DNA of 64,000 nucleotides from positions 1 to 64,000 of the forward strand of contig QAIB01000006.1 of assembly GCA_030418545.1 (NCBI GenBank), read 5' to 3'. Numbering within the stretch: position 1 is the stretch's first letter; each line of letters starts with the position of its first letter. This stretch comes from Xenophilus aerolatus. GTDB taxonomy: Bacteria > Pseudomonadota > Gammaproteobacteria > Burkholderiales > Burkholderiaceae_C. Of the stretch, positions 1 to 64,000 are shown in pieces. Below the pieces are notes generated by a model. That model made no database searches. It was not told the origin of the DNA and worked only from the letters and a program-made list of their open reading frames with translations. Both the position numbers and the translations under genes were made by a program.

Positions 1-1005
1 CCGCCCCGCCCGGGGCGCCGCGACGAAGGCGCGCAAGGCCTCGTGTTCGGCCTGCGCCGGATCGCCCGGCGCGGGCGTGGCGGCGGCGAAGTCGGCATGC
101 ACCAGGGCCAGCACCTCCAGCTTGGCCGCCGCCACGCCGCGCTGGTCGACCAGCGCCGCCTCCCGCAGCGCCGCGAGCCGCGCCTGGAATTCGGGCGACG
201 CCACGCGCTGCTGCGCCGCCGGGCTGCGCCGGTAGCCCGGCGCCGCCTCGACGTCGATGTACAGCAGGTTCAGGTGCAGCCGCGACGACGGGCTGTAGGG
301 GCTGTGCTTGCCGGGGTCGTGGGGGAACAGGGCGTGCAGCGGGTTCAGGCCGATCGCCTGCGCGCCCAGCCGCGCGGCAGGTGCTGCCAGAGCGGCGAGG
401 TCACCGAAATCGCCGATGCCCCACTGCCGCGCCGAACGCAGGCCGTAGAGCTGCACCGCGATGCCCCAGTGGCGCGGCCCGGGCTCGCCGCCCTCGTCCT
501 GGCCGGGCACGTAGCAGCGCGCGGGCGCAGCGATGACCAGCGACTCGTCCGGCCGGCCCTCGATGCGCAGCCGGTGGTAGCCCATGGGCAGGGCCTCGGT
601 GATCGTGGCGATGCGCTCCGCGATCCATTGCCCGTCCACCTCGCGGCGCTCGCGCTCCTCCATGCCGTCGAGGGCCAGGCTGCCGCGCCGGACTTCGCCC
701 TGCTCGTCGGTGAGCGACCAGTCGGCGCCCGAAGCGCCGGCGGCCAGGCGCAGCGGCACGCGCAGCGCCTCGCCGGCCTGCACGAGCTGCACGGGTGGCA
801 GTGCGCGGCGCCATTGCGCGGCCTCGCGTGCCGCGAGTTCGGCTTCCCACGCCGGCGCGTCGTCGGGCGCATGGCTGCCGAATCCGAATTCGGCCAGCAG
901 CGCCGCCAGCTGCGCGGGCGCGACTTCGACCCGCCGGCCCCACACGTCGTGGTAGTTCGTGGCGATGCCCGCCCGCAGGCAGGCGCGGTGCAGCGCTTCA
1001 AGCAT
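1..1005 (-). CDS. malQ: 4-alpha-glucanotransferase (MalQ), N-terminal part, truncated by window edge
   Basis: Transfers alpha-1,4-glucan segments between maltodextrins (amylomaltase, GH77) in the cytoplasm. The visible 335 residues start MLEALHRACLRAGI. An N-terminal beta-rich region is followed by the start of the GH77 barrel: LYGLRSARQWGIGDFGDL near residue 190 and GLNPLHALFPHDPGKHSPYSPS near 220, both typical of the family. The catalytic half lies beyond base 1, so activity cannot be judged. The ATG overlaps the end of treZ (ATGCTTGA), so the two are translationally coupled. In related clusters treY follows malQ, which would place it just outside this window. Family is certain; it could in principle be fused to treY outside the window. 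Confidence 0.9.
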   Translation of the reverse strand, partial: MLEALHRACLRAGIATNYHDVWGRRVEVAPAQLAALLAEFGFGSHAPDDAPAWEAELAAREAAQWRRALPPVQLVQAGEALRVPLRLAAGASGADWSLTDEQGEVRRGSLALDGMEERERREVDGQWIAERIATITEALPMGYHRLRIEGRPDESLVIAAPARCYVPGQDEGGEPGPRHWGIAVQLYGLRSARQWGIGDFGDLAALAAPAARLGAQAIGLNPLHALFPHDPGKHSPYSPSSRLHLNLLYIDVEAAPGYRRSPAAQQRVASPEFQARLAALREAALVDQRGVAAAKLEVLALVHADFAAATPAPGDPAQAEHEALRAFVAAPRAGR

Positions 1006-2866
1006 GCGGGGCGTCCTCGAGGGCCACGCAGAGGGCGCCTGGTTCCAGGTGCAGGCCACCGGCCTGCACCCGGCAGGCGCGCTCGTAGATGACGCGGCCG
1101 GGCGGCGCCGCCGCATGCGCCGGCCCGGTGCCGAGGTTGAGCACCATCTGCAGGTGCACAAGCGAGCTGCCGCCGTCGAGCAGCCACTGCAGGTACAGCA
1201 CCTGGCCGTCGACGTGCCAGAGGCCACTGCCCGGCCGCGAGGGCAGCCGTGGCGCGATCTCGCGCGCACGCACGGCGAGCACGGCGCGGGTGTCTTCCAG
1301 GGCGCGGGCGTGCATGCCGCCTTGCGCCTCTTCGGCATTCAGTCGCGAGGCCGCGAAAGTGGCCTCTGCATTGGGGTCGGGAATCTGCGCCAGCGCGGCT
1401 TCGTTCTCGAAGGCGGCGAAGCGGCCGAACTCCTCGCGCCGGCCGCGCGACACCGCCTCGGCCAGCTCCGGCCCGAAATCGCAGAAGTACAGGAAGGGCG
1501 AACTGGCCGCGAACTCCTCGCCCATGAACAGCATCGGCGCGTGCGGCGACAGCAGCACCGCGGCGCGTGCGCCCTGCACGCGCGCCGGGTCGGCCAGCGC
1601 GTCGATGCGGTCGCCGAAGGCCCGGTTGCCGACCTGGTCGTGCGTCTGCAGGAAGGAGACGAAGGCGCCGTGCGGCAGGCCCGACGGGTCTTCGCCGCGG
1701 GGCTCGCCGCTGCGGAAGGCCGAGGCCTGGCCGGTATAGAGAAAGCCCTGGGCCAGCGCGCGGCCGAACTGCTCGGTGGGCGCCTCGGCGAAGTCGAGGT
1801 AGTAGCCGTCGGTCTCGCCGGTGAGCAGCACGTGCGCCGCATGGTGCAGGTCGTCGTTCCACTGCGCGGTCGCGATCTCGGCGACTCCCTGCGCGTCGCG
1901 GCCCAGGAAGCGGGCCTGGTTGAGGTCGTTCTCCAGCACGACGTGCACCGCGCGGTCGCGGCCCGGGCCCTCGCGCAGCGCCCGGCAGATCGACGCGACG
2001 ATGTGCTCGTCGGAGTCGTCGCGGATGGCGTGCACCGCGTCCAGCCGCAGGCCGTCGAGGTGGAACTCCTCGATCCAGTACAGCGCGTTCTGGATGAAGA
2101 AGGCGCGCACCGCCTCGCGGCCCTCGCCGTCGAAGTTGATGGCCGCGCCCCAGGGTGTCTTGTGGGCCGGGTTGAAGAAGGCGGGGCAGTAGGTGTGGAG
2201 GTAGTTGCCTTCGGGCCCGAAGTGGTTGTAGACCACGTCGAGCAACACCATGAGCCCCAGCGCGTGGGCCTCGTCGACGAAGGCACGCAGGTCGTCCGGC
2301 CGGCCGTAGGCGCTGTCGGGCGCGAAGAGCAGCACGCCGTCGTAGCCCCAGTTGCGCCGGCCGGGGAAGTCGGCCACGGGCATGAGTTCGACCGCGGTGA
2401 TGCCCAGGGCCGCCAGTTCCGGCAGGCGCCGGCGTGCGGCATCGAAGCTGCCCTCGGGCGTGAAGGTGCCCACGTGCAGTTCGTAGATCACGGCTTCGGA
2501 CCAGGGCCGGCCGCGCCAGGCCGTGTCCTTCCACGCGTAGGCGGCCGGGTCGACGACCTCGCTCGGGCCGTGCACGTCCTCGGGGTTGGCACGCGAGGCC
2601 GGGTCGGGCACGCGCAGCCCGTCCGGCAGCGCGAAGCGGTACAGCTCGCCGGGCAAGGCGTCGGGGACCTCGAGCTCGTACCAGCCGCCGCTGCGCGGCG
2701 CCATCGGCTGCGCCTCCCACCGGGCCTCGTCGGCAGCGCCGGGCAGGCGCCGCTCGAGGCGAACGCCGTCGAGCATGTCGATGCCCGGCGCCCAGAGCGA
2801 GAAGCGCACGCCGCCGCCGTCGAGCACGGTCGGACCGAATCGCATGGCAGCGCCATGGGTTTTCAT
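998..2866 (-). CDS. treZ: Malto-oligosyltrehalose trehalohydrolase (TreZ)
   Basis: Releases free trehalose from maltooligosyl-trehalose, the second step of the TreY/TreZ route from glycogen to trehalose; GH13, cytoplasmic. The 622-residue protein has an N-terminal E-set domain (FSLWAPGIDMLDG near 25), then the barrel with VYNHFGPEGNY, the nucleophile strand DGLRLDAVHAI, the acid/base strand VVLENDLNQ and FLQTHDQVGN. Length is usual for TreZ (about 580-620). It starts 29 bp after the membrane-protein gene and overlaps malQ by 8 bp, so it belongs to the same minus-strand operon. A second ATG at codon 8 is a possible alternative start; neither has a good ribosome binding site. Confidence 0.93.
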   Translation of the reverse strand: MKTHGAAMRFGPTVLDGGGVRFSLWAPGIDMLDGVRLERRLPGAADEARWEAQPMAPRSGGWYELEVPDALPGELYRFALPDGLRVPDPASRANPEDVHGPSEVVDPAAYAWKDTAWRGRPWSEAVIYELHVGTFTPEGSFDAARRRLPELAALGITAVELMPVADFPGRRNWGYDGVLLFAPDSAYGRPDDLRAFVDEAHALGLMVLLDVVYNHFGPEGNYLHTYCPAFFNPAHKTPWGAAINFDGEGREAVRAFFIQNALYWIEEFHLDGLRLDAVHAIRDDSDEHIVASICRALREGPGRDRAVHVVLENDLNQARFLGRDAQGVAEIATAQWNDDLHHAAHVLLTGETDGYYLDFAEAPTEQFGRALAQGFLYTGQASAFRSGEPRGEDPSGLPHGAFVSFLQTHDQVGNRAFGDRIDALADPARVQGARAAVLLSPHAPMLFMGEEFAASSPFLYFCDFGPELAEAVSRGRREEFGRFAAFENEAALAQIPDPNAEATFAASRLNAEEAQGGMHARALEDTRAVLAVRAREIAPRLPSRPGSGLWHVDGQVLYLQWLLDGGSSLVHLQMVLNLGTGPAHAAAPPGRVIYERACRVQAGGLHLEPGALCVALEDAPHA

Positions 2867-2895
2867 TGGAGAACTTTCGAAAAGAACCGACAGGG

Positions 2896-3764
2896 TCAGA
2901 TGGGCGGCGGCGGATCGCCGGGCCGCCGGGGGATCAGGGGTTCGCCACCCGAGCGGCGCGGCGCGGGGGACGGCAGCAACTCGTCCGCAGGCAGGGCGGC
3001 ATCCACCGGCGCGGCAGCCGCCTCTTCGGCCAGGCTCTCGCCGGCACGCGCGACGCGATCCGCCGGCGACGGCGCGGGCGGCGGCGTGCCTTCACCCGGC
3101 ACCCCGTCGCGCGGCAGCCATTCGTCGATGCGGCGCGCCGCCCAGTCCTTGCCGGCGAGGCCGAAGGCCAGCGCGACGGCGAACACGAAGCCCGCGAGGA
3201 TCACGATGAAGCTCTCGCGCACGATGTCGCCGCCGACCTTGACCTGGTCCAGCGCGATCAGGATCACGAAGACCAGCACCGCGTACTGGGCCACCTTCGA
3301 GAAGAAGAAGGCGTCGCGCACCCCGACGTTGCGGCAGTAGGTCAGCACGGCGTCGCCCACGAAGCGCGCGAAGTACGAGCCGAAGGCCAGCACCAGCAGC
3401 GCGACGAAGATGTTGGGCACGAACCAGACCACCCGCCCCAGCAGGTCGGTTACATAGGTCAGTCCCAGCCCGTTGAAGGCGACGATCAGCGCCGCGAGGA
3501 TCACGACCCAGTAGGCCAGCACCCCCACCACGCCGGTGGTGTCGATCTTCATGCCGCCCTGGCGCAGGAAGCCGTCCAGCCCGGCGCGCTCGGTGAGCAC
3601 CGGGAAGTTGATTGCGCGCAGGGCCCGCGTGACGGCGAAGCGCACCACCTTGGCGATGAGCCAGCCGGCCACCACGATGAGCGCGGCGAACAGCAGGCGC
3701 GGAATGAACGCGCCGATCTGGAACAGCATCGCGCGCACGGGCTCCAGGTGAAAGCCGAAATCGT

Positions 3765-3768
<4 letters not shown>
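2896..3768 (-). CDS. MscS-like conserved-TM-helix membrane protein inside the trehalose operon
   Basis: Inner-membrane protein of 290 residues with five clear hydrophobic segments near residues 18-40, 78-103, 110-135, 160-180 and 188-208. The last carries [15 protein letters not shown], matching the conserved turn (FGLGGRD) of the TM-helix family related to small mechanosensitive channels. It lacks the beta-domain of MscS; instead a proline-rich tail of about 65 residues is probably cytoplasmic. The ATG overlaps the treS stop as ATGA, and a perfect AAGGAGG lies 6 bases upstream inside treS, so translation is coupled to the trehalose enzyme. Placement suggests a role in turgor or solute release, but that is inference from position. 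Topology is clear; gating function is not shown. Confidence 0.85.
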
Positions 3769-7118
<3,350 letters not shown>

Positions 7119-7149
7119 GCGGCCTCCATTCCTTCGTCGTTCTTGTCGT

Positions 7150-9192
<2,043 letters not shown>

Positions 9193-9271
9193 GTCATCGG
9201 TCTCGTTGTGGGGCCGGCTCGGTGCACCGCGGCCTGGAGCATGAACGATGCCGGGTGCGATGCCAAGTGAT

Positions 9272-11155
<1,884 letters not shown>

Positions 11156-11255
11156 GGAGGGGCGGGAACTGAACCCGGTTATAGGCCGCAGCCGCTCTGC
11201 CACGCCGCGGGGTTCGGCTGAGGGTCCTGTCGGACGATGCCCCTGTTCGGCAGAT

Positions 11256-11320
11256 CGTCACGTTCGTTACGAATTTGGCGCAAGCCCATGCGCGGCGAGG
11301 GCTGCGGGCCGATCGCACTT
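11256..11320 (+). repeat. 65-bp dispersed intergenic repeat, copy A
   Basis: This stretch between glgX and glgB begins with the imperfect palindrome CGTCACGTTCGTTACG and ends with GGGCCGATCGCACTT. It aligns without gaps over exactly 65 positions with two other intergenic stretches, 36093-36157 (minus) and 58919-58983 (plus). The shared core is an opening palindrome CGTnACGnnnGTnACG, then TTTGGC at offset 19 and GGCCGATyGCACTT at the end. No coding function is seen. Such elements could be mobile palindromes or regulator targets; the sequence alone does not decide. Confidence 0.75.
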
Positions 11321-11345
11321 CGGCGCCCGGGGCCGATGCGCAGGC

Positions 11346-13463
<2,118 letters not shown>

Positions 13464-13655
13464 GGGGTCGCTCGCTGTGTTCTGAGGTGTGATGCGATGA
13501 ACTTAGAAGAATGCGGCGGTGCAGCATGTAGGACGAGGCTGCAAAGCGAGGGCGAGGCCGGCGCGTGGCCGCAGACGCCGAGGTGTCAGGGCACCCGACA
13601 CGGCCCATGCAGAATGCGCCCGCCGCGCCTCGGCGGCCCGCCAGGAAACCGCTCC

Positions 13656-14522
13656 ATGCCCACCCCCGATCCTTCGCCGCCGCCCGTGGTCATCCGCGCG
13701 TCGGCCACCGTGCTGATGGTGCGCGACGGCCCCGCGGGGCTGGAAGTCTTCATGGTGCAGCGGCATGCGGGTTCCGACGTGCACGGCGGCTCGTACGTCT
13801 TCCCGGGCGGCAAGGTCGACGCGGCCGACGGCGCGCCGGCGCTGCGCGAACGGGTCGACCTGCCTTCCTCGCAACTGCGCGAGCGCCTGCACGAGCCGCA
13901 GCTGGACGCGGAGGCCGCCCTGGCCCTGCACGTGGCCGCGGCACGCGAGGCCTTCGAGGAATGCGGGGTGCTCTTCGCGCGCGGCGACGGGCCCGCGCGG
14001 CCACCGATGCGCGCGGAGCAGCCCTTCGCGGAGGCCCTGGCGGCCGCCGGCCTGCGCGTCGCGGCCTCGGCGCTGCATCCGTTCTCGCGCTGGATCACAC
14101 CGCTGAACTCGGTGTCCTCGCCCGGCAAGCGTTTCGACACCCGCTTCTTCGTCGCCGCCCTTCCGGACGGCCAGGAGGCGATGCACGACAACCACGAGGC
14201 GGTGCACAGCGTGTGGCTGCGCCCGTACGACGCCCTGCAGCGCTACTGGGACGGCGAGATCGCCCTGCTACCGCCGCAGATCATGAGCCTCGCACAACTC
14301 GGCCGCGCGGCCGACGTGACCAGCCTGCTCGCCGAGACGGCGTCCCGGCCGCCCCACACGGTGCGCCCCCATGTCTGCCAGGTCGATGGCGTGACGACCA
14401 TGGCCTACCCCGGCGACCCGCTGCACGCCGAGCGCGAGCGGGTCATGCCCGGGCCGCTGCGCCTGCTGGTGCGCGGGCGGCGCTTCGAACCGGTGGACGG
14501 CTTCGGCGGCTTCCGCCGCTAG
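13656..14522 (+). CDS. Nudix hydrolase with an interrupted Nudix box (NUDT19-like)
   Basis: Likely hydrolyses a nucleoside-diphosphate-linked compound such as CoA or a sugar nucleotide; the true substrate is unknown. The 288-residue protein opens [17 protein letters not shown] and has [20 protein letters not shown] near 32-51, then GGKVDAADG. After an insertion of about 35 residues the box resumes as [14 protein letters not shown] near 97-110, which carries the metal-binding REAFEE. An insertion in the Nudix box is a trait of the NUDT19-type family. The C-terminal half ([25 protein letters not shown]) is also typical. The gene stands alone between divergent glgX and katG. Confidence 0.88.
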
Positions 14523-14544
14523 GGCGTGCCGCCGCGGGCGGCAT

Positions 14545-16886
<2,342 letters not shown>

Positions 16887-16910
16887 GCTCGGCGCGGTAC
16901 CGCGGAAACG

Positions 16911-16942
16911 AAGCCGGTGGCCGCAAGGCCATCGGCTTTCTT
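16911..16942 (+). terminator. Rho-independent terminator after katG
   Basis: AAGCCGGTGGCC pairs with GGCCATCGGCTT (one G-T wobble) around a GCAA tetraloop, followed by the short T-rich run TTCTT. It starts 25 bp after the katG stop and precedes the convergent small membrane protein gene. Confidence 0.65.
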
Positions 16943-16965
16943 GTGGCCTGCCGTGCGGCCGCCGA

Positions 16966-17136
16966 TCAGCGCGGCAGCACGCCGATCGCCACGAAAAGCA
17001 GCATGCCCACGGCGATCACGCCGAAGCACACCCCGCCGCCGAGCGCGACCAGCGCGAGGTACTCCTCGTCGTAGCGGCCGAGCCAGCCTCTCCATCCGCC
17101 GGTGCGGGGCTCCGGCACCATTGCGTGTTCCAACAT
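16966..17136 (-). CDS. Small single-span membrane protein (56 aa)
   Basis: Encodes 56 residues starting [18 protein letters not shown] polar, charged N-terminus containing [16 protein letters not shown] leads into a hydrophobic helix (about residues 28-54) with the core [17 protein letters not shown], ending VLPR. AGGAG sits 7 bases upstream of the ATG, a strong reason to treat it as real. Codon third positions are G/C-rich as in its neighbours. I do not recognise the family. It lies between convergent katG and the HU gene. Confidence 0.65.
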
Positions 17137-17270
17137 TGCGCACTCCTGCTGACAACCCGCTCCCTGACGCCCGGCAGTTTAGGACGGCAATGGCGGCACG
17201 GCCATGTCATGGCGCAAAGGCTCCCATCGAAGGCGTAGGGCACTTCGCCCCCCGCACCCGGCGCCCGGCC

Positions 17271-17299
17271 CAAAGAAAAAGGCCCCGGAAAGGGGCCTT
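17271..17299 (-). terminator. Rho-independent terminator of the HU gene
   Basis: On the minus strand AAGGCCCC and GGGGCCTT form an 8-bp stem with a 5-base loop, followed by TTTTTCTTTG. It lies 24 bp after the HU stop codon. Confidence 0.85.
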
Positions 17300-17322
17300 C
17301 GATGCGTCTCGGCGGTGGCCGA

Positions 17323-17679
17323 TTACTTCTTGGCGGCCTTCTTGGCCGGCGCCTTCTTGGCGGCCGGCTTGGCAGCGGCCTTGTCGGCCTTGCGCTTGGC
17401 AGCCTTGGGGTCGACGGCGGCCTTGAAGGCAGCGCCGGCGACGAACTTCGGCACCTTCTGCGCGGCGATCTTGATCTTCTCGCCAGCCTGGGGGTTGAAG
17501 CCCGTGCGCGCGGCACGCGACACCTGCTTGAAGGTGCCGAAGCCGACCAGCGACACGCTGTCGCCCTTCTTCACGGCACCGACGATGGTGCTCGTCACGG
17601 TTTCCAGGATGCGGCCCGCTTCGGCCTTGGACACGCCGTGGGCGGCGACGATCTTCTCGATGAACTCAACGCGATTCAA
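17323..17679 (-). CDS. HU-family DNA-binding protein with Lys/Ala-rich tail (TTG start)
   Basis: Nucleoid-associated protein of 118 residues. The HU/IHF core (1-90) contains NRVEFIEKIVAAHGVSKAEA and the DNA-binding arm GFGTFKQVSRAARTGFNPQ with the GFNP turn, near 46-64. A C-terminal tail of about 28 residues rich in AAKK and PAKK resembles histone H1 tails seen in Burkholderiales HU-like proteins. The start is TTG at 17679: AAGGAG lies 5 bases upstream and the HU alignment begins exactly there, while upstream in-frame codons are not HU-like. A strong terminator follows. The tail probably adds non-specific DNA binding. Confidence 0.93.
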   Translation of the reverse strand: MNRVEFIEKIVAAHGVSKAEAGRILETVTSTIVGAVKKGDSVSLVGFGTFKQVSRAARTGFNPQAGEKIKIAAQKVPKFVAGAAFKAAVDPKAAKRKADKAAAKPAAKKAPAKKAAKK

Positions 17680-17886
17680 AACTGCTCCTTGGATGCAAGA
17701 ACGCCCGCAGGCGGGACGCTGCAGGCGGGCCGCAAGTGTAGTCGTGCCTCGCGGGCCCAGATCGTCCGCAACACTTCGGCGGGCGCGGCACGACCGAAGC
17801 GATGCGGCGCGCCGGCATCGTGCATGTCCGCGCCCCGGCCCCGGCCGGCGCACGCGGCCACCGGAACCCGTGCTGGCAGGCCGGGT

Positions 17887-18177
17887 CTAGAGGCCGGCCA
17901 CGATCCGCATGTCGCGGTCGGCGCCGTCACCGAGCGCGGCCAGCGCCGCCTGGTAGGCCGGGCTGTCATGGGCCGCCACGGCCTGTTCCACGGACTCGAA
18001 CTCGAGCACGACGGTGCGCTGCATCAATCCCGATTCGTAGACGGTCGAGGGCTCTCCACGTGCCAGGAAGCGGCCTCCTGCGGCTGTGAGCGCGGGGCCG
18101 GCGAGCTTGGCGTAGGCCGCCACCTTCTCCGGGTTCTTCATCTCGCGGTAGGTCGTGACCCAGTAGGCCTTGGGCAT
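17887..18177 (-). CDS. DUF1330 domain protein
   Basis: Ninety-six residues covering one DUF1330 domain, a ferredoxin-like dimeric alpha+beta barrel fold. Typical features are MPKAYWVTTYREMKNPEKVA at the start, LTAAGGRFLARGEPSTVYES in the middle and VVLEFESVEQAVAAHDSPAY near 60-80. The biochemical role is unknown for the family. It starts 12 bp after the iron alcohol dehydrogenase stop on the same strand, so the two are probably co-transcribed. This suggests a part in the same catabolic route. Confidence 0.88.
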   Translation of the reverse strand: MPKAYWVTTYREMKNPEKVAAYAKLAGPALTAAGGRFLARGEPSTVYESGLMQRTVVLEFESVEQAVAAHDSPAYQAALAALGDGADRDMRIVAGL

Positions 18178-18189
18178 GGTGGTGTCTCC

Positions 18190-19329
18190 TTACATGCTGG
18201 CTTCGAGCATCGCTTCGTAATCCGATTCGGATGCGACGCGCGGATTGGTGCGGTGGCTGTGGTCCTTCAGGGCGCCGCGGACGATCGCGGGGAACATCGC
18301 GCGCGTCACGCCCAGCTGGGCCAGGCCGGTCGGCAAGCCGAGCCGCCCGGTCATGGCGCGCACGGACGGGCCCACCTCCGCCCCGCTGCCCAGGCCCATG
18401 GCCTGGGCCATGCGGTCGAGCTTGTCCTGCTCGCGCACCGAGGCGGCCGCCTCGTTGAACGCGATCACCGCCGGCAGGAAGATCGCGTTCAGCGTGCCGT
18501 GGTGCAGCCGCGGATCGACGCCACCGAGCGAATGGCTCAGGCTGTGCACGCAACCCAGCCCCTTCTGGAATGCCAGCGCGCCCTGCATCGACGCGCTCAT
18601 CATGTTCAGGCGCGCGTCGCGGTCCTCGCCCTGGCGTGTCGCGCGCTCGATGTGGCGCCACGCGCGCCGCAGCCCGTCGAGCGCGATGCCGTCCGCAGGC
18701 GGATTGAAGGCCGGCGACAGGAAGGTCTCGATGCAATGCGCGATCGCATCCATGCCCGTGGCGGCCGTCAACGCCGGCGGCAGGCCCAGCGTCAGTGCCG
18801 GGTCGCAGATCGCGACCCGCGGCACCACGAAGGGCGAGATCACGCCCACCTTGCGGCCGTCGTCGAGGATGAGGATCGCGCCCCGGCCCACCTCGCTGCC
18901 GGTGCCGGCCGTCGTCGGCACGGCGATGACCGGGGCCGTGCGGGAGGTGATGCGCTCGGCCCCGCCTTCGATCACGGCAAAACTCTGCAGCGGGCCCTCG
19001 TGGGTCGCGCAGACCGCCACGCCCTTGGCGAGATCGATGGACGAACCGCCGCCCACGGCGACCACGCCGTCGCATCCGCCCTCCGCGTACACGGCCACCG
19101 CCGCGCGCACGGCCCCCTCGTTGGGGTTCGGCGGCGTGCCGTCGTAGAGGGCCACGGGGCCGGTCTTCCCGAGTGAAGCCAGGATCGTGTCGATGATGCC
19201 CGCGGCCTTCACGCCGCGGTCGGTCACGACCAGCGGACGACGGATGCCGATCCGCTCGCACTCCTGCCCGAGCAGGCCGATGGCGCCGAAATCGAACTGG
19301 ATCTGGGTGATGTAGTTGATGAGGGCCAT
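18190..19329 (-). CDS. Iron-containing alcohol dehydrogenase
   Basis: NAD(P)-dependent group III dehydrogenase of 379 residues. The N-terminal Rossmann-like part has RRPLVVTDRGVKAAG near 30 and the nucleotide loop GGGSSIDLAKG near 93-103, with PTTAGTGSEVGRGAIL near 138. The C-terminal metal domain contains TGMDAIAHCIE near 190 and the histidine-rich GCVHSLSHSLGG and DPRLHHGTLNA segments near 258-277. Together these supply the Asp/His/His/His ligands. Relatives include 4-hydroxybutyrate and 1,3-propanediol dehydrogenases; the substrate cannot be set from sequence. It forms a likely unit with DUF1330 and is followed upstream by a LysR gene on the same strand. Confidence 0.9.
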   Translation of the reverse strand: MALINYITQIQFDFGAIGLLGQECERIGIRRPLVVTDRGVKAAGIIDTILASLGKTGPVALYDGTPPNPNEGAVRAAVAVYAEGGCDGVVAVGGGSSIDLAKGVAVCATHEGPLQSFAVIEGGAERITSRTAPVIAVPTTAGTGSEVGRGAILILDDGRKVGVISPFVVPRVAICDPALTLGLPPALTAATGMDAIAHCIETFLSPAFNPPADGIALDGLRRAWRHIERATRQGEDRDARLNMMSASMQGALAFQKGLGCVHSLSHSLGGVDPRLHHGTLNAIFLPAVIAFNEAAASVREQDKLDRMAQAMGLGSGAEVGPSVRAMTGRLGLPTGLAQLGVTRAMFPAIVRGALKDHSHRTNPRVASESDYEAMLEASM

Positions 19330-19447
19330 GGCGTCCGCTTGAAATGAGCCGCGGTTATAGCACCGGTCGACCGGGATCGCTACCGACGGCCGCGTCCGCC
19401 CCCGCGACGCGCGGTGGGTGAAGTGCGCCGGACGCCCGCTCCGACGC

Positions 19448-20374
19448 TCAGGGCCGGCGATGGACCAGTTCGTCGATCAGCAGCTGCGCGGCAGGCTGAA
19501 CCGGCCCGCCCTTGCGGGTGACGAGCTCATAGGGTTCACTGCGCGAGGCCAGGGTCACGGGCAGGATGCAGGACATCTGCTGGCGCGCGAAGAACTGTGC
19601 GACTTCGATCGACACCAGGGCCACGAAGGAGGGATTGGCCTGCAGCAGCGCCAGCGTCGCGAAGGCGGAGGTCGTCTCGAGCAGGTGCTGCGGAAAGCGG
19701 ATCCCGCAGTCGCGGAACTCGCCTTCGAGCAACAAGCGCATCGGCATGTTCGCGCGATACACGACCCACCGGTAGGCTGCGAGCTGGTTGAGGGTGAGCT
19801 TCTTCGCGCGCCGCAGGGGATGGGCCACGTTGGCGATCACCGCGAGCGTTTCGTCCTGCAGCTTCACGCTTTCGTAAGCGTGCGGCGCCTGGCTGATGGT
19901 GGTGCGGCAGATCGCCAGGTCGAGCCGGCCGGCGTCGAGTCGGGCCAGCAGCTCCGCGCTCGTGTCCTCGACGATCTCGACGGACAGGTCCGCCTGCCGC
20001 GCGACGAGCGCGGAGATGGCATCGGTGAGCAGCGGCACCGCGCCCATGATGACGCCGGCCGCCACCCGCCCGCCCTGGCCGCGCATGATGCCGACGATCT
20101 CGTCGCGCAAGTGGGCGAGGTCCGTCTGGATCAGGCGGGCGTAACGGATCACGCAGTGGCCCACCGCATTGGGCTCCAGGCCCCGGTTGGTGCGGACGAA
20201 CAGCGGCGAGCCGAAGGTCGTCTCGATCTCCTGCAAGGCCTTGCTCGCCCCCGGTTGCGTCAACGCCACCTGCTGCGAGGCCTTCAGAAGCGAGCCGTGC
20301 TCGGCCAGCGCCACCAGCAGCCGCAGCTGCTTCAGGTGGAGCCTGGAAATGATCGACTGGAGGGGTGGCGTCAT
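19448..20374 (-). CDS. LysR-family transcriptional regulator
   Basis: A 308-residue regulator. The winged helix is at residues 12-70 (LHLKQLRLLVALAEHGSLLKA, then ALTQPGASKALQEIE) and the effector domain at about 95-300 (GRVAAGVIMGAVPLL). It is divergent from the ABC transporter operon starting near 20804 and upstream of the iron dehydrogenase, so it may control both. A TATAAG -10-like box lies on the minus strand at 20392-20397, about 20 bp before the ATG. The intergenic region contains a tandem CTGCAACA repeat. The N-terminus resembles the GbpR/PcaQ subgroup; the ligand is unknown. Confidence 0.92.
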   Translation of the reverse strand: MTPPLQSIISRLHLKQLRLLVALAEHGSLLKASQQVALTQPGASKALQEIETTFGSPLFVRTNRGLEPNAVGHCVIRYARLIQTDLAHLRDEIVGIMRGQGGRVAAGVIMGAVPLLTDAISALVARQADLSVEIVEDTSAELLARLDAGRLDLAICRTTISQAPHAYESVKLQDETLAVIANVAHPLRRAKKLTLNQLAAYRWVVYRANMPMRLLLEGEFRDCGIRFPQHLLETTSAFATLALLQANPSFVALVSIEVAQFFARQQMSCILPVTLASRSEPYELVTRKGGPVQPAAQLLIDELVHRRP

Positions 20375-20803
20375 GTCTGGATTGAGTAAATCTTATACCG
20401 ACATCACATCTTCTCAATTGCCAGCGGCGCAAATGCTGCAACACTGCAACACCCCGACCGAGCAGCGCGCGGTCGCGACCCCGAGGCCCGGACGACCCGT
20501 CCGGGCCTGCGTCGATCCAGAAAAAGAACACCGTAGGAGACGAGAGAATCCGTGGAAAGGTTCACTGGCCACCCTGGGTCCGGCAGCGACCCCTCGACGC
20601 GATCCCGCAGCGGCATTCTGGTCGTTACCGATGGCGCGGACGGCGCGCTCGAAGGCAGACTCGCCAGCCATGCCGCCACTGCCCGCGCCACCGTTGAGGG
20701 CGATGCCCTGCAGCAGATCCTGGGACTGCTGCGGCTTGGGCCTTCTCGCCGTGCAGCCCGCGGGACGGGTCGGCCGGACGCCTTGCGCGGCAAGGAAGAA
20801 CTG
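20375..20803. other. Long divergent intergenic region, possibly with a coding leader
   Basis: This 429-bp stretch separates the LysR gene from the first clear start of the ABC permease. It holds an A+T-rich start (TAAATCTTATACC), a perfect tandem direct repeat CTGCAACA-CTGCAACA at 20436-20451, and from 20552 an open frame beginning GTG. That frame is in phase with the permease and has G/C-rich third codon positions. An AGGAG sits 12 bases before the GTG. The 84 extra residues match nothing I recognise and are not hydrophobic. It is either a real N-terminal extension or a relict. Confidence 0.5.
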
Positions 20804-21577
20804 ATGCGGCACCGGCTCCTGTCGGCCCTCTGGTTCTGCGCGCCCTTTGCCGTCCTGCTGCTGCTGTGGGCCTTTCTGGTGCCGTACTTCGAGGTCAATC
20901 CACGCCTCTTCCCGCCGCTGGCGTCGGTGGTCCAGGCCGGGCTCGAGGGCATCAGGGATGGCACCTTGATCCGGCACATCGGCGCAAGCCTTCTGCGCGT
21001 CACCGTCGGCACGGCGCTCGCGCTGGTGTTCGCCATCCCGCTGGGCATCGCCATGGGCGTCAGCTCCGCGGTCTCCGGCTTCCTCACGCCACCGCTGCGG
21101 TTCTTTTCGGTGCTGGCGGGCATCGCGTGGATCCCGCTCGCGTCGCTGTGGTTCGGCTACGGCTTCGGCGCCATCACCTTCGTGATCTTCAACGCCGTGT
21201 TCTTCATCGTCACCTACAACACGCTGCTCGGCGTCTCGACCATTCCCATGCACGTGCGCAACGCGGCCGCCTCGCTGGGCGCCGGCCGCTGGGCGATGCT
21301 GACCGAGGTCCTGCTGCCGGGCGCGCTTCCCAACATCGTCACCGGCATCCGCACCGGGCTGGGCTTCGCCTGGCGCGGGCTGATCGCTGCCGAGATGATC
21401 GCCACCAACGTCGGCCTGGGCTACATGCTGTTCGTGGCGCGCGATTTCTACAAGACCGAAGTGATCGTGCTCGGCATGGTCGTCATCGGGGTGCTGTGGC
21501 TGCTGCTCGACCGGCTGGTGCTGGCGCCGATCGAGCGCGCCACCAGCGAGCGCTGGGGCCTGGTGCAGCGGGCATGA
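20804..21577 (+). CDS. ABC transporter permease (SsuC/TauC type), first of two
   Basis: Inner-membrane subunit of a nitrate/sulfonate/taurine-class importer, 257 residues from the ATG at 20804, which AAGGAAG precedes by 6 bases. About six membrane segments are seen, starting at LLSALWFCAPFAVLLLLWAF. The coupling loop ASLGAGRWAMLTEVLLPGALP near 165-185 has the EAA-like pattern that contacts the ATPase. The in-frame GTG at 20552 would add 84 residues. The stop overlaps the next permease gene as ATGA. Substrate is unknown. Confidence 0.9.
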   Translation: MRHRLLSALWFCAPFAVLLLLWAFLVPYFEVNPRLFPPLASVVQAGLEGIRDGTLIRHIGASLLRVTVGTALALVFAIPLGIAMGVSSAVSGFLTPPLRFFSVLAGIAWIPLASLWFGYGFGAITFVIFNAVFFIVTYNTLLGVSTIPMHVRNAAASLGAGRWAMLTEVLLPGALPNIVTGIRTGLGFAWRGLIAAEMIATNVGLGYMLFVARDFYKTEVIVLGMVVIGVLWLLLDRLVLAPIERATSERWGLVQRA

Positions 21578-22383
21578 AGACATTCCTCCTCAAGACCTGG
21601 AGCCACTACCTGCGCCTGACGACGCAGTGGCCGTCGATCGGCACCCTCGTCCCTTTCATTCCGTTGGTCGTGGGGTGGTGGGTCGTCACCCGGCTGCAGC
21701 TGTTTCCGAGCGCATTCCTGCCGGGGCCGGCGGAGGTGCTGCGCTCGTTCGGCACGCTCGTCTACACCGGGGTGCTGCCGGAGTACCTGCAGGACAGCAT
21801 CGTGCGCCTGGCCATCGGGTCCTTCTGGGGCATCGTGCTGGGCATCCCGCTCGGCATCCTGGTGGGCCTCAGCCAGCGCGCGCACAAGGCGCTGTGGCCG
21901 CTGCTGATGTTCTTCCAGGCCATCGGCGACATCGCGTGGCTGCCGATCCTGGTGATCTGGTTCGGCTACGGGCTGACGACCATGACCGTCGTCATCGTCT
22001 ACACGGTGATCTTCCCGGTCATCCTGAACACGGTGCTGGGCGTGCGCTCCATCCCGATCAACATGCATCGCGCCGCCCTGAGCCTGGGCGCGTCGCGCCT
22101 GCGCATGCTCTGGGAAGTGGTGCTGCCCGGGGCGCTGCCGAACATCATGACCGGCCTGCGCAACGGCCTGGGCTACGGATGGCGCGCCCTCATCGCCACC
22201 GAGATCATCGTGGGCACCAGCGGCATCGGCTTTCTCATGTTCGATGCACGCCGCGCAGGCTCGGTCGTGGAGATCCTGCTGGGCATGATCATTCTGGGGA
22301 TCCTCTGGTACATCGTTGACAGCTGGATCCTGGCGCCGATCGAGCGCGCCACCGGACAGCGCTGGGGATTGGTGACGAAGTGA
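21574..22383 (+). CDS. ABC transporter permease (SsuC/TauC type), second
   Basis: A 269-residue permease homologous to the preceding one (both end IERAT.RWGLV), so the transporter is probably a heterodimer that arose by duplication. Hydrophobic segments begin at TLVPFIPLVVGWWVV. The coupling motif ALSLGASRLRMLWEVVLPG lies near 170-188. Start ATG overlaps the previous stop (ATGA) and its own stop overlaps the ATPase start (GTGA), so the three are translationally coupled. Confidence 0.92.
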   Translation: MKTFLLKTWSHYLRLTTQWPSIGTLVPFIPLVVGWWVVTRLQLFPSAFLPGPAEVLRSFGTLVYTGVLPEYLQDSIVRLAIGSFWGIVLGIPLGILVGLSQRAHKALWPLLMFFQAIGDIAWLPILVIWFGYGLTTMTVVIVYTVIFPVILNTVLGVRSIPINMHRAALSLGASRLRMLWEVVLPGALPNIMTGLRNGLGYGWRALIATEIIVGTSGIGFLMFDARRAGSVVEILLGMIILGILWYIVDSWILAPIERATGQRWGLVTK

Positions 22384-23138
22384 AAAGCCTGGCCATACGC
22401 AATCTCTCGAAGACCTACTTCGACGTCCATGCGGGCGCGAACGTGACCGCGGTGCGCGACCTGTCGCTGGAGATTCCGGCGGGCGAGTTCGTGTCCATCG
22501 TCGGCCCCTCGGGCTGCGGCAAGACGACGCTGCTCAACATGATCGCGGGCTTTCTTCCCCACACCGAAGGGGAGATCCTGGTCGGTGGCCAGCCGGTGAA
22601 GGGGCCGGGCCCCGACCGCGGCGTGGTGTTCCAGTCCTGGGCGCTCTTTCCCTGGCGCACCGTGCTCGACAACGTCGCCTTCGGCCCCAAGATGCGCGGC
22701 GTGCGCCGGGCCGAGCGCGAGAAGATCGCGCACGACTACCTGGCGCTCGCCAAGCTGTCCCATGCCGCGACCCGCTATCCCAACGAGCTGTCGGGCGGCA
22801 TGCAGCAGCGCGTGGGCGTGGTGCGTGCGCTGGCGAACGAACCCGACGTGCTGCTCATGGACGAGCCCTTCGCCAGCGTCGATGCACAGACGCGCATGAC
22901 CTTGCAGGAAGAGCTGACCCGGATCTGGGAGCAGAAGCGACCCACGGTCATCTTCATTACCCACGACGTGGCGGAAGCCGTCTTCCTGGGCAACCGCGTC
23001 ATCGCCCTTTCCAAGGGGCGGGTGCTGGAGGAGATCGACGTCGACCTGCCGCGGCCCCGGGTGTGGGACGAACTCAACGAGAACGATCGCTTCAAGGCCC
23101 TGAGCGCACGCGTTCTGCAACTCGTACGGTCGGCCTGA
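22380..23138 (+). CDS. ABC transporter ATP-binding protein (NitT/TauT family)
   Basis: Cytoplasmic ATPase of 252 residues energising the two permeases. Walker A GPSGCGKTT is at 42-50, the Q-loop VVFQ at 82-85, the signature LSGGMQQR at 137-144, Walker B VLLMDEP at 157-163 and the switch histidine in THD at 194-196. It starts with GTG overlapping the permease stop. Subfamily features (FQSWALFPWRTVLDNV) fit SsuB/TauB-like proteins. The frame is intact. Confidence 0.95.
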   Translation: MKSLAIRNLSKTYFDVHAGANVTAVRDLSLEIPAGEFVSIVGPSGCGKTTLLNMIAGFLPHTEGEILVGGQPVKGPGPDRGVVFQSWALFPWRTVLDNVAFGPKMRGVRRAEREKIAHDYLALAKLSHAATRYPNELSGGMQQRVGVVRALANEPDVLLMDEPFASVDAQTRMTLQEELTRIWEQKRPTVIFITHDVAEAVFLGNRVIALSKGRVLEEIDVDLPRPRVWDELNENDRFKALSARVLQLVRSA

Positions 23139-23141
23139 GCC

Positions 23142-23459
23142 ATGCTGCGTGACGCCCTCCATTCGCGCAAGTTCCACATCCTGCTGGCGATCGCGGGCTT
23201 CTACGTCGCATGGCAGGTCTGGCTGACGCTCGCCGCACCGAACAAGCTCGCGGACCTCGCGGGCAGTTCGGACAAGGTGAATGTCCTGGTCACGCTGGCG
23301 TTTCCGCCGGAGCGCTTCCACTTCCAGCGTTTCCAGGCCTACGGCCGGGTCTCGGGCACGGACCAGAACGCCGTCGAGGTTCGCGGGGTGAAACGGGTGG
23401 ATCTGAGGACCGTCGCCCGCCCCTACTGGGTGAAACGTGTCGAGCCACTACAACCATGA
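23142..23459 (+). CDS. Small membrane-anchored protein in the ABC operon (105 aa)
   Basis: Starts 3 bp after the ATPase stop and ends 7 bp before the binding-protein start, so it is in the operon. Residues 12-32 (FHILLAIAGFYVAWQVWLTL) form one membrane span. The remaining 70 residues look extracytoplasmic, with KVNVLVTLAFPPERFHFQRF and a C-terminal RPYWVKRVEPLQP. I do not recognise a family. It may be an accessory subunit or sensor for the transporter; this is inference from position. Confidence 0.7.
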   Translation: MLRDALHSRKFHILLAIAGFYVAWQVWLTLAAPNKLADLAGSSDKVNVLVTLAFPPERFHFQRFQAYGRVSGTDQNAVEVRGVKRVDLRTVARPYWVKRVEPLQP

Positions 23460-23466
23460 GGAGACC

Positions 23467-24531
23467 ATGATGAGACGCATCGCGCTACTGCTCTGTTCGC
23501 TGTTGTTCCTGCCCTTGCTGGCGTCCGCCCAGCCGACGGACCTCGTCAAGGTGCGGGTCGGCATGGTGGCCGCCGTCGACATGCTGGCGTTGCCCATCGC
23601 CGTCGAGCGTGGCTTCTTCGAGAAATACGGGCTCGACGTGACGATCGCGCGCCCGTACGCCACCGGCGTGGATGCGCTCAACGCCCTGCAGGCCGGCGAG
23701 ACCGACATGGTCCAGGCGGGCGTTCCGGCCATCGGCGCCATCCTGCGCGGCATGGACCTGGTGTTCCTGGGCAACTTCAGCGGCAACGCCACCAAGCTCG
23801 GTTCCGATGCCACGCTCGCCCTCATTGCGAACAGCGGTGCGGGCATCGTCAAGGGTGACCTGAAGAGCCTCAAGGGCAAGAAGATCGCGACCTCGTTCGG
23901 CACGATCAACCATCTCTATGTGCTCGGCCTGCTGGAGAAGGCCGGCCTGACGCCGGCCGAAGTGACCCTGGTCAACACCCCGCCGCCGGAGATGACCGTG
24001 GCCTTGCTGGCCAAGGGCGTGGACGCATTCGCGGCCTGGGACCCGGCGCCGGTCATCGCCATGAAGGAGGTGCCCGGCGCGATCGAGGTGATCCGCGGCG
24101 GCGACGTGATCTCGTACCTCGGCTTCAACATCGCCATGCGGCCCTGGGTGGAGAAGAACGGGGCGACGATCGAGAAATTCCTGGCGGGCGTGTCCGAGGC
24201 CGACCAGTGGATGCGCAAGAACCCGAAGCAGGCCGCCGCCATCGGCACGCGCTGGATCCCGGGCCTGAAGATGGACGTCGCGGAGATCGCGATGCAGAAC
24301 AACGTGCAGCAGCTGGACCGCCGCATTTCCGCATACAACTACCGTGCGCTGTGGAAGGCGCAGGACACGCTGCAGCGGCTGGGCGTGATCAAGACCGTGT
24401 TCGACGTGAACAAGCACATCGAGCCCAAGTACATCCTCAACGTGGTGCAACGCTACCCCGCGCTCTTCTCCGACCTGCAGCCCATTCCTGCGGAAGTGGC
24501 GATCAAGCCGGGCTACGTGTTCAAGCCCTGA
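23467..24531 (+). CDS. Periplasmic substrate-binding protein (NMT1/SsuA-like)
   Basis: A 354-residue protein with a signal peptide (MMRRIALLLCSLLFLPLLAS, cleavage after SAQ near 23). The SsuA/THI5-like fold follows: VRVGMVAAVDMLALPIAVER, then FFEKYGLDVTIARPYATGVD near 50-70, GETDMVQAGVPAIGAI near 80-95, and LKGKKIATSFGTINHLY near 140. GAGGAGACC precedes the first of two ATGs. It delivers an unknown organic anion or amine to the ABC permeases encoded just upstream. Confidence 0.92.
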   Translation: MMRRIALLLCSLLFLPLLASAQPTDLVKVRVGMVAAVDMLALPIAVERGFFEKYGLDVTIARPYATGVDALNALQAGETDMVQAGVPAIGAILRGMDLVFLGNFSGNATKLGSDATLALIANSGAGIVKGDLKSLKGKKIATSFGTINHLYVLGLLEKAGLTPAEVTLVNTPPPEMTVALLAKGVDAFAAWDPAPVIAMKEVPGAIEVIRGGDVISYLGFNIAMRPWVEKNGATIEKFLAGVSEADQWMRKNPKQAAAIGTRWIPGLKMDVAEIAMQNNVQQLDRRISAYNYRALWKAQDTLQRLGVIKTVFDVNKHIEPKYILNVVQRYPALFSDLQPIPAEVAIKPGYVFKP

Positions 24532-24611
24532 TCCGACCCGAGTGGCCACCGGCGCCCCGGGCAGCGCCTTGCCCGGGCCGCGCCGCTGGCACCTTTTGCT
24601 GAAAGGCAGTC

Positions 24612-25334
24612 ATGGCTGCGAAACGAGTCGCGATCGTCACGGGCGCCGGCAGCGGCATCGGCAAGGCCGCGTCGCTCGCGCTGCTGAAAGACGGCTACCA
24701 CGTCGGCCTGGTGGGGCGGCGCAAGGACATGCTGGAGAAGACCGCGGTCGAATCCGCCGCCGGGGACCGTGCGCTGGTGCTGGCGGCCGACATCACCCGG
24801 GACGCCGATGTCGAGAGGGTCTTCTCCGAGGTGAAGGACCGGTTCGGCCGGCTCGACGTGCTGTTCAACAACGCCGGCATGGGCGCGCCCGCAATGCCGA
24901 TGGAAGACCTGCCGATCGAGAAGTTCCGCGAGGTGGTGAACATCAACCTGGTGGCGATGTTCATGTGCGCCCAGCATGCCATCCGCCTCATGAAGGCGCA
25001 GGACCCGAAGGGGGGCCGCATCATCAACAACGGATCGCTCTCGGCGCACGCGCCGCGGCCGATGTCGGTGGCCTACACCGCCACCAAGCACGCCGTGACC
25101 GGCCTGACCAAGAGCATCTCGCTCGACGGCCGCAAGGACGACATCACGGCCAGCCAGATCGACATCGGCAACGCGCGGACCGAGCTGGCCGCAGGCATGA
25201 CGAACGGCGAGCCGATGATGAACGTGCAGCACGCCGCCGACGCCGTCCTGCACGTGGCCAACCTGCCCCTGGATGTGAACGTGCAGTTCATGAGCATCAT
25301 GGCCACCAAGATGCCCTTCGTCGGCCGCGGCTAG
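24612..25334 (+). CDS. Short-chain dehydrogenase/reductase
   Basis: NAD(P)-dependent oxidoreductase of 240 residues with a Rossmann fold. The cofactor loop is [10 protein letters not shown] at 10-19, NNAG near 89-92, the catalytic Ser in [10 protein letters not shown] near 137 and YTATK near 154-158. It lies 80 bp after the binding protein on the same strand and is probably the last gene of the operon. The C-terminal [12 protein letters not shown] is common in classical SDRs of this size. Substrate unknown, perhaps the imported compound or a derivative. Confidence 0.92.
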
Positions 25335-25458
25335 CGCGTCTCACCCGGGACCGGCGCTGTGGCCACGTGATCAGGGGGCTGCCGCGGCGGGCAGTGGGTC
25401 GGCAGGCCCCCGCGAGTAACAGAGGCCTTCCTGTCGAACAACGCCCGCGAAGGCGGGG

Positions 25459-25989
25459 TCAGAAGGGAATGTCGTCGTCCATGTCGTCGAAACCGGTCGA
25501 CGAACGCTGCGGGGCCGGTGCGGGTGCGCGCGGTGCGGGGGCCCGCGGTGCCGCGGCCGGGGCGCGCGAATAGCCGCCGCCACCGCCGCCGTAGCCACCA
25601 CCGCCGCCGCCGTACCCGTCGTCGTCGCCGCCGCCGGCGGGCGCGCCCTGGCCCTGACGGCTGCCGAGCATCTGCATCTGGTCGACGCGGATGTCGGTGG
25701 CGTACTTCTCGACGCCGTCCTTGTCCTGGTACTTGCGGGTGCGGATCTGGCCCTCGACGTAGATCTGCGAGCCCTTGCGCAGGTACTGCGCGGCGATCTC
25801 GGCCAGGCGGCCGTTGAACACGAGGCGGTGCCACTCGGTGGCTTCGCGCATCTCGCCGGACTGCTTGTCCTTCCACTTGTCGGTGGTCGCCAGGGTCACG
25901 TTGCAGACCTGGTCGCCGCTGGGAAAGGTGCGGGTTTCGGGATCGCGGCCGAGGTTGCCGACGAGGATGACTTTGTTGACGGATGCCAT
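25459..25989 (-). CDS. ssb: Single-stranded DNA-binding protein
   Basis: Binds ssDNA as a tetramer in replication, recombination and repair. The 176-residue protein starts [20 protein letters not shown]. The OB fold covers 1-110, with [21 protein letters not shown] near 35-55 and [20 protein letters not shown] near 75-94. A glycine-rich then Pro/Ala-rich linker spans 118-165. The acidic protein-interaction tip DDMDDDIPF ends the chain. It is divergent from the ClC gene, with uvrA beyond; uvrA-ssb proximity is common in proteobacteria. Confidence 0.98.
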
Positions 25990-26130
25990 GTGCGCTGCCC
26001 CTGATGAATGAGAAGAGAGGAAGGAATCGGAAGACGAACCGGTGATTGTGCCCGATGCGCCCGCCGCCGCCGGTCGCGCCGCGGGCCGACACCGGCCGGG
26101 TGTGCAGCCCTGCACAATCGACCTTCGCCG

Positions 26131-27525
26131 ATGAACCACGAACCGGATTTCTTCGAGAACCTGCGCAGCGAGCTGTCCAGCTGGCGCCTGTGGCTGGACC
26201 GCACGATCGTGCTGGGCTATGCCATCTTCGCCGGCCTCTTCGTGGTCGGCTTCACGGTGGCGGCGGACTGGGCCTTCGGCCTCTTCCGGGCCCTCCACGG
26301 CAGCCACGCCTGGCTCGTCCTGCTGTGGACGCCCGCGCTGACGGCCGGCATCGTGTGGGTGACGCGCCGCTGGTTCCCCGGCGCGGCCGGTTCCGGCATT
26401 CCGCAGATCAAGGCCGCGCTCGACCCGGCCCTGCCGCCCGAGCGGCGTGGGCGCTTCGCCTCGCTGCGCCTCACGCTCGCCAAGGTGGGGCTCGGCGTGG
26501 CGGGCTTCGCCGGCGGCCTGTCGATCGGGCGCGAGGGGCCCTCGGTGCAGGTGGCGGCGGGCGTGATGCAGCACGCCAAACGCTGGCTGTCGCCCAATTC
26601 GACGGTCGACACCCGCGCGCTGCTGATCGCCGGCGGCGCGGCGGGCATCGCGGCGGCCTTCAATGCGCCCCTGGCCGGCGTGGTCTTCGCCATCGAGGAG
26701 CTGGCGGGCCGGCTGGAGGCGCGTGCCAGCGGGGTGATCATCACCGCCATCGTGCTGGCCGGCCTGGTCGCCGTGTCGGCCTTCGGCAACCTCAGCTACT
26801 TTGGCGTCATCAAGGTGCCGCGGCTGGGCTGGGACATCCTGGCGCCAGGCCTGCTCGTCGCGCTGCTGGCGGGCGTGGCCGGCGGCCTGTTCGCGCGGCT
26901 GATGATCGCCTCGCTCACCGGCGCGCCCCAGCGGCTCAACCGCTGGCGCGCACGCTGGCCGGTGCGCTTCGCGGCCGCGGGCGGCCTGCTCATCGCGGCG
27001 ATCGGGCTGGTCACCGGCGGCGTGACCTTCGGCGCCGGGTCGGAGGCCGTCAAGCAGATGCTGGCCGGCCACGACGAGCTCACGCCGCTCTACACCCTGC
27101 TCAAGTTCATCGCCACCTGGGTCACGGCCTGGTGCGGCGTGCCGGGCGGCATCTTCGCGCCCTCGCTGTCGATCGGCGCGGGCATCGGCGACGGCGTGGC
27201 GCACCTGGTCAGCGCCGACCTCGGGCCGGCCCTGATCGCGATGGGCATGGCCGGCTTCCTGGCCGCGGTGACGCAGGCGCCGCTCACGGCCTTCATCATC
27301 GTCATGGAAATGGTCGACGGCCACTCGATGGTGCTGAGCCTGATGGCCAGCGCCATGCTGGCCAGCCTGGTGTCGCGCATGATCAGCCGGCCGCTGTACG
27401 AGGCGCTGGCGGAGCACATGGTCGCGAACGCGATCGCGGGGCCGGCCACCCCGGCCGCACCATCGATGGGTGCGGCGCCGCCCGCCGACCCGCCGCCTGC
27501 CGGCGAACCCGGGCCGGTGCGCTGA
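26131..27525 (+). CDS. ClC-family chloride channel or chloride/proton antiporter
   Basis: Inner-membrane ClC protein of 464 residues. Selectivity-filter motifs are GSGIP at 87-91, GREGP at 133-137 with the gating glutamate E135, and [13 protein letters not shown] near 347. About ten hydrophobic helices are visible, ending near residue 430, followed by a Pro/Ala-rich tail of about 35 residues with no CBS domains. The ATG at 26131 begins [20 protein letters not shown], a usual ClC start, although the frame is open further upstream. It may aid acid or osmotic stress tolerance; channel versus exchanger is not decided. Confidence 0.93.
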
Positions 27526-27578
27526 AAGGCGCGGCGGTCTATCATGCCCGGTTGCCCCGCACCGACCGCCTTCCGCCC

Positions 27579-30689
<3,111 letters not shown>

Positions 30690-30698
30690 ATAACTCTG

Positions 30699-30727
30699 TT
30701 GATAACCGGTGGGTGGCTTTGTACAAT
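30699..30727 (+). promoter_or_regulatory. Near-consensus sigma-70 promoter downstream of uvrA
   Basis: TTGATA (30699-30704) and TACAAT (30722-30727) are separated by exactly 17 bp, the optimal spacing. Each box matches the consensus at five of six positions. It begins 10 bp after the uvrA stop and points away from it. No protein-coding start follows; the transcript would begin near 30734 and run into the terminator at 30816-30851. Confidence 0.8.
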
Positions 30728-30733
30728 GAGTTT

Positions 30734-30851
30734 GCCGGGAACGAAAATCGGCTCCATGCCGTGTGTGAGCGGGCCTCGGCGCCCGACACCTATATTCCCG
30801 GTCACCCTCTATGCGGCCGCTGATCCACCACGGGTCAGCGGCTTTTTCTTT
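30734..30851 (+). ncRNA. Candidate small RNA of about 115 nt downstream of uvrA
   Basis: A near-perfect promoter, a structured body and a rho-independent terminator define the unit. The body is closed by CCGGGAA (30735-30741) pairing with TTCCCGG (30795-30801). Inside are the hairpin CGGC-TCCAT-GCCG (30749-30761) and a longer hairpin GTGT-(bulge GAG)-CGGGC / GCCCG-ACAC (30763-30789), giving a three-way junction. A single-stranded linker TCACCCTCTATGC leads to the terminator. No convincing ORF is inside. I do not recognise it as 6S, 4.5S, tmRNA, RNase P or a known riboswitch; 5' and 3' ends are predicted only. Confidence 0.65.
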
Positions 30852-31645
30852 GTGTAGTAATTGCCGTAGGCCGCTGCGGTGGTCTCGTCGACGGCGTGGA
30901 TGACGCCCACCTTGGGCCATATCAAGTCCGCGTATCTGCTTTCGTTCCGCTCGAAGTAGCGCTGAATCGCCCAGAGCAAATAGTCCACCGCCTGCAGTGC
31001 AGGTTCCGCCCCGGGATTGGACTGCCTCGCCACGATGCTTGATGTCACCGGCCGCGCCCATTGGCTCTCGAAACGCACCTTCGCTTTCTCGAGAGCCATC
31101 CGAAGAGCAGCCGAGCGATCCGATCTGCCGCGACTGGCAAAACAAACGTCGACCTCCGGGGTCAGGTGCAGTCTGTTCTTGAACAGCCTCGACACGAGGG
31201 AGTCGTACAGCTCGTTGGGGTTGTACCGATAGTTCGCGTCATGCCGGTTGCGTTGCTGAACGTAGTCGAGCACCCTCAACTTATCGCGCACTACCGCAAA
31301 GAACTTCAACTCGTGGCGCGCAAGCACCTTGTAGACCTCCCGCCTAACCTCCGGCAGGTCATCTTTCGCATGAAACGCGATCGCGGTCTTTCGACGTTCC
31401 GGCTGCATCGAGGGGACGCCTCGAAAATACGGGTCCGCCAGCAACTGGCGCCGCAATGCATCCAGGTCTTCGCCCAAAGCAGCTGGATCGGCAGCTTCCA
31501 TCGCGCCGAGGATGAAATATCGGGAGCATCCATCCTGCCCAGGAAGCGCTCGGCCCCGGGCATCGAATATGACGGGGTCTCCCGCTTCGTCGACATAGCA
31601 ACTCCGGCGCGCGGTTTTTCCGCCGGTGAGATCAATTTCGCTCAT
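30809..31645 (-). CDS. DUF3800 domain protein
   Basis: A 278-residue protein with the RNase H-like DUF3800 signature: SCYVDEAGDPV near 15-25 with acidic residues D19, E20 and D23, YFILGAMEA near 43, and the C-terminal QAVDYLLWAIQRYFE near 235-250. Biochemical function is not established; members often sit in mobile or defence-related regions. Base composition is visibly lower in G+C and codon use more mixed than in neighbours, which suggests transfer. Its stop lies within the 3' end of the small RNA unit, and the last residues YYTKKKPLTRGG are encoded through that terminator. The ATG overlaps a short upstream frame as ATGA. Confidence 0.85.
   Translation of the reverse strand: MSEIDLTGGKTARRSCYVDEAGDPVIFDARGRALPGQDGCSRYFILGAMEAADPAALGEDLDALRRQLLADPYFRGVPSMQPERRKTAIAFHAKDDLPEVRREVYKVLARHELKFFAVVRDKLRVLDYVQQRNRHDANYRYNPNELYDSLVSRLFKNRLHLTPEVDVCFASRGRSDRSAALRMALEKAKVRFESQWARPVTSSIVARQSNPGAEPALQAVDYLLWAIQRYFERNESRYADLIWPKVGVIHAVDETTAAAYGNYYTKKKPLTRGGSAAA
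30816..30851 (+). terminator. Rho-independent terminator of the candidate small RNA
   Basis: GCCGCTGA (30816-30823) and TCAGCGGC (30835-30842) form an 8-bp stem with an 11-base loop, followed by TTTTTCTTT. The same bases encode the last codons of the convergent DUF3800 gene (30809-30850 region). Confidence 0.8.
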
Positions 31646-31764
31646 CCCTCCGCCCCGATTTCTTCAAGTGATCGACAGGCAAGGGCCATCGTGCACTGGT
31701 GGCCAAGCACAACCTCCTCCCCAACGACCCGGCCTCGGATTGTGCCGCGATCACTCTCACCCAA
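31642..31764 (-). CDS. Short ORF or gene relict overlapping the DUF3800 start
   Basis: An open frame of up to 40 codons ends with TGA overlapping the DUF3800 ATG by 4 bp (ATGA), as translationally coupled genes do. Its sequence (RGRVVGEEVVLGHQCTMALA, then CRSLEEIGAEG) looks protein-like. There is only a weak TTG start at 31764 and an in-frame stop 18 bases before that. It may be the 3' remnant of a gene that once preceded DUF3800. No function is recognised. Confidence 0.3.
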   Translation of the reverse strand: MGESDRGTIRGRVVGEEVVLGHQCTMALACRSLEEIGAEG

Positions 31765-31845
31765 CCACGGAGCTCGGGGTCATCGCAATGGCACGCTCCA
31801 GCATCTGCACAGAGGTGCAGCGGCGCGTTCCAAGGACCAGCGCCC

Positions 31846-32976
31846 TCAGCGCTGCCCGATCCGCGCGTCGGGTCCGAACACGTTCTTGAAGTTGCGCGGC
31901 TGCGAACGCCAGTACTGCGGCGGCGCCTGCACGTTGGCGCCCAGTTCGGCGGCAGCGCGCCAGGGCCAATGCGGCTCGAACAGGATGGCGCGGGCGATGG
32001 CGACGAAGTCCGCCTTTCCCTCGGCGACGATGGCTTCGGCCTGTGCGGGCTCGGTGATCAAGCCGACGGCGATGGTCGGCAGGCCGCAGCTCGCACGGAT
32101 GCGCTCGGCGAACGGCACCTGGTAGTTCGGCCCGAGCCCGATCTTCTGGCGCGGCGACACCCCGCCCGACGAGACATGGATGAAGTCCGCACCCCGCGCC
32201 TCGAGCGCCCGCGCGAAGGCGATGCTCTGCTCGACCGTCCAGCTCTCGGCGTCGGCCTCGCCTTCGAGCCAGTCGGTGGCCGAGAGCCGCACGCCCACGG
32301 CGACGTGCGACGACACCGCCGCGCGAACCGCCTCGAACACCTCCAGCGGAAAGCGCATGCGCTTCTCCAGCGAGCCGCCGTAAGCGTCGGTGCGCCGGTT
32401 GGCGACGGGCGACAGGAACTGGTGCAGCAGGTAGCCGTGCGCCGCATGCAGCTCGATCGACTGCAGCCCCAGCCGTTCGGCGCGCTTCGCCGCCTGCACG
32501 AAGGCGGCCTTCACGCGCGCGAGACCAGCGCCGTCGAGCGCGAGCGGCGGCGGCTCGCCCGGTGCATGCGGCAGCGCGGAGGGCGCGTAGGTGTCCCAGG
32601 CGCCCTCCTCTTGCGTGAGGCTGGCCCCCCCGTGCCACGGCACATGGCTCGATGCCTTGCGGCCCGCATGGCCGAGCTGGATGCCGATGGGCATCGACGA
32701 ATGGCGCCGCAGCGCGGCCAGCACCCGCGCCAGTGCGGCCTCGTTGTCGTCGCTGTACAGCCCCAGGTCGCCGGGCGTGATGCGCCCGGCTTCTTCGACC
32801 GCGGTGGCTTCGATGACGAGCAACCCCGCCCCCGACAGCGCGAGCTGGCCCAGGTGGATGAGGTGCCAGTCGCCGGCGTTGCCGTCCTCGGCGGAGTACT
32901 GGCACATGGGCGCGATGACGATGCGGTTGGGCAGCGTCAGCGGGCCGAGCGCACGTTCTGAAAAGAGGGTGCTCAC
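31846..32976 (-). CDS. Old yellow enzyme family NADH:flavin oxidoreductase (YqjM-type)
   Basis: FMN-dependent ene-reductase of 376 residues forming one TIM barrel. C25 and Y27 in APMCQYSAEDG are marks of the YqjM subclass (FMN-modulating Cys). The substrate-binding pair H177/H180 lies in ELHAAHGYLLHQFLSP, and the phosphate-binding end has DFVAIARAILFEPHWPW near 325. It reduces activated C=C bonds of enones or similar compounds. It lies 179 bp downstream of the tauABC-type genes on the same strand, so it may be in the same transcript; no sulfonate enzyme is present. Confidence 0.93.
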   Translation of the reverse strand: MSTLFSERALGPLTLPNRIVIAPMCQYSAEDGNAGDWHLIHLGQLALSGAGLLVIEATAVEEAGRITPGDLGLYSDDNEAALARVLAALRRHSSMPIGIQLGHAGRKASSHVPWHGGASLTQEEGAWDTYAPSALPHAPGEPPPLALDGAGLARVKAAFVQAAKRAERLGLQSIELHAAHGYLLHQFLSPVANRRTDAYGGSLEKRMRFPLEVFEAVRAAVSSHVAVGVRLSATDWLEGEADAESWTVEQSIAFARALEARGADFIHVSSGGVSPRQKIGLGPNYQVPFAERIRASCGLPTIAVGLITEPAQAEAIVAEGKADFVAIARAILFEPHWPWRAAAELGANVQAPPQYWRSQPRNFKNVFGPDARIGQR

Positions 32977-33155
32977 GGTGGAAGTCCTTGCAGACCTGCT
33001 CGGACCGGGAAGCCGGCGGGCAGTCTGCGGTCCGTTATAACGAGAACATGCCTGCGCTGCAGCTTCAAACCAGAAAGGCCTGCCGCGCCCGCTGATTCTG
33101 CGCGAGCAGCTATCAATTCAGCAGCAGACAGCCGATGCGCCCGCAGCGACTCCAC

Positions 33156-34052
33156 TCACATCCGCCCCTTCCAAGGCACCAGCCACCCCTCGATGCGCCG
33201 CATCAGCAAGTCGAACAGCAGCGCCACGATGCCGATGACGATGATGCCCATCACCACCACGTCGGTGCGCAGGAAGTTGCTGGCGTTGAGCACCAGTTGG
33301 CCCAGCCCTGCGGTCGCGGCCACCATCTCGGCCGCGACCAGCGTGGTCCAGCCGAAGCCGATGGCGATGCGCATGCCGGTGAGGATGTCGGGCAGCGCGG
33401 CCGGCAGCACGACGTGGCGCACCACCTGCCAGCGGCTCGCGCCCAGCGAGAGCGCGGCGTTGATCTGTTCGCTGCCCACCGACTTCACGCCGGCGCGGGC
33501 CGCCACGGCCAGCGGCGCGAAGCAGGCCAGGTAGATCAGCACCACCTTCGAGGTCTCCTCGATGCCGAACCAGATGATCACCAGCGGCAGGTAGGCCAGC
33601 GGCGGCAGCGGGCGGTAGAACTCGATGATGGGGTCGAACACGCCGCGCAGCACGCGCGAGGTGCCCATGAGGATGCCGACCGGGATGGCCGTGATGCAGG
33701 CCAGCGCGAAGGCGCCGAACACGCGCCCCAGGCTCCACAGGAAGTGCTCCAGCAGCGGCTTGCCGCCCTGGCCCTGGCCTTTCACGGCGGCGACGAAGGC
33801 GTCCCACACCGAGGCGGGCGAAGGCAGCACCAGCGGCGGCAGCCAGGCCAGTGCCGCGGCGGCCCACCAGAGCACGCACAGCGCGATGACCGTGGCGATG
33901 CTGATGGCCGTGGTGCTGCCCTCGCCGGGGCGGCGGTGGCCGCGGACCTTGCGGGCGGACGGCCCGGCGGTGACCGGCGGATGGGTGTGCAATGCGGCAG
34001 GCGTGGCGGACACTGTTTGGCCGGCCACCATCGGCGAGGCTGGACTGCTCAT
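33156..34052 (-). CDS. tauC: Taurine-type ABC transporter permease (TauC-like)
   Basis: A 298-residue inner-membrane permease starting MSSPASPMVAGQTV. Membrane segments begin at ISIATVIALCVLWWAAAALA near 55. IEFYRPLPPLAYLPLVIIWFG near 130 and the coupling loop ALSLGASRWQVVRHVVLPAALP near 195-216 are strongly TauC-like. The ATG lies 14 bp from the end of the ATPase gene. A longer frame begins upstream at 34106 but overlaps tauB and is not needed. Transport of taurine itself is inferred from family. Confidence 0.92.
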   Translation of the reverse strand: MSSPASPMVAGQTVSATPAALHTHPPVTAGPSARKVRGHRRPGEGSTTAISIATVIALCVLWWAAAALAWLPPLVLPSPASVWDAFVAAVKGQGQGGKPLLEHFLWSLGRVFGAFALACITAIPVGILMGTSRVLRGVFDPIIEFYRPLPPLAYLPLVIIWFGIEETSKVVLIYLACFAPLAVAARAGVKSVGSEQINAALSLGASRWQVVRHVVLPAALPDILTGMRIAIGFGWTTLVAAEMVAATAGLGQLVLNASNFLRTDVVVMGIIVIGIVALLFDLLMRRIEGWLVPWKGRM

Positions 34053-34065
34053 GGCGTGGCTACCC

Positions 34066-34860
34066 TCAATGCGCGGCCGCCGCACCGGCGCCCGCGTGGA
34101 TGGCATCGATCACCTCTTCGCGCAGGCGGATGAATTCCGGCTGCGACTTGATGGCGCGCGCATTGCCGCCGGCCACGTACTGGCGGCCGAAGTCGAGCTC
34201 GTAGCGCCGCGACACGCGGCCGGGCGACGGCGTCATCACGATCAGCTGCGTGGCCAGGAAGAGCGCCTCCTCCACGTCGTGCGTGATGAAGAAGACGAGC
34301 TTCTTCTCCCGCGCCCAGATCTGCAGCACCGACTCCTGCACCTGCTCGCGCGTGAGCGAATCCAGCGCGCCGAAGGGCTCGTCCATCAGCAGCATGGCCG
34401 GGTTGGAGGCCAGCGCGCGCGCGATGCCCACGCGCTGCTGCTGCCCGCCGGAGAGCTGGTAGACCGCCTGCGTCGCGTAGCGCTTCAGCCCGACGGCGCG
34501 GACCTGCTTCATCGCCTCGGCATGCCGCTCGGCCTTGCCCACGCCGCGCATCTTCAGCCCGAAGGCCACGTTGTCGATGACGTTGAGCCAGGGCATGAGC
34601 GCATGCTTCTGGAACACGACACCGCGGTCGGCCCCGGGCCCCTCGACCTGACGGCCGTTGACGAAGATGTAGCCCTCGCTCGGCGCCATGAAGCCGGCGA
34701 TGGACGACAGCAGCGTGGTCTTGCCGCAGCCCGAAGCGCCGACGGCGACCACGAACTCGCCGGCTGCGAAGCTCAGGTCCACCTTCTGCAGCGCCACCAC
34801 GTCCTGCCCGTTGTCGCCGGCGTAGGTCACACCGACGCTCTCGATGCGCAATCCCTGCAT
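34066..34860 (-). CDS. tauB: Taurine-type ABC transporter ATP-binding protein (TauB-like)
   Basis: A 264-residue ATPase. Walker [10 protein letters not shown] is at 41-49, Q-loop [14 protein letters not shown] near 81-94, signature LSGGQQQR at 136-143, Walker B MLLMDEP at 156-162 and the switch histidine in [14 protein letters not shown] near 190. The C-terminus ([16 protein letters not shown]) is typical of TauB. It starts 25 bp after the tauA stop. Confidence 0.95.
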
Positions 34861-34885
34861 GTGCGTCCTCGCGCGCCGCGGGTCG

Positions 34886-35902
34886 TCAGGGCGCGGCCAC
34901 GGCCTTGGCCGCGTACGCCGGGTTCACGCCCACGCTGTAGTCGGGCAGCACGTTGCCGATGGTGCCCTGGGTCTTGAGGAAGGCGGCGGTGGCCGCCAGC
35001 GACTGGGCGGCACCGCCGTTGGCACCGCCACCCAGCCAGGTGGCCGAGGCCTGCTCCGCCGGCGGCACGAAGCGGTACAGCGCCATCGCGGCCGGCACGT
35101 CGGCCTCGGTGGCGCCCGTGACCTGCGCCACCGCCTTCACCTGCGGCGAGCCCACGCTCCATTGCGCCTTGCCGGCCGTGTAGCTGGCGTCGGCCTTGGC
35201 GATGGCCGACAGGAACTTCACCATGAAGTCGGCGTTCGACGCCGCCCAGGCCTTGTTGGCGATGATGCCGTCGAAGGTCGCCTTGCCGGTCTGCTGCGCG
35301 ATCTGGCCCGAGCTGATGATCTGCTTGCCGCTGGCCTTGACCTTGGACAGCACCGGGTCCCAGACGAAGGTGGCGTCGATGTCGCCCCGCTCCCAGGCGG
35401 CGGCGATCTCGGGCGGTCGCATGTTGAGGATCTTCACCTGCGCGGGGTCGACCTTGGCCGCCTCCAGCGCCACCAGCGTGTGGAAGTGCGTGGTCGAGGT
35501 GAAGGGCACGCCGATCTTCTTGCCCTTGAGGTCGGCCAGGCTGTTCACGCCCGAGCCGTTGCGCGCCACCATGGCCTCGGCGTCGTTGATGTTGTCGAGG
35601 ATCCAGACCAGCTCCACCGGCAGGCCCTGGGACAGCGCGGACGCCACGGGTGCGGAGCCCGCCTCGCCGATCTGCACCTGGCCCGAGGCCATGGCGCGGA
35701 TCACGTCGCCGCCACCGGCGAACTTGCGGAAGTTGATCTTGTAGCCCGTGCTCTTCTCGATCTCGCCCGTGACCTGCGCATAGCGCCAGGGCACCACCAT
35801 GTCCTGGTGGGCGATGGTGACCTCCCTGGTCTGGGCCTGTGCGCCGAAGGCGAGGGCGGCGAGCAGCGCGGTGGCCGCGATGCGGGGAGCGAACGTCGTC
35901 AT
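34886..35902 (-). CDS. tauA: Taurine-type ABC transporter substrate-binding protein (TauA-like)
   Basis: Periplasmic binding protein of 338 residues with a signal peptide ([20 protein letters not shown], cleavage after AQA near 23). TauA family segments are [16 protein letters not shown] near 28-43, [20 protein letters not shown] near 58-77, [15 protein letters not shown] near 79-93 and [20 protein letters not shown] near 185. GGAGG lies 6 bases before the ATG at 35902. First gene of the minus-strand unit tauA-tauB-tauC-oye. No tauD (taurine dioxygenase) is in the window. Confidence 0.94.
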
Positions 35903-36092
35903 GGAAACCTCCAGCGAAACGGTTGATGGATCGATGCCCCGCACTCTGCGGCGCGGACCGGGCGCCACCAAGTGCCAGCGCCGCGCGATCGCTGGAGCCA
36001 GCACGCGCAGGCCGGCACCCGGCTGGTGCAAGCGGCCTGGCGCGCAGGCGCCTACGGCACCGGATCGGCGCGCCGTCGAGGCGCGCAACCCA

Positions 36093-36157
36093 AAGTGCAA
36101 TCGGCCGGTGGGCCACGCTGGGCGGGCGCTGCAGCCAAATTCGTCACATCCGTTACG
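36093..36157 (-). repeat. 65-bp dispersed intergenic repeat, copy B
   Basis: Read on the minus strand it opens CGTAACGGATGTGACG, has AATTTGGCTGCAGCGCCCGC next, and closes GGCCGATTGCACTT. It aligns with copies A (11256-11320) and C (58919-58983) over exactly 65 positions without gaps. It lies about 190 bp upstream of the tauA start. Confidence 0.75.
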
Positions 36158-36320
36158 AATAGCTCCGGCGCGTTTCGGGACACGGCGGCGGATTCTGCTC
36201 GGACGCCCTCCCCGCGCGAACGACGCTTTTCGCGCCAGCTCATGCGGGAAACGACCGGATGCCGGCCGTGCTCTTCAGCCGCGATGCGCGACACGCCCGC
36301 GGTGGCAGGAAGGCACGCGC

Positions 36321-36337
36321 CATTCCTCGCCGGAATG
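36321..36337. promoter_or_regulatory. Operator-like inverted repeat CATTCC-N5-GGAATG upstream of gst
   Basis: CATTCC (36321-36326) and GGAATG (36332-36337) flank TCGCC. With neighbouring bases the pattern GCGCCATTCCTnnnCGGAATGCG is shared with 39123-39139 upstream of the peroxiredoxin gene. The inner TTCC..GGAA contains the T-N11-A arrangement favoured by LysR regulators. It lies about 80 bp before the transferase ATG. Confidence 0.55.
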
Positions 36338-36416
36338 CGGTCTATCACCGGGGCCTGCCTTCCTCACGAGGACGCGGCGGCCGACAGTCACCGGCTTTCA
36401 TCCTGCGCTTCAGCCA

Positions 36417-37046
36417 ATGCTCCACATCTACGCTTTCTCCACACCCAACAGCATCAAGGTTCCCATCGCCCTCGAAGAGACGGGGCTGGAATATCGACTC
36501 CACGCCGTCAACACCAAGGCCGGCGATCAGCGGACCGATGCATTCAAGGCCCTGAATCCCAACGCCAAGGTGCCCGTCCTCGTCGATGACTCCACGGGGA
36601 CGGCGCCGTTCGTGCTGACCGAGTCGGCGGCCATCCTCGTCCATCTGGCGGAGCGAAGCGGACGCCTTCTTCCAAGTGATCCCACCGCGCGCGCACGCGT
36701 CTTCGAACAACTCTTCTTCCACGCTTCGGCTCTGAGTCCGGCGTTCGGGCAGTCGGGGTACTTCCAAAAGCTTGCACCAGAGAAGCTGCCCGCCGCGATC
36801 GCGCGCTTCGGCGACGAAGCCAGGCGCGTCATGCGTGTGCTCGACGACGTGCTTGCCGATCGCACCTACGTCGCCGGCGAAGCCTATTCGATCGCGGACA
36901 TCGCCCACTTCGGCTGGCTCTGGCGCCGGGCCTTTCCCGGCATCGAGCTCGAAGAGACGCCCCACGTGAAGCGCTGGTACGACGCGATGGCCGAGCGTCC
37001 TGCCGTGATCAAGGCGATCGCGGCGGTGGAAGGCCTCGTCCCGTGA
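36417..37046 (+). CDS. Glutathione S-transferase
   Basis: Cytosolic GST of 209 residues. The thioredoxin-like N-terminal domain (1-80) has MLHIYAFSTPNSIKVPIALE, NPNAKVPVLVDD near 48-59 with the cis-Pro, and LTESAAILVHLAER near 66-79 binding glutathione. The helical C-terminal domain contains YVAGEAYSIADIAHFGWLW near 152-170. Its stop overlaps a GTG of the next frame, and it is probably co-transcribed with the EamA exporter. It likely detoxifies electrophiles; substrate unknown. Confidence 0.93.
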   Translation: MLHIYAFSTPNSIKVPIALEETGLEYRLHAVNTKAGDQRTDAFKALNPNAKVPVLVDDSTGTAPFVLTESAAILVHLAERSGRLLPSDPTARARVFEQLFFHASALSPAFGQSGYFQKLAPEKLPAAIARFGDEARRVMRVLDDVLADRTYVAGEAYSIADIAHFGWLWRRAFPGIELEETPHVKRWYDAMAERPAVIKAIAAVEGLVP

Positions 37047-37087
37047 TCGGGCGTAGCACCGCGGGCCTTGAGGCGGGAGCACGACTC

Positions 37088-38107
37088 ATGCACGACTCAC
37101 CTGCGCACGCAGCACCTGGTGTTCACGCCCATGCGGCGAACCTCGACCGCACGTCGCGCAAGAAGCTCGTCGCGGGCATAGCGGTCGGCTTCCTCGCCGC
37201 CGGCATCGGCGCCCTGTACACGGTGTTCGCCCGGTTGGGCATCGCACACGGACTTGCTTCCTCCGACATGACCTTCCTGCGCTTCGGCGTGGCGGGCGTC
37301 GTCACCTTGCCGTTGCTCATCCATTACCTGCGAAGGGATGCTGCGCGCATCTTTGCGCAGTGGCGCATCTGGCTGGCGATCGTGCTCCTGGCCGGGCCCC
37401 TGTTCGGGCTCCTGATGTTCACGGCGTTCCAGTTTGCGCCGGTGAGCCATGCGGCCGTCTTTCCCTTCTCCGCCATGAGCGTCATGGGCACGGTGCTGGC
37501 AGCCCGCTACCTCGGTGATCGACTCACTTTGCGAAAGGTGGTCGGCATCGGGCTAGTGATTGGGGGCCTTTTTTTGCTTTCAGGACTCGACCGTGCTTCG
37601 CTAGAACCGCGAGCACTGGTTGGCGATCTCATGTTTATTCTGGCCGGCGCGCTCTGGGCCGGCTTCGGCATCCTGCTGCGCCGGTTCAAGCTGGCTCCGC
37701 TCCTCGCCACGGCGATGGTGTCGTTCTTCGCGCTGGCGACCTACGTCCCCATCTACCTGGCGGCCACGGGGGGCACCCGGCTGCTCGCCGCGCAGCCCTC
37801 CCTGGTGCTTGTGGAGGTCCTGGTCCAGGGCGTCATCGCGGGGGCAGGAACGCTTTACACCTACGCCAAGACGGTCGAGCTGCTGGGCGCGGCCCGGGCG
37901 GCGGTCTTTCCGGCGCTCGCGCCCGGCATGGCGGCTCTCTTGGCGTGGCCCGTGCTCGGCCATATTCCCGGGATTTTTGAGACTCTGGGTCTTTTCGTGG
38001 CCATTGTCGGCCTGCTAATCAGCGTGACTCAACGCTCGCCGTCCAGGATAGACGCGCACAACGTTCTGCAGCCGGTGGCTGGATCTGTCGCGAGCGAGGC
38101 GCGGTAG
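37088..38107 (+). CDS. EamA-family (DMT) exporter
   Basis: Inner-membrane protein of 339 residues with about ten hydrophobic segments in two EamA repeats, starting AGIAVGFLAAGIGALYTVFA near 30. The ATG at 37088 is chosen because GGGAG stands upstream; a GTG at 37043 overlapping the GST stop would add 15 residues. Some codons near 37540-37640 (tttttttgctttcagg) are more A+T-rich than neighbours. It is likely an efflux permease for a metabolite related to the neighbouring GST and peroxiredoxin genes. Confidence 0.88.
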   Translation: MHDSPAHAAPGVHAHAANLDRTSRKKLVAGIAVGFLAAGIGALYTVFARLGIAHGLASSDMTFLRFGVAGVVTLPLLIHYLRRDAARIFAQWRIWLAIVLLAGPLFGLLMFTAFQFAPVSHAAVFPFSAMSVMGTVLAARYLGDRLTLRKVVGIGLVIGGLFLLSGLDRASLEPRALVGDLMFILAGALWAGFGILLRRFKLAPLLATAMVSFFALATYVPIYLAATGGTRLLAAQPSLVLVEVLVQGVIAGAGTLYTYAKTVELLGAARAAVFPALAPGMAALLAWPVLGHIPGIFETLGLFVAIVGLLISVTQRSPSRIDAHNVLQPVAGSVASEAR

Positions 38108-38989
38108 TCAGGCCAGCGTCGCCTGCACGAAGTCGGCGAATGCGCGCGCCTTGGCACTGGCCATCCTGCCCGTCGGAAACACGGCCCAGAGGTCGAGCTC
38201 CGGCAATGCCCAGTCGGTTAGGACCCTGACCACTTCTCCGCTCGCGATCTCGGGCGCGAACATCCAGTCCGATGCGACCGCCAGGCCCATGTGTGCACAC
38301 ACGGCGGCACGAAGGCCCTCGGCGGCAGTCACCCGCATGCGGCCGGATACCACCACCGAGATTTCGGTGCTGCCTTCACGAAAAGACCAGGTGGATCCGC
38401 CGCCACCCGGGTCGTAGACGACGGCCTGGTGATTCGCCAGCTCGGCCGGCGTCCTGGGGGTGCCGTGCGCGGCGAGGTAGGCGGGGGTGGCGACCACGCT
38501 GCGCCGGCCCTGTGCCAGCTTGCGTGCGGTCATGTTCGAGTCGGCCAGCGTACCGGTGCGCAGCGCCACGTCGATGCCTTCGCTGAGCAGGTCGATGACC
38601 CGGTCGTCGAGCACCACGTCGATGCTCAGATCGGGATGGCGGTCCAGGAAGGGCTTGATCCTGGGAATGATGTGGATGCGCGAGAGCGTGACGCCGGCGC
38701 AGACCCGAAGCCGTCCCTTCAGGGCGGTGCTGTTCCCCCGGGCGGCATCGTCGGCCTGGTTCGCCTCCTCGATGGCGCGCCTTGCAAATCCGTAGAAGCT
38801 CTGTCCTGCTTCGGTGGGGAGCAGCCCTTTGGCGCTGCGCAGGAGCAGCCGCACGCCCAGGCGTGCTTCGAGCTGCGCCACGGATTTGGACACGGCGGGC
38901 TGTCCGACCTCCAAACGCCTGGCCGCAGCTGAAAACGAGCCGCATTCGACGACGACGACGAATGTCTCCATGGCGGCGAGGCGGTCCAT
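38108..38989 (-). CDS. LysR-family transcriptional regulator
   Basis: A 293-residue regulator starting MDRLAAMETFVVVVECGSFS. The winged helix (1-60) includes LEVGQPAVSKSVAQLEARLG. The effector domain includes GRLRVCAGVTLSRIHIIPRI near 92 and DVALRTGTLADSNMTARKLA near 140. It is divergent from the peroxiredoxin gene and convergent with the EamA gene. The inverted repeat CATTCC-N5-GGAATG in the divergent region (39123-39139) and the same repeat before gst make it the obvious candidate regulator of both units. Confidence 0.93.
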   Translation of the reverse strand: MDRLAAMETFVVVVECGSFSAAARRLEVGQPAVSKSVAQLEARLGVRLLLRSAKGLLPTEAGQSFYGFARRAIEEANQADDAARGNSTALKGRLRVCAGVTLSRIHIIPRIKPFLDRHPDLSIDVVLDDRVIDLLSEGIDVALRTGTLADSNMTARKLAQGRRSVVATPAYLAAHGTPRTPAELANHQAVVYDPGGGGSTWSFREGSTEISVVVSGRMRVTAAEGLRAAVCAHMGLAVASDWMFAPEIASGEVVRVLTDWALPELDLWAVFPTGRMASAKARAFADFVQATLA

Positions 38990-39122
38990 CGTTCGATCTC
39001 TCTGCTTTGATGTTGGAAGCGGTCTAACGGCGTTGGGGGCCAATCCTAGTGCGTCCGGAACCGACACCTGAGGGCCTGGCGCGGGACGCCGGAGCGCAGC
39101 GCTCGCGTCGTGAGGCGAGCGC

Positions 39123-39139
39123 CATTCCTGTTCGGAATG
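39123..39139. promoter_or_regulatory. Operator-like inverted repeat CATTCC-N5-GGAATG upstream of peroxiredoxin
   Basis: CATTCC (39123-39128) and GGAATG (39134-39139) flank TGTTC, about 100 bp before the peroxiredoxin ATG and 134 bp from the divergent LysR start. It matches the repeat at 36321-36337, including the flanks GCGC before and CG after, and a TAT at the same offset downstream. Confidence 0.6.
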
Positions 39140-39238
39140 CGCCGTATGCGCGCGAGCCGCGTTCCCGGCGGCGCCTCCAGGGGCGACATTCATGTCACCC
39201 CATCCACTCCCGCGAACACAGGAATACAGGAACACACC

Positions 39239-39925
39239 ATGTCTCTTCAAGACAAGCTCGATGCCTTCAAGGCCGATTTCGTTGCCGGCAAGGCACCCTA
39301 CTTCGCGCCGGCCGACATTCATCCGATCATGGCGCGAGCGACCGCCGAACTGATCGCATCCGGCCAGGCGAAGAAGGCGCTCAGGGCGGGTGACAAGGCC
39401 CCCGCGTTCAATCTGAAGGATCCCGACGGCAAGTACGTCAGCTCCGCCGAATTGCTGGCTCAGGGCCCGCTCGTCCTGAGCTTCTACCGCGGTGTGTGGT
39501 GCCCCTACTGCAACATGGAGCTGCAGGCACTGGAAGAGGCGGTTGCGGCCTTCGCCGAACTGGGCGCTCGCGTGGTCGCGATCTCGCCGCAGAACTCGGT
39601 GAACAGCCGAAAGTCGGTACGCACGAACGCGCTGAGCTTCCCGATCCTGAGCGACGCAGGCAACGAAGTGGCTGCGGCCTTCGGCCTGCGCTTCGCATTG
39701 CCGGACTATCTGGTCGACCTCTACAAGAAGCTGAAGAACGACCTTCCGGCCTTCAACGGCGACAGCAGCTGGACGCTGCCGATGCCGGGGCGCTATGTGA
39801 TCGCGCAGGACGGCACGATCCTGTATGCGGAGGTCAACCCCGACTACACCCAGCGTCCCGATCCGTCCGAGATGCTCCCGGCGCTGCAGGTGGCCGCCAG
39901 CCGCATCCCCTACGGAGTCGCATGA
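39239..39925 (+). CDS. AhpC/TSA-type peroxiredoxin-like protein
   Basis: Thiol peroxidase-like protein of 228 residues with a thioredoxin fold. The active site SFYRGVWCPYCNMEL near 81-95 has C88 and C91 in CPYC, so a disulfide between neighbouring cysteines is expected. LRAGDKAPAFNLKDPDG near 48-64 is the usual entry to the domain. About 45 helical residues precede it. ATG begins MSLQDKLDAFKADFVAG; the stop overlaps the SDR start (ATGA). It probably reduces peroxides or acts as a thiol reductase in the LysR-controlled stress unit. Confidence 0.9.
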   Translation: MSLQDKLDAFKADFVAGKAPYFAPADIHPIMARATAELIASGQAKKALRAGDKAPAFNLKDPDGKYVSSAELLAQGPLVLSFYRGVWCPYCNMELQALEEAVAAFAELGARVVAISPQNSVNSRKSVRTNALSFPILSDAGNEVAAAFGLRFALPDYLVDLYKKLKNDLPAFNGDSSWTLPMPGRYVIAQDGTILYAEVNPDYTQRPDPSEMLPALQVAASRIPYGVA

Positions 39926-40719
39926 TGAACCTCCACGAAAAACGCATTCTGATCACCGGCGGCACGAGCGGGATCGGCCTGGCCCTCGCCACCCAGGCCC
40001 TGCGGCGCGGTGCCAGCGTCCTGGTCACCGGCCGTCGAAAGGCAGCCGTCGACGCGGCCCTTGCACAGTTGCAGGCCGAGGGCGGCAAGGTGCATGGCGT
40101 GGCAGCCGACGTGAGCACGAGCGCCGGGCGCGCGGCCACACTCAACGCGGCTCGAGAACGGCTTGGCGGGCTCGACGTGCTGGTCAACAACGCCGGGGCC
40201 GTGCGCGCGGGGCGCCTCGAAACCATGACCGACGCCGAAGTCGACGCCATGGTGGGCACGAACCTGCTGGGTCCGATCTTCCTCACGCGCGATGCCTTGC
40301 CGATGCTGCGTGCCAGCGGCGAGGCGCTGGTGGTCAACGTGAGTTCGGGCATCGCGCTGGTGCCCATGCCCTTCTATGCGGTCTACGCCGCCGTCAAGGC
40401 GGCCGTCGTGCGCTTCGGCGATGCGATGCGCCGGGAGCTGCACGGCGAGGGGGTGAATGTTCTCAACGCGTACCCCACGGCGACAGACACACCCATGATG
40501 AAGACCGGAAACCCGTCCGTGCCCCTGGAAGGCGCCGATGCCGTGGCCCTGGCCATCGCCGAGGCCATCGAGCAAGGGAGCCGGGAGCTCATCCGCGGCG
40601 GCGAGGCCCGCCTGCAGTTGATGGCGCAAGAGCGCAGCACACCCGAGACGCTGGACGCCCGTTTCGCCGCCATGAAGCCCACGCTCGAGCGTGCCGTCGC
40701 GAATCACCACGCGCTCTAG
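39922..40719 (+). CDS. Short-chain dehydrogenase/reductase
   Basis: NAD(P)-dependent oxidoreductase of 265 residues. Cofactor loop TGGTSGIGLA is near 13-22, NNAG near 89-92, catalytic Ser in VVNVSSGIALVP near 140 and YAAVK near 154-158. The C-terminal part MKPTLERAVANHHAL is helical. Some members of this group (DltE-like) act on acyl chains. The first ATG overlaps the peroxiredoxin stop; a second ATG follows directly. Co-transcribed with the peroxiredoxin and the crotonase-like hydrolase. Confidence 0.92.
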   Translation: MMNLHEKRILITGGTSGIGLALATQALRRGASVLVTGRRKAAVDAALAQLQAEGGKVHGVAADVSTSAGRAATLNAARERLGGLDVLVNNAGAVRAGRLETMTDAEVDAMVGTNLLGPIFLTRDALPMLRASGEALVVNVSSGIALVPMPFYAVYAAVKAAVVRFGDAMRRELHGEGVNVLNAYPTATDTPMMKTGNPSVPLEGADAVALAIAEAIEQGSRELIRGGEARLQLMAQERSTPETLDARFAAMKPTLERAVANHHAL

Positions 40720-40786
40720 GCGCCAACCATCACGAGCAGTCACGCCTGGGCGACCTGGCCCGAATCACCGAACGAAAGCAACTCAC

Positions 40787-41554
40787 ATGTCCATATTTGC
40801 AAACTACGCCAACGCCTTCCCCAACGCCAGACTCACCCGCTCGGAGAGCGGTGTGCTGGAGATCGCCTTCCACACCGACGGCGGCAAGCTGATCTTCAAC
40901 GGCCACACGCACGAACAGTTCACGGAGCTGTTCCACCAGGTCGGGGAGGACGCCGACAACCGCGTCGTCATCCTGACCGGCAGTGGCGACGCCTTCATGG
41001 ACAGCATCGCGCCCGACGGCTTCGACTTCTTCTCGCCTCGCGGCTACGACAAGATCTTCCGCGAGGGACGCAAGATCCTGATGAACATCCTGGACATCGA
41101 GGTCCCGATGATCGCGGCGCTCAACGGCCCCGTGCTCTTGCACTCGGAGTACGTACTGCTGTGCGACATCGTGCTGGCCACTCCCGACACGGTGTTTCAG
41201 GACATGCCGCACAAGGCATTCGGCATCGCGCCGAACGACGGCATCCACCTGCTGTGGCCGGAGGTCCTTGGCAGCATCCGCGGGCGCTACTTCATCCTGA
41301 CGCAGCAGAAGATTGGTGCAGAAGAAGCGAAGTCTCTGGGTGTGGTCAACGAGATCGTACCCGCCGACCGGTTGCTGACCCGTGCCCGCGAGCTTGCGGC
41401 TTCCATCGCGGCCCAGCCACCGCTCACCACGAAGTACACACGCATCGGCTTCACCCAGCGCCTGCGCCGCATCGTCGACGAAGGCATCGGATACGGTCTG
41501 GCGCTCGAAGGGATCACGGCTGCAGAGGTCGCACGGGCATCGTCGGCGGCCTGA
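40787..41554 (+). CDS. Crotonase-fold hydrolase resembling 6-oxocamphor hydrolase (retro-Claisenase)
   Basis: A 255-residue crotonase-superfamily protein. Generic annotation would be enoyl-CoA hydratase, but the residues fit 6-oxocamphor hydrolase, which cleaves the C-C bond of cyclic beta-diketones. From memory that enzyme uses H45, H122, H145, D154 and E244. Here H42, H119, H142, D151 and E241 occur with a constant offset of three. Segments: NGHTHEQF, NGPVLLHSEYVLLCDIVLA, FQDMPHKAFGIAPNDGIHLL and LGSIRGRYF. There is no obvious CoA-hydratase Glu pair. It is the third gene of the peroxiredoxin-SDR unit, 67 bp after the SDR. Substrate unknown. Confidence 0.85.
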   Translation: MSIFANYANAFPNARLTRSESGVLEIAFHTDGGKLIFNGHTHEQFTELFHQVGEDADNRVVILTGSGDAFMDSIAPDGFDFFSPRGYDKIFREGRKILMNILDIEVPMIAALNGPVLLHSEYVLLCDIVLATPDTVFQDMPHKAFGIAPNDGIHLLWPEVLGSIRGRYFILTQQKIGAEEAKSLGVVNEIVPADRLLTRARELAASIAAQPPLTTKYTRIGFTQRLRRIVDEGIGYGLALEGITAAEVARASSAA

Positions 41555-41630
41555 TCAGTTCGACGCGGCTGACGGGCGACCCAGGCCGGTGCCAACAATG
41601 CCTCTGCCAGAAGGCTCTTGCGGGTTGCGT

Positions 41631-42263
41631 TCAAGACCGCGGTATGCGAACCCCGACGGCGGCGAGGAACGCCGGGAGCGACCATCGCGGCGGCAGCAGG
41701 AACATCCGCGTCTCCAGCCGCCCCAGGTCGTCGGGCGCGACCTCGCGGCCGAGGTAACTGAGCCGCCTGTCGCGGATCTCGACGAATCCGGCCTCATGGC
41801 GCCGCGCCAGGCTGCGCCACAAGGCATGCGCCCCGGCCGATTGGCGTGCGCCGGTCATCAGGCAAATGCCCTGGCCCAGCGCCCATTCGTAGATCGCCGT
41901 CGCGATGCCCAGCCGCTGATAGTGCATCAGGTAGCGCGAGTGCGGGGAACGAAGGTGCCGGTCCGCTCGCCGGTCGACCTCGGCGAGCCGGTTGAAGACG
42001 GTGCAGCCGGCCAGACACTGCCGCTGCACGTCTTCCACATACGCATGGAGTTCACCGCCCACCGACCGCACATGCACCATGAAGCGGGGGTCGTGCAGCC
42101 GGAAGGTGGGCAGGCCGTGCAGGCGGTCGCCGCGCCGGCGCATGCGCGCGTAGAGCTCGGCCAGCGGCGCCCCGCGCTCTTCGGACGGATCGACGTCGAC
42201 GCGGAGCTCGGCCGGACGGAGAAACGGGAAGGAAAACAAGGGCAACGGCAGTGCGGCGTGCAT
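41631..42263 (-). CDS. GNAT-like acyltransferase domain protein
   Basis: A 210-residue protein starting MHAALPLPLFSFPFLRPAEL. The stretch MHYQRLGIATAIYEWALGQG near 120-140 resembles the acyl-CoA-binding motif A of GNAT acetyltransferases (Q/R-x-x-G-x-A), followed by TGARQSAGAHALWRSLARRH. The N-terminal half is beta-rich. Catalysis and substrate are not evident. It follows the universal stress protein by 4 bp on the minus strand, last gene of a stress-type cluster. Moderate confidence in the fold, none in the substrate. Confidence 0.65.
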   Translation of the reverse strand: MHAALPLPLFSFPFLRPAELRVDVDPSEERGAPLAELYARMRRRGDRLHGLPTFRLHDPRFMVHVRSVGGELHAYVEDVQRQCLAGCTVFNRLAEVDRRADRHLRSPHSRYLMHYQRLGIATAIYEWALGQGICLMTGARQSAGAHALWRSLARRHEAGFVEIRDRRLSYLGREVAPDDLGRLETRMFLLPPRWSLPAFLAAVGVRIPRS

Positions 42264-42267
42264 GGTC

Positions 42268-43047
42268 TCAGTCCGTCGCGGCGATCGGTCCCTGCAGGCG
42301 CAGGTCGTGGGGCACCAGCAGCACGTCGCCGCTCGATCGGCTGAGCACGTGGCCGGCCGCGCTTCGACAGAGCGCATCGCCGATGCAGTTGGACCGCCTG
42401 TGCCTGGCCACCACCGTCAACTGCGCACGGGCGTGCCGTGGACCGCCCGCGCGCGTCGCGATGTCCGGCGCCGAGCGCCCCGCCGCACGCACCCATGCAC
42501 GACGCAAGCCGTCGCGCAGGCGGGTCCCGAGCGTCGGCGCCGAGGCATGCAAGGGCACATGCCCCGCGTCGTGCCCGATCGACCGGGCAAGGTGCAGGAG
42601 CGCGGCGGCATCGGGGGCCGAATCGATCGCCACCACCCGCCGGTAGCGGCAGGCCGCCTCGATCCGGGCAACCAGGAGCGGGCAGGGGACGACGCGCTGC
42701 AGCCGCTCGACCGGCAGGCAGCCCGACAGCGATCCGTCCGGCCGGTCCCACCCCGGGCCGACCACCAGCAGGTCGACCCAGCGGGCTTCCTCCGCCACCG
42801 CGTCCAGATGCCCGCGGATGTCGGCCACGTTCTTCACGAGAACGCCGAAGCGCGCGTGGATGTCGGAGGCGATGCGCCTCGACGTCTCTCGCCACGCCCC
42901 TGCCTCGATATCAGCCTGCAGGTCGGCCGGCGCATACATGATCTTCAGCAGGCAACGCTCGCGCCGGGCCAGCGAGGCCGCTCGCAGCACCGCCAGCTGG
43001 CCCTGGGGCGAGAAGTCGGTGAGCGCCAGGATGGCATCGAAGTGCAT
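42268..43047 (-). CDS. Universal stress protein, tandem UspA domains
   Basis: A 259-residue cytoplasmic protein with two UspA-like halves. The first is typical: MHFDAILALTDFSPQGQLAV at 1-20 and VDLLVVGPGWDRPDGSLSGC near 90-110. The second (YRRVVAIDSAPDAAALLHLA near 134 to GDVLLVPHDLRLQGPIAATD at the end) has a degenerate nucleotide loop (HRRSNCIGDALCRSAAGHVL). TAGGAGACC precedes the ATG, only 9 bp after the likely true end of the other Usp gene. Expected role is stress or growth-arrest survival. Confidence 0.87.
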   Translation of the reverse strand: MHFDAILALTDFSPQGQLAVLRAASLARRERCLLKIMYAPADLQADIEAGAWRETSRRIASDIHARFGVLVKNVADIRGHLDAVAEEARWVDLLVVGPGWDRPDGSLSGCLPVERLQRVVPCPLLVARIEAACRYRRVVAIDSAPDAAALLHLARSIGHDAGHVPLHASAPTLGTRLRDGLRRAWVRAAGRSAPDIATRAGGPRHARAQLTVVARHRRSNCIGDALCRSAAGHVLSRSSGDVLLVPHDLRLQGPIAATD

Positions 43048-44075
43048 GGCGGTCTCCTAGCGGCCCATGGCCGCGGCACTCCAGCCGAAGGACAGCAGGG
43101 CGCTGCGGTCGCGTTCCGGTTCGCGCGCGAACACCGCCGCCGGATTGGGAAAGCGGGCGGCTCGGGCGCACCGGCCCGGACCCTGCGCACGGCCAGCGCG
43201 TCGGCGGCGAGCCGGGTCACCGCGTGCACGCCCGACGCCGGCGCCCAGTCGTGGGGGACCACGAGCACGTCGGTGGCCGAAAAGCCCAGGATCCGGCTCG
43301 CCGTGCTGGCGAAGAAGAGGTCGGCCCATCGTGACGACGGGTGCCTGCCGACGACGATCAGCTCGGCGCCGCTGTTCTGCTGCTGCACCACGGTCTGCCG
43401 GGCAGGATCGCCGTGCCCGACGGCGGAGCGCACGCGATTGCGTCGGGCGTCGTACGAATCCGTCAGCCGCAGCATCCGGTCCTGCGCGTGGCGCCGGCAG
43501 GCGTCGCGGTAGGCCTTGATCGCCGCCGGCGACACCTCGGCCTGGCGCAGCTTCCCCTCGTTCGCCGTGCTCACGGCGTGGAACAGTTCGGCGCGGGCCG
43601 GCCGGGCGAGCGCCAGGCCGACGTCGACGAGGGCCTGCGAGGTGGGCGAGAAATCGACGGCGACGATCAGGCTGCGGTAGTCGTGCGCGGCGTCGCGCCG
43701 GACGACGAGGACCGGCCGCCGCGCCGCCCTGAGCAAGCGCTCGACCGGCTGGCCGACGAAGAAGGCCCGCAGCCCGCTCACCCGCGCGGTGCCCCACACG
43801 ACCAGGTCGGCGTGCCGGACTTCGGGAAGCAGGTCGTCGACTGTGAAGCAGAGGCGGCTCACCGCCGATGCGCGAATGCCGTGACGCTGGGTGAGTTGCA
43901 GGGCGTGGTGTGCCAGGCGGGTGGCGGCATCTTCGGGCGGCGCCTCTGCCGGATAGGCGAGGTAGACCAGGCGAAGTGCGGCATCGTGCTGCGCAGCCAG
44001 CAGGGCCGCACGCGACAGGGCGTGGTGGCCGCACGGGGAGAAATCGGTGACGACCAGGATGGAGCGGGGGGTCAT
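42945..44075 (-). CDS. Universal stress protein, tandem UspA domains, apparent 3' frameshift
   Basis: As read, 376 residues: two UspA domains (MTPRSILVVTDFSPCGHHAL at 1-20; YRSLIVAVDFSPTSQALVDV near 135-155) with the loop VVGRHPSSRWADLFFASTA near 245-263 and VLVVPHDWAP near 275. After about residue 300 the frame turns Arg/Cys-rich and runs 103 bp into the next Usp gene. A single-base change between about 43145 and 43195 would instead give a normal-looking end (FPNPAAVFAREPERD, then FGWSAAAMGR) stopping at 43057, nine bases before the next ATG. The domains are complete either way. Sequencing error or recent mutation cannot be told apart. Confidence 0.8.
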   Translation of the reverse strand: MTPRSILVVTDFSPCGHHALSRAALLAAQHDAALRLVYLAYPAEAPPEDAATRLAHHALQLTQRHGIRASAVSRLCFTVDDLLPEVRHADLVVWGTARVSGLRAFFVGQPVERLLRAARRPVLVVRRDAAHDYRSLIVAVDFSPTSQALVDVGLALARPARAELFHAVSTANEGKLRQAEVSPAAIKAYRDACRRHAQDRMLRLTDSYDARRNRVRSAVGHGDPARQTVVQQQNSGAELIVVGRHPSSRWADLFFASTASRILGFSATDVLVVPHDWAPASGVHAVTRLAADALAVRRVRAGAPEPPAFPIRRRCSRANRNATAAPCCPSAGVPRPWAARRPPCTSMPSWRSPTSRPRASWRCCERPRWPGASVAC

Positions 44076-44195
44076 GGCAGATCCTTTCGACCAGGCGAGT
44101 GCCGGCCTCCAGCGCGCGGCATCGCGACGATGGAAGCGTCGGGCAGAGAGAGAGAGGGACTCGGCGACGCGCCGAGTGGGGAGTGCCGGGCCGGA

Positions 44196-44597
44196 CTAGC
44201 TGGCGTAGTCGCCGCAGGCCTCGGGCTGGTACTGGATGGCCACGATCTCCGCGGCACACGCCTCGCCCATCGGCGTCAGCCAGCGGGCGACGTCCCCGGC
44301 CTTCAGGCCCAGCAGGCTGTTGCCGACCGGCGAGAGCACCGAGATGAAGCCGGCCGCGGGCTGCGCGTCCGCGGGATAGCAGAGCGTCAGGACCTGGCGC
44401 TGGCGCGTGTGCACGTCGACGACTTCGGCACGCGAATGCATGGTGACGACGTCGGCACCCACGGCGCGCGCGCTGACGACTTCGGCGTACGCGAGCAGGT
44501 CCACCAGCGTGGGCGGAAGCTCCCGCGCAGGGAGCTTCGAGAGACGGGAGAAATCCAGATCGGTGAGCGTGCGCTCGCCGAGACCGATTGCGTGCAT
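44196..44597 (-). CDS. rnk: Rnk-type nucleoside diphosphate kinase regulator (GreA/GreB C-terminal domain)
   Basis: A 133-residue protein starting MHAIGLGERTLTDLDFSRLS. Its C-terminal part (45-125) is the GreA/GreB-type domain, with VTMHSRAEVVDVHTRQRQVL and ISVLSPVGNSLLGLKAGDVA. A short helical N-terminus replaces the long Gre coiled coil, as in Rnk, which binds RNA polymerase without cleavage activity. GGAG lies 8 bases before the ATG. It is the first gene of the minus-strand stress cluster. Confidence 0.88.
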   Translation of the reverse strand: MHAIGLGERTLTDLDFSRLSKLPARELPPTLVDLLAYAEVVSARAVGADVVTMHSRAEVVDVHTRQRQVLTLCYPADAQPAAGFISVLSPVGNSLLGLKAGDVARWLTPMGEACAAEIVAIQYQPEACGDYAS

Positions 44598-44953
44598 GTC
44601 AGCACTCCATCGAATGCGAACGCCAGTCCTGCTGTCGTTCGCGGCCGCGCGTGGGTCGGTGCCCGGCGGTGGATGGTTGCGCTGAAAGGGGGAGGGGGGA
44701 GAGCGAACCGCCGGGCTCAGGAATGTGCTTGCGTCGGCCGACGAAGCGCCTTCTTGGCGCGTGCACGCGCCCAGGTGGCTGCAGGAAGCAGCGCAGCCAG
44801 GGCGATGGAAGTGCACAGCAGGGCGGTGGTCATGGCCGAGAGTCTAGGCGGTTCAGCATTTGCTGCAAGCGCAAGGCGCAATGCCCTCACGGCCTCTGCC
44901 AGATAGGCATCACGGGCCGCCGGCCCCGCGCGCCCATGCGCCCATGCGCCGGG
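44598..44953. other. 356-bp region between rnk and the MocR gene
   Basis: Apart from a possible 38-codon ORF (44717-44833), I see no gene, repeat or clear terminator. It should carry the rnk promoter, but no convincing -35/-10 pair was found. Confidence 0.4.
44717..44833 (-). CDS. Possible small membrane peptide (38 aa)
   Basis: An open frame starting MTTALLCTSIALAALLPAAT, a single hydrophobic helix, followed by the basic tail WARARAKKALRRPTQAHS. This topology is common in small inner-membrane proteins. No ribosome binding site is evident upstream of the ATG, so it may be fortuitous. Confidence 0.3.
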   Translation of the reverse strand: MTTALLCTSIALAALLPAATWARARAKKALRRPTQAHS

Positions 44954-46519
44954 TCAGTGCACCAGCCCGGCGCCGCTGCGGCGGATGCCGCGGGCCGCCG
45001 CCAGTTCCTGCACCGCGAGCGCCAGCGCACGCACGCCCGCATCGATCTGCGCGCCCGAGATGGACGACAGCCGCATGCGGAACTGCGGGCACGGATACGG
45101 CGGCTGGTCGTAGAAGACGCGCCCCGCCTCGATCAGCACCCCGTGGCCGCGCGCGACGTCGGCCAGCTCGGCGGAATCCAGCCAGTCCGGCCCTTCCACC
45201 CACAGCGACGCACCGCCCTGCGGTGGCGTGAAGCGGAAGTCCGGCAGGTGGCGCTGCAGCGCGTCGGCCGCACGCGCGAGGCGCTCCTGCACGATCGCGT
45301 TGACGCGCCGCGCATGCGACTCGTGATGCCCCAGCGACAGGAACATCGCATACGCATGCTGCAGGAAGGCGCTGGGATGCCGCACCTGCGCGTGGCGCAG
45401 CACGCGCAGCTCGGCGATCAGCTCGCGCGGGGCCACGATGTAACCCAGCCGCAGCGCCGGCGACAGGCTCTTGGACAGCGAGCCGATGTAGATCACGCGG
45501 CCGCTCGTGTCCAGGCTCTTGAGCGCCGGCATGGGCGTGCCGGCGTAGAGGTTCTCGGCCTCGTAGTCGTCCTCGATGATGACGAAGTCGTGCAGCTCGG
45601 CCTTGCGCAGCAGCCACTGGCGGCGCTCCAGGCTCAGCGTGCGCGTGGTCGGGCTCTGGTGCGAGGGCGTGACGAAGACGTAGTCGATGTCGGGCATGGC
45701 GTCGACCACCAGGCCCTCGTCGTCGACCGCGATGTTGACCATCTGCGGCCCGCGCACCGAAAAGGAATTGCGCGCGTGCGGATGGCCCGGCTCCTCGAAG
45801 CCCACGCGCGAGCCGCGGTCGAACAGCGCCTCGGCCAGCAGGTAGCAGGCGTGCTGCGAGCCCACGGTGATGAGGATCTCGTCGGCCAGCGCGAACACGC
45901 CGCGCTGCGGCAGCAGGCGCTGGCGGATCTGCTCGACCAGCGCCTCGACGTCGACCTTCTCGAAGTCGGGCGTCCACTGCGGCAGCTGCACGCGGCTCAA
46001 GCTGCGCACGCAGCATTCGCGGAAGTCGTCGGTGGGAAACAGCTCGGGGTCGTAGGTGCCGTAGACGAACTGGTAGGGGTAGTCGTGCCAGCGCTCGGGC
46101 TTGGCCAGCGTGGGCCGCTGCGCCTGCGAGCGCAGCACGCGGCGGCGCCAGTCGGGCGGCCGCTGCGTGGCAGGCGTGCTGGCGGCGCGGAAGGGATCGT
46201 CGGGCAGCACGGCCACGTCGGCGCGCGCAGGCGCGGCATTGGCCGCCACGAACACGCCGCGGCGCGGGCGCGCCTCCAGGAAGCCCTCTTCCACCAGCTG
46301 CTCGTAGGCGGCGGTGACGGTGTTGCGGCTCAGCGAGAGCGCCTGCGCCAGATCGCGCGACGACGGCAGCGCCGTGCCCGGCCCCAGGCGTCCGTCGAGG
46401 ATGGCCTGCACCACCACCGCGCGCAGGCGGACCTGGATCGGCAGCCCCGGATGCTCGGGCAGCTTGAACAGCCGCGCCCAGAGCGGAAGCCCGGCCTCGG
46501 AGCGCTCCGCGATGCTCAT
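44954..46519 (-). CDS. MocR-family transcriptional regulator (GntR winged helix plus aminotransferase-like domain)
   Basis: A 521-residue PLP-binding regulator. The GntR-type winged helix (about 20-95) contains LPIQVRLRAVVVQAILDGRL and LSLSRNTVTAAYEQLVEEGF. A linker precedes a fold-type I aminotransferase domain (about 150-515), with FVTPSHQSPTTRTLS near 285, IIEDDYEAENLY near 322 and the PLP lysine in YIGSLSKSLSPALRLGY near 350. It is divergent from the SnoaL/amine-oxidase/ABC cluster, which it probably controls in response to an amino compound. ATG at 46519 chosen; a longer frame exists upstream. Confidence 0.93.
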   Translation of the reverse strand: MSIAERSEAGLPLWARLFKLPEHPGLPIQVRLRAVVVQAILDGRLGPGTALPSSRDLAQALSLSRNTVTAAYEQLVEEGFLEARPRRGVFVAANAAPARADVAVLPDDPFRAASTPATQRPPDWRRRVLRSQAQRPTLAKPERWHDYPYQFVYGTYDPELFPTDDFRECCVRSLSRVQLPQWTPDFEKVDVEALVEQIRQRLLPQRGVFALADEILITVGSQHACYLLAEALFDRGSRVGFEEPGHPHARNSFSVRGPQMVNIAVDDEGLVVDAMPDIDYVFVTPSHQSPTTRTLSLERRQWLLRKAELHDFVIIEDDYEAENLYAGTPMPALKSLDTSGRVIYIGSLSKSLSPALRLGYIVAPRELIAELRVLRHAQVRHPSAFLQHAYAMFLSLGHHESHARRVNAIVQERLARAADALQRHLPDFRFTPPQGGASLWVEGPDWLDSAELADVARGHGVLIEAGRVFYDQPPYPCPQFRMRLSSISGAQIDAGVRALALAVQELAAARGIRRSGAGLVH

Positions 46520-46690
46520 GCCGCGACCCTGCGGGCGATGCGTGAAGGTGCACACAGGCGGGGCGCGGTCCCGCTGTTGGTGCATGGCCGGCGGCGTGTG
46601 GCTCGAACGATCGGGGGCATCTGGCTCTATGGGTTTCGGTGGCGCGATTCCTAGACTGCCCTGCATCTTTCGCGCCATCCCCGAATCCGC

Positions 46691-47092
46691 ATGTCCTCCG
46701 CCGAATACACCCCCGCCAGCGTCGAGATGCTGGCCGCCTTCTCCGACGCCTGGAACCGCCACGACCTGCCGGCCCTGATGTCCTTCATGCACGCCGACTG
46801 CGTGTTCGAGACCGCCGCCGGGCCGCTGGCCTGCGGCACGCGGCACGAAGGGCACGCAGCCGTGGCCGCGGCCTTCGAGTCGGCCTGGAAGAATTTTCCC
46901 GATGCGCAGTGGCGCAACGGCCGCCACTTCGTCGCCGGCGAGCGTGGCGTCTCGGAATGGACCTTCACCGGCACCGCCGCGGACGGCACGCGCAGCGAGT
47001 CCGACGGCGTGGACCTCTTCACCTTCAAGGACGGCAAGATCCTCGTCAAGAACGTGTTCCGCAAGAACCGTCCTGCGCTGCCGGCGGCCTGA
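46691..47092 (+). CDS. SnoaL-like/NTF2-fold protein
   Basis: A 133-residue alpha+beta barrel protein of the SnoaL-like group. It shows MLAAFSDAWNRHDLPALMSF near 13-32, HADCVFETAAG near 34-44, and a C-terminal beta sheet with DGVDLFTFKDGKILVKNVF near 105-123. Members are small isomerases, hydrolases or binding proteins; no catalytic residues can be assigned. First gene of the plus-strand cluster, 12 bp ahead of the amine oxidase and divergent from MocR. Confidence 0.85.
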   Translation: MSSAEYTPASVEMLAAFSDAWNRHDLPALMSFMHADCVFETAAGPLACGTRHEGHAAVAAAFESAWKNFPDAQWRNGRHFVAGERGVSEWTFTGTAADGTRSESDGVDLFTFKDGKILVKNVFRKNRPALPAA

Positions 47093-47104
47093 GGACGAAG
47101 AGCC

Positions 47105-48508
47105 ATGGGCATCAGCACCCCGCGCGAGATGTTCGCCGCCTACGACCCGGCCTACGACCCGCTGGTCTCCGACGGGCCGGGCCGCAACCGCGACTACGCA
47201 CCCACCTGGTGGGCCGCCTCGGCCGGCACGCCGCCCGACGACGACGGCCCGGTCACGCAGGACACGGACGCCGACGTGGTCATCATCGGCTCGGGCTTCA
47301 CGGGCCTGGCCACGGCCCTCTTCCTCGCCAGGGAGCACGGCATCCGGGCCACGGTGCTCGAGGCCAACCGCGTGGCGTGGGGCTGCACCAGCCGCAACGG
47401 CGGCCAGGGCCAGAACGCCAGCGGCCGGCTGTACCGTTCGCAATGGATCGAGCGCTGGGGTCTGGACGTGGCGAAGAAGCTCGACGCCGAGATCCGCTAC
47501 GGTTTCCAGACCTTCGCCGACCTGGTCGCCCAGGTGGACTGCGATGCCCAGCCCGGCGGCCACCTCTTCGTCGCCCACCGCGAGAAGAAGATGGAGTTCC
47601 TGCGCCACGAGACGGAGGTGATGCGCAAGCACTTCGGCTACGACGCGCGGATGCTCAGCGCCGAGGAGGTGCGGCGCGACTGGCTCGACGACCGCGACGC
47701 CGTGGGCGCGCAGTACGAGTCCGAAGGCATCTCGGTGCATCCCCTGAAGCTCGCCTACGGCTACCTCAGGATGGCGCGCGAACTGGGTGTGCGTGTGCAT
47801 CCTGGCAGCCCCGTGGTCGGCTGGGAGACGAAGAACGGCGTGCACCACCTGAAGACGCCCGGCGGCACGGTGCGTGCGCGCGCCGTGGGCATCGCCACCG
47901 GCGCCTACACCGCGCCGGGGCTGCACCGCAGCCTCACGAACCGCTACTTCCCGGTGCTGTCGAACTGCCTGGTCACGCGGCCGCTGACCGACGAGGAACT
48001 GAAGGCGACCAATTTCAGGACCCGCATCGCCATCACCGACACGCGCACGCTGCGCTACTACTACCGCCTGCTGCCCGGCAACCGCCTGCAGATCGGCAGC
48101 CGCAGCTCGATCACCGGCGCGGACGCGCACCGCGAGCAGCACTACCGGCTGCTCACCGACGGCATCGGGCGCAAGTTCCCGGCGCTCGCCGGCATCCAGG
48201 TCGACCACTCGTGGTGGGGCTGGGTCGACGTGAGCCACGACATGATGCCGCGCGTGGTGCAGCCCGACGCGGCGCAGCAGGTCTTCTATGCGCTGGGCTA
48301 CGGCGGCAACGGCGTGTCCTTTTCGGCGCATGCAGGCCGGCGGATGGCGCAGCGCATCGCGGGCGAACGCGACGCCGCCGCCGAGCTGCTGCCGATCTAC
48401 CGCGATGCGCTGCCCTTCCCCGCGCAGGGCGAATGGGCGGCGCCCTTCCGCCGCATCGGGCAGAGCTTTCTCTACAAGTGGTACTGGCTCAAGGACGAGG
48501 TGCTCTGA
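47105..48508 (+). CDS. FAD-dependent oxidoreductase (DAO family, PuuB-like)
   Basis: A 467-residue flavoenzyme of the D-amino acid oxidase/gamma-glutamylputrescine oxidase family. The FAD Rossmann motif is VVIIGSGFTGLATALFLARE at 58-77, followed by WGCTSRNGGQGQNASGRLY near 95-113, an active-site loop typical of PuuB/OrdL proteins. VDHSWWGWVDVSHDMMPRV near 365 and FYALGYGGNGVSFSAHAGRR near 395 bind flavin and substrate. It probably oxidises an amine or modified amino acid imported by the adjacent ABC system. No signal peptide. Confidence 0.92.
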   Translation: MGISTPREMFAAYDPAYDPLVSDGPGRNRDYAPTWWAASAGTPPDDDGPVTQDTDADVVIIGSGFTGLATALFLAREHGIRATVLEANRVAWGCTSRNGGQGQNASGRLYRSQWIERWGLDVAKKLDAEIRYGFQTFADLVAQVDCDAQPGGHLFVAHREKKMEFLRHETEVMRKHFGYDARMLSAEEVRRDWLDDRDAVGAQYESEGISVHPLKLAYGYLRMARELGVRVHPGSPVVGWETKNGVHHLKTPGGTVRARAVGIATGAYTAPGLHRSLTNRYFPVLSNCLVTRPLTDEELKATNFRTRIAITDTRTLRYYYRLLPGNRLQIGSRSSITGADAHREQHYRLLTDGIGRKFPALAGIQVDHSWWGWVDVSHDMMPRVVQPDAAQQVFYALGYGGNGVSFSAHAGRRMAQRIAGERDAAAELLPIYRDALPFPAQGEWAAPFRRIGQSFLYKWYWLKDEVL

Positions 48509-48584
48509 ACCGCACCACCGGCCGCGCACGCGTCCTGCAACTCCCCGCCCTTCTTCCCCTTTTCTCGAATCCGGAGTGAACCGC

Positions 48585-50183
48585 ATGAACACCCCTCGCC
48601 TCTCGCGCCGCGCACTTGCCGTCGTGGCCGCCACGCTGGTGGCCGGCGGCAGCCTGCTCGCCCTGCCCGCATCGGCCCAGCCCGTGAAGGAGGGCGGCAC
48701 GCTGGTGATCGGCACGCCGCAGGCGCCGCGCCACCTCAACGGTGCCGTGCAGTCCGGCATCGCCACCGCCCTGCCCTCGACGCAGATCTTCGCCAGCCCG
48801 CTGCGCTTCGACGACAAGTGGAATCCGCAGCCCTACCTGGCCGAATCGTGGAAGCTGTCGGACGACGCCAAGTCGCTGACGCTGAACCTGCGCAGGAACG
48901 CGGTGTTCCACGACGGCAAGCCGATCACCTCGGCCGACGTCGCCTTCTCGATCATGGCGATCAAGGCCAACCACCCGTTCTCGACCATGCTCGGTCCGGT
49001 CGAGAAGGTGGACACGCCCGACCCGTACACCGCCATCATCCGCATGGCCACGCCGCACCCGGCCATCGTGCTGGCGATGTCGCCCGCGCTCGCACCGATC
49101 CTGCCCAAGCACATCTACGGCGACGGCGCGGACCTGAAGAACCACCCGCGCAACAGCCAGGAGGTGGTGGGCTCGGGGCCCTTCAGGCTCACCGAATTCA
49201 AGCCCGGCCAGCGCATCGTGCTGGAGAAGTTCGACAAGTTCTTCCTTGCGGGCAAGCCGCACCTGGACAAGCTCATCATCAGCATCACGCCCGACACGCA
49301 GTCGCTGGTGCTCGGCGTCGAGCGCGGCGACATCCAGATGCTGCCCTACGCCGTGGGCTCGGTGGACCTCAAGCGCCTGAAGAACAACCCCAACCTGCAG
49401 ATCACCGATCGCGGCTACGAGGGCATCGGCTCCATCAACTGGCTGGCCTTCAACACCGCCAAGAAGCCGCTCAACGACGTCAACGTGCGCAAGGCCATCG
49501 CCTTCGCGATCGACAAGAACTTCATCACCAAGTCCCTGATGGGTGGTTTCGCCACCATGGCCGACGGCCCGATCGTGCCGAGCAGCCCCTTCGCGGTGCC
49601 CGACCTCGTGAAGTACCCGCTCGACCTGAAGAAGTCGGCCGAGATGCTCGACGCCGCGGGCTACAAGGCCGGCGCCAACGGCGAGCGCTTCAAGCTCAGC
49701 ATCGACTACCTGCCGGGCTCGGACGAGCAGCAGAAGAACGTGGCCGAGTACCTGCGATCGCAGCTCAAGAAGGTGGGCGTGACCGTCGAGGTGCGGGCTT
49801 CCGCCGACTTCCCGGCCTGGGCCAAGCGCATCGCCGCCCACGACTTCGACATGACGATGGACAACGTCTTCAACTGGGGCGACCCGGTGATCGGCGTGCA
49901 CCGCACCTACCTGTCGACCAACATCAAGCCCATCATCTGGACCAACACCCAGTCGTACAGCAACCCCAAGGTGGACGAACTGCTCAACGCCGCCGGCACC
50001 ATCGTCGACCCGGTCAAGCGCAAGGCCTACTACGCCGCCTTCGAGAAGATCGTGACCGACGAAGTGCCGATCGTCTTCATCAACCTCACGCCCTACCACA
50101 CGGTGGCGAGCAAGAAGGTGGGCAACGTGCCGACGACCATCTGGGGTCCCGCGTCGCCCATGGACGATGTGTACCTGAAGTGA
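48585..50183 (+). CDS. ABC transporter substrate-binding protein (dipeptide/oligopeptide class)
   Basis: Periplasmic SBP_bac_5 protein of 532 residues with a signal peptide (about 1-31, ending LLALPASAQP). Family features are LNLRRNAVFHDGKPITSADV near 105-124, DPYTAIIRMATPHPAIVLAM near 147-166, SGPFRLTEFKPGQRIVLEKF near 198-217, and a C-terminal domain with DDVYLK at the end. GGAG stands 8 bases before the ATG at 48585. It binds a peptide-like or amine ligand; specificity unknown. Second-largest gene of the cluster, followed 10 bp later by the first permease. Confidence 0.93.
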   Translation: MNTPRLSRRALAVVAATLVAGGSLLALPASAQPVKEGGTLVIGTPQAPRHLNGAVQSGIATALPSTQIFASPLRFDDKWNPQPYLAESWKLSDDAKSLTLNLRRNAVFHDGKPITSADVAFSIMAIKANHPFSTMLGPVEKVDTPDPYTAIIRMATPHPAIVLAMSPALAPILPKHIYGDGADLKNHPRNSQEVVGSGPFRLTEFKPGQRIVLEKFDKFFLAGKPHLDKLIISITPDTQSLVLGVERGDIQMLPYAVGSVDLKRLKNNPNLQITDRGYEGIGSINWLAFNTAKKPLNDVNVRKAIAFAIDKNFITKSLMGGFATMADGPIVPSSPFAVPDLVKYPLDLKKSAEMLDAAGYKAGANGERFKLSIDYLPGSDEQQKNVAEYLRSQLKKVGVTVEVRASADFPAWAKRIAAHDFDMTMDNVFNWGDPVIGVHRTYLSTNIKPIIWTNTQSYSNPKVDELLNAAGTIVDPVKRKAYYAAFEKIVTDEVPIVFINLTPYHTVASKKVGNVPTTIWGPASPMDDVYLK

Positions 50184-50193
50184 CGCGCCGGCC

Positions 50194-51168
50194 ATGAACC
50201 TGCTTCGACTCCTCGCCTCGCGCCTCGGCCAGGCCCTGCTGCTGGTGGTGGCGGTGGTGGTGCTCAACTTCGCGCTGGTGCACGCCGCGCCCGGCGACCC
50301 GGTGGAGACCATCGCCGGCGCCAGCGGCGGCATGTCCGAGGAGCTCAAGGCCGAACTGCGCCAGAGCTACGGGCTGGACAAGCCGCTGCCCGTGCAGCTG
50401 GGTGTGTACCTCTCGCGCGTGGCCCGGCTGGACCTGGGCTACTCGTACTTCTTCAACCTGCCGGTGGTCGACCTGATCGGCGAGCGCATCCCGGCCACGC
50501 TGCTGCTGGTGCTGAGCTCGGTGATCTGCGCCTTCGTGGCGGGCACCGGCATCGGCGTGCTGGCCGCGCGCAAGCCCAACGGCTGGCTGTCGCAGACCAT
50601 CACGGTGCTCTCGCTGGTGGGCTTCGCGGCACCGGTGTTCTGGACCGGCATCCTGCTGGTGATCCTGTTCGCCTCGGTGCTGCCGATCTTCCCGGTGGCC
50701 GACATGCGCTCCATCGACGGCAGCGACAAGGGCCTCGCGGGCGTGCTCGACGTGCTCTGGCACCTGGTGCTGCCCACCTTCACGCTGTCGCTGGTCTACC
50801 TGGCGCACTACAGCCGGCTGGCGCGCGCCAGCATGCTCGAGGTGCTGGGCTCGGACTTCATCCGCACCGCGCGCGCCAAGGGGCTGGCCGACCGCGTGGT
50901 GCTCTACAAGCATGCGCTGCGCAACGCCATCCTGCCGGTGGTCACCGTGCTGGGGCTGCAGTTCGGCAATGTGCTGGCCGGCGCCATCCTGGTCGAGACG
51001 GTCTTCAACTGGCCGGGGCTGGGCCGCCTGGCCTTCGAGTCGGTGCTGCGCCGCGACTACCCCACGATCCTCGGCGTGCTGCTGCTCTCGGCCGTGGTCG
51101 TGCTGGTGATGAACCTGCTCACGGACCTGTGTTACCGCCTGGTCGATCCCCGCATCCAGAAGCGCTAG
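50194..51168 (+). CDS. Peptide-class ABC transporter permease (DppB-like)
   Basis: Inner-membrane permease of 324 residues. The N-terminal span LGQALLLVVAVVVLNFALVH, the periplasmic HAAPGDPVETIAG and the coupling loop RASMLEVLGSDFIRTARAKG near 210-229 are typical DppB features. Ends LVDPRIQKR as usual. It pairs with the DppC-like permease encoded 12 bp downstream. Confidence 0.94.
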   Translation: MNLLRLLASRLGQALLLVVAVVVLNFALVHAAPGDPVETIAGASGGMSEELKAELRQSYGLDKPLPVQLGVYLSRVARLDLGYSYFFNLPVVDLIGERIPATLLLVLSSVICAFVAGTGIGVLAARKPNGWLSQTITVLSLVGFAAPVFWTGILLVILFASVLPIFPVADMRSIDGSDKGLAGVLDVLWHLVLPTFTLSLVYLAHYSRLARASMLEVLGSDFIRTARAKGLADRVVLYKHALRNAILPVVTVLGLQFGNVLAGAILVETVFNWPGLGRLAFESVLRRDYPTILGVLLLSAVVVLVMNLLTDLCYRLVDPRIQKR

Positions 51169-51180
51169 GAGGAGCATTCG

Positions 51181-52086
51181 ATGTCCGCACTCCCCCTTTC
51201 GAAGAGCGCACCGGCCGCAGCGCCGGTGGTGCCCGTGCCCGCCGCGCCCTCGCCGCTGGCCGAGGCCGCACGCATGTTCGCCCGCAACCCGGCCGCGCTG
51301 GCGGGGCTCGTGCTGCTGCTGGCCATCGTGCTCGTCGCCGTCATCGGCCCGCTGGTGTACCCCGTCGACCCCTTCGAGATCCGCGCCGCGCCGCTCACGC
51401 CGCCATTGTCCGAAGACGCCTGGCTCGGCACCGACTACCTGGGCCGCGACGTCGCCATCTCGCTGCTGTACGGCGGGCGCGCCACGCTGCTGGTGGGCGC
51501 CGTGGCGGCGTTGTTGTCGGTGGCCATCGGCATCACCATCGGGGCCTTCTCGGGCTACTACGGCGGCCGGGTCGACGCCGCGCTCTCGCGCGTGACCGAG
51601 TTCTTCCAGGTGCTGCCGGCGCTGCTGTTCGCGATGGTGGTGGTCACGCTGTTCTCGCCCAGCCTGCTGACGGTGACGCTGTCGATCGGGCTGGTGAGCT
51701 GGCCCGGCACCGCGCGGCTGGCGCGGGCCGAATTCATGAAGGTGCGCGACATGGAATTCGTGCGCGCCGAGCGCTCCATCGGCGCGGGCGACGCCCGCAT
51801 CATCTGGAAGGTGATCCTGCCCAACTGCATCGCACCGCTGGTGGTGTCGGCCACGCTGGCGATCGGCTCGGCCATCCTGTTCGAGGCCGGCCTGTCCTTC
51901 CTCGGCCTGGGCGACCCCAACCTCATGAGCTGGGGAATGATGATCGGCTCCAGCCGCCAGTACGTGCTCTCGTCCTGGTGGGCGGTGGCGATCCCCGGCG
52001 CGGCGATCTTCCTCACGGTGCTGGCCGTCAGCCTGATCGGCGACGGGCTGAACGATGCCCTCAACCCCAAGCTCCGGGAGCGATAA
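51181..52086 (+). CDS. Peptide-class ABC transporter permease (DppC-like)
   Basis: A 301-residue permease. The OppC_N region FARNPAALAGLVLLLAIVLV near 35, GTDYLGRDVAISLLYGGRAT near 83-102 and the coupling loop RAEFMKVRDMEFVRAERSIG near 182-201 identify it. Stop TAA at 52084-52086. The next gene begins 170 bp later, an unusually long gap in this operon that is filled by a palindromic repeat. Confidence 0.94.
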   Translation: MSALPLSKSAPAAAPVVPVPAAPSPLAEAARMFARNPAALAGLVLLLAIVLVAVIGPLVYPVDPFEIRAAPLTPPLSEDAWLGTDYLGRDVAISLLYGGRATLLVGAVAALLSVAIGITIGAFSGYYGGRVDAALSRVTEFFQVLPALLFAMVVVTLFSPSLLTVTLSIGLVSWPGTARLARAEFMKVRDMEFVRAERSIGAGDARIIWKVILPNCIAPLVVSATLAIGSAILFEAGLSFLGLGDPNLMSWGMMIGSSRQYVLSSWWAVAIPGAAIFLTVLAVSLIGDGLNDALNPKLRER

Positions 52087-52099
52087 ATGACCCTCCCCC

Positions 52100-52240
52100 A
52101 GTCTTCGCGCACTTCGTGTCGCTTCGCCAACCCCCTCAAGGGGGCGACATCCAGCGGCCTGGCAAAGCCAGTTCCGCGGCTGTCCACGCATGGCCTGCTC
52201 CGCGGCCTCTCGCTTCGTCGAGTGACAGAACCCCACGACG
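52100..52240. repeat. Palindromic repeat-like element splitting the ABC operon
   Basis: The 170-bp gap between the permease and ATPase genes contains the inverted repeat CCCCC-TCAA-GGGGG (52131-52144) and a GC-rich segment with two CCGCGGC elements (52174-52180 and 52200-52206). The composition CTTCGCCAACCCCCTCAAGG resembles, from memory, dispersed elements in Comamonadaceae genomes. The rest of the operon has gaps of about 10 bp or overlaps, so this looks inserted. Confidence 0.55.
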
Positions 52241-52256
52241 AATCAGGAGATGCTTC

Positions 52257-53284
<1,028 letters not shown>

Positions 53285-53288
<4 letters not shown>

Positions 53289-54352
53289 CCAACTTGATTC
53301 CGTTCCCCCACATGCCCGCCCCCGCCGAACCGCCCCCGCCCGTGCTGCTGTCGGTCACCGACCTGAAGGTGCACTTCCCGCGTCCGCGCAGCGGCCTGAT
53401 GGCCAAGCCGGAGGTGGTGCGCGCGGTCGACGGCGTGAACTTCGAGGTGCGCCGCGGCACCACGCTGGCCGTGGTGGGTGAATCCGGTTCCGGCAAGACC
53501 ACCACGGCGCTGGCCGTGATGCGCCTGGCGCCGATCACCGCCGGCAGCGTGCGCCTGGGCCTCACCGACCTGAGCCTGCTGGGCGACGAGGCGATGCGCC
53601 AGGCCCGCCGGCGCGTGCAGATGATCTTCCAGGACCCGTACTCCTCGCTCAACCCGCGCCAGCGCGTGGGCGACGCCGTGCGTGCGCCGCTGGACCTGAT
53701 GGGCATCGGCACGAAGGCCGAGCGCGCCGCACGCGTCGACGAGCTCTTCGCCGCCGTGGGCCTGCGGCCGGAGCAGCAGCAGCTGTTCCCGCACCAGTTC
53801 TCGGGCGGCCAGCGCCAGCGCATCAACATCGCGCGCGCGCTGGCCACCAACCCCGAGCTGGTGGTGTGCGACGAGCCCGTGTCGGCGCTGGACATCGCGA
53901 TCCGCGCGCAGATCCTCAACCTGCTGGCCCGCCTGCAGCGCGAGCTGGGCCTGACCTACCTCTTCATCTCGCACGACATGGCGGTGGTGGAGCACATCTG
54001 CGACGAGATCGCCGTGATGTACCTGGGCCAGATCGTCGAGCGCGCACCGCGCCAGGCCTTCTTCGCGCGGCCGCTGCACCCGTACAGCGCGGCGCTGATG
54101 TCGGCCGTGCCCACCGTGCAGGGCGGTCGCACGCGCGCCGCACAGCGCATCCGCCTGGTCGGCGATCCACCCAGCCCGATCGACCCGCCGGCCGGCTGCC
54201 GTTTCGCCGGCCGCTGCCCGGCCGCCGGGCCGGGCTGCGAAGCGCCGCAGACGCTGCGCGAGATGCAGCCGGGCCACTGGGTCGCGTGCCATCGCGTGAC
54301 GCGCGTGGACGGCCGGCCCGTCGGCCCGTTGCAGATGCCCGCGGCTGCCTGA
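53285..54352 (+). CDS. Peptide-class ABC transporter ATP-binding protein (DppF-like)
   Basis: A 355-residue ATPase partner of the preceding one. Walker A VGESGSGKT is at 64-72, QDPYSSLNPRQRVGDAV near 116-132, signature FSGGQRQR near 175, Walker B LVVCDEP near 193, and FISHDMAVVEHICDEI near 227. HPYSAALMSAVP and CRFAGRCPAAGPGC form the C-terminal oligopeptide region. ATG overlaps the previous TGA. DppD and DppF would form the heterodimeric motor. Confidence 0.94.
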
Positions 54353-54391
54353 GCAGCGTTTCCCTTCCCCCTCCTCCGTCATCGCTCCACC

Positions 54392-56050
54392 ATGACCGTC
54401 ACCGTCTTCCAGGCCCGCAAGATCCTCACCATGAACCCGCAGCAGCCCGAGGCCACGCACGTCGCCGTGCGGGACGGCCGCGTGCTCGCGGTGGGCGACC
54501 TGGCGCGCATGCGGTCCGTCGGCAGCTTCACCCTCGACGACCGCTACGCGGACAAAGTGCTCATGCCCGGCCTGGTCGAGGGCCACTCGCACCTCATGGC
54601 CGGCGGTCTGTGGATGTTCACCTTCGTCGGCTACCACGCCCGCACCTCGCCCGACGGCCGGGTGTGGGAAGGCTGCCGCGACTTCGAGGAGGTGATCGCG
54701 CGCCTGGTCGAGGTCGAGCGCGGCATGGCCAACCCGAAGGCGCCGCTGCTGGCCTGGGGCTTCGACCCGATCTTCTTCGGCACGGAGCGCATGACGGTCG
54801 AGCACCTGGACCGCGTGTCGACCACGCGTCCCGTGGTCGTCCTGCATGCCAGCCAGCACCTGATGAACGTGAACCGTGCCGCGCTGGAACAGGCGGGCAT
54901 CACGCGCGACACCGACATCGAGGGCGTGGCGCGCTTCCAGGACGGCGCACACGCGGGCGAACCCAATGGCGAACTGCAGGAGTTCGCCGCCATGTTCCCG
55001 ATCACGCGGCTCACCGGCAACGTGTTCCGCGTCACCGGCTCCGACCCCAAGTGCCTGCGCATGTTCGGGCAGATGGCGCAGCTCGCGGGCGTGACCACCG
55101 CGACCGACCTGGTGAACGACCTGTCGGACGGCAACCACGCGGCACTGGCCGAGGTGACGGCGGACCCCGACTTCCCGGTGCGCTTCGTGCCGGCCTACAT
55201 CAGCATGGACGGCGCGATGAACCGGGCGCAGGGCGGCGAGCGCATCCGCGCGCGCCAGGCCGCCGGCAACGACAAGCTGCACTACGGCCTGGTGAAGATC
55301 GTGGCCGACGGCTCGATCCAGGGCTTCACCGCGCGCCTGCGCTGGCCCGGCTACCACAACGGCGCGCCCAACGGCATCTGGATCCTGCCGCCGGCCGAGC
55401 TCAAGGCAGCCATCAAGGACTTCCATGCGCAGGGCTTCCAGCTGCACATCCACACCAACGGCGACGAGGCCACCGAGGTCGCGCTCGACGGCATCGAGGA
55501 GGCGCTGGCCGCGCACCCGCGCTGGGACCACCGCCACACGCTGCAGCACTGCCAGATGGCCGACGACGCGCAGTTCCGCCGCATGGCGCGGCTGGGCGTG
55601 TGCGCCAACCTGTTCGCCAACCACCTCTACTACTGGGGCGACGCACACCGCGAGCTGACGATGGGGCCGGACCGCGCCTTCCGCATGGACGCCTGCGCCA
55701 CCGCGCTGCGCCACGGCGTGCCAATGGCCATCCATTCCGACGCGCCGATCACGCCGCTGGGCCCGCTCTTCACGGCCTGGTGCGCGGTCAACCGCCTCAG
55801 CTCCAGCGGGCAACAACTGGGCACGGCCGAGTGCATCCCGGTGGCCGACGCGCTCTACGCCATCACCATGGGGGCGGCCTTCACGCTGTCGATGGACCAC
55901 CTGATCGGCTCGGTCGAGATCGGCAAGTTCGCCGACTTCTGCGTGCTGGACGACGACCCGCTGGCCGTTGCGCCCGCGCAGCTCAAGGACGTGCGCATCG
56001 CCGGCACGGTGATCGGCGGCCGCCCACTGCCGCTGCCCGGCCAGGCTTGA
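54392..56050 (+). CDS. Amidohydrolase family 3 protein (YtcJ-like)
   Basis: A 552-residue metal-dependent hydrolase. The metal pair H65/H67 lies in PGLVEGHSHLMAGG. LHIHTNGDEATEVALDGIEE near 352, HTLQHCQMADDAQFRRMARL near 376 and IHSDAPITPLGPLFTAW near 450 complete the site. The end SVEIGKFADFCVLDDDPLAV is the usual composite beta-domain. YtcJ proteins hydrolyse amide or N-acyl bonds of varied compounds; the substrate may be the imported ligand. It begins 39 bp after the ATPase gene. Confidence 0.92.
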   Translation: MTVTVFQARKILTMNPQQPEATHVAVRDGRVLAVGDLARMRSVGSFTLDDRYADKVLMPGLVEGHSHLMAGGLWMFTFVGYHARTSPDGRVWEGCRDFEEVIARLVEVERGMANPKAPLLAWGFDPIFFGTERMTVEHLDRVSTTRPVVVLHASQHLMNVNRAALEQAGITRDTDIEGVARFQDGAHAGEPNGELQEFAAMFPITRLTGNVFRVTGSDPKCLRMFGQMAQLAGVTTATDLVNDLSDGNHAALAEVTADPDFPVRFVPAYISMDGAMNRAQGGERIRARQAAGNDKLHYGLVKIVADGSIQGFTARLRWPGYHNGAPNGIWILPPAELKAAIKDFHAQGFQLHIHTNGDEATEVALDGIEEALAAHPRWDHRHTLQHCQMADDAQFRRMARLGVCANLFANHLYYWGDAHRELTMGPDRAFRMDACATALRHGVPMAIHSDAPITPLGPLFTAWCAVNRLSSSGQQLGTAECIPVADALYAITMGAAFTLSMDHLIGSVEIGKFADFCVLDDDPLAVAPAQLKDVRIAGTVIGGRPLPLPGQA

Positions 56051-56061
56051 ACCGTCCACCC

Positions 56062-57024
56062 ATGCGCAACGCCCGCATCCCCCTGACCGTCATCGGCGGC
56101 TTCCTCGGCGCCGGCAAGACGACGCTGCTGAACCACCTGCTGACGCAGGCGGGCGGCCGGCGGGTGGCGGTGCTGGTGAACGACTTCGGCGCCATCAACC
56201 TCGACCGCGCGCTGATCGCGAGCGAGGAGGCCGGCGCCATCGAGCTCACCAACGGCTGCGTCTGCTGCCAGATCGGCGACGACCTGACGGCCGCGCTGAT
56301 CGCGCTCATCGAATCGCCCCGGCCGCCAGAGGCCATCGTGGTGGAGGCCAGCGGCGTCTCCGACCCCTGGCGCATCGCGCAGGTGGGCATCGCCGACCCG
56401 GCCCTGAGCCTGGACGGCGTGATCGTGCTGGTCGATGCCGGCGCGGTGCGCGAGCAGGCCGCCGACCCGCTGCTGGCCGACACGGTGCAGCGCCAGCTGC
56501 GCGCGGCCGACCTGCTGGTGCTCAACCAGTGCGACCGCATCGACGAGGCCTCGCTGGCCGGACTGCGCCTGTGGCTCGACGCCCAGGCACCCGGCCGTCC
56601 GCGCTTCGAGACCACGCACGGCCGCGTGCCCGCATCCCTGCTCGGCTTTGCCGCGCTGCACGCCGGCCCGGTCGTGCCCACGCTGGGCCGCTCGCCGCGC
56701 CTGCAGGCCGCCGACCCCGGCCACGGCGCCGTCTTCGACACCTGGGCGCTGGACGACGCGCCGCTCTTCAGTGCGCGCGCGCTGCGCGCCCTGCTCAAGG
56801 GCATGCCGGCGGGCGTGCTGCGGCTCAAGGGCCTGGTGCGCACCGACGAGCATGCGCGGGCCGAACTGCAGTTCGCCGGCCAGCACGGCTCGCTGCGCGC
56901 CGCCGCCGACCCGTCCGGCCGCTGCAGCGTGGTGGCGATCGGCCTGCAGGGCCGGCTGCCCGCCGACGCGCTGGCACGGGCCTTCGAGGCCGCGGCCGCC
57001 CTCCCGACCCCTTCCCTTCCATGA
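56062..57024 (+). CDS. COG0523 (CobW/G3E) GTPase, putative metallochaperone
   Basis: P-loop GTPase of 320 residues. Walker A GGFLGAGKT is at 12-20, the metal-binding GCVCC at 65-69, the switch-like EASGVSDPW near 95 and the guanine motif NQCD near 153. The C-terminal CobW domain spans about 220-315. Members insert or deliver Zn, Co or Fe to client enzymes. Next to a metal-dependent amidohydrolase, that enzyme could be the client, an inference from position. The stop overlaps the EamA start. Confidence 0.9.
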   Translation: MRNARIPLTVIGGFLGAGKTTLLNHLLTQAGGRRVAVLVNDFGAINLDRALIASEEAGAIELTNGCVCCQIGDDLTAALIALIESPRPPEAIVVEASGVSDPWRIAQVGIADPALSLDGVIVLVDAGAVREQAADPLLADTVQRQLRAADLLVLNQCDRIDEASLAGLRLWLDAQAPGRPRFETTHGRVPASLLGFAALHAGPVVPTLGRSPRLQAADPGHGAVFDTWALDDAPLFSARALRALLKGMPAGVLRLKGLVRTDEHARAELQFAGQHGSLRAAADPSGRCSVVAIGLQGRLPADALARAFEAAAALPTPSLP

Positions 57025-57950
57025 AACAAGCAACTTCCTTCGGCGGGCGCGACCTCGCGGCCGCGCTCGGCGTCGTCGTCATCTGGGGCCTGAACTTCGT
57101 GGCCATGAAGTACTCGCTGCGCGACTTCACGCCCTTCCAGCTCGGCACCTTCCGCTACCTCTTCGCGGTGCTGCCGCTGGTCTTCTTCGTGCGCAAGCCG
57201 CAGCTGTCGTGGCGCTGGCTGGTGCCCGCGGGCCTGGCGCAGCTGGGACAGTTCGGGCTGCTCTTCGTTGCGCTGCAGGTCGGCATGACGGCCGCCCTCG
57301 CGTCGGTGCTGATGCAGACGCAGGTGTTCTTCACCACGCTGCTGGGCGTGCTGCTGCTGCACGAGCGCCTGAGCGGCGCGATGCGCGCCGGCCTCACGCT
57401 GGCGGCGCTGGGCCTGGCCTGCTTCGCGATGAACTTCAGCGGGCATGCCGTGGCCGGCGGCATCACCGTGCTGAGCCTGGTGCTGAACCTGCTGGCGGCC
57501 ACGATGTGGGCGGCGTCGAACATCATCGCCCGCAAGGCGCAGGCGGCGCAGCCCGGCTACGACGCGCTGCAGTTCGTCGTGTGGATGTCGCTGGTGCCGA
57601 TCCTCCCCTTCGCCGCCATGGCCTGGCTTTTCGAGCCCGAGGCCACGCGCTGGCAATGGACGCACGCGAGCGCGGGGGCCTGGGCCGGCGTGGCCTACCT
57701 GGGCTGGTTCGCGACCATTGCCGCCTACGCGCTGTGGACCGGCCTGCTCAAGCGCCACCCCGCCAACCGCGTCGCACCCTTCAGCCTGGGCGTGCCGGTG
57801 ATCGGGCTGGCGGCCGGCATGCTCACGCTGGGCGAGACCGTCTCGCCCTGGCAGTGGGCCGGCAGCGCCTGCGTGGTGGCGGCGCTGGCGGTGGTGATGC
57901 TGGGGCCGCGGCTCGTGGCCGGCTCCGCGGGGCGCCGGCAGCAGGCCTGA
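57021..57950 (+). CDS. EamA-family (DMT) permease
   Basis: A 309-residue membrane protein with two EamA repeats and about ten helices. ALGVVVIWGLNFVAMKYSLR opens the first repeat and AATMWAASNIIARKA near 160 the second; it is like the E. coli EamA/YdeD exporters. ATG overlaps the GTPase stop (ATGA), placing it in the operon. Export of amino-acid derivatives is the known role of several members; the substrate here is unknown. Confidence 0.92.
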   Translation: MKQATSFGGRDLAAALGVVVIWGLNFVAMKYSLRDFTPFQLGTFRYLFAVLPLVFFVRKPQLSWRWLVPAGLAQLGQFGLLFVALQVGMTAALASVLMQTQVFFTTLLGVLLLHERLSGAMRAGLTLAALGLACFAMNFSGHAVAGGITVLSLVLNLLAATMWAASNIIARKAQAAQPGYDALQFVVWMSLVPILPFAAMAWLFEPEATRWQWTHASAGAWAGVAYLGWFATIAAYALWTGLLKRHPANRVAPFSLGVPVIGLAAGMLTLGETVSPWQWAGSACVVAALAVVMLGPRLVAGSAGRRQQA

Positions 57951-58008
57951 GCCCGACCGCGACGCGCGGCCGGCGTAATCGCGCGACTGGCGACACAATG
58001 CCCACCGC

Positions 58009-58932
58009 ATGGAGACACTCACAAGAAAGCAGTGGGCGCTGTTCGTCCCGCTGACGCTCGCCTGGGGCCTGAACTGGCCGGTGATGAAGCTGGGCGTGAC
58101 GGACTATCCGCCCATCACCTTCCGCGCGCTGTCGCTGTGGCTGGGCGTGCCGGTGCTGGGCGGGGTGCTGGTCGCGATGAAGGTGCCCTTCCGCATTCCG
58201 CGCCGGCACTGGCCCGAGCTGCTGGTGCTGGGCGCGACCAACATGTTCGTCTGGCACGTGTGCATCATCGTCGCGCTCAAGGAGCTGTCCAGCGGCCGCG
58301 CGGCGATCCTGGGCTACACGATGCCGATCTTCTCGGCGCTGCTCGGTGCCTGGCTGTTCGGCACGCGGCTGGCCGGCCGGGCCTGGCTGGGCGTCGGCGC
58401 CGCAGCGCTGGGGGTGGCACTGCTGCTGTGGCACGCGATCGCCGGCATGTCCGGCAAGCGGGGCTACATGGCGCTGGCGCTCTTCGCTGCGGCCACCTGG
58501 GCGCTGGGCACGCAGCTGCTGCGGCGCACGCGCATCCCGGTGCCCACGCTCGCGATCTCCTTCTGGATGACCACGCTGACGGCCGTGGTCATGACGGTGC
58601 TGGCGGTGCTGCTGGAGCGGCCGCAGTGGAAGGCGCCGTCCACAGCCACCTGGGCCGCGATCGTCTACAACGCGGTGCTGATCTTCGGCTTCGCGCACGC
58701 GGCCTGGTTCGCGCTCGCGCGCGAGTTGCCGCCGATCGCGTCGACCCTCAGCGTGATGCTGATCCCGGTGCTCGGCGTCTTCAGCGGCGCACTCTGGCTC
58801 GGCGAGGTGCTGCACTGGCAGGACTGGGCCGCGGTGGCGCTGATGGTGGCGGCCATCGCCGCCGTGCTGTCGCCCGCCGCGCCACGGACTGCCGCGCCGG
58901 CGGCGCGTCCCGGCCGGTCGTCACGATCGTGA
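58009..58932 (+). CDS. EamA-family (DMT) permease
   Basis: A second permease, 307 residues, starting METLTRKQWALFVPLTLAWG, with FRALSLWLGVPVLGGVLVAM in the first repeat and WAAIVYNAVLIFGFAHAAWF near 220. It is 58 bp after the first and only distantly similar, so it is not a recent duplicate. Its last codons and stop lie inside the opening palindrome of the 65-bp dispersed repeat (58919-58983). Confidence 0.91.
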   Translation: METLTRKQWALFVPLTLAWGLNWPVMKLGVTDYPPITFRALSLWLGVPVLGGVLVAMKVPFRIPRRHWPELLVLGATNMFVWHVCIIVALKELSSGRAAILGYTMPIFSALLGAWLFGTRLAGRAWLGVGAAALGVALLLWHAIAGMSGKRGYMALALFAAATWALGTQLLRRTRIPVPTLAISFWMTTLTAVVMTVLAVLLERPQWKAPSTATWAAIVYNAVLIFGFAHAAWFALARELPPIASTLSVMLIPVLGVFSGALWLGEVLHWQDWAAVALMVAAIAAVLSPAAPRTAAPAARPGRSSRS

Positions 58933-58983
58933 CGGGTTTGGCCGCGGCGCCCATCCGACGAGCGCTGCGGGCCGATTGCACTT
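58919..58983 (+). repeat. 65-bp dispersed intergenic repeat, copy C
   Basis: It starts with the perfect 16-bp palindrome CGTCACGATCGTGACG, has TTTGGCCGCGGCGCCCAT next and ends GCTGCGGGCCGATTGCACTT. The alignment to copies A (11256-11320) and B (36093-36157, minus) is gap-free. The palindrome overlaps the end of the EamA gene, including its TGA. Confidence 0.78.
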
Positions 58984-59090
58984 CATCCGTTTCGGGCGTC
59001 GTTCACCGCCCATGACCTGCGGGGTCATCGACGGCACGACGCCGCGCGCGGACAGTCGAGCCATCGACAACGACCCGCAGGAGCAATCAC

Positions 59091-59333
59091 ATGAACACCG
59101 GCTTCGACATCCTTCCGCTGGCCGTGGCGCTGCTGATCGGCATGAGCGCCGTGGGCTCGTGCATCGGCATCGCGATGCTGGGCAGCAAGCTGATCGAGGG
59201 CTCGGCGCGTCAGCCCGACCTGATGCAGGAGCTGCAGTCGAAGTTCTTCCTGGCGGCCGGCGTGACCGACGGCGCCTTCATCATCGCCACCGGCATCGGG
59301 CTGTGGTTCGCCACCGCCAGTCCCTTCAAGTGA
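59091..59333 (+). CDS. Orphan ATP synthase F0 subunit c
   Basis: An 80-residue hairpin of two membrane helices. Helix 1 covers about 7-33 with the glycine-rich VGSCIGIAMLGSKLIEGS, the polar loop R40-Q41-P42 contacts the rotor stalk, and helix 2 carries the ion-binding D60 in AAGVTDGAFIIATGIGLWFA. Length and motifs are those of AtpE. AGGAG lies upstream of the ATG. No other atp gene is near; neighbours are an EamA permease and an AraC gene. It may be a second c subunit or a relic of a moved gene. Confidence 0.88.
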   Translation: MNTGFDILPLAVALLIGMSAVGSCIGIAMLGSKLIEGSARQPDLMQELQSKFFLAAGVTDGAFIIATGIGLWFATASPFK

Positions 59334-59343
59334 GGGGCGGCCT

Positions 59344-60348
59344 TCAGCCCGCGCGGCGCAGTGTGTCGGAGGGCGACTCGCCGAAGCGCGCGCGGTAGGA
59401 CTGCGAGAAGCGCCCGAGGTGCGCGAAGCCGCAGTCCAGCGCCACCGACGACACGGTGGTGCCAGCCTGTGGCTCGCGCAGGCGCCGGTGCGCCACGTCC
59501 AGGCGCATGTCGCGCAGGTACTGCATCGGGCTGCAGTCGCGCGCGCGCCGAAAGGCCTCGAGCAGGGTACGCACCGGCACACCGGCGGCCTGCGCGATGT
59601 CGCCCAGGCGAAGCGGCTCGTCGGCATGCGCCTGCATGTACACCTCGGCGCGGCGCACGCAGCCGGGGCTGGCGCCGTGCGCGCTGCGCGGCGCCGGTGC
59701 GCGCAGCGGCGCGTCGTCCCAGGCCTGGCCGTCGAGCAGCAGCCGCAGCAGCAGGCGCTCCATCTCCAGCGCGATCAGCGGATGGCGGCGGACCGCGTCC
59801 ATCAGCGCCTCGGAGGTCAGCAGCAGGCGCAACTGGTCGAGCCAGGCCTGCATCGCGGGCCGGCGCAGGTCGAGCACTTCGTCGAAGCGGATCGGCCGGC
59901 CCACGTGCGCCTCGACCATCGCTCGGTCGAGCCGCAGCACGAACTGCTCGCAGTCGGCCGACAGGTCGGCCACGAAGCGTGCGCCGGGGGCGCAGATCAT
60001 GCCGCGCTGCACGTCGACCTGGAGTGCGCGGTCGCCCACACGCGCCTGTGCGCCGCCGCGCAGGCAGAACATCAGCAGGTGGTAGTCCTCGACGTGTTCG
60101 ACGTCGACCTGCATCGCCTCGCCGAAGTCGATGGTGCCCACGCCGATGCCGCCCAGGCGCAGGAAGTCCATGTGCGAGCGTCCGCCCTCGGGCCGGCCGA
60201 GCGGGCGCAGATGGTGCGGCTGCATCACGCGCGAGATGCGCTCGCGCGTGTCGTCGAGGTCCCGCGACTCGAAGAGCCGGTTGGCGCGCAGCAGCGCGGG
60301 CTCGAAGGCGGCCGCGCGGGGGGCGGAAGGGGCGATGGCGGTGCGCAT
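59344..60348 (-). CDS. AraC-family regulator, probable activator of the anthranilate dioxygenase genes
   Basis: A 334-residue regulator. The AraC-binding-like N-terminal half includes DYHLLMFCLRGGAQARVGDR near 90 and GMICAPGARFVADL near 117. The C-terminal double helix-turn-helix (225-334) has LRLGDIAQAAGVPVRTLLEA and VALDCGFAHLGRFSQSYRAR followed by FGESPSDTLRRAG. Architecture matches AndR/XylS-type activators. It is divergent from the dioxygenase operon with a 221-bp gap. ATG at 60348 is taken as start. Confidence 0.9.
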   Translation of the reverse strand: MRTAIAPSAPRAAAFEPALLRANRLFESRDLDDTRERISRVMQPHHLRPLGRPEGGRSHMDFLRLGGIGVGTIDFGEAMQVDVEHVEDYHLLMFCLRGGAQARVGDRALQVDVQRGMICAPGARFVADLSADCEQFVLRLDRAMVEAHVGRPIRFDEVLDLRRPAMQAWLDQLRLLLTSEALMDAVRRHPLIALEMERLLLRLLLDGQAWDDAPLRAPAPRSAHGASPGCVRRAEVYMQAHADEPLRLGDIAQAAGVPVRTLLEAFRRARDCSPMQYLRDMRLDVAHRRLREPQAGTTVSSVALDCGFAHLGRFSQSYRARFGESPSDTLRRAG

Positions 60349-60569
60349 GGGCGTGTGGCTTCGCAAAAGCCTGCACCCCGCGCAAGAAGCGCGCCATGCC
60401 ACACGATGGCGCACGCCGCGCACCAGCATGACGCAGCGCACTTTCCTGCGCGAATCGGACAAGGCCTTCGCGCACCCGCGCAAAACGGATAGCCGCGCGC
60501 GCCCGCCCTTCCAAGAATGAAGGCATCCGCACCGCTGCGCCGGCGCGGCCCCATGCAAAGGAAGGCCCC

Positions 60570-61856
60570 ATGAACCACATCGTCGACATCAGCGCCCTGA
60601 AGGCCGCCGACGCCGCCGCAGCGCCCTCGCGGCTGGTGCATTTTCCGCAGCCCGACGGCTCGCGCGTGCCCTACGCCGTGTTCAGCTCGCAGGAGGTGTT
60701 CGAACGGGAGCAGGAACGCATCTACCGCGGCCCGACCTGGAGCTTCGTCGCGCTCGACGCCGAGATCCCCAAGGCCGGCGACTACAAGAGCACCTTCGTC
60801 GGCGACACGCCGGTGGTGGTGACGCGCACCGACGACGGCGGCGTGGCCGCCTGGGTGAACCGCTGTGCGCATCGCGGCGCCATCGTCTGCCGCAATGCGC
60901 GCGGCAACGCGAAGTCGCACACCTGCGTCTACCACCAGTGGAGCTTCGACGCCCGCGGCAACCTGCAGGGCGTGCCCTTCCGCCGCGGCAAGGACGGCGC
61001 CCCCGGCATGCCGGCCGACTTCGACCCGAAGAACCACGGCCTGCGCCAGCTGCGCGCCCAGAGCCACAAGGGCCTGGTGTTCGCCACCTTCAGCGACGAG
61101 GCGCCGCCGCTGGAGGAATACATCGGCCCGCAGATGCTGCCCTGGGTCGACCGCGTGATGCACAAGCCGGTGGTGTACCTCGGCTGCACGCGGCAGTACG
61201 CCCGCAGCAACTGGAAGCTCTACTACGAGAACGTGAAGGACCCGTACCACGCGAGCCTGCTGCACCTGTTCCACACCACCTTCAACATCTTCCGCGTGGG
61301 CATGAAGGCGCGCTCGATGGCCGACCAGCGCCACGGCCTGCACAGCATCATCACCGCCACCAAGGTGGACGAGAGCGACACCGCCTCGGCCTACAAGCAG
61401 CAGGCGATCCGCTCGATGGACGAGGGCTTCCACCTCGAGGACGACTCGGTGCTCGGCTTCGTGTCGGAGTACGAGGAGGACTGCACCAACCACATCCAGA
61501 CCATCTTCCCGCAGCTGGTGCTGCAGCAGATCCACAACACGCTGGTGGCACGCCAGGTGCTTCCCAAGGGCCCGGGCGAGTTCGAGCTGGTCTTCCACTT
61601 CTTCGGCTACGAGGACGACACGCCCGAGCTGCGCGCGCTGCGCATCAAGCAGGCCAACCTGGTCGGCCCGGCGGGCTACATCTCGATGGAGGACACCGAG
61701 GCCACCGAGCTGGTGCAGCGCGGCACCGCGCGCGACGCCGATGCCACCTCGGTGATCGAGCTGGGCCGCTCCGACCCGAACCGCGAGGACACGATGGTCA
61801 CCGAGAACCTGATCCGCAAGTTCTGGACGGGCTACCAACAGCTGATGGGATATTGA
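60570..61856 (+). CDS. andAc: Rieske dioxygenase large subunit, anthranilate 1,2-dioxygenase type (AndAc)
   Basis: Catalytic alpha subunit of 428 residues. The Rieske [2Fe-2S] ligands are C99, H101, C119 and H122 (NRCAHRGA and CVYHQW). The mononuclear iron site has H227 and H232 with bridging D224 in ENVKDPYHASLLHLFH. Whole-chain resemblance, recalled from Burkholderia cepacia AndAc, is strong, including FPQPDGSRVPYAVFSSQEV and ISMEDTEATELVQRGT. It converts anthranilate to catechol with O2. A salicylate or other aminobenzoate substrate cannot be excluded. The stop overlaps the beta-subunit start. Confidence 0.9.
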   Translation: MNHIVDISALKAADAAAAPSRLVHFPQPDGSRVPYAVFSSQEVFEREQERIYRGPTWSFVALDAEIPKAGDYKSTFVGDTPVVVTRTDDGGVAAWVNRCAHRGAIVCRNARGNAKSHTCVYHQWSFDARGNLQGVPFRRGKDGAPGMPADFDPKNHGLRQLRAQSHKGLVFATFSDEAPPLEEYIGPQMLPWVDRVMHKPVVYLGCTRQYARSNWKLYYENVKDPYHASLLHLFHTTFNIFRVGMKARSMADQRHGLHSIITATKVDESDTASAYKQQAIRSMDEGFHLEDDSVLGFVSEYEEDCTNHIQTIFPQLVLQQIHNTLVARQVLPKGPGEFELVFHFFGYEDDTPELRALRIKQANLVGPAGYISMEDTEATELVQRGTARDADATSVIELGRSDPNREDTMVTENLIRKFWTGYQQLMGY

Positions 61857-62383
61857 TGATGGACGCCACCACCCTCGAAGAACGCCCGACCGCCGTCGCC
61901 GCGGCCGCGCCGGTGTCGATGCAGCTCTGGTTCGAGATCCACCAGTTGCAGGAGCGCTACAGCGCCGCGCTGGACAACGACCGCCTGGAGGAATGGGCCA
62001 CGCTCTTCACCGAGGACTGCCTCTACGAGATCGTGCCCAAGGAGAACGCCGACCTGGGCCTGCCCATCGGCCTCATCCACTGCAACAACCAGCGCATGCT
62101 GCGCGACCGCGTGGTGTCGCTGCGCCACGCGAGCATCTACGAAGAGCACAGCTGCCGCCACATGACCAGCGGCCTGGTGATCACGCCGGTGGACGAGGAC
62201 ACGGTGCAGGCCGAGTCGAGCTACGTCGTGATCCAGACGCGCACCAACGGCGAGTCCTTCGTCTACCAGGCGGGCCGCTACCTGGACCGCATCGTGCGCA
62301 CCCCGGCCGGCTGGCGCTATGCGCAGCGCCGGGTGATCTACGACACCTCGCGCGTCATCACCCTGCTGGCGACCCCGATATGA
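61856..62383 (+). CDS. andAd: Aromatic-ring dioxygenase small subunit (AndAd)
   Basis: Beta subunit of 175 residues, NTF2-like fold. LWFEIHQLQERYSAALDNDR near 24-43 and FTEDCLYEIVPKENADLG near 54 are typical, with RMLRDRVVSLRHASIYEEHS near 82 and RYAQRRVIYDTSRV near the end. It has no metal site and supports the alpha subunit in an (alpha-beta)3 assembly. ATG overlaps the alpha stop (TGATG), and its stop overlaps the ferredoxin start (ATGA). Confidence 0.92.
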   Translation: MMDATTLEERPTAVAAAAPVSMQLWFEIHQLQERYSAALDNDRLEEWATLFTEDCLYEIVPKENADLGLPIGLIHCNNQRMLRDRVVSLRHASIYEEHSCRHMTSGLVITPVDEDTVQAESSYVVIQTRTNGESFVYQAGRYLDRIVRTPAGWRYAQRRVIYDTSRVITLLATPI

Positions 62384-62706
62384 GCACCACGACCGAAGCC
62401 ACCCAGTGGCACGACGTCGGCGAACCCGACGACTTTCCCGATGGGGCCGTGTGGCCGGTGATCGCCGGCGGCCTGCCGATCGCCGTCTTCCGCCAGGGCG
62501 AATCGCTGCATGCGCTGCACGACCTGTGCACGCACGGCAACGCGCGCTTGTCCGAAGGCTGGATCGAGAACGGCAAGGTGGAATGCCCGCTGCACCAGGG
62601 GCTGTTCGACATCTGCACCGGCGCCGCCTGCGGCGAACCGGCCACCGAGGACGTGCGCGTCTTCCCGATCCAGATCCGCGACGGCCGCGTCGAGGTGGCG
62701 GTCTAG
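62380..62706 (+). CDS. andAb: Rieske ferredoxin of the dioxygenase (AndAb)
   Basis: A 108-residue Rieske ferredoxin passing electrons to the alpha subunit. The cluster ligands are C50, H52, C69 and H72 in CTHGNARLSEG and CPLHQGLFD. Length is usual. Translationally coupled to the small subunit. The matching flavoprotein reductase (AndAa) is not between it and the next gene, so it must be elsewhere or supplied by another system. Confidence 0.93.
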   Translation: MSTTTEATQWHDVGEPDDFPDGAVWPVIAGGLPIAVFRQGESLHALHDLCTHGNARLSEGWIENGKVECPLHQGLFDICTGAACGEPATEDVRVFPIQIRDGRVEVAV

Positions 62707-62765
62707 CCGCCTGCGTTGCCGCCGCACCTCGAATCCGATTTTTCTCTTCACTTTCCGGAGCCTCC

Positions 62766-63971
62766 ATGCCTGCTTCCCAGAGCCGCCCCGCATCGCGCCG
62801 CAGCGCCCTGTCCGTTGCCCTCTTCACGGTGCTGTCCCTGGCGGCCGGCGTGCCGGCCCATGCGGCCGACCCGATCAAGGTGGGCCTCGCGCTCGACATC
62901 TCCGGCCCCTTCGCGGCCGGCGGCGCCGAGACGCGCGACGCGATCAACCTGGCGGTGAAGCTGCTGGGCAACAAGCTCGGCGGCTACCCGGCCGAATTCA
63001 TCCAGGCCGACACCGCCGGCAGCCCCGACCAGGCCAAGCAGATCGTCGACCGCTTCATCCAGCAGAACAGGATCGACTTCTTCACCGGCCCCACGCCCTC
63101 GAACGTGGCACTGGCCGTGGGCCCGGCGCTCTTCGCGGCCAAGGTGCCCTTTGTCACCAGCAACCCCGGCCCGAGCCAGTACGCCGGTGCGCAGTGCAAC
63201 CCCTATTTCTTCGGCCAGAGCTACCAGAACGACACCTGGGACGAGGCCGCCGGCCAGTGGGCCACCGACCAGAAGCTCAAGACCGCCTTCATCATCGCGC
63301 CCAACTACCCCGCGGGCCGCGACCACCTCACCGGCTTCAAGCGCACCTACAAGGGTCAGGTGGTGGCCGAGGTGTACGGCAAGGTGGGCCAGCTGGACTA
63401 TGCCGCCGAGCTGGCGCAGATCCGCGCCGCCAAGCCCGAGGCGGTGTACTTCTTCCTGCCCGGCGGCATGGGCATCAACTTCATCAAGCAGTTCGTGGGC
63501 GCGGGCCTGTCGAAGGACGTGAAGCTGGTCACCAGCCCCGCCTCGGCCGACGAGGACACCATCGCCGCCGTGGGCGATCCGATGCTGGGCCTGTTCTCGA
63601 CCTCGCAGTGGTCGCACGACCTGCCCAATGCGGCCAACCAGAAGTTCGTCACCGAGTTCCGCAAGGCCTACAACCGCTACCCCACCTTCTACGCCGCGCA
63701 GGCCTACGACGCCATCCTGGCCATGGACGCCGCGGCCAAGGACGTGAAGGGCGACGTGAAGAACGAGGAGGCCGTGCTCAAGGCGCTGAAGGCGGCCAAC
63801 TTCCAATCCATCCGCGGGCCCTTCAAGTACGACACCAACAACTTCCCGATCCAGGACTACTACCTGCGCGTGATCGGCAAGGACAGCGAAGGCCGCATCA
63901 CCAACAAGACGCTGTCGACGCCGCTGAAGGGCTACCGCGACGCATACCACCAGCTCTGCAAGATGAAGTGA
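62766..63971 (+). CDS. Branched-chain-type ABC transporter substrate-binding protein (LivK-like)
   Basis: Periplasmic binding protein of 401 residues with a signal peptide (about 1-33, cleavage after AHA). Peripla_BP_6 features are IKVGLALDISGPFAAGGAET near 36-55, ADTAGSPDQAKQIVDRFIQQ near 79-98, VTSNPGPSQYAGAQC near 130 and YPTFYAAQAYDAILAMDA near 298. Similar proteins bind aromatic acids. Directly after the dioxygenase genes (59 bp), it suggests uptake of anthranilate or a related aromatic; that is inference. Confidence 0.92.
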   Translation: MPASQSRPASRRSALSVALFTVLSLAAGVPAHAADPIKVGLALDISGPFAAGGAETRDAINLAVKLLGNKLGGYPAEFIQADTAGSPDQAKQIVDRFIQQNRIDFFTGPTPSNVALAVGPALFAAKVPFVTSNPGPSQYAGAQCNPYFFGQSYQNDTWDEAAGQWATDQKLKTAFIIAPNYPAGRDHLTGFKRTYKGQVVAEVYGKVGQLDYAAELAQIRAAKPEAVYFFLPGGMGINFIKQFVGAGLSKDVKLVTSPASADEDTIAAVGDPMLGLFSTSQWSHDLPNAANQKFVTEFRKAYNRYPTFYAAQAYDAILAMDAAAKDVKGDVKNEEAVLKALKAANFQSIRGPFKYDTNNFPIQDYYLRVIGKDSEGRITNKTLSTPLKGYRDAYHQLCKMK

Positions 63972-63984
63972 CCCCCGCGCAGTG

Positions 63985-64000
63985 ATGACGCCCATCCTCT
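63985..64000 (+). CDS. Start of the next gene, probably an ABC permease, cut by window edge
   Basis: Only ATGACGCCCATCCTCT is visible (MTPIL), with a GTG one codon earlier. In LivK-led operons a LivH permease usually follows, and the beginning is compatible with that, but 16 bases do not prove it. Confidence 0.3.

Follow-up and report, generated by a model that had tools for sequence, protein, structure and literature searches.

A structured RNA convergent with DUF3800 genes, often found alone in phages, is a candidate antidote of a nuclease-based defence module

We analysed a 64,000-nt stretch of DNA from Xenophilus aerolatus (the window). Next to uvrA lies a small cassette consisting of a noncoding RNA and, converging on it from the opposite strand, a gene for a DUF3800 protein (Table 1). 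An initial annotation of this DNA had described a promoter, a three-way junction, and a terminator; all three are where it had placed them, both on rereading the sequence and in a scan for promoters and terminators. Between 30000 and 31600, the scan found a single promoter-like site, which is the one in front of the RNA (0.3 expected), and two terminator-like sites (1.0 expected), one of which is the RNA's 12-pair terminator. The annotation had missed the overlap with the convergent gene, whose stop codon is at 30809-30811 and whose last codons are antisense to the terminator stem.

Table 1. The RNA, the DUF3800 gene, and their parts, in window coordinates.
Feature	Position	Strand	Basis or remark
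Cassette (RNA, DUF3800 gene, and upstream region)	30687..31840	.	1,154 bp
RNA promoter, TTGATA-17-TACAAT	30699..30727	+	sequence reading, site scan
-35 box, TTGATA	30699-30704	+	followed by 17-bp spacer
-10 box, TACAAT	30722-30727	+	sequence reading
Noncoding RNA, about 115 nt	30734..30851	+	start inferred from the -10 box
Three-way junction	30735..30801	+	reading, alignment, covariation
P1, closing stem, CCGGGAA/TTCCCGG	30735-30741/30795-30801	+	
P2, hairpin CGGC/GCCG with loop TCCAT	30749-30761	+	nearly invariant
P3, second hairpin	30765-30789	+	variable, covarying
Conserved 3' junction strand, CCTATAT	30789-30795	+	
Linker, P1 to terminator	30802-30814	+	
Intrinsic terminator	30815..30851	+	stem 30815-30843, T-run 30843-30851; overlaps the DUF3800 gene's final codons in antisense
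DUF3800 protein, 278 aa, predicted RNase HII-like fold	30809..31645	-	PF12686, PADLOC, AlphaFold2, Foldseek; convergent with the RNA

The annotation had recognized no known class of RNA, and the window indeed has no Rfam match at the gathering score. At E ≤ 10, there was no relevant match to the RNA region; weak matches to Acido-1, sX13, BcKCsr2, and others are far under the gathering scores. Relatives of the RNA matched no Rfam family at the gathering score, and Rfam's DUF3800 models gave no match to four members of the RNA family at permissive cutoffs (E ≤ 10, 5, or 1). We found no repeat array across the window's RNA, and BLAST of the RNA against its own genome returned only itself and short chance matches. 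The predicted folding energy has a z score of -1.97, with 10 of 200 shuffled sequences folding equally well, which is weak evidence by itself.

The annotation had also placed the RNA in the context of uvrA, but this context is not conserved. Of 15 uvrA regions in the genus, just two have the RNA, namely that of the window and that of a second genome of its species. Nor did 37 stretches that cover 31 further cellular loci of the RNA, with roughly 1.5 to 10 kb of flank, yield any UvrA. According to the annotation, loss of the promoter and stems in close relatives would speak against the RNA. At uvrA, they are indeed missing, but in the congener G002, which we compared base by base, the entire cassette is absent, and just 23 bp separate uvrA from the next gene. 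Elsewhere, however, the RNA travels with DUF3800. No flanking repeats of at least 14 bp were found around the cassette.

BLAST of the RNA against 60 relatives gave one useful match outside its own genome, as well as two weak partial ones (matches H3, H4, and H6-H8, with E of about 6-7, were disregarded). The useful match (L002) is in a genome from another genus of the family (G028), where the RNA converges on a gene whose C-terminus is similar to that of ORF 30809-31645(-). This traced the RNA's partner to DUF3800, and judging from the gene order described below, that partner is the convergent DUF3800 gene and not uvrA.

We aligned 17 core sequences of the RNA (alignment A1), with 19 predicted base pairs, of which 12 show two-sided changes. 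An RNA model built on this alignment, R1, matches all 17 source genomes, as expected by construction, and includes the window's sequence as a member (30726-30813, 69.5 bits). In 16 of the 17 genomes, R1 finds one copy; the remaining genome, G065, already has a full locus and shows a weak second match (G065:C121:11737-11813, 28.5 bits, E = 0.02). A larger alignment, A4, contains 68 matches from 72 sources, but not L103 or L110, the two weakest viral records; we scored its 65 distinct rows. In these, 93.2% of paired cells can pair, versus 69.2% after shuffling, and the covariation score is 0.583 versus 0.171; neither value was reached in any of 500 shuffles. Covariation falls to 0.08-0.11 if the pairing partners are slid. 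Two-sided changes occur at 14 of the 19 pairs; as 227 of 500 shuffles reach this count too, it is not in excess. Compensatory changes in the stems, which the initial annotation had named as a check, are supported. Unlike the folding energy, this comparative evidence is decisive for a structured RNA.

Changes in P1 and P3 are compensatory, while P2 is nearly constant, as are the strands of the junction (ACAAAA or GCGAAA before TCGG; CCTATAT or CCTAG). In the viral set, the constancy of P2 arises in part because the search pattern selects for it. The linker between P1 and the terminator is conserved neither in sequence nor in length, so the suggestion that it is a seed is not supported. Within A4, a promoter-like site of at least 9/12 lies upstream of 27 of 37 DUF3800-linked RNAs (near-identical rows included) and of 11 of 31 solitary RNAs. 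Overall, the small RNA is confirmed: it is structured and carries promoter and terminator signals of its own. The RNA, its signals, the lack of an Rfam match, and the compensatory changes all survive from the initial annotation; uvrA and the linker seed do not.

Starting from the protein instead, a peptide pattern identified 16 loci with relatives of the DUF3800 protein in genome_contigs, and at all 16 the RNA lies directly after the DUF3800 stop codon on the opposite strand. (One of the 16, 100% identical, is from the window's own species or close kin.) The records are titled Chloroflexi, Verrucomicrobiales, Lentisphaerae, cyanobacterium, Sumerlaeota, deltaproteobacterium, and betaproteobacteria. 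Genome screens with R1 matched 3 of 399 Burkholderiales genomes (including the window's own), 1 of 398 Pseudomonadota genomes (the window's own), 8 of 400 genomes from the phylum of L041's genome, which is titled as a Chloroflexi MAG (its own included), and 13 of 244 genomes from the phylum of L030's genome (Tolypothrix; Cyanobacteria). The Burkholderiales and L041-phylum searches yielded nine new RNA loci, all of which converge on DUF3800 coding sequence, although at one of them (L057, 13.2 bits) the DUF3800 gene is only a relic. By the titles of the records, then, the conserved three-way-junction RNA lies tail-to-tail with DUF3800 in six phyla.

In the 244 genomes of the cyanobacterial phylum, we took DUF3800 proteins of this clade at E ≤ 1e-30. 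Twelve genomes have such a protein, and all 12 have the RNA beside it: 11 by the screen, and the twelfth (27.8 bits) by a directed search only. Counting the twelfth genome and ignoring relatedness, the association of RNA and protein has p = 1.3e-18 (Fisher's exact test). Conversely, 4 of the 15 cyanobacterial RNA loci (L062, L063, L070, and L072) have no such protein within about 1.5 kb. The genomes of two of these four (G1299 and G1234) also have a complete locus at another position, and L070 and L072 retain about 50 nt that, by eye, resemble the 3' end of the DUF3800 gene. So, the protein of this clade was not seen without the RNA, while the RNA without the protein is common. These linkage counts cover one clade of DUF3800 only; DUF3800 also gave matches in 3 of 14 control genomes.

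The gene also decays beside an intact RNA. Of 36 cellular linked loci, eight (L032, L040, L052, L056, L057, L059, L060, and L067, with the duplicates L065, L014, and L027 uncounted) have a split, interrupted, or reduced DUF3800 gene next to an RNA that is intact. Some of these broken genes are from metagenome-assembled genomes and may reflect errors in sequencing or assembly, and the RNAs of L059 and L060 are identical.

ORF 30809-31645(-) matches PF12686 with 41.4 bits (the gathering score is 21; E = 3.1e-10) and the PADLOC model DUF3800_VII with E = 1.7e-14. The Pfam entry still describes DUF3800 as being of unknown function. An AlphaFold2 model from a 29-row alignment (A3) has a pLDDT of 89.3 and a pTM of 0.86. 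In a Foldseek search with this model, RNase HII accounts for all nine matches at E ≤ 1e-3, although the TM-scores are modest (0.32-0.40 by query length), and ToxN is not among the 50 matches listed. DUF3800 is therefore predicted to fold like RNase HII. The near-invariant residues D18 and E19 (in VDEAGD), K93, D95, and D220 (numbered as in A3, where the first row starts after the initial Met) suggest an active site, and may correspond to residues of RNase HII. An RNase H fold with a catalytic rearrangement in DUF3800, and a link of DUF3800 to noncoding RNAs, had both been mentioned in passing (available portions of PMC10910872).

Around 12 linked loci, 95 ORFs match 160 PADLOC models at 1e-10, versus 8 models for an equal number of ORFs (95) in 12 control regions from the same genomes; the model counts overstate the contrast, because one methyltransferase matches many models. 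(The test omitted 13 of the 108 ORFs near linked loci, which were DUF3800 ORFs and some additional ones, as well as 12 of the 107 from control regions.) Restriction-modification accounts for 24 of the 25 PADLOC matches listed near linked loci. Judged by these neighbours, the genomic setting of the linked loci is defensive.

The RNA is also found in phages, viral contigs, and a plasmid. In IMG/VR, an exact core pattern found 20 contigs, of which 19 match R1 (L091 was dropped), and a gapped pattern found 24 new loci, of which 12 match R1 at E ≤ 0.01 and 12 were dropped. INPHARED has two Cylindrospermopsis phages with the RNA, and PLSDB has one Synechococcus elongatus plasmid. Of these 34 records, 32 have no match to PF12686 anywhere in the record, although many of the records are fragments. 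In the other two (L078 and L113), the DUF3800 gene converges on the RNA. That of L078 (9022-9916) is distant, at 17% identity to the window's, and has an integrase-like ORF nearby. Viral contigs found by core patterns are a biased sample, and IMG/VR contigs may include host DNA; there are also close duplicates among the viral records (L083/L094; L076/L093/L080; L107/L114; L120/L121). Four further queries of phage collections added no convincing phage, and a clone of human-faecal phage (L123) was excluded from the counts, as it scored only 25 bits. Neither tblastn against phages and plasmids nor a peptide pattern against viral contigs found relatives of the DUF3800 protein, though the pattern is insensitive and missed the DUF3800 of L113.

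In the 30 distinct solitary RNAs, P1 is 91.5% paired (60% if shuffled) and P3 is 89.1% paired (58% if shuffled), so their structure is maintained. The Cylindrospermopsis phage copies have a cyanobacterial RNA as their nearest linked relative (identity 0.88), and the S. elongatus plasmid copy is 0.94 identical to a cyanobacterial linked RNA. Such relatives are expected if these copies match the system of their own hosts. Many viral copies are far from any linked RNA, at identities of 0.44-0.62 (for instance, 0.45 for L090, 0.44 for L079, and 0.52 for L076).

tRNA genes adjoin the viral RNA in L076, L080, L093, L082, and L084. In L076 (2243-3869), a tRNA, a tRNA-Tyr, the RNA, and the RNA ligase RtcB follow each other on one strand, and in the viral contig L112 (4349-5131), an RNA repair protein of the RlaP type is near the RNA. 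We scanned 141 of the 150 ORFs nearest to viral RNAs against PHROGs and Pfam. The 141 include terminase, portal, three Lar-like anti-restriction proteins, DNA methyltransferases, RtcB, and RlaP; one has an Acb2/Tad1 hairpin domain.

We propose, with a probability of roughly 0.58, that the RNA and DUF3800 form a toxin-antitoxin-like defence module, in which a nuclease is neutralized by an RNA antidote, and that phages carry the antidote alone as counter-defence. DUF3800 would be a nuclease that damages the cell, or infected cells. Transcribed from its own promoter, the RNA would bind the nuclease and keep it inactive. If an infection stopped or outpaced synthesis of the RNA, the nuclease would be freed and the infection would be aborted. 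We infer neutralization and counter-defence from the distribution of the two genes: the protein occurs only with the RNA, the RNA often occurs alone, the protein decays beside an intact RNA, and the phage copies are kept in shape. This is the asymmetry to be expected if the RNA were an antidote to a harmful nuclease. In particular, the presence of the RNA without the nuclease in phages and viral contigs suggests that it restrains the nuclease and that carrying it helps phages to survive.

One close parallel is type III toxin-antitoxin systems (ToxIN, CptIN, and TenpIN), which, in the available portions of PMC5086642, likewise combine a predicted nuclease with a structured RNA followed by a terminator. 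By analogy, we think that the window's module works like them, and phages or plasmids with just the RNA may keep the nuclease silent much as phage escape mutants with a solitary pseudo-ToxI can suppress ToxN (same portions). In those systems, however, the antitoxin is upstream in one operon, with the terminator in between, and consists of tandem RNA repeats, and the toxin is a ToxN-like endoribonuclease; here, the genes are convergent with separate promoter signals, the RNA is a single-copy three-way junction without repeats, and the protein is predicted to be RNase HII-like. Because the layout, the repeats, and the protein fold all differ, the module is outside the known type III families. 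AbiF/Abi_2 (PMC12373285, in the portions available) also pairs a single protein of abortive-infection type with an RNA of about 100-130 nt that has a promoter and a terminator, but that RNA is upstream of the gene and has two repeated motifs, and the protein is not of the DUF3800 family. Pseudo-ToxI is a direct precedent for an antidote RNA in a phage, and RNA anti-CRISPRs (Racrs) are another: as described in the available portions of PMC10651486, phages and plasmids encode a lone RNA that copies a component of host immunity. A solitary RNA in mobile elements without the partner protein is what we saw in most of the records above. Racrs mimic CRISPR repeats, while the window's RNA is the partner of DUF3800.

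The antidote model explains RNA without protein, but this would also be expected if the RNA were an essential positive cofactor of the DUF3800 nuclease, a scaffold or guide in an active ribonucleoprotein. In that case, the phage copies would be decoys which, like RNA anti-CRISPRs, titrate it or cause it to misassemble. RNA-guided nucleases commonly have RNase H-like folds. Also, some Cas12a2 systems are accompanied by a TPR+DUF3800 protein (PMC10910872), and a DUF3800 nuclease is found at some VI-F and V-A2 loci (PMC12669027), according to the portions available of each. Still, the junction has no unpaired variable stretch that could be a guide, and its variable part, P3, is a covarying stem, which disfavours reading it as a guide RNA; and in cells, an RNA that outlasts a decayed gene fits a leftover antidote better than an orphan cofactor. 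We therefore consider a cofactor to be unlikely, although it is a serious contender. It is quite improbable that the RNA instead serves a phage or plasmid, for example in regulation, and that DUF3800 was acquired later in some cells without any role in defence. Copies with the RNA only in phages and a plasmid, some of them beside tRNA genes, would fit, but the presence of the RNA in 12/12 protein-positive cyanobacterial genomes, and of linked loci among restriction-modification genes, would not.

The tail-to-tail overlap, with the terminator stem antisense to the last codons, raises the question of whether the RNA's action is confined to cis, with convergent transcription, or pairing with the 3' end of the DUF3800 mRNA, limiting DUF3800 expression. 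This seems highly improbable, as antisense control needs no covarying three-way junction, and phage and plasmid RNAs retain the structure in records that yielded no DUF3800. The initial annotation's own reading was of a stand-alone, trans-acting small RNA, linked to uvrA, that pairs with mRNAs via the linker. The RNA does have the promoter and terminator signals that this would call for, but with no linkage to uvrA elsewhere, an unconserved linker, and DUF3800 beside the RNA at every one of the 16 protein-first loci, we give it almost no credence.

The antidote proposal is directly testable, as the pattern behind it is specific: in this clade, the protein is always with the RNA, while the RNA is often alone and often in phages. 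If it is correct, RNA-antidote defence gains a new protein fold, and pseudo-ToxI and RNA anti-CRISPRs are joined by another case of solitary phage RNAs that mimic an immune component. Judging from the portions available, the literature that names DUF3800 gives no tested function for it or its RNAs, and its sole suggestion is that DUF3800 may help with CRISPR interference or crRNA handling in some Cas12a2 systems. Among the papers listed by a search on solitary phage-borne antitoxin RNAs, titles and the openings of abstracts do not name DUF3800; subscription or unpublished work may overlap with ours.

Rfam has other RNA motifs that are associated with DUF3800; they run to XI and reportedly originate from a 2017 paper. 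Like the window's RNA, RF02969 (DUF3800-I) and RF02968 (DUF3800-IX) are structured and have no assigned function, and like them, the window's RNA is beside a DUF3800 gene, but it does not match their covariance models at the gathering score. A search for the layouts of RF02969 in 91 genomes and of RF02968 in 93 genomes found no copies, with the positive controls silent too. We speculate, at a little under even odds, that DUF3800 proteins, together with their RNAs, make up a broad and unrecognized class of bacterial immunity, in which a nuclease with an RNase HII fold is held off by a structured antidote RNA. Phages would then carry a layer of stand-alone antidotes, some in tRNA clusters or beside RNA-repair genes, and the orphan Rfam motifs would be the antidotes of sister systems that have their own phage copies.

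On the S. elongatus plasmid (L122, 1098-5187), where we found no DUF3800, the RNA's neighbours are genes for an Abi family protein, an integrase, and a restriction endonuclease; next to the Abi gene, a search for Rfam RNAs gave no match. At one Burkholderiales locus (L053, 1561-3077, minus strand), the DUF3800 gene is preceded by an ORF with, by eye, an HNH-like motif, which might be an extra component.
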